From Fidelibacterota bacterium (GTDB taxonomy: Bacteria; Marinisomatota; Marinisomatia; Marinisomatales; UBA1611), in the NCBI GenBank assembly GCA_002722105.1, contig PBKF01000005.1, positions 1-38,818 of the forward strand: a DNA stretch of 38,818 bases, read 5' to 3'. This document shows, piece by piece, positions 1-38,818 of this stretch. The translations under genes were made by a program, and so were the position numbers. Every line of letters begins with the position of its first letter. Position 1 is the first letter of the stretch. Under the pieces are notes generated by a model. That model saw only the letters and a program-made list of their open reading frames with translations. It did no database searches and had not been told where the DNA came from.

Positions 1-2
1 AT

Positions 3-77
3 AAAATGGATGATGTAACTTGGAGATATATGCACAAAAAGGTAGAAACATTTAGACCGTATGTATATGCAATATAG
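3..77 (+). CDS. 3' end of an unidentified ORF (partial)
   Basis: An open frame runs in from the left edge of the window and stops at TAG 75-77. Only about 24 residues are visible, ending RPYVYAI. I do not recognise the family. Its place next to a broken tRNA gene would suit the end of an integrase or other mobile-element gene, but no recombinase motif is visible in so short a piece, and it may not be coding at all. Confidence 0.25.
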   Translation, partial: KMDDVTWRYMHKKVETFRPYVYAI

Positions 78-96
78 TGTGTCATTTATGTGTCAT
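78..96. repeat. Short tandem direct repeat TGTGTCAT
   Basis: The octamer TGTGTCAT occurs at 78-85 and again at 89-96, an 11-base period or about one helical turn, directly after the partial ORF. Such a repeat could be a protein-binding site, for example an integrase arm site. No function can be shown. The rest of 97-332, apart from the tRNA fragment, holds only AT-rich sequence with a TACTAC-like simple stretch near 98-120. Confidence 0.3.
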
Positions 97-165
97 ATTT
101 ACTACAACTTACTACTACTTATGATGATGAATGAGAGGTGTTTTTTAGAGGGAAAATAAGTTTTC

Positions 166-224
166 TCGACTGTAGCTAAATCGGTTTTGCAAACCGCCCC
201 CTTAAGCCACTTGGGTACGACGCC
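166..224 (-). pseudogene. Truncated tRNA-Cys(GCA), 5' part only
   Basis: Read on the minus strand from 224, the sequence gives acceptor half GGCGTCG, TA, a D-arm of CCC with loop AAGTGGCTTAA and GGG, then an anticodon arm with loop TTGCAAA (anticodon GCA, Cys) on a four-base-pair CGGT/ACCG stem. A TCGAG that looks like a decayed T-loop follows. No T-stem partner is present, and no CGACGCC acceptor 3' half occurs anywhere in the 165 bases remaining before the window edge. The gene is therefore broken in or before its T-arm. It may be an attachment-site scar or a decayed tRNA copy. Confidence 0.6.
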
Positions 225-332
225 ATAGATCGTATTTTTCTTAAAAATTTGCGACGGAATTTACAGTATGAATTCCAAGCTTCAATTTACCTTTTTTGAT
301 TTATCACTCCAAATTATCCTGTAGCTTCAGCC

Positions 333-569
333 ATGGATATTGAACGCTTAAATATATACGAACGTCTAAGAGATTTCAAAGTCCCTGCAACCATATTGGA
401 TAATATTTTTTCCGATGAAAAGGACATCACTGTCCTAGAAAATGCTTATAATGCATTATTGCGTGATGGATTTAGAGAAGATGAAGCAGCTGAAGAAATT
501 GCTAAAATGATTTTTAAAGAATTAGATATCGATCCCAGCGATTACTTGGACGAAGAAGAAGAAAAATAA
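333..569 (+). CDS. Small acidic hypothetical protein
   Basis: This is a 78-residue soluble protein with no signal peptide or membrane segment. It looks all-helical (IYERLRDF, AYNALLRDGF, AAEEIAKMIFKEL) and ends in an acidic tail, DYLDEEEEK. I do not recognise the family. The start at 333 has no convincing Shine-Dalgarno sequence. The gene is convergent with the 119-residue minus-strand gene, and their 3' ends overlap by 28 bases, so the GAAGAAGAAGAA run encodes Glu on one strand and Ser on the other. Codon use looks ordinary for the window, which supports it as real, but it has no assignable role. Confidence 0.6.
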   Translation: MDIERLNIYERLRDFKVPATILDNIFSDEKDITVLENAYNALLRDGFREDEAAEEIAKMIFKELDIDPSDYLDEEEEK

Positions 570-901
570 TTCACATTGACCATGGGTGGCGATGGAACAA
601 TTATCTTATAATCAAAATCTTTACCTTCTAACACTTCCTGCCTTAATTGATCAACTTTAGGAATATGTTTAACCACTACATCATAGGAAGATAACCCTAT
701 TACCATGCTGTCAATTAATACATCGGAAAAATATATAGCTTCATTGCGGAGATAACCCTGTCGTACATCCTGCCAAACTGTTGGGCTGTCCATCATTTTA
801 CTCTGAGTTAGTAGTAAATAATGAGTAACGTATTCGTTTAGCGGTTCGGGATCTGCCGCCATAAGAACAGACGTAAGTGCTATTATTCCGATGTTCTTCA
901 T
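542..901 (-). CDS. Hypothetical secreted protein
   Basis: A 119-residue protein with a short signal peptide (MKNIGIIALTSVLMAADPEP, likely cleaved after LMA), so probably periplasmic. The mature part has no motif I know and ends in a serine run that arises because the DNA overlaps the acidic tail of the convergent gene. It starts seven bases after the stop of the oligoendopeptidase gene on the same strand and is probably the last gene of the peptide-uptake operon. No function is assigned. Confidence 0.6.
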   Translation of the reverse strand: MKNIGIIALTSVLMAADPEPLNEYVTHYLLLTQSKMMDSPTVWQDVRQGYLRNEAIYFSDVLIDSMVIGLSSYDVVVKHIPKVDQLRQEVLEGKDFDYKIIVPSPPMVNVNYFSSSSSK

Positions 902-908
902 AGTTCAA

Positions 909-2600
909 TTATAATGCTGAGACATCGATGCTTTCCAGCCAGTTGGTCACTTTTCCCACCACTTTTTCTAAACAGCCATCGTTAAAAGGTAACTCTAAGC
1001 CAGCTAATTCAACCAATCCCGTAAACGGGAGGCTTCCACCTGCCTGACACAAACGATAATAGTCTTCCCAGGCTTGATCACTGTCTTCTTCATTCTTCAT
1101 CCAAAACTGAAACGCGCAGGTCTGTGCTAAGGTATAGTCGATGTAATAAAATGGCATCTGGTAAATGTGAAGCTGTCCCTGCCATAGGCCACCGGATTTT
1201 GCATAGGCTATATCATCATAGTCTCTGTCAGGCAAGTATATGGATTCCAACTCCAGCCATTTTTCTTTTCTTTCTTTTGGAGTGGCATCAGGGTTTTCAA
1301 ACACCCAGTGCTGAAAATGGTCTACGCATGCGCCATAAGGTAAAAAGGATAAACTACCGGAAATATGTTTATATTTGAACCGGTCTGTTTCTTCCTTAAA
1401 AAATTCTTTCATCCAGGGCCAGGTAAAGAACTCCATACTCATAGAGTGAATCTCTGCAGATTCCATGGTCGGCCATAGATAACTGGAAAGAGGCTGCTCT
1501 CGACTAGAATAACACTGAAATGCGTGTCCCGCTTCATGCGTCAATACAGTTATATCATGATCTGTTCCATTAAAATTAGAAAATATGTATGGACGCTCAT
1601 ACTTGGGGAATGCGGTGCAAAAGCCACCTGCCATCTTACCATCCCGGTTCACTAAATCCATGAGATCTTCGTTCACCATGATATCAAAGAATTCACCAGT
1701 TTCATTAGATAATTCATGGTACATCTTTTGAGCTCGTTCTACCAATTCATCCGGAGTTCCTTTTGGTGTCGGATCCCCTTCTTTAAAGTTGATGCCATCA
1801 TAGAAATATAGGTGATCTAGACCCAGGATTTCTTTTCGCTGTTGGTTCAGCTTTTTTACAACTGGAACTACATGGTCAACAATTTGCTTTCTAAAATTGG
1901 CAACTTCTTTGGAACCATAATCTGACCGACTCATTCTCATGTACCCCAGCTCAACAAAATTTTCAAAGCCTAAAGTCGTTGCAATTTTATGACGAAGTTT
2001 CACCAGTTTATCATACAATTCGTCAAAAAATTCTCCATTTTCTTCAAACCATTTAAATCTGGCCTGGTAAGATTCTTTTCTTACTTCTCGGCTCTTATCT
2101 TTATGGAAAGGTCCTAAACCTGCCAAATTATATGCTTCACCTTTAAACTCTATTTGAGCACCGCCAATTTTTTGAGTGTATCGATTTCTAAGTTCAGTTT
2201 CTTCTTTGAGCATCTCTACAATATCAGGGTCAAATGTTTTCAGATCCATTTCAATTTGTTTTAGAAATGTTTCGCCCCATTCTGCGGCCAATTCTTCCTT
2301 AAACTGTGACGTATTAACAGCCTTATCCAATTCATTATGAATTTTCATATATTCAGGTCCGATGTTATCGTAATATTCTTTTTCGGCCTTCGCTTCATCA
2401 TCATTAATATTTTTATTAAAGTTAAGACTTGCAATGGCCTGGTAGGAAGAATATTCTCGGCTTGACTCATCCACTTCCTTCAAAACTGCAATTTGTTCAC
2501 CCGATGATTCAGCACTATTAAACCTTGTGAGCCAGCTGGACATATTTTGCCTTGCTTCATCTAGATTAATTCTTTCATAAGGATATTCACCGTATTTCAT
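909..2600 (-). CDS. pepF: Oligoendopeptidase F (M3 family zinc peptidase)
   Basis: A cytoplasmic zinc metallopeptidase that cuts short peptides. The zinc motif HEAGH lies at residues 355-359 (numbered from the chosen start), with ESAE about 20 residues later supplying the third, glutamate ligand, as in M3 enzymes. The length of 563 residues is normal for the PepF branch. I chose ATG 2600 over the in-frame ATG at 2618 because AAAGG sits six bases before it, while the outer ATG has no ribosome binding site. It follows the OppF-like ATPase gene closely in the same operon as the Yej-type importer, so it probably hydrolyses the imported peptides. The family is certain; peptide preference cannot be read from sequence. 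Confidence 0.95.
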   Translation of the reverse strand: MKYGEYPYERINLDEARQNMSSWLTRFNSAESSGEQIAVLKEVDESSREYSSYQAIASLNFNKNINDDEAKAEKEYYDNIGPEYMKIHNELDKAVNTSQFKEELAAEWGETFLKQIEMDLKTFDPDIVEMLKEETELRNRYTQKIGGAQIEFKGEAYNLAGLGPFHKDKSREVRKESYQARFKWFEENGEFFDELYDKLVKLRHKIATTLGFENFVELGYMRMSRSDYGSKEVANFRKQIVDHVVPVVKKLNQQRKEILGLDHLYFYDGINFKEGDPTPKGTPDELVERAQKMYHELSNETGEFFDIMVNEDLMDLVNRDGKMAGGFCTAFPKYERPYIFSNFNGTDHDITVLTHEAGHAFQCYSSREQPLSSYLWPTMESAEIHSMSMEFFTWPWMKEFFKEETDRFKYKHISGSLSFLPYGACVDHFQHWVFENPDATPKERKEKWLELESIYLPDRDYDDIAYAKSGGLWQGQLHIYQMPFYYIDYTLAQTCAFQFWMKNEEDSDQAWEDYYRLCQAGGSLPFTGLVELAGLELPFNDGCLEKVVGKVTNWLESIDVSAL

Positions 2601-2620
2601 GTTAGACCTTTCTTTCATTT

Positions 2621-3493
2621 TTAATTTGAATTTAAACGAGAAATCTTTCTTTCTTCTCTGCCTTTTGGGTCAGGCTGCGGTATCGCCATTAATAATTCTT
2701 TTGTATAATCATGCTGTGGGTTATTAAAAATTTCATCCGTATTGTTTATTTCAACCAGTTCACCATTATACATAACCCCGACTCGGTTAGAAATGTGTTT
2801 TACAACGGATAAATCATGCGCAATAAAAATAATGGAAAGATTTAACTCATCCTGTAGATCCATCATCAGGTTAATGATCTGAGCCTGGATGGACACATCC
2901 AGCGCAGACACCGGTTCATCAGCTATGATTATTTCCGGATCTGTGGCCAAAGACCTTGCAATGCCAATCCTCTGACGCTGGCCGCCAGAAAATTCATGAG
3001 GATACCTGTTTGACTGTTCAACCGATAAACCAACTTTATTTAACAGCCAATCAACTTTTTCATCCTTTTCTGTATCGGAGAGATTTGTATTGATATTGAG
3101 TGGCTCCCTAATGATATCCTTAACAAGCATCCGCGGATTTAGAGACGAATAGGGGTCCTGGAAAATCATCTGGATATGTTTTCGATAGGGTTTCATGCTC
3201 GACCTTGAGAGTCCAAGTAGTTCTATCTCACTTCCATCCATTGATATAGATATTTCACCTTTAATTTTAACATCCGGTGCCGTTAAGCGAAGTACATTTA
3301 AGATTGCATTTCCAAGTGTAGATTTTCCAGAACCGGATTCACCTACAATGCCTAGAGTTTCACCCTTTATTAGCTCAAAACTAACTCCCTTTACAGCATG
3401 CACTGCACCTATTCTTCTCTGCAATAGTCCACCAAAAATTGGAAAATCAACTACAAGATCATTTACTTTTAGTATTGGACTGCTTTCGTTCAT
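2621..3493 (-). CDS. Peptide ABC transporter ATPase, OppF/DppF type
   Basis: The second ATPase of the peptide importer, 290 residues. Walker A is GESGSGKS at 51-58, the ABC signature FSGGQ at 168-172, Walker B IIIADEP at 188-194 and the switch histidine in IAHD at about 224-227. The C-terminus carries the short oligopeptide-transporter extension (NPQHDYTKELL). Its ATG overlaps the stop of the preceding ATPase by one base (TAATG), indicating coupled translation. The permeases of this operon are of the YejB/YejE type, whose E. coli ATPase YejF is a single protein with two ATPase domains. Here those halves are two genes, and this one corresponds to the C-terminal half. Confidence 0.92.
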   Translation of the reverse strand: MNESSPILKVNDLVVDFPIFGGLLQRRIGAVHAVKGVSFELIKGETLGIVGESGSGKSTLGNAILNVLRLTAPDVKIKGEISISMDGSEIELLGLSRSSMKPYRKHIQMIFQDPYSSLNPRMLVKDIIREPLNINTNLSDTEKDEKVDWLLNKVGLSVEQSNRYPHEFSGGQRQRIGIARSLATDPEIIIADEPVSALDVSIQAQIINLMMDLQDELNLSIIFIAHDLSVVKHISNRVGVMYNGELVEINNTDEIFNNPQHDYTKELLMAIPQPDPKGREERKISRLNSN

Positions 3494-4479
3494 TATTGAA
3501 GAATTTCCGGCTTTACACGTGCAAAATGATTTTCTTTTATCTCAATCAGATCTGGCTCTATTCCGGTGCCGCTACAGGCACATTCATCAGCATCGAATCG
3601 TGAACAAAGCTTACAGCCATCACCCATTTCAATAATTGATGGTACCATGCCCTTCAAGGCTTTCAGCCTTTTCGTACTTTCATTCATTTTAGGTATTGAT
3701 TCCATCAATGCCTTGGTATAGGGATGAACAGGATTATTGAATAATTCATGTATATCGGCAATTTCTTGGATCACACCGCCATACATTACAATTACACGGT
3801 CACAAGTCTCAGCTACCACTGCCAGATCGTGAGTAATAAGCAATATTGCTGCATCTTCCCTTTTATTTTTAAGGCCCATCATCAAATCTAAAATTTGCGC
3901 CTGTATTGTTACATCAAGCGCAGTGGTTGGTTCATCCGCAATTAATAGTGCGGGATTACATTGTAAGGCCATTGCGATCATAATTCGCTGTCTCATACCG
4001 CCAGAGAATTGATGTGGATAGTCATTGATCCTTATTTCTGGGTCCGGGATCCCTACAGAATTGAGTATTTCAATGCTTTTCTTTGTTGCTTCTTCTTCCG
4101 TTAATTTATCATGATGAATAAGAATTTCATTCATCTGAGTTTTGACTCTCAAAACGGGGTTTAAAGACGTCATTGGCTCCTGGAAGATCATTGAAATATG
4201 CTTACCACGGTATTGGCTCATTTCTTCGTAGCTTAAATCCAGCAAATTCACGCCATTGTATATCACTTCACCGCTTACGATTTCGCCGGGCGGATTAGGT
4301 ATTAGACGATTAATTGATAAGGATGTTACAGATTTTCCGGAACCCGACTCTCCTACAATGCCCAATACTTCTCCTTTATAAATATCAAAGCTGACATCAT
4401 TAACCGCCTTAGCAACTCCAGCTTCTGTTTGAAAATACGTTTTCAAATTTTTTACTTCGATTAATTTATTGTTGCTCAT
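3493..4479 (-). CDS. Peptide ABC transporter ATPase, OppD/DppD type
   Basis: The first ATPase of the importer, 328 residues. Walker A is GESGSGKS at 43-50, the signature FSGGM at 158-162, and Walker B LLIADEP at 178-184 followed by TTALD. The C-terminal extension has four cysteines (C289, C292, C300, C302), as in OppD/DppD proteins, where they are linked to an iron-sulfur cluster. The start codon overlaps the stop of the permease gene by four bases. It corresponds to the N-terminal half of YejF and should pair with the neighbouring OppF-like protein as a heterodimer beneath the two permeases. Confidence 0.92.
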   Translation of the reverse strand: MSNNKLIEVKNLKTYFQTEAGVAKAVNDVSFDIYKGEVLGIVGESGSGKSVTSLSINRLIPNPPGEIVSGEVIYNGVNLLDLSYEEMSQYRGKHISMIFQEPMTSLNPVLRVKTQMNEILIHHDKLTEEEATKKSIEILNSVGIPDPEIRINDYPHQFSGGMRQRIMIAMALQCNPALLIADEPTTALDVTIQAQILDLMMGLKNKREDAAILLITHDLAVVAETCDRVIVMYGGVIQEIADIHELFNNPVHPYTKALMESIPKMNESTKRLKALKGMVPSIIEMGDGCKLCSRFDADECACSGTGIEPDLIEIKENHFARVKPEILQ

Positions 4480-5540
4480 CTCAATCTCGAGTATACCTTA
4501 GGATCGAAAGCTTCTCGAACCCCTTCACCAATAAATACAATTGATAGTAGTGTAAAAAATTGTGCAGATACAGGGGAGAAAACCATCCACCATTTTGAGA
4601 TATTTGAAAGCCCAATGTCAAGCATTTGTCCCCATGATGGTGTGGGCGGTGCTAGCCCAAAGCCGAGATAGTCTAGCCCAACTAAAGCTGAAATTCCTGC
4701 AACAACTGAAAAAGGGAAATAGGTGATGACTGGTACCAATGAATTCGGCAGTATATGCTTAAACATAATCTTAAAATCTGATTGTCCCATGCTTAAGGCT
4801 GCTGCCACATAGGGTTTTGCTTTTTCTCGGTAAAATTCTGCACGAATTAGGTAGGTCATACTAATCCAGTTTACAAGTGTATAAATACCAATCAGGAGTA
4901 AAAAGGAAGGTTTCAGAATCGATGAAATAATAATGATTACAAATAGCATAGGCAGACTGGACCAGACTTCGATTAGACGCTGGAAGAATAAATCAAATTT
5001 CCCTCCGAAATAGCCCATTGCACCTCCAATTAAGATACCAACAATGTAATTAATAATCGTCAGAAGTAACGCAAATGATATGGATATATTAAATGCATAA
5101 CACAATCTCGCAAATACATCTCTTCCAGTATTATCTGTACCCAGCCAGTGGATACTGTTTGGCGATTCAAACATTTTATTGCCTTCGTAGGTTATATCTT
5201 CGAAAGGAGAATATGGATACAGAGGTAGGATAACCCAATTGCTGTTCTGGTGATCATTTTGAAATTGAACTTTCAGTTTCCTGTAGCGTGCTTCTCCTGG
5301 TACATCCTGATTAAAAGTTTTTCCAGGGATATAGCCAGAGATAATTGGAAAATAATATTCATTATCATACTTAACGATGAGTGCACGATTATTGATCAAT
5401 AATGGTAAAAAAAATGAAAGAATATATAAGGACATCAAGATGACCAGAGAGTAGTACCCTCTTTTCAAGCCCTTAAACTTTTTCCAACGTTTTCTGAGGA
5501 CAGTTTCGTGTAGTTCCTGGTTGTCTTTCACTTCAACCAT
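4476..5540 (-). CDS. yejE: Peptide ABC transporter permease, YejE type
   Basis: An inner-membrane permease of 354 residues. It has one N-terminal membrane helix (about 29-50), a periplasmic segment containing KYDNEYYFPIISGY as in YejE proteins, and then about five helices in the transport domain. The EAA loop that docks on the ATPase is YVAAALSMGQSDFKIMFKHI followed by LPNSLVP. The region GLDYLGFGLAPPTPSWGQML is typical of the OppC/YejE family. It overlaps the YejB-type gene by one base and the OppD-type gene by four. Substrate is probably short peptides; E. coli Yej also takes up microcin C, but that cannot be inferred here. Confidence 0.9.
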   Translation of the reverse strand: MVEVKDNQELHETVLRKRWKKFKGLKRGYYSLVILMSLYILSFFLPLLINNRALIVKYDNEYYFPIISGYIPGKTFNQDVPGEARYRKLKVQFQNDHQNSNWVILPLYPYSPFEDITYEGNKMFESPNSIHWLGTDNTGRDVFARLCYAFNISISFALLLTIINYIVGILIGGAMGYFGGKFDLFFQRLIEVWSSLPMLFVIIIISSILKPSFLLLIGIYTLVNWISMTYLIRAEFYREKAKPYVAAALSMGQSDFKIMFKHILPNSLVPVITYFPFSVVAGISALVGLDYLGFGLAPPTPSWGQMLDIGLSNISKWWMVFSPVSAQFFTLLSIVFIGEGVREAFDPKVYSRLR

Positions 5541-6829
5541 TACTTGAATCTAATTCTTGGATCTACCGATGCTAATGCAAGATCTGAAATAATATTTCCT
5601 ACAAGACGAATTAATACTACGATAACTAAAAATCCTAATGTTACGGGATAGTCTCTGGCGAGAATCGCTTCAAAGGCCATTCTTCCAAATCCGTCAATAT
5701 TAAACATACGCTCAATAAAATAAGACCCCGCAATGACGACACCCAAAATATGACCAATACCGGAAGCGATCGGAATAAGACTGTTTCTCATGGCATGCAG
5801 CCAAATGACTCGTTTTTCTTTTAATCCTTTGGCAAAGGCAGTTCTCACATAGTCTTGACTTAAATTTTCCAATAAACTGTTTTTCATTAACACAGTCATA
5901 GTCGCAAAACTTCCTATGGTCCAGGCAATGATTGGCAGAATCATATGATGAAGCTGATCCAATATTTTTTGAATCGGAGTCAATGTCTCCCAGACTTCCG
6001 TTGGACTTCTGAATCCACCGAGTGGGAAGAAATCAAAAAAACTGCCTCCCCCAAATATAACCAGTAAAACCCCACCCAGAGCCCACCCGGGTATTGAATA
6101 GGCAATAAATATTGCAACGCTGGATCCAAAATCAAATATAGATCCATGATTTAGTGCTTTTCTTATCCCCAAAGGGATACAGATCAAGTAAGAGAGAAAA
6201 ATGCCTGTCAATCCAAAAAATAATGATACTTTAAATCTTGGCTTCATGACATGTGTCACGGGCTGAAGAAATGTATAGGACTTTCCTAAGTTCCCTGTCA
6301 GAATACCTGAAAATTCCTTTTGAAATATGACTGCATCCATGGAACCATTTTCATTATTTTGGTCTATATTGGCATGCCAGGCATCACTCAGTACTCCGTC
6401 TTTTTCATAGACAATCAGTTTATCTAAATCTTTTACATGCACATCAACTTTCCAATATTTCCCATCTCTCTTACCTACGCGTTTTTCATAGACTTCTTCA
6501 CCTTTTCCAATAGTGAAGTCTCTGTGCTTTATCTCTCTAGGCCACACACCCAGCCAGATTAAATACCTTTGATAAATGGGCTTATCGAACCCATAAAATC
6601 GTTCCAATTCTTTTAAAGCTTCCGGAGGTAATGTTGTTCCAGATCCTCCAATATCGATTGATGCAGCAGCACCACCTTCCGAATCCATACCACCCCCCAT
6701 CTGTAATTCTAACATTATTTGCTCAATCGGTCCACCTGGAGCCATTTGTAATATTGTAAAAACAAGTACAGTGGATCCAAAAAATGTTGGTATCATCAAT
6801 AATATACGTCTTAAGAAGTAGGTTAACAT
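5540..6829 (-). CDS. yejB: Peptide ABC transporter permease, YejB type
   Basis: An inner-membrane permease of 429 residues. The first helix is followed by APGGPIEQIM, a YejB hallmark. A long periplasmic insertion (about residues 35-190, including a glycine/serine-rich stretch) comes before the five-helix transport core. The EAA loop is YVRTAFAKGLKEKRVIWLHA, then MRNSLIP, and the C-terminus SVDPRIRFK matches the family ending. It lies eight bases after the binding-protein gene and overlaps the YejE-type gene by one base, so the complex is encoded in stoichiometric order. The large insertion is longer than in generic OppB proteins. Confidence 0.9.
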   Translation of the reverse strand: MLTYFLRRILLMIPTFFGSTVLVFTILQMAPGGPIEQIMLELQMGGGMDSEGGAAASIDIGGSGTTLPPEALKELERFYGFDKPIYQRYLIWLGVWPREIKHRDFTIGKGEEVYEKRVGKRDGKYWKVDVHVKDLDKLIVYEKDGVLSDAWHANIDQNNENGSMDAVIFQKEFSGILTGNLGKSYTFLQPVTHVMKPRFKVSLFFGLTGIFLSYLICIPLGIRKALNHGSIFDFGSSVAIFIAYSIPGWALGGVLLVIFGGGSFFDFFPLGGFRSPTEVWETLTPIQKILDQLHHMILPIIAWTIGSFATMTVLMKNSLLENLSQDYVRTAFAKGLKEKRVIWLHAMRNSLIPIASGIGHILGVVIAGSYFIERMFNIDGFGRMAFEAILARDYPVTLGFLVIVVLIRLVGNIISDLALASVDPRIRFK

Positions 6830-6836
6830 TTAAGTC

Positions 6837-8747
6837 TTATTGATTCTTTGATAAAAATTCTGGCCAGTATTTCATATCAATTGGTTTCAGATTTAGGTTC
6901 TTATTCTTTTCCATAGCATCATTCAGGGTGTTGTTTTTTGTCTCATCAAACCACCAATATTTAAAAATATCCCAATGCTCCCCTCCGTATCTCGTAAGCA
7001 TCCAGTCTGGAAAACTAAATTTATCCCACCACATAATACGCGCATAGTTTCTTGCAATCGAATATGCTATTGGATGGGTTTCATGAAAAATACCATCTAT
7101 CTCTCTAATGATATCGATACGGCGTTTTTGGTCAAAGCAAATGTCATATTCGTCCAATAGCTCATCAACGCGAGCACTCTTAAATCCCCATACATTATTA
7201 TTATCTGTTTTATCAGCCAAAGATGATCTCAATGTACCTTCAGGATTGGGATATACCAAGCCGGAATAAGCTAATGATGCAATTTTAAAATTACGGGCAT
7301 TCACATTTTTTATCATCGTATTATAGTCAATAAACTTAATTTGCATATCAATTCCATATTCTTTAAGCATCTGCTGTACCGGTGTAACCATGTACTCACG
7401 GCCTTTTTGAATCGGAATCTCAAAAGATAAAACTTGACCGGTTTTATCATGTACTAACCAACCATCATCATTTCTTTTACTGTAACCTGATGCGCTCAGA
7501 AGTTCTAAGGCTTTCTCAGGGTTAAACTTGAATGGATTATTACCCGGGTTTTCATAGGCACTTCCAGAATAAAGAGAATTCATCATGCTATATTCACTGT
7601 AATACATCTCACGATTCATTTTTTCTCTATTGTAAAGATAACAAAATGCATACCGTATATTTTTATCATTAAAGGGCCACTCTCTCATGTTAAAAAAATA
7701 CCCTTGGGTTCCTGCAGGTTTTTCAGAAAAAACTCTTTGTTTTTTTATCCAACCTTTTTGAGTTGCTTCAAAGTCAGTTTCTTCAACCCAAAGTCTGGAT
7801 GCATAACATCGAAATATATCCTGGTCTCCTTTTTTGAATTTTTCATATCGTAGCGCATCATTATCCTTTATTGCAGAAACCTTTATTCTGTCAAAATTAT
7901 ATCTATACCTTACAAATGGGTCATCTTTTGCCCAGTAATCATCTCTTCTTTCAACGATGTATGATTCCTGATTACGAATATGCTCATCGCGAATAATATA
8001 AGGACCTGTCCCAGGCGTCACGCTGAATGCGTATTCATCTAGAAATGCTGTGCCATCCAAATCTTTTAGAATATGGTTCGGCAAAAGTCTCATTGATGTA
8101 GCAAAATAAAGAAAATTTCTCCAATTGATTGATTTTGCTTTTACCGAAACAATGTATTTTGATTCTGCAACTGGTCGCTCAAATTTCGAGTATGTAATCT
8201 GGTAGGAAGGTGCCAGAATAGTCTCATCCATTAGCAACTCCCACGTGGCAATAACATCATCAGATGTGACAGGATATCCATCCCACCATCTCGCATCAGG
8301 GTTTATCCTAAACCTAAACGTCTTTTTATCATTACTTATATACCAATGGGTTGCTAATCTTGGAACAAATTCCAGTGTAACGGGGTGTGTTTCCAAAAGT
8401 GCTTCATAGCACAATTCGTGAATTGTTCTTGCGTTGAGTGATTGGCTACCGTTTTGCCCATAATAACGCATTGTTCTTGGAAATAGAGAATGTATATAGT
8501 CTAGCTGGCCACCTTTTTTTGCTCGTGGATCCCCAAAATAAGTACCATCATTTTCTTCAGACCAGACATAGGTTTGAAATCCAAGGCCTTCTGCAATGTC
8601 TTCAAAGCCATATCCGCCTTGTTTAGGTGATGTAAGCGTATCCACATCGTGAAAGACGAAAGATATAGTCCGGTTTGAGATTCCTGTTTCTTCACTGCCA
8701 CAGCCAATGAAAAATACAGCGATAAATGAAAATGTGAATTTTTGCAT
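6837..8747 (-). CDS. yejA: Peptide-binding lipoprotein, YejA type (SBP family 5)
   Basis: The extracytoplasmic substrate-binding protein of the importer, 636 residues. The N-terminus has a lipoprotein signal with lipobox FIGC (MQKFTFSFIAVFFIGCGSEE), so it is a membrane-anchored lipoprotein, unlike soluble E. coli YejA. Family-5 features include LATHWYIS with the following FRINPDARWWDG, and ILAPSYQITYSKFERP in the YejA style. It is the first gene of a tightly packed operon running to pepF. The start is followed directly by the signal peptide and no upstream in-frame alternative is needed. Family and role are clear; the exact ligand is not. Confidence 0.9.
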   Translation of the reverse strand: MQKFTFSFIAVFFIGCGSEETGISNRTISFVFHDVDTLTSPKQGGYGFEDIAEGLGFQTYVWSEENDGTYFGDPRAKKGGQLDYIHSLFPRTMRYYGQNGSQSLNARTIHELCYEALLETHPVTLEFVPRLATHWYISNDKKTFRFRINPDARWWDGYPVTSDDVIATWELLMDETILAPSYQITYSKFERPVAESKYIVSVKAKSINWRNFLYFATSMRLLPNHILKDLDGTAFLDEYAFSVTPGTGPYIIRDEHIRNQESYIVERRDDYWAKDDPFVRYRYNFDRIKVSAIKDNDALRYEKFKKGDQDIFRCYASRLWVEETDFEATQKGWIKKQRVFSEKPAGTQGYFFNMREWPFNDKNIRYAFCYLYNREKMNREMYYSEYSMMNSLYSGSAYENPGNNPFKFNPEKALELLSASGYSKRNDDGWLVHDKTGQVLSFEIPIQKGREYMVTPVQQMLKEYGIDMQIKFIDYNTMIKNVNARNFKIASLAYSGLVYPNPEGTLRSSLADKTDNNNVWGFKSARVDELLDEYDICFDQKRRIDIIREIDGIFHETHPIAYSIARNYARIMWWDKFSFPDWMLTRYGGEHWDIFKYWWFDETKNNTLNDAMEKNKNLNLKPIDMKYWPEFLSKNQ

Positions 8748-8827
8748 GGAAATAAAGATCTTTCTAATGATTATTTTATGTCAAAATAAAGGGCACGGAA
8801 ATTAGGGCATGAAAAAATGAAAAAAAT

Positions 8828-8833
8828 ATTATA
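8828..8833 (-). promoter_or_regulatory. Possible -10 element for the peptide-uptake operon
   Basis: The 151-base gap 8748-8898 separates the YejA-type gene from the gene upstream on the same strand and is the natural promoter site. On the minus strand it contains a perfect TATAAT at 8833-8828. No good -35 lies at the expected spacing, and a TTGACA nearer the gene has no matching -10. This is a weak call. Confidence 0.25.
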
Positions 8834-8898
8834 ATTCTATGCACTTTTATTGGTTCTTGTTATTTCTCACTAGATTTAAATATTATTTTATCCGAACC

Positions 8899-9237
8899 TT
8901 ATGTTGTAGCTAGAAACAAACCTACAAAATAATAAAATGCTGTTAACGCTACACAAATTGAGAAAGTGGAAGTCCAACCATCCATATGCCTGGCAGTTCG
9001 GAAGTCTCTTTCCCAATCTTGTCGAATTATTTTTTGCACCTGTTGCTCCCCACCCTGCTCTTCACAGTCTTTTAATAATTTTTGCAATCTAAGAATATCT
9101 TTTAGCGGAATGGATTTAATACCTTCTGACATCGCAATTTTCAGTAGAGGATCATCACAAGGGTGAGTATCTTCAATTTGAGTATTTTGTCCGAAAATAA
9201 ATGATGCAACTATAATACTGAAAGCACAATATCTCAC
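8899..9237 (-). CDS. Hypothetical membrane protein with signal peptide
   Basis: A 112-residue protein. Residues 1-16 look like a signal peptide (MRYCAFSIIVASFIFG). The middle is a charged, helical segment (LKDILRLQKLLKDCEEQ and following) with two cysteines, C27 and C58. The C-terminal 20 residues form a hydrophobic helix (CVALTAFYYFVGLFLATT). I do not recognise the family. Its ATG overlaps the stop of the beta-barrel gene by four bases, so the two are translationally coupled and may act together at the envelope. Confidence 0.6.
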   Translation of the reverse strand: MRYCAFSIIVASFIFGQNTQIEDTHPCDDPLLKIAMSEGIKSIPLKDILRLQKLLKDCEEQGGEQQVQKIIRQDWERDFRTARHMDGWTSTFSICVALTAFYYFVGLFLATT

Positions 9238-9950
9238 TTGAAACCATATATAATTTTAATTGAAAAGATTGGCATCTTAGTAATGGTCATTTTTGGGCCC
9301 ATAACTTTTTCAGTTTGGACTCGCCAATTTTCATTATTGTAGTAATTATTCATGAATCCCATTTTCACATCTAATCCTAAACGTGAAGATAAATAATAAC
9401 GCATGCCGATCATTCCAGAATATCCAATCCAATCAACTAACATGGCGTCAGTTGTCCCCATTTCTGAAATTGGACTATCATCTCCAAAACTGTTCAGTAA
9501 GTAATTCCAGTCGTCTGCCTTATCTCCTGGAGATGTATCTACAGTAATACGTCCTCTCCCCCAGATAGGTGCCAGAGTAAAATTTAATTCAATCTTTGGT
9601 CTCCATCGGAAGAATGTTTCGATTGGAAACATTCTATAACGAAGTGTGCGCCTAAAAATAGATTCGGCTGAATTGATTAATCCCAACTTTCCTAATTCTA
9701 AAGATGTAAATGAATTATAGCCAACCCTGGCGTTACTGAAAAATTCATAATAAACGCCCCAATTTAGAAGCAAATTACGATTCAGGATTCCTCCCGCAGG
9801 GAAGGGGACACTTTCATTCTCATCAAAACCAGTTAGAGTCGGTTGATAAAAACCCAGCCCTAAATCAACACTAAGTTTAGGCTGTGCTGAAGTGATTGAA
9901 CCAGCAGCAACAGCCAAATAGAATATGAATACTTGAATTTGACTCTTCAT
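9234..9950 (-). CDS. Predicted outer-membrane beta-barrel protein
   Basis: A 238-residue protein with a signal peptide (cleavage likely after ITSAQ). Alternating hydrophobic/polar strands, many aromatic residues and glycine turns (SVDLGLGFYQPTL, YYEFFSNARVGYNSF, WIGYSGMIGMRYYLSSRLG, IFSIKIIYGFK) suggest an eight-stranded or similar small outer-membrane barrel. The C-terminus ends in an aromatic-rich strand. No specific family is recognised. It is cotranscribed with the 112-residue protein and is divergent from the gene at 9974, with only 23 bases between the start codons. Confidence 0.65.
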   Translation of the reverse strand: MKSQIQVFIFYLAVAAGSITSAQPKLSVDLGLGFYQPTLTGFDENESVPFPAGGILNRNLLLNWGVYYEFFSNARVGYNSFTSLELGKLGLINSAESIFRRTLRYRMFPIETFFRWRPKIELNFTLAPIWGRGRITVDTSPGDKADDWNYLLNSFGDDSPISEMGTTDAMLVDWIGYSGMIGMRYYLSSRLGLDVKMGFMNNYYNNENWRVQTEKVMGPKMTITKMPIFSIKIIYGFK

Positions 9951-9973
9951 GCAAGGTTCTTAATTTACGCCCC

Positions 9974-10831
9974 ATGAAACAAATGGCGAGCATATTCCTT
10001 TTTCTCATTTCAATGTTATGGTCAGAAGAACCAGATACAGACGTAATGCATATGATGGTAAAATATGACGGGGAAACAGTTATCGGATACATCGATACAA
10101 TTGGATTCCAATATGTTCGTTATACCCCGAGAGATTCTATTGAATTTGACTCCATGTTTATACAGGAGATTTATTACATTTACAATGATTTTGGACGAAC
10201 ATTCCACTATAGCTGGAGCTTTGAGCAGAATATTGAAAAAATGGAAAACCGAACCGGCTTTCTATATACTCTTAGGGGTGATACATTGGAGTTTTTTGAT
10301 ATAAAATTCAATCAGGATATGATAAACCCTGAAATGTATATCAATACAGGAGTCAACCGCTCAGAATTAATCCCGCTCTTAGAAGTAGAAAAGATTGTCA
10401 CAGATTATTCAATTATGGAATATTCAATTAAGAAAGGATTTTATTATTCATTTTTTTCTTTCTTGATTGCTTCTACAATGGAAATAATATTTAAATGGGA
10501 TGACTCCAGGCGATCAGCACCACAAGTGTGGGATCAATATAATGATTTATTACCAAAAATGAGTATGGTTGGTATGAACGAAACCGGAGTCACTTATGAA
10601 TCTGTTTCTTTTTTAATCCCTATTTCTGTTTTTTCTTCCATGTTTTATGATATATGGCAAAATAAAAACACCTTTTATTTCACTCCTATCTGGGAAGAAA
10701 ATAAGTTTGGAAGGAGTATGTATGTTTTTTCATTGAAGCATATTGCGTATCGATTCACGGAAAGGATATTATTTAAAATTGAAAAAACAAAATTTGGCAA
10801 AAAGCTCATTAGATGGATTCGAAGAAAATAA
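9974..10831 (+). CDS. Hypothetical secreted or envelope protein
   Basis: A 285-residue protein starting with a signal peptide (MKQMASIFLFLISMLWSEEP). The N-terminal part, with MVKYDGETVIGYIDTIGFQY, resembles a small beta-rich domain of a kind seen in many secreted Bacteroidetes-like proteins, but I cannot name it. A hydrophobic stretch at about 153-166 (FYYSFFSFLIAST) and another near 215-226 may be membrane segments. The C-terminus is basic (KLIRWIRRK). The start lacks a clear ribosome binding site; a second ATG three codons in is possible. It is followed 15 bases later by the Ig-repeat lipoprotein gene and may be cotranscribed. Confidence 0.6.
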   Translation: MKQMASIFLFLISMLWSEEPDTDVMHMMVKYDGETVIGYIDTIGFQYVRYTPRDSIEFDSMFIQEIYYIYNDFGRTFHYSWSFEQNIEKMENRTGFLYTLRGDTLEFFDIKFNQDMINPEMYINTGVNRSELIPLLEVEKIVTDYSIMEYSIKKGFYYSFFSFLIASTMEIIFKWDDSRRSAPQVWDQYNDLLPKMSMVGMNETGVTYESVSFLIPISVFSSMFYDIWQNKNTFYFTPIWEENKFGRSMYVFSLKHIAYRFTERILFKIEKTKFGKKLIRWIRRK

Positions 10832-10846
10832 TCGTAAATTAAGCTT

Positions 10847-12703
10847 GTGGAACAGAAAATAAATCCTCACATCCTACTATGTGCTTTAAGTTTAAGTCTT
10901 TTGTCATGGACTTGCGAAGATCTGCAGGATGATTTACCGAAAGAATTACCAGTAGCGGACACAACCCCTCCTCAAGCTGTAATTATTTATCCTGTAGATG
11001 GTGTCTCTGCGGCGGGTGATGTAACAATAGTCGCCCGTGCTACAGATAATGATGTGGTAGATTCTGTTCAGTTTTATATTAATCAAAAATGGGTAGGGAC
11101 AGACACGACTGGCGCAGAAGACTTATTTGAATACATCTGGAATACACGTGAATATAAAGAAGATGATTTCCACTTTATATCAATTGTAGGATATGATGCT
11201 GCGGAAAATGAATACGCATCATTTCCAATCCGGATCAAAGCGGATAATACTGATAATGAGCCACCGGTAGCTTTCCTGTTAAATCCCTTTGCGGGTCAGG
11301 TTGTCCAGGGACTTGTTGAAATAACTGTGGAAGCAACGGACAATGACAGTGTTCAATATGTCAGCTATTACATCAATAATATTCTACAAGGATATGTATT
11401 GGAACGGCCGTATACCTATCTCTGGAATACGGCTACAGTAGTGGATGATGAATACTATTCTATTTATACTGTTGCAAGAGATATGAGTAATAACGTCACA
11501 ACCGTTCCCCCTATCAGTGTTCTTGTAAATAATGATATTCAAAATGATTTAATGCCACCTACTGGCTCCATTACCAGTCCACCCGCAGGGTTGACCGTTA
11601 GCGGTGAAGTGTCAATTATTATCAGTGCAACAGATAACCGTGCAATGGGAGAAGTAGCCTTATCTATTGATGGAAATTATATTACGACAATACAAGAGAT
11701 ACCCTATTATTATATCTGGGATACGACTCTTGAAGAAGAAGACGAAGAGCACACGATCAGTGTAGTTTTAATTGACCTAGCAGGAAATGAGACTGCTTTA
11801 AACCCTATTTCAGTTTTTGTAGATAATGAACCGCCGGAAGACACAACACCGCCTACTGTATTGATTATGGAGCCTGCCGCAGGACAAAACTTGAGTGGCA
11901 TTGTATCTATTAAAGTACATGCTGAAGATGATACCGGTATAGATAGAATTGAATTCTTTGTCAATGGTGACTCTGTTCATACAGATGATACTGAACCATA
12001 TAGCTTTGAATGGGATACTGAAACAGTTACAGATGATATGGAACATATAGTCGCTGTCATGGGTTTTGATCTGGATGGGAATGGGATGCTAGGTTCGCCG
12101 ATTGCAGTCTATATTGATAATTTTGATAATGTTGCACCTTCAGGTCAAATTCTAAGTCCGGTAGCTGGTCAAACAGTTGATGGAATGACCACGATTGAAA
12201 TATCCGCCACTGATAATGTGGGAATTAAAACAATTGATATAGCTATTGATGGAAATTACAGAACTACTCTTACTGAATTCCCTTACACCTATGAATGGGA
12301 CACAACGAGCGAAACAGATGATAGTGATCATGTCATCAGTGTGGTAGTTGCAGATTCTTCTGACAACATAGCTTATGTTCAACCTGTGAGTGTTTATGTC
12401 AACAATATCACGGATGATACTACGCCGCCCGTTATTGCTATTACGAATCCACTTTCAGGTCAATCGGTTAGCGGAGTTGTGAATTTCACAGTCATGGCAA
12501 ATGATGATTTTGGAATAAGTGTAGTTGAATTTTTCGTAGATGGTGAATCAATTGATTCAGTTACTGAAGAAGATTATCAAGTAGACTGGAATACTTTATC
12601 ATTGGAGAATGGTAGCCAGCACACATTATCCGCTTCGGTTACAGATCATGCCGGTCACACAACCATTGCCCAACCAATTCTTGTAACTGTGTCAAATGAA
12701 TAG
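10847..12703 (+). CDS. Six-repeat bacterial Ig-like (Big_7 type) surface lipoprotein
   Basis: A 618-residue exported protein starting at GTG 10847. The signal ends at LLSLLSWTCEDL, where the cysteine probably carries lipid although the lipobox is loose. The mature protein is six tandem domains of about 95 residues. Each opens with a PP/AP-x4-P segment (for example PPTGSITSP) and carries xGQTVSG, a SATDNxG strand, an FFVDG-like strand, a PYxYxWDT motif and a closing VxVNN. This matches the Big_7-type Ig domain seen in adhesins and polysaccharide-binding proteins. No catalytic domain is present, so it is probably a spacer or adhesive surface protein. It overlaps the next gene by eight bases (ATGAATAG), so the two are made together. 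Confidence 0.85.
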   Translation: MEQKINPHILLCALSLSLLSWTCEDLQDDLPKELPVADTTPPQAVIIYPVDGVSAAGDVTIVARATDNDVVDSVQFYINQKWVGTDTTGAEDLFEYIWNTREYKEDDFHFISIVGYDAAENEYASFPIRIKADNTDNEPPVAFLLNPFAGQVVQGLVEITVEATDNDSVQYVSYYINNILQGYVLERPYTYLWNTATVVDDEYYSIYTVARDMSNNVTTVPPISVLVNNDIQNDLMPPTGSITSPPAGLTVSGEVSIIISATDNRAMGEVALSIDGNYITTIQEIPYYYIWDTTLEEEDEEHTISVVLIDLAGNETALNPISVFVDNEPPEDTTPPTVLIMEPAAGQNLSGIVSIKVHAEDDTGIDRIEFFVNGDSVHTDDTEPYSFEWDTETVTDDMEHIVAVMGFDLDGNGMLGSPIAVYIDNFDNVAPSGQILSPVAGQTVDGMTTIEISATDNVGIKTIDIAIDGNYRTTLTEFPYTYEWDTTSETDDSDHVISVVVADSSDNIAYVQPVSVYVNNITDDTTPPVIAITNPLSGQSVSGVVNFTVMANDDFGISVVEFFVDGESIDSVTEEDYQVDWNTLSLENGSQHTLSASVTDHAGHTTIAQPILVTVSNE

Positions 12704-15700
12704 ATTTTTTCTTTTTCTAGTACCACTTCTAATGATACTTCTCAGCTGTGAAGAGGGCCCATTTTTTGAAGTGCCGGAAGGACAGGATTCCATTCCTCCA
12801 ACATTGACACTGACTTTCCCCCCTGATCAGGCTACCCTATCGGACACCATTCTTGTTACGGCCTATGCCTTTGATAATATGGAATTAGATATGGTCACCG
12901 TTTATATTAACGATTCTGCTATTATTACCCAAAAGGATGGTCCCTACGAGTATTTATGGATTACCAACGATGCAGAAGAAGATGCCTATCATACTTTATA
13001 CGCACAAGCTGAAGACGCCGCTGGGAATATTAATCGTACCATCCCAATTCAGGTTTTAGTTGATAATGTTGATAATGTGATGCCAACCGGTTCATTAATC
13101 TACCCTTTCACAGGGCAAACTCTTTCCGGTGAAATTACTATTATTGTGGAAGCACAAGATAATGAAGAAGTTTCATTTGTTAATATTTACATTGAAGGTG
13201 ATACAGTAGCCATATTAACTGAATCTCCTTATACATATAAGTGGAATACAGAAGAAGAAATTGACGATATTACCTATGTCATACATGCTCATGTAATAGA
13301 TGCCGCAGGAAATCAAACAACACTGGGGCCCATTTCAATTCTCATTGATAATTATGAAGCAGATGACAACATTGCTCCAACTGGTAATATTACTAACCCT
13401 GCTTCTGGTTCTACTGTTTCTGGAACGATTGACATTGAAGTTACAGCCTATGATGATGTTGAAATGGGTTTTGTAGATTTTATTATAGACGGGTCTGCTG
13501 TCGCCCAGGATGATTCAGAGCCTTACTCCTATAGTTGGAATACAACGGAAGCTACAGAAGATGTAGATCATACAATAAATGTAAATATAATCAATGCTGC
13601 AGGGAATTCTACTGCACTTTTCCCGGTCACTGTTTTTGTAAACAATATAGAAGAACAAGATATCATAGCACCCAATGTAATATTATATGAGCCTGCAGCA
13701 AATCAAACTGTTTCCGGTACTGTAAATATAACAGCTATTGTATTTGACAATGTTGGTGTTAATCGTGTTGAATTTTATCGTAATTATGAACTTGAAACTA
13801 CCATAAGCACATTTCCCTATACTTACGAATGGAATTCCACATCTGTGGATGATGATTCAGAGCATACATGGTATGTTAAAGCATTTGATACCAGTGAGAA
13901 TCATTCCCAAACCCAACCCATTGCTGTCTTTGTTGATAATGATGATAATATTTATCCAACAGGTTTTTTTCTCTTTCCTTACGCCGGTCAAACAGTCAGT
14001 GGAGTCATTGAAATTCAAGTATCTGCTTCTGATAATATTGGCATTGAACAAGTAGAGTTCTTTGTTGAAGGTAGTTCCATTGGGTTTGACACAGCTGAGC
14101 CGTTTAGTTTTCCCTGGGATACAGAAACAGGTGAAGAAGATGGTGAACATGTATTAGGAGCGATCATCAAAGATTTAGGTGGTAATGAAACTGATATTCC
14201 GCCTATATCGGTATTGGTTAATAATGTGGTAACACCTGATGATGACACGACACCACCTGTAGCATCAATTTTGACACCAGTTTCAGGTCAAACTGTTAGC
14301 GACTCAGTATTTATTTCTGCTTTTGCGACAGATAATATTGGAATCCAACATGTTCAAATTTTAATCGGTGAAGAATTGGTGGCTACCATAACTGACTCTC
14401 CCTACACACACCTATGGGGTACATATGGTCTGGCAAATGGTAGCGAATACGTGATTCAAATGATAGCCAGTGATCTTTCAGGGAATGCAACAACAGTTCA
14501 ACCTGTAGCTGTGACGGTTCAAAATGAATATGAAGGAGAAATTGAAAACGTAAACTTGGCAGTCTTAGAAGAAACAGTCGCTCTCAGCTGGGATGCACCA
14601 TACGATGCCGTGTCATTTAAAGTTTACCGTGATGATTTATTTTTGGTAGAAACTTCTAACCAATTCGTAAATGATTCTATTACAGGCGGCATTGAATATT
14701 GTTACAAAGTTGCAGCTGTCAATAGTGTTGGAATTGAAGGACCAATATCAGATGAGTTATGCGGTATTCCATTATTACCGGCACCTAGTTCCTTTAGTGC
14801 TACCGTATTTGAAGACACAGTTAATTTAATCTGGGATGGTTTAGAATATTCAGATGGTTATATAATTAAACGAAATGATATTGAGATCTGGAATGGAACA
14901 GAATTAACATTTACTGATACAGATCTTTCACCCAGTACAACCTATTTATATACCATCACTGCTTTTGATTCTTTTGGTACAAATGGCACAGAGTCAGACC
15001 CTCTAATTGTCACTACTCATGAAGAATTATTACCACCGGAATTATCCATCACAATAAGCCTATCCATTGGAACCTTAGCATGGACTTCTGTTTCTTCTGC
15101 TTCCGCCTACCGTATTTATAAAAATAATTCACATATCGCTGAAGTTAGTGATATCAATTATGACGTTGAATTAGATGGTGGCACCGCTACATGCTTTTTT
15201 GTCACAGCAATTAATGAGTATGGCTCTGAAAGTGCACCATCCAATCAGGAATGCGGTGTCCCTATACTAGCTGCACCTGTTTCATTTAATGCAACTATTA
15301 ATGATACCAATGTTACTTTAGCTTGGTCTGCAGTAGATAACGCTTCTGGATATATTATAAATAAGGATGATATTGAAATATGGTCTGGTACATTATTAAC
15401 CTTAACAGATTATGGATTGGCATATAATACATCTTTTAATTATACTGTTACTGCAGTTGATTTTGAAGGGGCTGCAGGTGAAGAATCTGATCCATTGAGT
15501 GTAACAATGCCAGTAGAGTTAACTGTGCCCGTCATTTCAATTAATGTTTCAGGTACAGATGCAAGTTTGAGTTGGTCTTCTGTGCCATCTGCTTCAGCTT
15601 ATCGTATTTACAATAATAGTTCTTTCATACAAGAAGTGATAAATACTAATTATGAAACTGAATTATTTCATGATACCGAAGCATGCTTTACTGTAACTGC

Positions 15701-16001
15701 TATTAATGACTATGGATCTGAAAGTGATTTTTCTAATGTAGAATGTGGGACTGGGAACTTTACCCCACCTGTCCTTTCATTAACAATAAGTGATTCAACG
15801 GCGATACTTAATTGGGGTTCAATTATTTCTGCTGAATCTTATAAGGTTTATCAAGGGGATAGCTTTTTTGTAGAAGTATCTGCTCTAAGTTATGAAGTTG
15901 ATATTGAGACAGATGAGACAACTTGTTTTAGTGTTTCTGCCGTTAATTCCTACGGAACAGAGAGTGAAACATCTAATGAAGAATGCGGTTCAGGATCTTA
16001 A
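12696..16001 (+). CDS. Lipoprotein with six Ig-like and six Fn3-like domains
   Basis: A 1101-residue lipoprotein with canonical lipobox LLSC (ending at residue 18). Residues about 30-615 hold six Big_7-type Ig domains like those of the preceding gene. Residues about 617-1101 hold six fibronectin-III-like domains of about 80 residues (W in the second strand, VYRDD/IYKNN strand, AxNxxGxES loop). The Fn3 domains come in two kinds: domains 1, 3, 5 and 6 have a cysteine pair (such as CFFVTAINEYGSES with a second Cys 17-22 residues on), while domains 2 and 4 have none, suggesting duplication of a two-domain unit. The protein is a long surface rod, probably adhesive; no enzyme domain is seen. Confidence 0.88.
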   Translation: MNRFFLFLVPLLMILLSCEEGPFFEVPEGQDSIPPTLTLTFPPDQATLSDTILVTAYAFDNMELDMVTVYINDSAIITQKDGPYEYLWITNDAEEDAYHTLYAQAEDAAGNINRTIPIQVLVDNVDNVMPTGSLIYPFTGQTLSGEITIIVEAQDNEEVSFVNIYIEGDTVAILTESPYTYKWNTEEEIDDITYVIHAHVIDAAGNQTTLGPISILIDNYEADDNIAPTGNITNPASGSTVSGTIDIEVTAYDDVEMGFVDFIIDGSAVAQDDSEPYSYSWNTTEATEDVDHTINVNIINAAGNSTALFPVTVFVNNIEEQDIIAPNVILYEPAANQTVSGTVNITAIVFDNVGVNRVEFYRNYELETTISTFPYTYEWNSTSVDDDSEHTWYVKAFDTSENHSQTQPIAVFVDNDDNIYPTGFFLFPYAGQTVSGVIEIQVSASDNIGIEQVEFFVEGSSIGFDTAEPFSFPWDTETGEEDGEHVLGAIIKDLGGNETDIPPISVLVNNVVTPDDDTTPPVASILTPVSGQTVSDSVFISAFATDNIGIQHVQILIGEELVATITDSPYTHLWGTYGLANGSEYVIQMIASDLSGNATTVQPVAVTVQNEYEGEIENVNLAVLEETVALSWDAPYDAVSFKVYRDDLFLVETSNQFVNDSITGGIEYCYKVAAVNSVGIEGPISDELCGIPLLPAPSSFSATVFEDTVNLIWDGLEYSDGYIIKRNDIEIWNGTELTFTDTDLSPSTTYLYTITAFDSFGTNGTESDPLIVTTHEELLPPELSITISLSIGTLAWTSVSSASAYRIYKNNSHIAEVSDINYDVELDGGTATCFFVTAINEYGSESAPSNQECGVPILAAPVSFNATINDTNVTLAWSAVDNASGYIINKDDIEIWSGTLLTLTDYGLAYNTSFNYTVTAVDFEGAAGEESDPLSVTMPVELTVPVISINVSGTDASLSWSSVPSASAYRIYNNSSFIQEVINTNYETELFHDTEACFTVTAINDYGSESDFSNVECGTGNFTPPVLSLTISDSTAILNWGSIISAESYKVYQGDSFFVEVSALSYEVDIETDETTCFSVSAVNSYGTESETSNEECGSGS

Positions 16002-16744
16002 GGAAAGTATAAGTTCCCTTCACAATCCTTAACGGATTGATTCAGGTAAATTGACTCATAGGAGCCTGATAAAAAGAAAATTCTCCCGGAATCTGGATTT
16101 ATTAACTCAATTTGGTAATATTCCGGTAATTTATTTTCTGTGACGATTTCATATTCTTGATTCTCATTTAATTCAAGGGTCGAATAATTATAGACCATCC
16201 AGCCGTTACCAATCCACTCAGTTGAATCTAAAATGCTTTCTGAAAAGTTCATTCTCCCAATCGTGTCACCTAAAGCAGTTAATGTATCTCCAAATTTTAT
16301 TTGAAAAGATGGAGGTGTATTAAATGTTATAGGATCTATACAAATCGATAAAGAATCAAATTCAGAAAAATTCCACTCGCCCACGGGTTTGTAACATTCT
16401 ATAAATACAGAATCAGAAAATCCACCAATATTTTTTGATTGATCTTTCGCTCTAATCTTATACCCAAAATGTTCCTGCCAAGTGATATTTGTATCAATAT
16501 AAATTGTATTTATTGAAGCCACATTTGTCAATGAATCGAAGGCTCCTTCTAATCCTCTTGCTTTAAAAATATGGTATTCACTGACATCAACAGATGTAGA
16601 CTTTTCCCAGCTAATTTTTACTTTTGGAGTACCTTCGGATAATGTGAAAACTCCACGCAAGTTTGATGGAAATTTGGGGGGTTCTTCATCTACATCACAT
16701 CCTAAGACCATAAATATAAAAACTAAAATAAATTTTTGTTTCAT
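15998..16744 (-). CDS. Hypothetical lipoprotein with one Fn3-like domain
   Basis: A 248-residue lipoprotein (MKQKFILVFIFMVLGCDVDE, lipobox VLGC). Residues about 26-115 look like one fibronectin-III domain (KISWEKSTSVDVSEYHIFKA then FGYKIRAKDQSKNIGGFSDS). The remaining 130 residues are beta-rich and not recognised. Its stop codon shares the palindrome TTAA with the stop of the large repeat lipoprotein, so the genes are convergent with a four-base overlap. The shared Fn3 content and neighbourhood suggest it acts at the same surface structure, which is inference. Confidence 0.7.
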   Translation of the reverse strand: MKQKFILVFIFMVLGCDVDEEPPKFPSNLRGVFTLSEGTPKVKISWEKSTSVDVSEYHIFKARGLEGAFDSLTNVASINTIYIDTNITWQEHFGYKIRAKDQSKNIGGFSDSVFIECYKPVGEWNFSEFDSLSICIDPITFNTPPSFQIKFGDTLTALGDTIGRMNFSESILDSTEWIGNGWMVYNYSTLELNENQEYEIVTENKLPEYYQIELINPDSGRIFFLSGSYESIYLNQSVKDCEGNLYFP

Positions 16745-16805
16745 GATTAAGATTATAAGAAATAATTAAATAAACAAAGCAATGGTTTAAATTAGTTAAA
16801 ATAAC

Positions 16806-16832
16806 AAAAACCCGCGATTAAACGGGTTTTTT
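16806..16832 (-). terminator. Rho-independent terminator after tRNA-Gly
   Basis: An inverted repeat AAAAACCCG / CGGGTTTTT with an eight-base loop lies just downstream of tRNA-Gly. Read on the minus strand the stem is followed by a T-run and TTATTTT. Because the stem is flanked by A and T runs, it could also stop transcription coming from the plus strand, although no plus gene needs it here. Confidence 0.8.
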
Positions 16833-16837
16833 AAAAG

Positions 16838-16910
16838 AGCGAGAGACGAGATTCGAACTCGCGACCCTCACGTTGGCAACGTGATGCTCTACCAGCTGAG
16901 CTACTCTCGC
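16838..16910 (-). tRNA. tRNA-Gly(GCC)
   Basis: A 73-base cloverleaf on the minus strand. Acceptor GCGAGAG pairs with CTCTCGC, the D-arm is GCTC-AGCTGGTA-GAGC, the anticodon stem CACGT/ACGTG encloses TTGCCAA with anticodon GCC, and the T-arm contains GAGTTCGAATCTC. The discriminator is T. CCA is not encoded. A terminator follows at once. The gene sits 49 bases after the MauE-like gene and could be cotranscribed with it or have its own promoter. Confidence 0.97.
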
Positions 16911-16959
16911 AATTAATAGATTGTTTGAATATAAAGTAGTCAAAATTACTTTCCGTCTA

Positions 16960-17409
16960 TTATTCTGACAATGTCGTTTTTGGGAAAAATTCTAATTCTG
17001 TTTTATCTCTTTTCCAGACCAAGTAAGATGCTGCCAAATAAAATAAATTTTCTATTACTTTTATCCATCCAACCATTTCTCCTTCCTTTAGTCCGCACCC
17101 ACATTCAATGTTATAACCTCTTATTATAGCTTGGCTGATTAAAATTATAAACAGTACAAACAACCCACCACTGATTAAGCTTGCACCATCAACCATAATT
17201 CCTGAAATCAAACCTATACCTATCAATAGTTCTAGCCAAGGAATAATCAATGCAACAATATTTTCTAGACCAAAGGGTACAATATGGTAGTTAGAAATAT
17301 CCCGGGAAAATTTTGCTGGATCTAGTATTTTCTGATAGCTTGCATATACAAAAACTATACCCAGAATACATCTAATCAATACAACTATGTAGGGATGTAC
17401 TTTAGTCAT
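16960..17409 (-). CDS. MauE/DoxX-type redox-associated membrane protein
   Basis: A 149-residue inner-membrane protein with four predicted helices (about 7-24, 50-70, 78-95, 119-135). It has the MauE/DoxX pattern (RCILGIVFVYASYQKILDP near the N-terminus) and an ECGCG motif with C103 and C105 after the third helix, as in MauE-like proteins thought to move electrons or sulfur across the membrane. I chose ATG 17409, not the upstream in-frame start, because it overlaps the rhodanese stop by eight bases (ATGACTAA) and the extra N-terminus is only antisense-like sequence within the rhodanese gene. It is the last protein gene of the YciH-selenoprotein-rhodanese operon and probably shares a redox task with them. 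Confidence 0.8.
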   Translation of the reverse strand: MTKVHPYIVVLIRCILGIVFVYASYQKILDPAKFSRDISNYHIVPFGLENIVALIIPWLELLIGIGLISGIMVDGASLISGGLFVLFIILISQAIIRGYNIECGCGLKEGEMVGWIKVIENLFYLAASYLVWKRDKTELEFFPKTTLSE

Positions 17410-17887
17410 GAAATTCAATCTCCAGGCCAGCATCAGTCCATGATTTCCAGCCACCCTTAAAAACAAAAATATTCATAAAACCAAAATCCTGTAATTCATA
17501 TGCCAAATCTTCACTAGAACCGCATTCATCATCACTGCAATATATCACAAATCCTTTATCAACCCCTCCAAGAAGATACTCAATTTGTTCAATCAATAAT
17601 TCAATATCATCATTTGCTATAGCACCAGGGATCATACCTTCTGATAAATATTCTTCTGATCTTGCATCAACAAAAAGCATTCCCTTTTTATGCAAGGATT
17701 GTGCAGCATTAAAATCAATTTCTCTTACCTGATGGTCAGAAAGAATTAATAATGCATCATCTACTTCTGTTACAACTTTAAGTGGTTCCGCAATCCAGGG
17801 GATGGATTCATCTCTAGCCAAATTTGATATGAATCCTGCAATAATTGCACCAATGATATAGAAAGAGAGTTGCTTTTTATAATTCAA
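17402..17887 (-). CDS. Membrane-anchored rhodanese-domain protein
   Basis: A 161-residue protein. An N-terminal hydrophobic segment (FYIIGAIIAGFISNLA) anchors or exports it. The rest is one rhodanese domain: LFVDARSEEYLSEGMIPGAI and the active-site loop VIYCSDDECGSSEDLA with C117 as the persulfide-forming residue and C122 nearby, then FVFKGGWKSW near the end. The start is TTG 17887; the open frame begins only nine codons upstream at the preceding gene's stop, and no ATG fits before the anchor. The domain probably faces the periplasm, which is inference. It lies between the selenoprotein and the MauE-like gene, suggesting sulfur transfer or thiol redox as a common role. Confidence 0.85.
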   Translation of the reverse strand: MNYKKQLSFYIIGAIIAGFISNLARDESIPWIAEPLKVVTEVDDALLILSDHQVREIDFNAAQSLHKKGMLFVDARSEEYLSEGMIPGAIANDDIELLIEQIEYLLGGVDKGFVIYCSDDECGSSEDLAYELQDFGFMNIFVFKGGWKSWTDAGLEIEFHD

Positions 17888-17911
17888 TTTTGGGATAAGA
17901 GTGAAAAGGGC

Positions 17912-19105
17912 CTAGTGATCATGCCCAACATGATTCCCTTTATATTTTGGTTTACTTTTTGATTTTTCATTAGTCTTTGCTTCTTTTGGTTTTAAGGATG
18001 AACAGGTAGCAAGTGATTCATCTACAAAAGCTAAGATTTCTGGATTATCTTGAATTTTTTTATTCAATGCAACGGTTTGAAACTCCATGGTATTAATAGC
18101 AGATTGTATTACATCTTCTGATTCCTTTAGGTCCTGTCTGTACTGTTCAATAAGTTTTAATACATTCTTCTGATTGGCATATAACTCTTCTAATGGTTTT
18201 TTCGGGTCTTTCTTTTGCAACTTTCTAAATCTTCTCTGAATCGATTTGATATTTTTTTCATGAGAAGAAACATCTATAATTGGTTCCGTTTGATCAGATA
18301 GATTGATAGTTAATACAGATAGATATTTCCCTTGTTTACCGCAGGAATAAATATAGGGTCCACCTTCTTTCTGCGGTGTATTTGGCCTTGTCATATTTGT
18401 ACTTCCACTAGTAACAATAAAATCTGCATTTGCAAATTTTTCAGGCAAATGACTATAAGTTTTACGATCACTATTAACTAGAATCACAACTAAATCTGCT
18501 TCTTTAGAGACTTCATCAATATAGCTATTTCCTGCTTCAATATAATCGTCAGCAATAATGGATTTAGTAGTATCCGGTAACTTATCTGACACTCCAATGA
18601 TACCAACTTTCAATGCCCCTTTTTCAACAATCCGATAAGGTTGAAATAATAGTGATTTTGTCACCGGGTCTCTTAAGTTTGCGGATAAAAACGGAATATC
18701 ATTTTCTGTTTCCATCTGCTTTAAAAAGGATAACCCATTCAGAACTTCGTAATGACCAACATTGATAGCATCACAACCAATTCGGCTATAACCTTCTAAT
18801 ATAGCTCCGGCACGATACTTCTCAGATTTTATATTTGTTGGATTCAATTTAGATGTACTGAAAAATAGATCTCCAGCATCAAGAATCAGCGGGTCAATTC
18901 CTTCATCCCTCATTTCATTGATTTTTACATATCGTCTGGACAGACCGCCCAGTGGATTTTTCTTTCAGCCACAGGGGTCTAACTGCCCATGAACACTACC
19001 GGAAAGTACCATAGTAACTGATCCATGACCTGATGCTTCAGAGCAAGACCAGAATAGCATTGAAGCTATCAAAGCAGTTAGAAAATACTTTATTGTTAAT
19101 TTCAT
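17912..19105 (-). CDS. Selenoprotein: metallophosphatase-like lipoprotein with in-frame TGA (Sec47)
   Basis: From ATG 19105 the frame gives a lipoprotein signal (MLFWSC, Cys21), then GSVHGQLDPCG, a TGA at 18967-18965 as codon 47, and KKNPLGGLSRRYVK, and continues without a break to TAG. The 397-residue product is a relative of the calcineurin-like/5'-nucleotidase (UshA) N-domain: HGQL, LDAGDLFF (D76, D79) and CDAINVGHYE stand where the family has DxHG, GD and GNHE, so metal ligands are partly lost (Ser for Asp, Gly-His-Tyr for Gly-Asn-His). Family members I recall have Cys at the TGA site (CGC...GGLxRR). Residues about 280-350 are coiled-coil-like, and the tail ends HVGHDH. The gene starts three bases after the YciH stop. 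Calling a start at 18913 would lose the signal and the motif. The function is unknown; redox chemistry at CGU is inferred. Confidence 0.85.
18936..18967 (-). promoter_or_regulatory. Bacterial SECIS element downstream of the in-frame TGA
   Basis: On the minus strand the TGA (18967-18965) is followed by 12 unpaired bases, a six-base-pair stem CTGGGC/GTCCAG (one G-U pair) and the five-base loop GGTCT (18946-18942). Loop start is 18 bases after the TGA. In E. coli fdhF the spacing is the same and the loop also reads GGUCU, in which the G and U are contacted by SelB. This supports Sec insertion rather than termination. Confidence 0.88.
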
Positions 19106-19108
19106 TTT

Positions 19109-19435
19109 TTATCCGCCACTTAATTTGACGTTGTAGCCTTTTTGTACTAATATTTTTTGTATTTTTCCCCTGTGATTCCCCTGTATCAGAATATCACCAT
19201 TCTTGACAGAGCCTCCTACTCCACAACTTTTTTTTAATTCTTTGGCTATGGTAAGCAATGTAGTGTCCAACTCATTTAAACCCTTTACAACAGAAATGAT
19301 TCTTCCACCGCCCTTTCGATCTAAATGTATTCTAACTTTCTGAACTGCAATATCAATAGAATTATATTTTGGTTTCTTTTCATCAATTGATTGAGAAACA
19401 TCTGTGGAGTAAACAATTTTTGAGTTTTTTGTCAT
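19109..19435 (-). CDS. yciH: SUI1/eIF1-family translation factor (YciH-like)
   Basis: A 108-residue protein of the SUI1 fold. The signature region is VRIHLDRKGGGRIISVVKGL, then LKKSCGVGGSVKNGDILIQG and GKIQKILVQKGYNVKLSGG, the usual C-terminal SUI1 block. The N-terminal 40 residues are variable. ATG 19435 is preferred over a TTG at 19474 because it is the first ATG and leaves a family-typical length. The family binds the ribosome and in bacteria is linked to start-site fidelity and selective repression. It is the first gene of the operon with the selenoprotein, three bases before it, a pairing with no obvious functional reason. Confidence 0.88.
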   Translation of the reverse strand: MTKNSKIVYSTDVSQSIDEKKPKYNSIDIAVQKVRIHLDRKGGGRIISVVKGLNELDTTLLTIAKELKKSCGVGGSVKNGDILIQGNHRGKIQKILVQKGYNVKLSGG

Positions 19436-19544
19436 TTTTGTTTCAAAACAATTTGTGGGAAATTTTGTTCCCAATTTCTACCACAAAAACTACTAATTTT
19501 TTAAACAGAATAAATAGAATCAATTCATCAATATCAAGTCTTCT

Positions 19545-20882
19545 ATGAAAAAAACTATAATAAATCTATTGAGTTACTATCTGAGTCTTTTACTTCTTTT
19601 TATAAACTTTTTAGATGGGCAAATAACTGGCTCTCTTGCGAATACAGGTATTTTCCTAAAAAATCTTCAATTTGACTTTAGTCCAGTAGATGAAAAAAAT
19701 GGAACGAAATATTATATAGAGATAGATGAGTTTAATTTTGGATTCTCCGATATATTCATAGACCAAAGACAGAATAGCAAAGCTCAACTAATTTCTACAA
19801 AAATATCAGGACCTAATTTGAATTTAAATGGATTCAAACTTGGTGCAAGAGTCTTTATAAAAGACTGGGTCACTACTGAGAAAATTAAACGATTGGAAAA
19901 AAGACTATCTATTCCCAGAAAAGCTATCAATCTAATTGCTGATGCTGTAGATATTTATAAGTTGGACATGACAGAATATCCAAATTCATTAAATGATCTA
20001 TATATTAAAAATTATTTAGACTTGGATAGAGAGCCATTTAAAAATCAGACCTGGACTTATTCTCTATTACTTCCTAGAGAGATTATTGCCCATCCTACTC
20101 ATATCAATCCTATTCCTAAGACTCAACCATTCGTATTTGATTGGCATAGCAGAACCTTCCAATTGGAACCTGCACATGATTCACTCTATAATATTTCGGA
20201 AACATTCTGGGATTATGCTTTAAATATTCGGGAAATTTCTCAAATATATTCATCTAAAATTGAAATAATCAAATACCCTGATAAGACTAATTTTGATTTT
20301 ATTTTGGACCAGGGTCAATTTAAAATTGAAAATATTTCTGTTACTGCAAATCCTGAAAATGACTTGAATAATCACACCAGAATAAATTTAGCTAATCTGG
20401 TTCTGGAAGTAAGGAAAGTTGCATTTTTAGGAAACTTATCTTCACTACCAAAAGTCAAACACGGTGAAGGAAAATTTACAATCAGGAATTTTGAAATCAA
20501 GATACCCGATGGTTTAAAGGATGAGCCTGAAATCCAATCTATGCTGGAAACATTGGGAATTTGGAATAATGAACTTAAAGTTAGATTGATAGAATTATCA
20601 ATCAATCTAATGAATGAATATACAGGTGATATAAAATTTGTACTAGCAACACCATTCCTAAAAATAAATATTGATGGAGATTACTCTCTTAGGCAGGATG
20701 AAATACACCCAGAAATTCTTCTCCATAAAATGGTAGTAAAAATCCATCCAATTTCTTTGGGTGTGAGAAAATGGATACGCAATTGGGAAATAGGACAAGG
20801 AAAAACACTAAATAGGCAGGGAGCGACGATTATATTAAAGTTAGATGGGCCATTGAGAAACCCAGTTATCCATGACTATTAG
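19545..20882 (+). CDS. Hypothetical secreted protein with AsmA-like beta segments
   Basis: A 445-residue protein with an N-terminal signal or anchor (YYLSLLLLFINFLDGQ). Much of it consists of long beta strands with FKIENISVTAN and GEGKFTIRNFEIKIP patterns that recall AsmA/DUF748-type lipid-bridge or envelope proteins. At about 123-170 lies an inserted segment, AINLIADAVDIYKLDMTEYP then NSLNDLYIKNYLDLDREPF, that resembles the C-terminal part of type II secretion pseudopilins. I cannot name a family, and both likenesses are impressions. It is divergent from the YciH operon and followed by tRNA-Ala. Confidence 0.6.
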   Translation: MKKTIINLLSYYLSLLLLFINFLDGQITGSLANTGIFLKNLQFDFSPVDEKNGTKYYIEIDEFNFGFSDIFIDQRQNSKAQLISTKISGPNLNLNGFKLGARVFIKDWVTTEKIKRLEKRLSIPRKAINLIADAVDIYKLDMTEYPNSLNDLYIKNYLDLDREPFKNQTWTYSLLLPREIIAHPTHINPIPKTQPFVFDWHSRTFQLEPAHDSLYNISETFWDYALNIREISQIYSSKIEIIKYPDKTNFDFILDQGQFKIENISVTANPENDLNNHTRINLANLVLEVRKVAFLGNLSSLPKVKHGEGKFTIRNFEIKIPDGLKDEPEIQSMLETLGIWNNELKVRLIELSINLMNEYTGDIKFVLATPFLKINIDGDYSLRQDEIHPEILLHKMVVKIHPISLGVRKWIRNWEIGQGKTLNRQGATIILKLDGPLRNPVIHDY

Positions 20883-20945
20883 TACCTATCCAAATAATTT
20901 TGTTCACTATCTCTGATCTCAGTATTGTAATTTCTAAATCATTAT

Positions 20946-21018
<73 letters not shown>

Positions 21019-21042
21019 CTTCATCCTCAGTTTTAATTTTTC

Positions 21043-22740
21043 ATGTTAAAATTATTGTTCATACTACCTATCTCACTGTTAACATTCAATTGTATAACTT
21101 TCAATGCGATGAAAGATGTTAGCCGGTATACAAGTACTTCATTAAGTAATCCAAAAGATTCTGATCAATATCCCGAATTAACTATACGTAATCAATTAAT
21201 GGGACAATTATCTCCTGAACGCACTTGCTATGACATAAAATTTTATGATTTGAATTTGGATATTGACGTAGATCGCAGGTTTATAAGTGGATATAATACA
21301 ATCACTTCTATTGCCGTAAATGATTTTCAAACTCTTCAAGTCGATCTTCGTAATCAGATGAATATTGAAAAAATTGTTTATTCTAATTCAAATTTGGAAT
21401 TCTCTCGTAACGAAGACGCAGTTTTTATCCAATTCCCTGCTATATCTGCAGGCAGTGAGTTTTATTTCACAGTCCATTACAGTGGCACTCCTAGAGAAGC
21501 ACCAAGACCGCCTTGGGACGATGGATTTGTATGGGAAAAAGATAAGGCCGGGCGTCATTTTGTGGCTGTAACTAGCGAAGGTCTTGGGGCCAGTCACTGG
21601 TGGCCATGCAAAGACCATATTGCTGATGAACCAGACAGTATGGCAATCAATATTTCCGTTTCCAATGAGTTGATGTGTGTTTCCAGTGGCCAATTAAAAG
21701 AAATAAAAAAGCTTGATAATGGCAAAAATGAATATCGCTGGTTTGTAAATAACCCAATTAATAATTACAATATTTCTGTCAATATCGGACATTATGCCAT
21801 TATACAGGATACTATTCATTCATTGGGGAAAATTCAAGATGCTAGCTATTATGTCCTAGATTATAATGAAGAAGTAGCGCGAGAACATTTCAAGGAAGCG
21901 CGCACAATTATACGAGCCCTGGAGTATTACTTCGGGCCATACCAATGGTGGGATGATGGATATAAACTTGTGCAGGCCCCGTATTTAGGAATGGAGCATC
22001 AATCCGCTGTGACTTATGGAAACGATTTCCGTGTTTATGATAAATCCAAATCAAGAAATATCTATGGATTTATTGATTATATCACCTTACATGAAACGGC
22101 TCACGAGTGGTGGGGTAATAGTATTACTGCCTGTGATCCTGCAGATGTATGGATCCATGAAGGATTTGGAACCTACACTGAAGCTCTTTATGTCGAATAC
22201 CTTTTAGGTTATGAAATATCTTTAGATTTTTTGATCCAGAAAAGGCGAGGCATAGGGAATAAAAAAGCTATCGTTGGTCCAAGAGAACAGAATTACTGGG
22301 GCTTTAGTGATGCATACAATAAAGGATCCTGGGTTATTCATACTTTGCGGAATGTAATTGATAATGATGAATTATTCTTCACAACATTAAAGGGATTTGC
22401 TATTGATAATGCAAAGAGTGTAGTCTGCACGGAAGATGTCCGAGATTACTTTGCTGAACAGACCGGATTAGATCTAAACAAATTCTTTGGACAATATCTT
22501 TTTGATCGAATGGTTCCTACATTAGAATTTTCTCAAAATGAGGGAAAATTTTATTTTAGATGGACAAGCACGATAAATGGTTTTGACATGCCTATAAATT
22601 TATTAGTCAATAAAAAAGAAGTCAGGATTTATCCAACTGCATTTAGAAAATCCATTGCAATACCACAATATGCCACTGTAGAAATCAAAGATTGGGAATA
22701 TTTAGTTATAAAGAAGGAAAATAATGATTTATTACATTAG
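21043..22740 (+). CDS. M1-family zinc aminopeptidase, exported
   Basis: A 565-residue metallopeptidase of the gluzincin M1 family. The substrate-recognition motif is GMEHQSAVTYG at about 316-326 (in place of GAMEN), and the zinc site is HETAHEWWGN with H350, E351, H354 and the third ligand E373, the correct 18-residue spacing. Residues 1-17 form a signal ending in a cysteine (LLTFNC), so it may be a lipoprotein with a loose lipobox. The N-terminal beta domain is present, while the C-terminal helical domain of long M1 enzymes is missing or short. It probably trims peptides outside the cytoplasm, complementing the Yej-type importer elsewhere in the window. The ATG has no strong ribosome binding site. 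Confidence 0.92.
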   Translation: MLKLLFILPISLLTFNCITFNAMKDVSRYTSTSLSNPKDSDQYPELTIRNQLMGQLSPERTCYDIKFYDLNLDIDVDRRFISGYNTITSIAVNDFQTLQVDLRNQMNIEKIVYSNSNLEFSRNEDAVFIQFPAISAGSEFYFTVHYSGTPREAPRPPWDDGFVWEKDKAGRHFVAVTSEGLGASHWWPCKDHIADEPDSMAINISVSNELMCVSSGQLKEIKKLDNGKNEYRWFVNNPINNYNISVNIGHYAIIQDTIHSLGKIQDASYYVLDYNEEVAREHFKEARTIIRALEYYFGPYQWWDDGYKLVQAPYLGMEHQSAVTYGNDFRVYDKSKSRNIYGFIDYITLHETAHEWWGNSITACDPADVWIHEGFGTYTEALYVEYLLGYEISLDFLIQKRRGIGNKKAIVGPREQNYWGFSDAYNKGSWVIHTLRNVIDNDELFFTTLKGFAIDNAKSVVCTEDVRDYFAEQTGLDLNKFFGQYLFDRMVPTLEFSQNEGKFYFRWTSTINGFDMPINLLVNKKEVRIYPTAFRKSIAIPQYATVEIKDWEYLVIKKENNDLLH

Positions 22741-22814
22741 ACTAAAAATAACATAAAAAATTATAATTATCATGCTTATCATAATGATAAAATTTTATTA
22801 AGTTAATTTTTCTA

Positions 22815-23483
22815 TTAAAGCTCTTTTTTTACTCTATTTAAAAAGTCTACCATCATATTAAAGGTCAATCTTCCAGTATTCACATTCCTAGGACTGGGAT
22901 GGAATGCTCCAAATAAAACCAATCCATTTGGAAGTTCATAGCGGACACCGTGTCCAAATTGATAATCTTTCAATTTTATTGGATGAAATTTTCTATGAAA
23001 TTTGAGACAAGAATCAAATCCAATTTTTCCTAAACCTAAAACAACTTGCAAATTTTTTAATAATTCAAATTCACGTGATAAAAAAGGTTCACAATTTTCT
23101 TTCTCTTCAGAAGTAGGTTTATCACCGGGTGGTACACATTTAACAGCTGGAGTGATATAACCATCTAAGGAAAGACCATCATTCCGATGATCAGAGTTGG
23201 GTTGATTAGCTAATCCAACATGGTGTAAACATTTGAATAAAAAGTCAGCAGATTTGTCACCAGTAAATACTCTTCCTGTCCTGTTACCTCCGTGTGCTGC
23301 AGGTGCCAGTCCTAGTATCATTAGTTTTGCATTTATATCGCCATACCCGGGAACACCTTTACCCCAATATTCCCAGTTCATATAAGATTTCCGCTTTTGT
23401 TGCGCGATTTTTTGACGAAATTCAACAAGCCGATCACATTTTCTACAAGAAGTAACTTCATTTTCTAGTTTTTCAAAACTCAT
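22815..23483 (-). CDS. udgB: Type-5 uracil-DNA glycosylase (UDGb)
   Basis: A 222-residue DNA repair enzyme that removes uracil and related deaminated bases. Motif A is GLAPAAHG at 58-65, with no catalytic acid, as is typical of UDGb. Motif B is HPSPRNVNTG at 195-204. Four cysteines (C13, C16, C116, C131) match the iron-sulfur ligands of the family 4/5 enzymes. It overlaps the upstream reductase gene by four bases, so they are cotranscribed, although no common pathway is obvious. The gene is convergent with the M1 aminopeptidase gene. Confidence 0.93.
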   Translation of the reverse strand: MSFEKLENEVTSCRKCDRLVEFRQKIAQQKRKSYMNWEYWGKGVPGYGDINAKLMILGLAPAAHGGNRTGRVFTGDKSADFLFKCLHHVGLANQPNSDHRNDGLSLDGYITPAVKCVPPGDKPTSEEKENCEPFLSREFELLKNLQVVLGLGKIGFDSCLKFHRKFHPIKLKDYQFGHGVRYELPNGLVLFGAFHPSPRNVNTGRLTFNMMVDFLNRVKKEL

Positions 23484-24508
23484 TTATCTGCCATTAGCAA
23501 AACTTTTCCAAAGTTTTTTCGATCAGTTATATATTGATGGGCATCAGCAGCTTTTGACAATGGAAAAACAGCAGCAACCTTAGGAGTAATAATCCCTTTA
23601 TCTAGCCATTTAAGTAGTTTTTGTCCATAGAGTTTTACCAAATCTTGTCTTTGGCGTATCAAACCCAGATGGAATCCGAAGACTCCTTTGTTTTTCGCCA
23701 TTAAATGCATAGGATTAAATTTTGGAATCCCTAAATACTCGGGTAAAATTTTTATAAAATTTTTTCTTTTTCCTAATGCTGCCTTTGAAAAACCATAAGA
23801 AATCAAACGACCAAATTCTGATAGGCAATTATAACTTTCATTTAGATTTTTTCCGCCTAATGAGTCAATGATTACATCGGCACCTCTACCATCAGTGATT
23901 TCCAATACTCGCTCCCGAAAATTTTCTGTGCGATAATCAATTAAATTATCAACACCCATTTCACTGATTTGAGCATGCTTCCAACCCGAGCAGGTACCAA
24001 TGATTTTTGCTCCTAGATGCTGAGCAATCTGCAGTGCGGCTATTCCAACTCCTCCTCCAATTCCATGAATTAAGAACCACTCTCCTTCCTTAATTGCCGC
24101 TTGATGAACCATCATAAAATAGGCTGTCAAATAAGTTACAGGAACCGCTGCTGCCACATCTAGCCATTTATTATCAATAAAGAAGAGTTGTTCTAATGGT
24201 ACATTCACATGAGTTGAGTATCCATGAAAGCGAGATAAGCCCACAACATTCTTACCAATAAATTCATCCATCGAATCATCACCTGTTTTTTCTATGGTAC
24301 CGGCAATTTCAAAACCAGGTACATAAGGCGGTTTTGGTGCTGTTGGATACAATCCCATCCTACCCATAAGATCAGCAAAATTAATACCCGTATAGCTTAT
24401 TTTAACACAAACATCTCCAATGTTAGGATCATCGATTTGATCAGATTTGAACTGGAGTACATCCGGTGCCCCATGTTTAGTAACAAATATAGATTGACAA
24501 TTGGTCAT
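23480..24508 (-). CDS. VAT1-like NADPH:quinone reductase (zinc-independent MDR)
   Basis: A 342-residue medium-chain dehydrogenase/reductase. The N-terminal GroES-like domain has YTGINFADLMGRMGLYPTAP and PGFEIAGT. The Rossmann domain has GIGGGVGIAALQIA, IGTCSGWKHAQISEMGVDNL and GADVIIDSLGG, with a following FGRLISYGFS. The long MHLMAKNKGVFGFHLG segment is characteristic of the VAT1 branch. No structural or catalytic zinc cysteines are seen, so it should act as an NADPH-dependent quinone or enone reductase in the cytoplasm. It is the first gene of a two-gene operon with the uracil-DNA glycosylase. Confidence 0.88.
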   Translation of the reverse strand: MTNCQSIFVTKHGAPDVLQFKSDQIDDPNIGDVCVKISYTGINFADLMGRMGLYPTAPKPPYVPGFEIAGTIEKTGDDSMDEFIGKNVVGLSRFHGYSTHVNVPLEQLFFIDNKWLDVAAAVPVTYLTAYFMMVHQAAIKEGEWFLIHGIGGGVGIAALQIAQHLGAKIIGTCSGWKHAQISEMGVDNLIDYRTENFRERVLEITDGRGADVIIDSLGGKNLNESYNCLSEFGRLISYGFSKAALGKRKNFIKILPEYLGIPKFNPMHLMAKNKGVFGFHLGLIRQRQDLVKLYGQKLLKWLDKGIITPKVAAVFPLSKAADAHQYITDRKNFGKVLLMADK

Positions 24509-24574
24509 TTTTTTTTCCGTAAGTTAAATAAGTTGTACCATTGTTTCATCAACATCCATTGTATAAATTTGCCC

Positions 24575-24590
24575 GCCGTTTTTCGACGGC
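24575..24590. other. GC-rich hairpin in divergent promoter region
   Basis: Between the divergent reductase and PpiD-like genes, GCCGT and ACGGC form a five-base-pair hairpin with loop TTTTCG. It lacks a T-run, so it is not a good terminator. It could be an operator or the 5' untranslated structure of the PpiD-like mRNA. Confidence 0.35.
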
Positions 24591-24622
24591 ATTATATCCA
24601 CTTTTATCATTCTTTATTATTG

Positions 24623-24627
24623 AAAGG
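24623..24627 (+). promoter_or_regulatory. Ribosome binding site AAAGG
   Basis: AAAGG lies six bases before the ATG at 24634 and fixes the start of the PpiD-like gene. It is one of few clear Shine-Dalgarno sequences in the window. Confidence 0.7.
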
Positions 24628-24633
24628 TAATAT

Positions 24634-26463
24634 ATGGCACTAATGACATCCATGCGCGAAAAAATGCACGTTGTGTTATGGGCATTGTTAGCAATGTTCC
24701 TGTTAAGTATGACCATTGGCGGTCTCGTTGGTGGTGCAAATATTCTTGATCAATTGGTCGGTAAAGTTGATCCTAGAACGACTATTGCAAGAATAAACGG
24801 TGATGATTTATCGCCAGACTATTATAATCAACTTGTCAATCAGCAGATTGAGCAAGCCAGAGCTAATGGTCAGAAAATTAATGATTTTCAGATTAGACGA
24901 GCTAGAAATAAGGCTTGGGACAATATGCTGCAAGATGCTCTAATATCCCAAGAAGTAGAAAGACTTAATATTTTTGCAACTAACGAAGAAGTCCTATATC
25001 ATCTTGAAAATAATCCTCCTCCCTTTTTGCAACAAAATCCAAATTTTCAAACAGAAGGTACATTTGACTTGGAAAAATATCGTAATGCCCTAGCAAATCC
25101 ACAGGGTGATGAGTGGGCTCCAATTGAATCATTTATGAAAAACACTTACATACCAAATTATAAACTTCAAAAAATCCTGGATGAAAGTATTATAATTTCT
25201 GAACGTGATATTGAAAATGAATTCACAAAAAGAAATGTAGACTATACAATTTCCGGGATTCATATAACATCTTCAAAAGTTCCTACAGAAGAATCAGAAC
25301 CTAATGAAGAAGAAATGCGAAAAGAGTATGAAAGTTCATTAACAGACTTTGAGCATGGTGAGCTACGGTCTGTATCCTACGTATCATGGAAAAAAGTTCC
25401 ATCAAAGGAAGATTCTGTTTCTATAGAAAAGCTAGCTAATGCAATTTACGAGCGATTAAAAGAAGGGGAAGATTTTGTATCATTGGCAAATGAATATTCA
25501 GCAGATCCTGGAAATCAAGGAACGAAAGGTGGTGACTTAGGATGGTTTGGTAAAGGACGCATGGTTAAACCATTTGAAGAAGCAGCATTTAGCGCAAAAA
25601 AAGGTGCTATTACAAAACCTGTTAAATCTAACTTTGGATATCATATTATCAATGTCAGAGATAAAAAAGTTGAAAATGGTGAGCAGAAAATACTTGCTTC
25701 TCATATACTACTAAAAATTGAAATTTCTCCTACTACTTTGTCCAATATGTCACGTGAAGCAACTTTATTCAGTTACGACGCTCAGGATAATGGATTTAAT
25801 AATGCTATCGAAGAATATGGACTCACCATTGGTAAACATGATAGAATGAATGATGAAGGGTTTTCCATCAATGGCTTAGGCGGACTTAGAGCCGGAGTAC
25901 GTTTTGCATTTGATAGTAAAATTGGTGATGTCTCCGATATTTTGGAAAATGATAAAAATTTTGCCGTATTCACATTGGACGAAATCATTGAGCCAGGTAC
26001 TAAACCTTTTGATGAGGTTGAAAGTCAATTAAAGAGAAAAGTTGAAGAAGTAAAAATGAAGTCTGCTACACTGGATCAAGCAAATAAAATATTGGTTAAA
26101 CTTTCCAGTTCTGATATGCACGTAGATGATATGATTGATGAAGACTCTGAACTTGATGCCGTAAAAAATGAAACGAAACAACTGATTCAAGGTTTTACAT
26201 CCATAGGCAGAAGTAATTATGTAACAGGTGCTCTGTTAGCTGCAGAACGTGGTGAAATCATAGGACCATTAGAAACCACCCGCGGACATGCCATTATTGA
26301 ATTAATTTCAATTGGAAAATTTGATTCAACTGAATACGAAACTCAGAGGGAATCTTTGAGGAACACTATTTTCAACAGAAAACAAAATCAATTTTTTAAT
26401 GCATGGATAGATGATTTAAAAGAAAAATCAGAAATCATTGACAATAGAAATTTTTACTATTGA
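24634..26463 (+). CDS. PpiD/SurA-like peptidyl-prolyl isomerase, membrane-anchored
   Basis: A 609-residue periplasmic foldase. A single N-terminal membrane helix (about 12-35) leaves the rest in the periplasm. A SurA/PpiD-type helical chaperone domain follows (about 45-200), then a parvulin PPIC domain at about 225-345 with GGDLGWF at 299-305 and FGYHII at 334-339. A second, degenerate PPIC-like region spans about 350-470 and the C-terminus completes the chaperone part. It helps fold or guard newly exported proteins. The start is set by AAAGG, and a strong terminator follows, so it is probably transcribed alone. By architecture it matches PpiD rather than SurA. Confidence 0.9.
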
Positions 26464-26483
26464 TTTGAATCAATCTAAAAATA

Positions 26484-26505
26484 CCCCGCTTTTGCGGGGT
26501 TTTTT
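26484..26505 (+). terminator. Rho-independent terminator of the PpiD-like gene
   Basis: CCCCGC/GCGGGG form a perfect six-base-pair stem around a TTTT loop, followed by six T. It lies 20 bases after the stop codon, and transcription of the following liu-type cluster must begin anew in the short gap after it. Confidence 0.95.
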
Positions 26506-26540
26506 GTTTACACAATCATTACTAAGTTATATGAATTCAA

Positions 26541-27308
26541 ATGGATTATAAGACAATTAAACTAAATATTGATGAAAGCTATATTGCAACTGTTTCTTTA
26601 AATCGCCCCGATGTAAGGAACGCCATGAATCAAATCATGATAAATGAGCTCACATCCTGTTTTCAAGATCTTTCATCTAATAACACTATACGAGTTGTAC
26701 TATTAAGGGGGAATGGTCACTCCTTCTCTGCTGGAGCAGATCTTCAAATGATGAAAGATTCATCCCACCAAACACTAGAACAAAATAAAGCGGGAACGAA
26801 ACAATTGAGAAATATGGTTGAAGCTATTAATTCTTGTACAAAACCTGTAGTAGGAGTAATTCATGGCCATGCATTTGGTGGTGGATTTGGTCTTTGTACG
26901 TTATGCGATATTGTTATCGCAGAAGAAAAAACACTCTTTTCATTATCTGAGGTATTGATTGGATTAATTCCTGCTGTTATTGGCCCTTATGCAGAAAATA
27001 AAATTGGAAAATCTTGGTTTCGAGCATTAGGAATATCTGGAGAACAGATTGATGCATCTTTAGCTAGAAAGATTGGTTTAGCTCATTTTGTGATAGAAGA
27101 ATCCAAGATGGAAATGATGATAAATCATGTAGTAAAACAATTACTGAAAGGCGGACCGTTAGCACAGTCAAAATTCAAGGATTATATCAAAAATATGGCA
27201 GCTACAGATTCATCTGATCTGATTGCAGAAATTCGTGCCAGCAAAGAAGGAAACGAAGGTTTATCTGCATTTTTAGAAAAACGAAAACCTAACTGGAACA
27301 AAAACTAA
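26541..27308 (+). CDS. liuC: Enoyl-CoA hydratase family, probably methylglutaconyl-CoA hydratase
   Basis: A 255-residue crotonase-fold enzyme. The oxyanion-hole segments are SFSAGADLQMM and HAFGGGFGLCTLCDI, and the active-site loop EVLIGLIPAVIGPYA resembles methylglutaconyl-CoA hydratases (LGLIPA..). The following genes encode HMG-CoA lyase and the methylcrotonyl-CoA carboxylase beta subunit, which act after and before this step in leucine breakdown, and this makes the specific call likely. It would convert 3-methylglutaconyl-CoA to HMG-CoA in the cytoplasm. One base separates its stop from the TTG of the lyase gene. Confidence 0.82.
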   Translation: MDYKTIKLNIDESYIATVSLNRPDVRNAMNQIMINELTSCFQDLSSNNTIRVVLLRGNGHSFSAGADLQMMKDSSHQTLEQNKAGTKQLRNMVEAINSCTKPVVGVIHGHAFGGGFGLCTLCDIVIAEEKTLFSLSEVLIGLIPAVIGPYAENKIGKSWFRALGISGEQIDASLARKIGLAHFVIEESKMEMMINHVVKQLLKGGPLAQSKFKDYIKNMAATDSSDLIAEIRASKEGNEGLSAFLEKRKPNWNKN

Positions 27309-27309
27309 C

Positions 27310-28197
27310 TTGATAACCTATCCTACCAAAGTAAATATAGTTGAAGTTGGTCCTAGAGATGGTCTACAGAGCATTGAAGAATTCATTACGACAGAAGATA
27401 AAATAACTTACGTGAATCTCTTGTCACAATGTGGTTTTTCAGAAATTGAAGTAACTAGTTTTGTTTCACATAAATGGATTCCTCAATTAGCCGATGCAAA
27501 AGAAGTTTCTGCTAAAATAAATCGTTTAAATGGAATTACCTACACGGCCCTTGTTCCCAATTTGAAAGGACTAGATGATGCTTTGTCTGCTAATTATTCT
27601 TCCGTAGCTATTTTTACGGCTGCCAGTGAATCATTTTCACAAAGTAATACTAATTGTTCTATTGATGAATCCATGGATCGGTTTCATCAAATGTCAACTG
27701 TTTGGGAACAACATTCACTTCGTGTTCGTGGATATATTTCCACTGTATGGCACTGCCCTTATGAAGGTCCAATAAAATCAGAAAGTGTCATAGATGTTAT
27801 TGCTAAAATACTAGATTTGGGAATTGAAAACATTTCACTGGGAGATACTATTGGTAAAGCCAATGGGGATGAAGTACGGTTTATGCTGGAAAAAATATTA
27901 AACCGATGGCATCCAAAACATTTTGCTTTACATATGCATGATACTTTTGGATTTGCCAAGGAAAACATTAAAGCTGCCATGGAATTTGAAATAAATAACT
28001 TTGACAGTTCTACGGGTGGAATAGGTGGCTGTCCTTATGCAAAAGATGCATCGGGAAATATTGCAACAGAAAATGTGGTTTCTCTTTGCAATTCAATAGG
28101 AATTCAAACTGACATCAATGAAGACAAACTAGAAAAAACTGCAAATTTTATAAAATCCATTGTTAAAAAGGAATCGTTAGTCCATGCCAAAGATTAA
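27310..28197 (+). CDS. liuE: Hydroxymethylglutaryl-CoA lyase
   Basis: A 295-residue TIM-barrel lyase that splits HMG-CoA into acetoacetate and acetyl-CoA. The N-terminal [12 protein letters not shown], the metal motif HMHDTFG and the catalytic-cysteine signature [15 protein letters not shown] are all present. It starts at TTG 27310, because the conserved [12 protein letters not shown] begins at residue 9 and the next ATG is about 120 codons on. It overlaps the carboxylase gene by 14 bases. This is the last reaction of leucine catabolism. Confidence 0.93.
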
Positions 28198-29782
28198 AAC
28201 GAGAATTGATAACCAATCGGAAAAATATAAATCAAACCACAAGTACCATAAATCTCTGTCTGTGCAACTGCAATCTTTATTAGAGAAGATTAAGGAAATG
28301 GGGCCTCTCCATCGAATCGAAAAACATCATAAACGGGGAAAATTAACAGCACGGAAACGAATTGAAATACTTAAAGATAAGGGTTCAGAATTTCTTGAAT
28401 TTTCAGAATTAGCAGCCTATCAAGTCTATGATGAAGATCTCCCGGCAGCAGGAATTATTACAGGAATTATAGATATCCATGGAATATCCTGTATCGTCAT
28501 TGCCAATGATGCTACTGTTAAAGGCGGTACCTACTACCCATTAACTGTAAAAAAACATCTTAGAGCTCAGGAAATAGCGATGGAAAACCGACTACCCTGT
28601 ATCTACTTAGTTGATAGTGGAGGTGCATTCTTGCCAAAACAGGATGACGTTTTCCCTGATAGAGACCATTTTGGTCGTATTTTCTACAATCAGGCACAAA
28701 TGAGTGCTGCAGGTATACCGCAAATTGCTGCAGTCATGGGTTCCTGCACTGCCGGTGGAGCATATGTTCCCGCTATCAGTGATGAAGCAATTATTGTCAA
28801 TAAAACTGGAACCATTTTTTTAGGTGGCCCTCCATTGGTAAAAGCTGCTATTGGCGAAACCTCTACCCCCGAAGAATTAGGCGGAGCAAAACTACATACT
28901 CGGTTTAGCGGTGTAGCTGACCATTTTGCTGAAAATGATGAAGAAGCCATTGATAAGATAAGAAGAATTATAAACCATTTACCTAAACAGAATTATTCTT
29001 CTGAATCATTTAATGAGCCCATCTACGATATTGATGAATTATTTGGTATTTTAACCCAATCTCATCGAACACCATTTGACGTTCATGAAGTAATAGCTAG
29101 AATTGTGGATGACTCTAATTTTGAAGAATTTAAATCTGACTATGGAAAAACACTTGTCACAGGATTTGCAAAAATTGGTGGAGATCCTATTGGTATAATC
29201 GCAAATAATGGTGTCCTTTTCAGTGAAACAGCCTTGAAAGGAGCTCACTTCGTAGAAATTTGCTGCCAAAGGAAAATCCCACTTATTTTTCTTCAAAATA
29301 TCACTGGTTTTATGGTTGGGAAAAAAGCGGAAACAGGTGGCATAGCTAAAGATGGGGCAAAAATGGTTCAGGCCGTAGCAACTGCGAATGTACCTAAAAT
29401 AACAATATTAATTGGTGGAAGCTTTGGCGCAGGAAATTATGCCATGAGTGGTCGAGCTTATCAGCCCAGATTTCTGTTCATGTGGCCTAATTCAAGGATT
29501 TCTGTCATGGGCGGAGATCAGGCTGCCAATGTACTAGCTACAGTAAAGAGTGATCAACTTAAGGCTGAAGGTAAGGAAATGACACATGATGAGTTGGAAA
29601 AATTGAAAAAACCGATCCATGAAAAATATGAAAAAGAAGGCCATCCTTATTATGCAAGTGCCAGGCTATGGGATGATGGTGTCATACTACCTACAGAAAC
29701 TCGGCGTATTTTGATTCAATCTTTAAAAGCAATAAAAAATAATCCATATCCAGATCCAAATTTTCCTGTTTTTAGAATGTAA
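28184..29782 (+). CDS. liuB: Methylcrotonyl-CoA carboxylase carboxyltransferase (beta) subunit
   Basis: A 532-residue biotin-dependent carboxyltransferase. The N-terminal half has [18 protein letters not shown] and [13 protein letters not shown], the acyl-CoA site. The C-terminal half has [18 protein letters not shown] and [13 protein letters not shown]. These segments are closer to methylcrotonyl-CoA than to propionyl-CoA carboxylase. With the hydratase and lyase it covers three leucine-breakdown steps. The biotin-carrying alpha subunit and isovaleryl-CoA dehydrogenase are not in the window, so the carboxylase must be completed by genes elsewhere. No alternative start is needed. Confidence 0.9.
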
Positions 29783-29885
29783 ATTGTACCAAGTGGAAAT
29801 TTTCAATGAAAATATCCGAACTACCTTTTTCTATTAATCTTCTTATAATTACCTTTATAAAATATTAATAGCAGTATTAAACAAA

Positions 29886-30758
29886 ATGAAGTTTAAAAAA
29901 GAAGATCGTCTTAAAATTCTCATGATTCTTGCCATGCTTACATGGGGAATTTCATGGACTAATGCGAAAATATTGGGTGAATATGGTGATGCGCCAATGA
30001 TGATGATTTGGAGATTTATTTTTGCTGCCATATCATTTGTGCCCATTCTTTGGTGGCAAGGTTACTCATTCAAAATCTCAATAGATGCATTGAAATTTAT
30101 AATATTAAATTCCATTTTTATGACTAGTTATAATTTCTTTTATTTTAAAGGAACTCAGTTAGGTCTTGCAGGTGCGGGTGGTGTATTAGTTACTACACTT
30201 AATCCTATTCTTACGGCTCTGGTAACAGGAATATTCTTAGGTGGAATCTTACAAAAAAAGGATATGGTTGGTCTCATTCTTGGCCTTTTGGGAAGCGCAC
30301 TCATTATCCGTATATGGGAAATAGATTCGGGCATTCTTTTCCAAACTGGAAATTTTTATTTCCTTATGGCTTCTTTTTCCTGGGTTCTTGTAACAATTAT
30401 TACATCGAGGTCTAAAGATGTTATAGAATTCATTCCATATAGTTTTTGGTGTTTTACACTTTCAGGGCTATTTAGCATACCATTTGCATTAAACCAGCCA
30501 CTTTTAAATATATTTACTTTTGATTGGATATTCTGGATTAATATGTTTATTCTGGCTGTCGGATCCATGGCTTTTGGTACTTCGATTTATTTTCAGGCTT
30601 CTGTGGAATTGGGTGCTAAGAAAGCCAGTGCATTTATTTTTACAGTACCATTGTCTGCTATGGTTTTTGCTATGTTGTTTTTATATGAACCACTCCTTCT
30701 TACTACCTTTATCGGTGGAACTTTGGGAATATTAGCAGTTTATTTAATCAATGAATAA
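29886..30758 (+). CDS. EamA/DMT-family transporter
   Basis: A 290-residue inner-membrane protein with ten hydrophobic helices in two EamA repeats (about 9-140 and 152-288). Typical features are WGISWTNAKI in the first helix and GLAGAGGVLVTTLNPILTAL in the third to fourth. The family exports amino acids, drugs or metabolites; the substrate cannot be told. A 103-base gap without a clear terminator lies between it and the carboxylase gene, and it is convergent with the thioesterase gene. Confidence 0.88.
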   Translation: MKFKKEDRLKILMILAMLTWGISWTNAKILGEYGDAPMMMIWRFIFAAISFVPILWWQGYSFKISIDALKFIILNSIFMTSYNFFYFKGTQLGLAGAGGVLVTTLNPILTALVTGIFLGGILQKKDMVGLILGLLGSALIIRIWEIDSGILFQTGNFYFLMASFSWVLVTIITSRSKDVIEFIPYSFWCFTLSGLFSIPFALNQPLLNIFTFDWIFWINMFILAVGSMAFGTSIYFQASVELGAKKASAFIFTVPLSAMVFAMLFLYEPLLLTTFIGGTLGILAVYLINE

Positions 30759-30784
30759 TTGAAGCGATAAAAAATATTGAATTA

Positions 30785-31192
30785 TTATTTCATATTATTT
30801 TTTAATCTTGATAAAACTGCATCTGGTGCCTTAGTAGGTTTTCCATTTTCTTTTATGAAAGCATGAATTGTATATCCAGTTACTAATACAAAATCTGTCT
30901 TTGAATTTTTTACAATGTATTCAATCCTCATTCTAGATTTGGGTAAATCAAAAATGTATGTTTGGACAATGATATTTTCCTCAAATTCAGCACCTTTTTT
31001 GTATTCGCAGTGACTTGTTATTACCGGCAGATAAATTCCACTATTTTCTATCGATGTTACATCCAAGCCAATAGAATTAAGTAGTTCTGTACGGGCCTCC
31101 TCAAAATATTCAAAATAACGGGAATAATAAACAATCCCCATTTGATCAATATCTTTATAATAAACTTTGACCTGATGATCATATTGAATCAT
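30785..31192 (-). CDS. YbgC-like acyl-CoA thioesterase (hotdog fold)
   Basis: A 135-residue 4HBT-family thioesterase. The signature DIDQMGIVYYSRYFEYFEEAR near residues 14-34 includes the catalytic aspartate and the YxxYFEYFE helix. It overlaps the AccA gene by four bases and is the last gene of the envelope operon. YbgC proteins hydrolyse short-chain acyl-CoA and in E. coli lie beside the Tol-Pal genes; here the partner is AccA and an envelope cluster, so a role in lipid metabolism fits. Confidence 0.9.
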   Translation of the reverse strand: MIQYDHQVKVYYKDIDQMGIVYYSRYFEYFEEARTELLNSIGLDVTSIENSGIYLPVITSHCEYKKGAEFEENIIVQTYIFDLPKSRMRIEYIVKNSKTDFVLVTGYTIHAFIKENGKPTKAPDAVLSRLKNNMK

Positions 31193-32148
31193 ATTATTTC
31201 TTGAAAATATCCTAGTTTATCATATTTCTGAATTCGGAATTCCAAAAATTTTTCAGGATCAATTTTTTCTAGATTATTTAATTCTTCATGAATAGCTTTT
31301 TCTAATTCATCGGCTGTAGTTTGAAATGAACGGTGGGCGCCACCTTTTGGTTCTGAAATAATCCGATCACATATCCCCATTTCCACTAAATCTTCTGGAG
31401 TTGGTTTGAGTGCTTCTGCTGCATCCTCTGCTCTTTTTGCATCTCGAAATAAAATTGAAGCGCATCCTTCAGGACTGATAACCGAATACCATGTGTTTTC
31501 TAACATAAGCATCCTATCACAAATTCCAATTCCAAGAGCCCCCCCACTTGCACCTTCTCCTATCACAACCCCAATAATAGGTACTTCCAAACCAGACATT
31601 GCCAAAAGATTTCTTGCTATAGCTTCACCTTGTCCACGTTCTTCCGCTCCTATGCCAGGATATGCCCCAATTGTATCCATAAAAGTAATCACAGGTAATT
31701 TAAACTTTTCTGCCAATTTCATAACTCTGCGTGCTTTTCGATAACCATCAGGACGCATCATACCAAAGTTACGATATAGATTCTCTTTTGTATTTCGGCC
31801 TTTTTGCTGGCCAATCCAAGCTACTTTTTTTTCACCAAAATGACCGATACCCGCAACAACAGCCGGGTCATCCATATGATAACGGTCACCGTGCAATTCA
31901 AAGAAATTAGGTGAAAAATGTTGAATGTAATCTAAAGAATAGGGTCGATCCGGATGACGTGCTAATTGTACTCTCTGCCAACGACTCAAACTTGAATATG
32001 TTTTTTCAATTTGAGTAGTACGTAATTTTATTAAACTTTTCAGGCTTTCTTTTGTTTCCTTTGATGGCTCACTCAAATTCTCTAATTCAAGAATTTGTTC
32101 ATCCAGTTCTCTAATTGGTTTTTCGAAATCGAGATAATATCGAGACAT
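31189..32148 (-). CDS. accA: Acetyl-CoA carboxylase carboxyltransferase subunit alpha
   Basis: A 319-residue AccA. It has an N-terminal helical region (YYLDFEKPIRELDEQI), LARHPDRPYSLDYI, FMDTIGAYPGIGAEERGQ and VIGEGASGGALGIG, then WYSVISPEGCASILFRDA, all standard for the alpha subunit. The enzyme makes malonyl-CoA for fatty-acid synthesis with AccD, AccB and AccC, which are not in the window. Start and length are normal. It lies between a WecA/MraY-like transferase gene and a thioesterase gene in a long envelope operon. Confidence 0.96.
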   Translation of the reverse strand: MSRYYLDFEKPIRELDEQILELENLSEPSKETKESLKSLIKLRTTQIEKTYSSLSRWQRVQLARHPDRPYSLDYIQHFSPNFFELHGDRYHMDDPAVVAGIGHFGEKKVAWIGQQKGRNTKENLYRNFGMMRPDGYRKARRVMKLAEKFKLPVITFMDTIGAYPGIGAEERGQGEAIARNLLAMSGLEVPIIGVVIGEGASGGALGIGICDRMLMLENTWYSVISPEGCASILFRDAKRAEDAAEALKPTPEDLVEMGICDRIISEPKGGAHRSFQTTADELEKAIHEELNNLEKIDPEKFLEFRIQKYDKLGYFQEII

Positions 32149-32166
32149 GAAAGTTCTATAATAAAT

Positions 32167-33216
32167 TTAAGAATAAGTTCGATCTAATTCATAATAGGCC
32201 ACTATACCAAGTATAATGATTAAACCAAAAACTATATTTGCATAATTGACGGGCAAATTTAGACATAAAAAACCAACTATACTTATTATGAGTGAAGCAC
32301 CATGCATTATAAGAATAGAATGATGTATTGAAATACCTCGTTGAAATAACCTATGATAAGTGTGATCTCTTGAAGCCTTGTGTATCTTTTTACCTCTTTT
32401 CAATCTCGAAATAATAACCATTAACATATCAAACAATGGAACAAAAAAAATTAAAATTGGAACAAACCAAGATGAGCCCTGTGATCCTATTGTTGGTTCA
32501 TATATAATTGCTGCTGATGCAAGGGTGAAACCCAGTGTTTGTGCACCTGAATCACCGAGAAATAAAGTAGCGGGTCGAGAGTTGAAAAAATATAGTGCAA
32601 TACAAATACCTAGAATTATTGTACTTATAAATATCAACTCAGATTGACCAGCTACTAAGGAAATTATAAGGAAAAATCCAGCTGGAACTCCAGATATTCC
32701 TACAGCTAATCCATCCATGCTATCAATGAAATTATATGCATTTGTTATTGTCACTACCCAGAGTAAAGTAAACAAAATATTCATCCAGGATTCCCAGGGA
32801 TGGCCAAGTCGAAATAAAAATTCTGATGATTCGAAAAAATTTATCTGAACTCCCAAGTAGATAAGTACAATACCACCTAAAATTTGTCCCAATAATTTTT
32901 TTGTTACATCCAGATGAATGAAATCATCTAACAATCCAAAAATTCCTATTATTAAAGCGGATATCAATATAGCCAGAATAGATATATCTCTCCACATATC
33001 GGTAAAAAGAATGATTAAAATAAATGTATCCAAAATAACAACTCCACCAACCATAGGTACTGCATTTTGATGCTGTTTATGATCCTCACTTCCTGGAAAA
33101 TCCATTAATCCGATTTCGGGTGCAATTTTGATTCCAATCAAAGCTAAACCTATAGTCAAAATAATACTTACTATAAGCAGGGACATAACATATTCAAGTT
33201 GGGCAAAATTTTCCAT
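32167..33216 (-). CDS. Polyprenyl-phosphate sugar-1-phosphate transferase (WecA/TagO/MraY family)
   Basis: A 349-residue integral membrane enzyme with about ten or eleven helices. It transfers a sugar phosphate from UDP-sugar to undecaprenyl phosphate, the first step of a surface glycan. Key motifs are HKQHQNAVPMVGG near the N-terminus, ITNAYNFIDSMDGLAVG, LFLGDSGAQTLG and the late basic loop RDHTYHRLFQRG. The lack of MraY-specific residues and the neighbours (GT2 and RmlD-like genes) suggest the WecA/TagO side rather than peptidoglycan synthesis. The sugar is not predictable. Confidence 0.88.
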   Translation of the reverse strand: MENFAQLEYVMSLLIVSIILTIGLALIGIKIAPEIGLMDFPGSEDHKQHQNAVPMVGGVVILDTFILIILFTDMWRDISILAILISALIIGIFGLLDDFIHLDVTKKLLGQILGGIVLIYLGVQINFFESSEFLFRLGHPWESWMNILFTLLWVVTITNAYNFIDSMDGLAVGISGVPAGFFLIISLVAGQSELIFISTIILGICIALYFFNSRPATLFLGDSGAQTLGFTLASAAIIYEPTIGSQGSSWFVPILIFFVPLFDMLMVIISRLKRGKKIHKASRDHTYHRLFQRGISIHHSILIMHGASLIISIVGFLCLNLPVNYANIVFGLIIILGIVAYYELDRTYS

Positions 33217-33248
33217 AAGAAAAATAATTTAAAACAAAATAATGGAAA

Positions 33249-33962
33249 CTATATCCAGCCGAATATTTTCCAAATTCGTAATCGCCAAACCATCCAAATT
33301 GCCTCATACATAATTGACTTGGACATTTTTGATTCCCCAATCGTTCTATCAACAAAAATTATTGGTTTTTCCAAAATACGTGCTTCTTTCCTCCATGCTC
33401 TAAAATTCATTTCAATTTGAAAAGAATAACCCTGAGACCGAACACTGCCCAGATCAATCTTATTTAATAAACTTCCCCTCCATGCTTTATATCCACCAGT
33501 ACCATCATGAATTGGCATGCCAGTCACTACTCTAGAATAAATATTTGCACCATAACTTAAAATCAATCTTTGAATCGGCCAATTCACAACACTAATACCC
33601 TCAATGTAACGACTTCCTATGACAAGGTCATTATTCATTAATCCATTAACCAATTTGGGTACATCTTTTGGGTCATGAGATAGGTCTGCATCCATCTGTA
33701 CGATTGCTTCATATTTTCTTTTTAAGGCCCATTGGAACCCATATACGTAAGCTGTACCCAAACCTGCTTTGCCAGGACGCTCTTCAAGAAACAAATTATT
33801 ATAAACTTTTTGTAATTCTTTTACTAATTGTGCTGTTCCATCAGGAGAATTATCATCAATAACAAGTAAGTGAAAATCAGGGTTAGGGTCAAGCACTTGC
33901 TGTACCAAGGCCTGAATATTTTTACTTTCGTTATATGTAGGCGATATAACTAATGTCTTCAT
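33249..33962 (-). CDS. Polyprenol-phosphate mannosyltransferase-like GT2
   Basis: A 237-residue family-2 glycosyltransferase. It has VISPTYNESKNIQALV at the nucleotide-binding start, VIDDNSPDGTAQLV, the metal motif QMDADLSHDP, then GSRYIEG, DGTGGYKAWRG and SQGYSFQIEMNFRAWR. This order matches Dpm1/Ppm1-type enzymes that charge a polyprenyl phosphate with mannose or a similar sugar. There are no membrane domains, so it acts at the inner face of the membrane. It overlaps the RmlD-like gene by four bases. Confidence 0.88.
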   Translation of the reverse strand: MKTLVISPTYNESKNIQALVQQVLDPNPDFHLLVIDDNSPDGTAQLVKELQKVYNNLFLEERPGKAGLGTAYVYGFQWALKRKYEAIVQMDADLSHDPKDVPKLVNGLMNNDLVIGSRYIEGISVVNWPIQRLILSYGANIYSRVVTGMPIHDGTGGYKAWRGSLLNKIDLGSVRSQGYSFQIEMNFRAWRKEARILEKPIIFVDRTIGESKMSKSIMYEAIWMVWRLRIWKIFGWI

Positions 33963-34825
33963 GTATCAGTGATTTTTATTATTGCATTTAAACAATCATC
34001 AACTGTAGGTGGGACTACATTGATTAACTCATTCAACTTATCGGTTTTGAGACCAGAATTCAAGGGTCTTGGTGCTATCTGTTTTAAGTCAGTTGTTTTA
34101 ATGGGTTCTATTAATTTTTCATTTAATTCATATTTCTTTGCTATTTTTAAAGCAAATTTGTAACGATTCAAATAATCTGCACCTCCCCAGTGTACTATAC
34201 CTGACATATTATTTTCAATACAAAGTTTAAGTATTTCAGCCATGGATTGCGCCCATATTGGGTTATTAATCTGATCATCAACAACTTTTATCTGCTTATT
34301 ATTTTCTAAAGAGTGTACCACCCAATTTAAAAAACTTGATTGTGTGTTTGGTGTGTTATCATAAATTACATTTCCTCGAACAATAAGATGATTTGGATCT
34401 TTATCCATTAAAATCTTTTCAGAAGCTAATTTAGTTTTACCATAGATAGATATTGGATTCACATTGTCACTTTCAGAATAAGGACCATTTTCACCATCAA
34501 AGACATAATCAGTAGATAGTTGAATTATTTTTCCATCAAATGAATCACAAAGATGCTGTACTCCAGCAATATTAATCTCTTTTGCAATATTAGGGTTTAA
34601 TTCACAACTGTCTACATCAGTCATTGCAGCAAGATTTAATATTATTTCAGGTGAAATGGCATTAATACATTCTTTTAGGTAAATCTTATTCCTTATATCC
34701 AAAACAATCCCAGTTTTTGATTTAGGCACAACCCGACCTGTACGAATTATTTCCATATCCTCGGTAAAGTTATTATAAATAGCAGTACCCAACTGACCGA
34801 AAGCACCGGTAATTAAAATTTTCAT
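33959..34825 (-). CDS. dTDP-4-dehydrorhamnose reductase-like (RmlD) protein
   Basis: A 288-residue extended short-chain dehydrogenase. The nucleotide motif is GAFGQLG at residues 7-13 and the active-site YxxxK is in YGKTKLASE, with LSTDYVFDGENGPYSESD before it, as in RmlD. It would make dTDP-rhamnose for a surface glycan, although RmlA, B and C are not in the window, so another nucleotide-sugar reduction is possible. It overlaps the DUF4837 gene and the glycosyltransferase gene by four bases each. Confidence 0.83.
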   Translation of the reverse strand: MKILITGAFGQLGTAIYNNFTEDMEIIRTGRVVPKSKTGIVLDIRNKIYLKECINAISPEIILNLAAMTDVDSCELNPNIAKEINIAGVQHLCDSFDGKIIQLSTDYVFDGENGPYSESDNVNPISIYGKTKLASEKILMDKDPNHLIVRGNVIYDNTPNTQSSFLNWVVHSLENNKQIKVVDDQINNPIWAQSMAEILKLCIENNMSGIVHWGGADYLNRYKFALKIAKKYELNEKLIEPIKTTDLKQIAPRPLNSGLKTDKLNELINVVPPTVDDCLNAIIKITDT

Positions 34826-35859
34826 GAATTCAAGGGAGTAAATGTTTTAACAATTAAATCAAGTTGTCTCATAAATATAGATTTGTCATTACCAGGATGA
34901 TGAATTAAATAATTTAAATGATAAGATCGGTTTTGCTTCTCATCATATAATATATAAGAACGGAATGGACCGCCTTTAGCTTCTTTCACATCAATAGTTT
35001 CCCAGATCCCTTGGGCACGCCATGCCTTTTTATTATTATGAGCTGCAACTTGTATTTCAAATTTATAATCGTTTAACCGAATAAATCCGTAATGACTCAT
35101 CGGCCAATTCCAAATATATTCACCTACTTTCAGTTCATCCTCTACCAGATTACCATCTTCCCACCCGATTCCAATCCACTGAAAAGGTCTTTCTTTTCCA
35201 ATCCAAACAAATTGAGACTCCTTATCACTTTTGATCAATTCCCAACCCCATGGAATTTTCATTTTCCATCCAAACTCATTCGCCAGAGAATCTTCTAACT
35301 TTTTGTTTCGGTCTGAACCGAAAATAAATCTGCTTTGTCGATCAACAAATTGATCAAAATATTGTTTCCGTATAAAATTTCTTTTTGAATCAATAGTCGA
35401 CATTAATTGATCTTCTGAACTTCCATTAATTATCATAAATAATTGCTTTCGTGCATTCACATCTTTAGCCAAAATCAGAGGGTCTCCTAATTCAGTTTTT
35501 TGAAACTGTTCTTCAGGCAACAATCTCTTAATTAATTGATATCCAGGATTTCCCTTATTACGGTCTAAGGCTGCAACAATAACATGGGATTGTTCCTTTA
35601 AATCATTATATGTATCAGGATCCGAGAACTTTAAATAGTAATAAGGTTCAGGCTCTGGTGTAAAAATAGTATCAGTAAAAATCGATTTTAAATATTTTCG
35701 AACAATATCTTTATCAATATCAGAACAAATAACTCGAATTTCATTATCGGCACCTAATGCTTCTCTTTTTCCACTACAATTCAGGTTATTGATTCCAAGA
35801 ATCAATATTGGTAAATAATATATTTTCTTATATACTGACAATTTAAAAATTGATTTCAT
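34822..35859 (-). CDS. DUF4837-family probable lipoprotein
   Basis: A 345-residue protein with a signal (YYLPILILGINNLNCSGKRE) ending at a probable lipidated Cys28. The mature part matches my memory of DUF4837 proteins of Bacteroidetes-related bacteria: NEIRVICSDID, EPYYYLKF, LPEEQF and SRFIFGSD in order. I chose ATG 35859 rather than the in-frame ATG at 35931 because it begins four bases after the preceding stop and starts the signal. The function is unknown. Its position after an Omp85-like barrel gene in the same operon suggests an envelope-assembly role. Confidence 0.8.
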   Translation of the reverse strand: MKSIFKLSVYKKIYYLPILILGINNLNCSGKREALGADNEIRVICSDIDKDIVRKYLKSIFTDTIFTPEPEPYYYLKFSDPDTYNDLKEQSHVIVAALDRNKGNPGYQLIKRLLPEEQFQKTELGDPLILAKDVNARKQLFMIINGSSEDQLMSTIDSKRNFIRKQYFDQFVDRQSRFIFGSDRNKKLEDSLANEFGWKMKIPWGWELIKSDKESQFVWIGKERPFQWIGIGWEDGNLVEDELKVGEYIWNWPMSHYGFIRLNDYKFEIQVAAHNNKKAWRAQGIWETIDVKEAKGGPFRSYILYDEKQNRSYHLNYLIHHPGNDKSIFMRQLDLIVKTFTPLNS

Positions 35860-35863
35860 TTTC

Positions 35864-37204
35864 TTATATACGAGAAATCCAATTAATATGTAGTTTCCCA
35901 TCACTGAAATTTTGGCCTTTTGCCATTGCATATTGAATTTTAATTATGGTTTTATTTGTTACTTGTGTAAAGCCTAAACCATAACCAACATTATTATTAT
36001 TATTAAATAAGTTCAATTTATCTGTACCACAATCTATAAAAATGCCTGTTTGTATCATATTAACCGGTTTATAATTTAGTTCAATTGTGCCCACTTGAAA
36101 TTGTGGTGCGGAAAAGTTTTGTTCTTTGAACCCTCGTAAAGTGCCACTACCTCCATAGATCATATACCTTGATTTAGGAATTATTACTTGAAAATCATGT
36201 AGCCCCTTCCCCTGCAACCGCAACATTACATTAAATTTTTTCCAAATTTCAAAATACTGCTGAATATCAAATTCTGTTTCAATGTATTCAGTCTTTTTCT
36301 GAAGACCTGCATCAATGCTAATATTGATTTTTTTCCCTTTTGTTGGTAGATAACGTTGGTTCCTTGTATCTGTATTCTTTGAAATTGAAAGAGCTTTAAA
36401 CCATACCTTCTCAAAACCACTGATTTGGCCAATTTTTGTGGGATGTGTCCTACCAGATATGAAACCCAAATTTAAATGCCCTACCCATGGGGAATATAGC
36501 CGTAACATTGATTCTGTTTTAATAATTGTATACAAACCGCTCATAATTTCATGGTGATATCGAATGTGAGTACCTAATTCCCATCCGAACGGATGTGGCT
36601 CAAGTATTTCAAATTGAATACTCTGAGATAATGAATCAGTTCGCTTCCAATAAAAATCTAAAATACCGGCCGTTTGAATCAAATTTTCAAAATGAAGATC
36701 AATTTCTCCATTCAGATACCAATTCTTTCCTTGTTGACTTAGACCAAATATTCCAGAAAAATAACTTTCAAATTCTGGTGAAAATTGAAGAATAGCCCCT
36801 AAATGGTTTTCATCAATTAGACCAAGTTCAATTAAAGGTTCTCGCCTAAAAAAGTAATAACGTTGAACCCAGTTTTTCTTAATATTCTCAAATCCATTAT
36901 TTATAGGGTTAGATTTTAATGGAGCTATAATTCGATCCATAATCGGATTTTGGATATTTATAACACCATCTATCACTAATGAATCTATGTATTTTCTATT
37001 TTCAACAATAGAATAGATTGAATAATCAGGGTTTAGTTGAAATCTTTTTAGGTTATAAACCAATGCTATGTTTGAATCATATGCTTTTTTATTGTAGAGA
37101 GAGTCTAGAACAATACTTGATTCAATAGATGGAATTTTGACCATGGTCTCTTGCCCAATAAGGATCCCAAAAGCTAAATAAATTAAATTACTAAAAATGC
37201 GCAC
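35864..37204 (-). CDS. Omp85/BamA-like outer-membrane barrel protein
   Basis: A 446-residue outer-membrane protein. The late segment RYMIYGGSGTLRGFKEQNFS followed by QFQVGTIELNY is the Omp85 (surface antigen) signature with the RGF lid loop, and the C-terminus ends in barrel strands. The N-terminal portion lacks recognisable POTRA domains. I chose GTG 37204 as start: GGGAG lies six bases before it, and the product begins with a clean signal peptide (RIFSNLIYLAFGILIGQ). The in-frame ATG at 37249 would overlap the upstream gene by 59 bases and add a charged leader. With GTG, the overlap is 14 bases. Confidence 0.75.
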   Translation of the reverse strand: MRIFSNLIYLAFGILIGQETMVKIPSIESSIVLDSLYNKKAYDSNIALVYNLKRFQLNPDYSIYSIVENRKYIDSLVIDGVINIQNPIMDRIIAPLKSNPINNGFENIKKNWVQRYYFFRREPLIELGLIDENHLGAILQFSPEFESYFSGIFGLSQQGKNWYLNGEIDLHFENLIQTAGILDFYWKRTDSLSQSIQFEILEPHPFGWELGTHIRYHHEIMSGLYTIIKTESMLRLYSPWVGHLNLGFISGRTHPTKIGQISGFEKVWFKALSISKNTDTRNQRYLPTKGKKINISIDAGLQKKTEYIETEFDIQQYFEIWKKFNVMLRLQGKGLHDFQVIIPKSRYMIYGGSGTLRGFKEQNFSAPQFQVGTIELNYKPVNMIQTGIFIDCGTDKLNLFNNNNNVGYGLGFTQVTNKTIIKIQYAMAKGQNFSDGKLHINWISRI

Positions 37205-38818
37205 GAATCTCTCCCTGAAATGTGATAAAATTTTTGTAACGAATATCATTTATTGTATCTAAGGTAAAAATCATTGAGATTGATCGGTTAATGAAATACT
37301 GTAGGCGTGTATTGGAACGAAAACTTTTACCAAGAGGATATCCATTCAGTGCTTCAGGTGGTAACTTATATCCATAATTCTTTTCAAATGCATTTATCCA
37401 ACTCATACTTGTCTGCAACCGTCCAGTTTTTTTGAAAAAAATCCGACCATTTACTAAATAGCCAAAAGCATGACCAGTAAAAGAATTTGATTGCTGATCA
37501 CCTGAATCAAAACCTGTCAAGAAACCAATATCAAAATCAAATGACGAATTTATCGATACATGGAATCGGGTTTCATTCCACCAGCCAGCCATCTTTCTAT
37601 TTCTCAAATCAGAAACCGTTGATTTAATTATTTTTGTACGATGCTTTGTATTGAGTTTAACCTGCAATATCTTTGAGATAGATTGGTCAATATCAAGGCC
37701 AAATGAACTTGTTTTATGTAAATCATTCCCTCGAGGATCAAGACCATTTAGTTCATGTTGATTTTCTATCCAACTGAGTAATCTTCTTTTCCCAGAATAT
37801 ATAATCTCTAGTCTCGATTCTAATCTTGAACGAGAAATTGTCGAATCTGTTATTTCAGGCCTTAATATTTTATTGATATCTGATTTAAGTGCACTATAAT
37901 CTAGACGACTATGACTTCGAATTAAAAGTTTTGGTAAACCAGAAATTTTTCCAAAATCAAACATAAAACGCTGTGACCCTTCAAGAATCGATGTTGGATC
38001 ACGTTTTCCGGTTGAAATGGAATGTGCAATAAAGGCACCATTGGGGTCCGATACATATGTATTAAAAACTGGATCATATCTATATTGTCCTAAACCTGTA
38101 CCTACAGAATCATAAACAACAGCTCTTTCTTCAGAAAGAGATTCCTCTTTTTTAATTTGGAGTTCCCATTGAAGTGGATGGAGTCCACGATTATAACTAA
38201 AAGCTAGTGTTGCCAAAGAATAATCAAGGGATGGTAAACTAGATTCAAAAGATTTAATCCGTTTTTTATATATGATATTCTGTGACCACCCTGATGGAAA
38301 CTGTGCTTTCATATCAATAAATCCAATAAAATCTTCAGAAATAGATTCCCAAGTCGTTGAATCATTAAATGTCTCATCTTTTCGCAAATCAACTCCAGTT
38401 TCGATATGTGTCTTCAAATTTTGGAATTGAATTCCACTGCCCACATTACGAAAACGAACTACATTTGATTCTGTTTCTGACAATACTTTTATAAATGGTG
38501 AAAATTCCTTGAAATGTATTTGAAATCTTCCATCAGATCGGTTAAATATTCCTTTCGGTTTTCGAATTGATCTATGATTTATGTATGTATTGGTAAATTT
38601 TAAATGAGTGATATCCTGATTAAAAAAGAACCTGGAATGAGTGAAATTTTGATGGTTCAATTGGGCAACTTCAATATTAGTGGTGCCATATTCATGAATG
38701 ATCAATGTAGAATTCACCTTTGATTCTTTAATATTCTTATTCAATGAAGAATCTAAGTTCCAAAATCTTCTTTGCTGTACATCATTCTCCTGACCAAGCG
38801 CATAATAATTCAAACCTC
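37191..38818 (-). CDS. Outer-membrane beta-barrel protein (5' end outside window)
   Basis: A long barrel-like protein, about 540 residues visible, whose frame is open to the right edge. The first visible residues, YYALGQENDVQ, look like a signal-peptide end, so only a short piece is missing. The rest is alternating polar/aromatic strands (for example FRNVGSGIQFQNLKTHIETG and RLQYFINRSISMIFTLDTI). It ends with EIRAHF, an aromatic C-terminus typical of outer-membrane proteins. No specific family is recognised. It heads the visible part of an eight-gene envelope operon and is coupled to the Omp85-like gene. Confidence 0.65.
   Translation of the reverse strand, partial: GLNYYALGQENDVQQRRFWNLDSSLNKNIKESKVNSTLIIHEYGTTNIEVAQLNHQNFTHSRFFFNQDITHLKFTNTYINHRSIRKPKGIFNRSDGRFQIHFKEFSPFIKVLSETESNVVRFRNVGSGIQFQNLKTHIETGVDLRKDETFNDSTTWESISEDFIGFIDMKAQFPSGWSQNIIYKKRIKSFESSLPSLDYSLATLAFSYNRGLHPLQWELQIKKEESLSEERAVVYDSVGTGLGQYRYDPVFNTYVSDPNGAFIAHSISTGKRDPTSILEGSQRFMFDFGKISGLPKLLIRSHSRLDYSALKSDINKILRPEITDSTISRSRLESRLEIIYSGKRRLLSWIENQHELNGLDPRGNDLHKTSSFGLDIDQSISKILQVKLNTKHRTKIIKSTVSDLRNRKMAGWWNETRFHVSINSSFDFDIGFLTGFDSGDQQSNSFTGHAFGYLVNGRIFFKKTGRLQTSMSWINAFEKNYGYKLPPEALNGYPLGKSFRSNTRLQYFINRSISMIFTLDTINDIRYKNFITFQGEIRAHF
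37209..37216 (-). promoter_or_regulatory. Ribosome binding site AGGGAGAG deciding a GTG start
   Basis: AGGGAGAG on the minus strand lies before GTG 37204 with GGAG six bases away, inside the end of the upstream gene. It decides the start of the Omp85-like gene. Confidence 0.6.

Follow-up and report, generated by a model that had tools for sequence, protein, structure and literature searches.

A predicted UshA-like selenoprotein gene of Marinimicrobia (SAR406), with a SECIS-type hairpin after its in-frame UGA and cysteine forms in small genomes

On the minus strand of the window, by which we mean the whole stretch of 38,818 nucleotides that was analysed, the gene running from 19105 to 17912 is very probably a selenoprotein gene, in which selenocysteine (Sec) would be inserted at codon 47, an in-frame UGA. 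This reading corrects a gene that public calls truncate or supply with tryptophan at this site. The features referred to below are the following.

17912 to 19105, minus strand: UshA-like gene, predicted selenoprotein of 397 residues with Sec47 and a lipoprotein-like signal (Cys21); start ATG at 19105, stop at 17912
18965 to 18967, minus strand: in-frame TGA, predicted Sec codon (codon 47) in a C-G-U motif
18936 to 18952, minus strand: predicted SECIS core hairpin of six pairs, with the GGTCT loop at 18942-18946
19109 to 19474, minus strand: SUI1/YciH translation factor, frequent upstream neighbour
17402 to 17887, minus strand: rhodanese with the motif Y-C-S-D-D-E-C-G, Cys form, frequent downstream neighbour
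16960 to 17466, minus strand: MauE/DoxX-type membrane protein with E-C-G-C-G; the TTG start at 17466 was assigned mechanically

Apart from the TGA at 18967-18965, the minus-strand stretch 19105-17912 is a single open frame, and its ATG follows the SUI1/YciH stop after a gap of 3 bases; the first-pass annotation had proposed both the continuation of the frame upstream through the TGA and this spacing, and the coordinates of both were confirmed. Among the window frames that contain one TGA with at least 15 codons before and at least 60 codons after it (n = 12), the UshA-like frame (46 + 350 codons) is by far the longest. The runner-up (20 + 170 codons) is the MauE frame run upstream into the overlapping rhodanese gene; as a selenoprotein candidate read through TGA 17475 it was judged spurious, because this TGA precedes the MauE profile match and sits inside the rhodanese gene. 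The true MauE start is probably an ATG about 19 codons after the TTG at 17466, since in 9 of 28 relatives a stop interrupts the mechanical frame within residues 11-18.

The relatives of the gene are Marinimicrobia (SAR406), and some match at E 1e-3, in many cases a weak one, was obtained in 231 of 245 genomes of the phylum. The site was read on DNA in the window and in 70 other loci (30 from the genome search, 40 chosen further). Codon 47 is TGA in 51 of these 70 and Cys in 19, which together with the window gives 52 genes with TGA and 19 with TGT or TGC. The Cys genes come from 18 small genomes within G037-G060 (0.4 to 1.0 Mb) and from one more, G192. Cysteine aligned at the TGA, set beforehand as a test of the Sec reading, was thus found in 19 loci; the accompanying expectation that relatives would carry C-G-C did not hold for the majority, as most of those read have TGA. 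The corresponding codon is also TGA in a named relative, Neomarinimicrobiota AM-382-M06 (L001; 59% identity). Coding sequence is conserved on both sides of the in-frame UGA, the peptide GQLDPCG being kept before it, and 20 of the 22 rows L012-L033 have one TGA and no further stop inside the match, those of G130 and G131 having more stops. In five genomes (G147, G129, G125, G128 and G133; loci L088 and L090-L093) there are two UshA-like genes, the second likewise carrying TGA, with GGTCT at +18.

A tree of 71 proteins requires two Sec/Cys changes, with Cys rows lying among Sec rows, and groups the window's protein with rows of G125, G126 and G128 (99/96). The direction of change is likely from Sec to Cys, short of proven because the tree is midpoint-rooted and long branches determine where the large Cys clade falls. 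The Cys form of G192 (L080) represents a separate Sec/Cys change; this genome has selA, selB, selD and tRNA-Sec, yet its gene is of the Cys form and one codon shorter.

By comparative evidence, a predicted SECIS hairpin with a conserved apical loop lies just past the UGA. The GGTCT begins 18 bases past the TGA in the window gene, and the same distance was measured in E. coli fdhF (NC_000913), which bore out the first-pass annotation on this point. It stands at +18 in 51 of 52 TGA genes (the exception being L086) against 2 of 18 alignable Cys genes; L080 was left out of the column tables and of the GGTCT and wobble counts owing to its missing codon. The Gly codon at +6 is GGC in all 51 TGA genes counted, against GGA in 13, GGT in 3, GGG in 1 and GGC in 1 of the 18 Cys genes, and codon +7 is GGT in 50 of 51 TGA genes; the protein would stay the same with any Gly codon at either position. 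The 51-gene codon counts omit L040, whose contig starts at the site and which is included in the 52-gene counts. The wobble pair (17,29), formed by codons +5 and +9, is a standard pair in 49 of 52 TGA genes (GC 30, AT 12, GT 5, CG 2), the remaining 3 being TC and unpaired, and in 9 of 18 Cys genes. It ranks first of 595 wobble pairs both by excess pairing and by mutual information, a control that keeps relatedness, and none of 100000 shuffles, which ignore relatedness, reached 49 standard pairs. In the distant subgroup L084, L085, L087 and L101 the GGTCT at +18 is kept and the predicted stem is shifted by one base, a change of the loop within one family.

Folding was compared with synonymous recodings of the same peptide. 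Of 500 such recodings, 97.6% are less stable than the window hairpin; the mean z is -1.8 in 52 TGA genes and +0.05 in 19 Cys genes, and the fold lies at or under the 5% level in only 25 of the 52 and in none of the 19. RNAalifold returned no structure on 51 TGA genes, where stems are displaced by one base from subgroup to subgroup, and a four-pair stem on 42 TGA genes picked for CTG at codon +8 followed by T or C. An Rfam search for SECIS gave no match at E up to 10.

Among the 245 Marinimicrobia genomes, selB is over cut-off in 166, selA in 175 and tRNA-Sec in 153. For co-occurrence, selA was counted up to E 1e-20, which gives 178 genomes, of which 175 are over the curated cut-off. The TGA position was read on DNA in 52 genes, and a TGA-bearing match occurs in 122 genomes among the matches listed; 115 of these 122 have selA or selB and 106 have both, against 1 of 19 sense-codon genomes among the matches listed (G192). 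The seven TGA genomes with neither selA nor selB are G001 (the genome of L001), G067, G075, G099, G117, G133 and G225. They are likely incomplete assemblies, because tRNA-Sec or selD was found in several of them (tRNA-Sec over cut-off in G067, G117 and G225, selD in G117 and G133). A search for selD covered 38 genomes: the near TGA genomes have it with the exception of G132 (18 of 19), as does G192, and none of the 18 small Cys genomes does; one TGA lies somewhere in the selD frame in 16 of the 18 near TGA genomes with selD, and in G192.

In the clade of small genomes G037-G060 the gene is of the Cys form and its SECIS region is relaxed, and selA, selB, selC and selD are absent from the 18 tested. 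Neither selA nor selB was found in any of the 24 genomes G037-G060, and tRNA-Sec over cut-off was found once in G192 but in none of the 18 small Cys genomes. Weak tRNA-Sec matches in the 18 small genomes were rejected as selC, being under the gathering score and, in 19 of 19 loci examined, tRNA-Ser or tRNA-Leu. Of 6 high-scoring loci of the phylum selected for ARAGORN, all 6 were called tRNA-SeC with anticodon TCA, including one of G129, close to the window. Absence of Sec machinery, named beforehand as a refutation, is contradicted as far as relatives go, near relatives having selA, selB, selD and tRNA-Sec. From this machinery in relatives we infer Sec decoding in the window's own organism, where SelB and tRNA-Sec would read the UGA of codon 47 at the hairpin that follows. 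In the literature, the available text of a 2016 survey reports three SAR406 genomes with orphan SelD (PMC5029168), no text on Sec use across Marinimicrobia was found among the matches listed, and a word search of the main text of the streamlining paper PMC6143742 met 'selen' only within an author's name.

Public records offer two other ways of reading the TGA. Among 120 listed public homologs, 98 begin after it, another 21 extend across the site, each of them with Trp (P0003, P0008, P0014 and 18 more), and the alignment of P0080 leaves coverage of the site undecided. Taken at face value, the 98 would make the TGA a plain stop and the 333-residue ORF from 18913 the real protein, which we consider very improbable: relatives conserve the peptide that precedes the TGA, with GQLDPCG and SUI1 persisting upstream, 19 loci have Cys in place of the TGA, and the short form would be missing both the signal-like N-terminus and the opening strand (residues 28-35) of the predicted fold. 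The start of all homologs after the TGA, which the first-pass annotation had listed as a counter-argument, therefore does not hold. The 21 Trp records would have residue 47 be tryptophan. That is hardly credible, given that 7 of the 33 window ORFs stop normally at TGA while these 33 contain 194 TGG codons, that the sense codon in relatives is Cys in 19 of 19, that the relatives' tRNA with anticodon TCA is tRNA-Sec, and that some other cause would have to account for the covarying stem and for GGTCT at +18. Since related DNA has TGA at the site, the Trp of the public records is most likely an artefact that arose when short contigs were gene-called with genetic code 4, and other selenoproteins may hide in public records under Trp from code-4 gene calls. 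Decay of the gene or a sequencing error can produce one stop in one frame, but has next to no probability here, with the same TGA at one codon in 52 genes and with a single TGA as the sole stop of the match in most rows of L012-L033. Selenocysteine at codon 47 is the reading that the comparative evidence supports.

The neighbourhood of the gene was examined in 31 loci with flanks, of which L001 and L021 are one genome and in which some misses fall at contig ends: SUI1 lies beside it in 27, the rhodanese in 28 and MauE in 28, with all four genes together in 24. In 13 widened loci (4 of the Cys clade, G192 and 8 distant TGA genomes) the rhodanese was found in 4, MauE in 3 and SUI1 in 0, the search having used the window's own proteins, so that diverged neighbours may escape it. 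The order in L111 and L117 is rhodanese-MauE-UshA. Neither the rhodanese nor MauE was found in any of the 4 widened Cys-clade loci, and the rhodanese is present in only 4 of the 9 others. The rhodanese motif Y-C-x4-C-G-S-S is present in 28 of 28 relatives, with no stop codon, and the C-G-C of MauE is kept in 28 of 28. Against NF041203, rhodanese_LYCAU (seleno)protein, the neighbouring rhodanese scores 45.8 bits (E 4.4e-12) with the cut-off at 115. No literature on a rhodanese-MauE neighbourhood of UshA-like selenoproteins was found among the matches listed. Elsewhere in the window, on the plus strand at 10847-16001, two adjacent ORFs (618 and 1101 residues) consist of repeated similar units and are probably secreted surface proteins.

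Residues 9-386 of the extended protein match the model NF041198, UshA-like (seleno)protein (UshA_like_PCGU), at E 1e-70 and 238.8 bits; the model is matched by 21 of 21 aligned members. The PCG-U/C motif and a profile match over most of the protein place it with this family, and since its score falls short of the 275 bits curated for equivalogs, it is a divergent relative or subfamily and not a certified equivalog. This kind of selenoprotein is already known: in their available text, a Global Ocean Sampling study of 2008 counts COG0737 UshA-like proteins with C-x-U, at 76 sequences, among the selenoprotein families that exceed 40 (PMC2398784), and reviews of 2022 (PMC9312934) and 2026 (PMC13188914) list the family.

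The predicted fold is a 5'-nucleotidase-type N-domain (model residues 23-384), with pLDDT below 50 at residues 39-48. C45-G46-U/C47 is invariant in 21 aligned sequences. The five UshA-type metallophosphoesterase motifs, whose columns come from alignments and whose residues we take to have metal-ligand roles in UshA-type phosphoesterases, are largely lost, and the two-metal ligand set is incomplete: the Asp of motif I is replaced by S, N or G in all 21 sequences, motif III has Asn in 0 of 21, motif IV has His in 2 of 21, and motif V has its first His in 3 and its second in 0 of 21. A phosphatase function was judged unlikely on these losses. They also weigh against a selenoprotein that is still a metal-dependent phosphoesterase or thiosulfohydrolase with the C-x-U as an added regulatory pair, an alternative that we regard as unlikely. 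With the metal-ligand motifs mostly lost and C45-G46-U/C47 invariant, a redox or sulfur-transfer role is likely by comparison, and we tentatively propose, at somewhat less than even chances, a periplasmic lipoprotein whose Cys-Sec pair may carry out such chemistry, its partners probably being the adjacently encoded rhodanese and MauE proteins. Counting against this function are the patchy rhodanese linkage in the widened loci and the low model confidence around the motif. A fuller scenario is more doubtful: a phosphoesterase fold may have given up its metal centre and become catalytic again through a Cys-Sec redox centre, a periplasmic relay of lipoprotein, rhodanese and MauE in SAR406 might reduce sulfane sulfur with inner-membrane electrons, and the small-genome clade, its selenium machinery lost, might have switched the enzyme to Cys and parted from the partners.

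New here are the spread of the family in SAR406, the joint loss of machinery and SECIS, the loss of most metal ligands beside an invariant C-x-U/C, and the frequent SUI1-rhodanese-MauE neighbourhood. Sec machinery is seen in most of the 245 Marinimicrobia genomes searched. The 52 Sec-type and 19 Cys-type genes form a natural experiment within one family, in which the SECIS constraint vanishes together with selA, selB, selC and selD in 18 of the 19 Cys-type genes.

Set beside known systems, the predicted hairpin resembles the SECIS of E. coli fdhF in the distance from the TGA to the GGTCT, whereas the sequence flanking the loop on either side is not the same. The protein shares the PCG-U/C motif and an origin in marine bacteria with NF041198 and the Global Ocean Sampling COG0737 UshA-like proteins, but has 397 residues against 519 model positions, and in the loci read here it has SUI1-rhodanese-MauE neighbours (24 of 31). 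The neighbouring rhodanese is a distant match of Rhodanese_LYCAU (NF041203), a C-x-U rhodanese that the available text of PMC13188914 gives as form 3, but has Cys and not a stop codon in the matches of all 28 relatives. With the 5'-nucleotidases UshA and CD73 and the thiosulfohydrolase SoxB the protein shares the predicted fold of residues 23-384, but unlike them it is without most of the metal-ligand motifs and has C-x-U, and its chain is shorter than that of UshA, aligning only to about residue 372 of the UshA entry.
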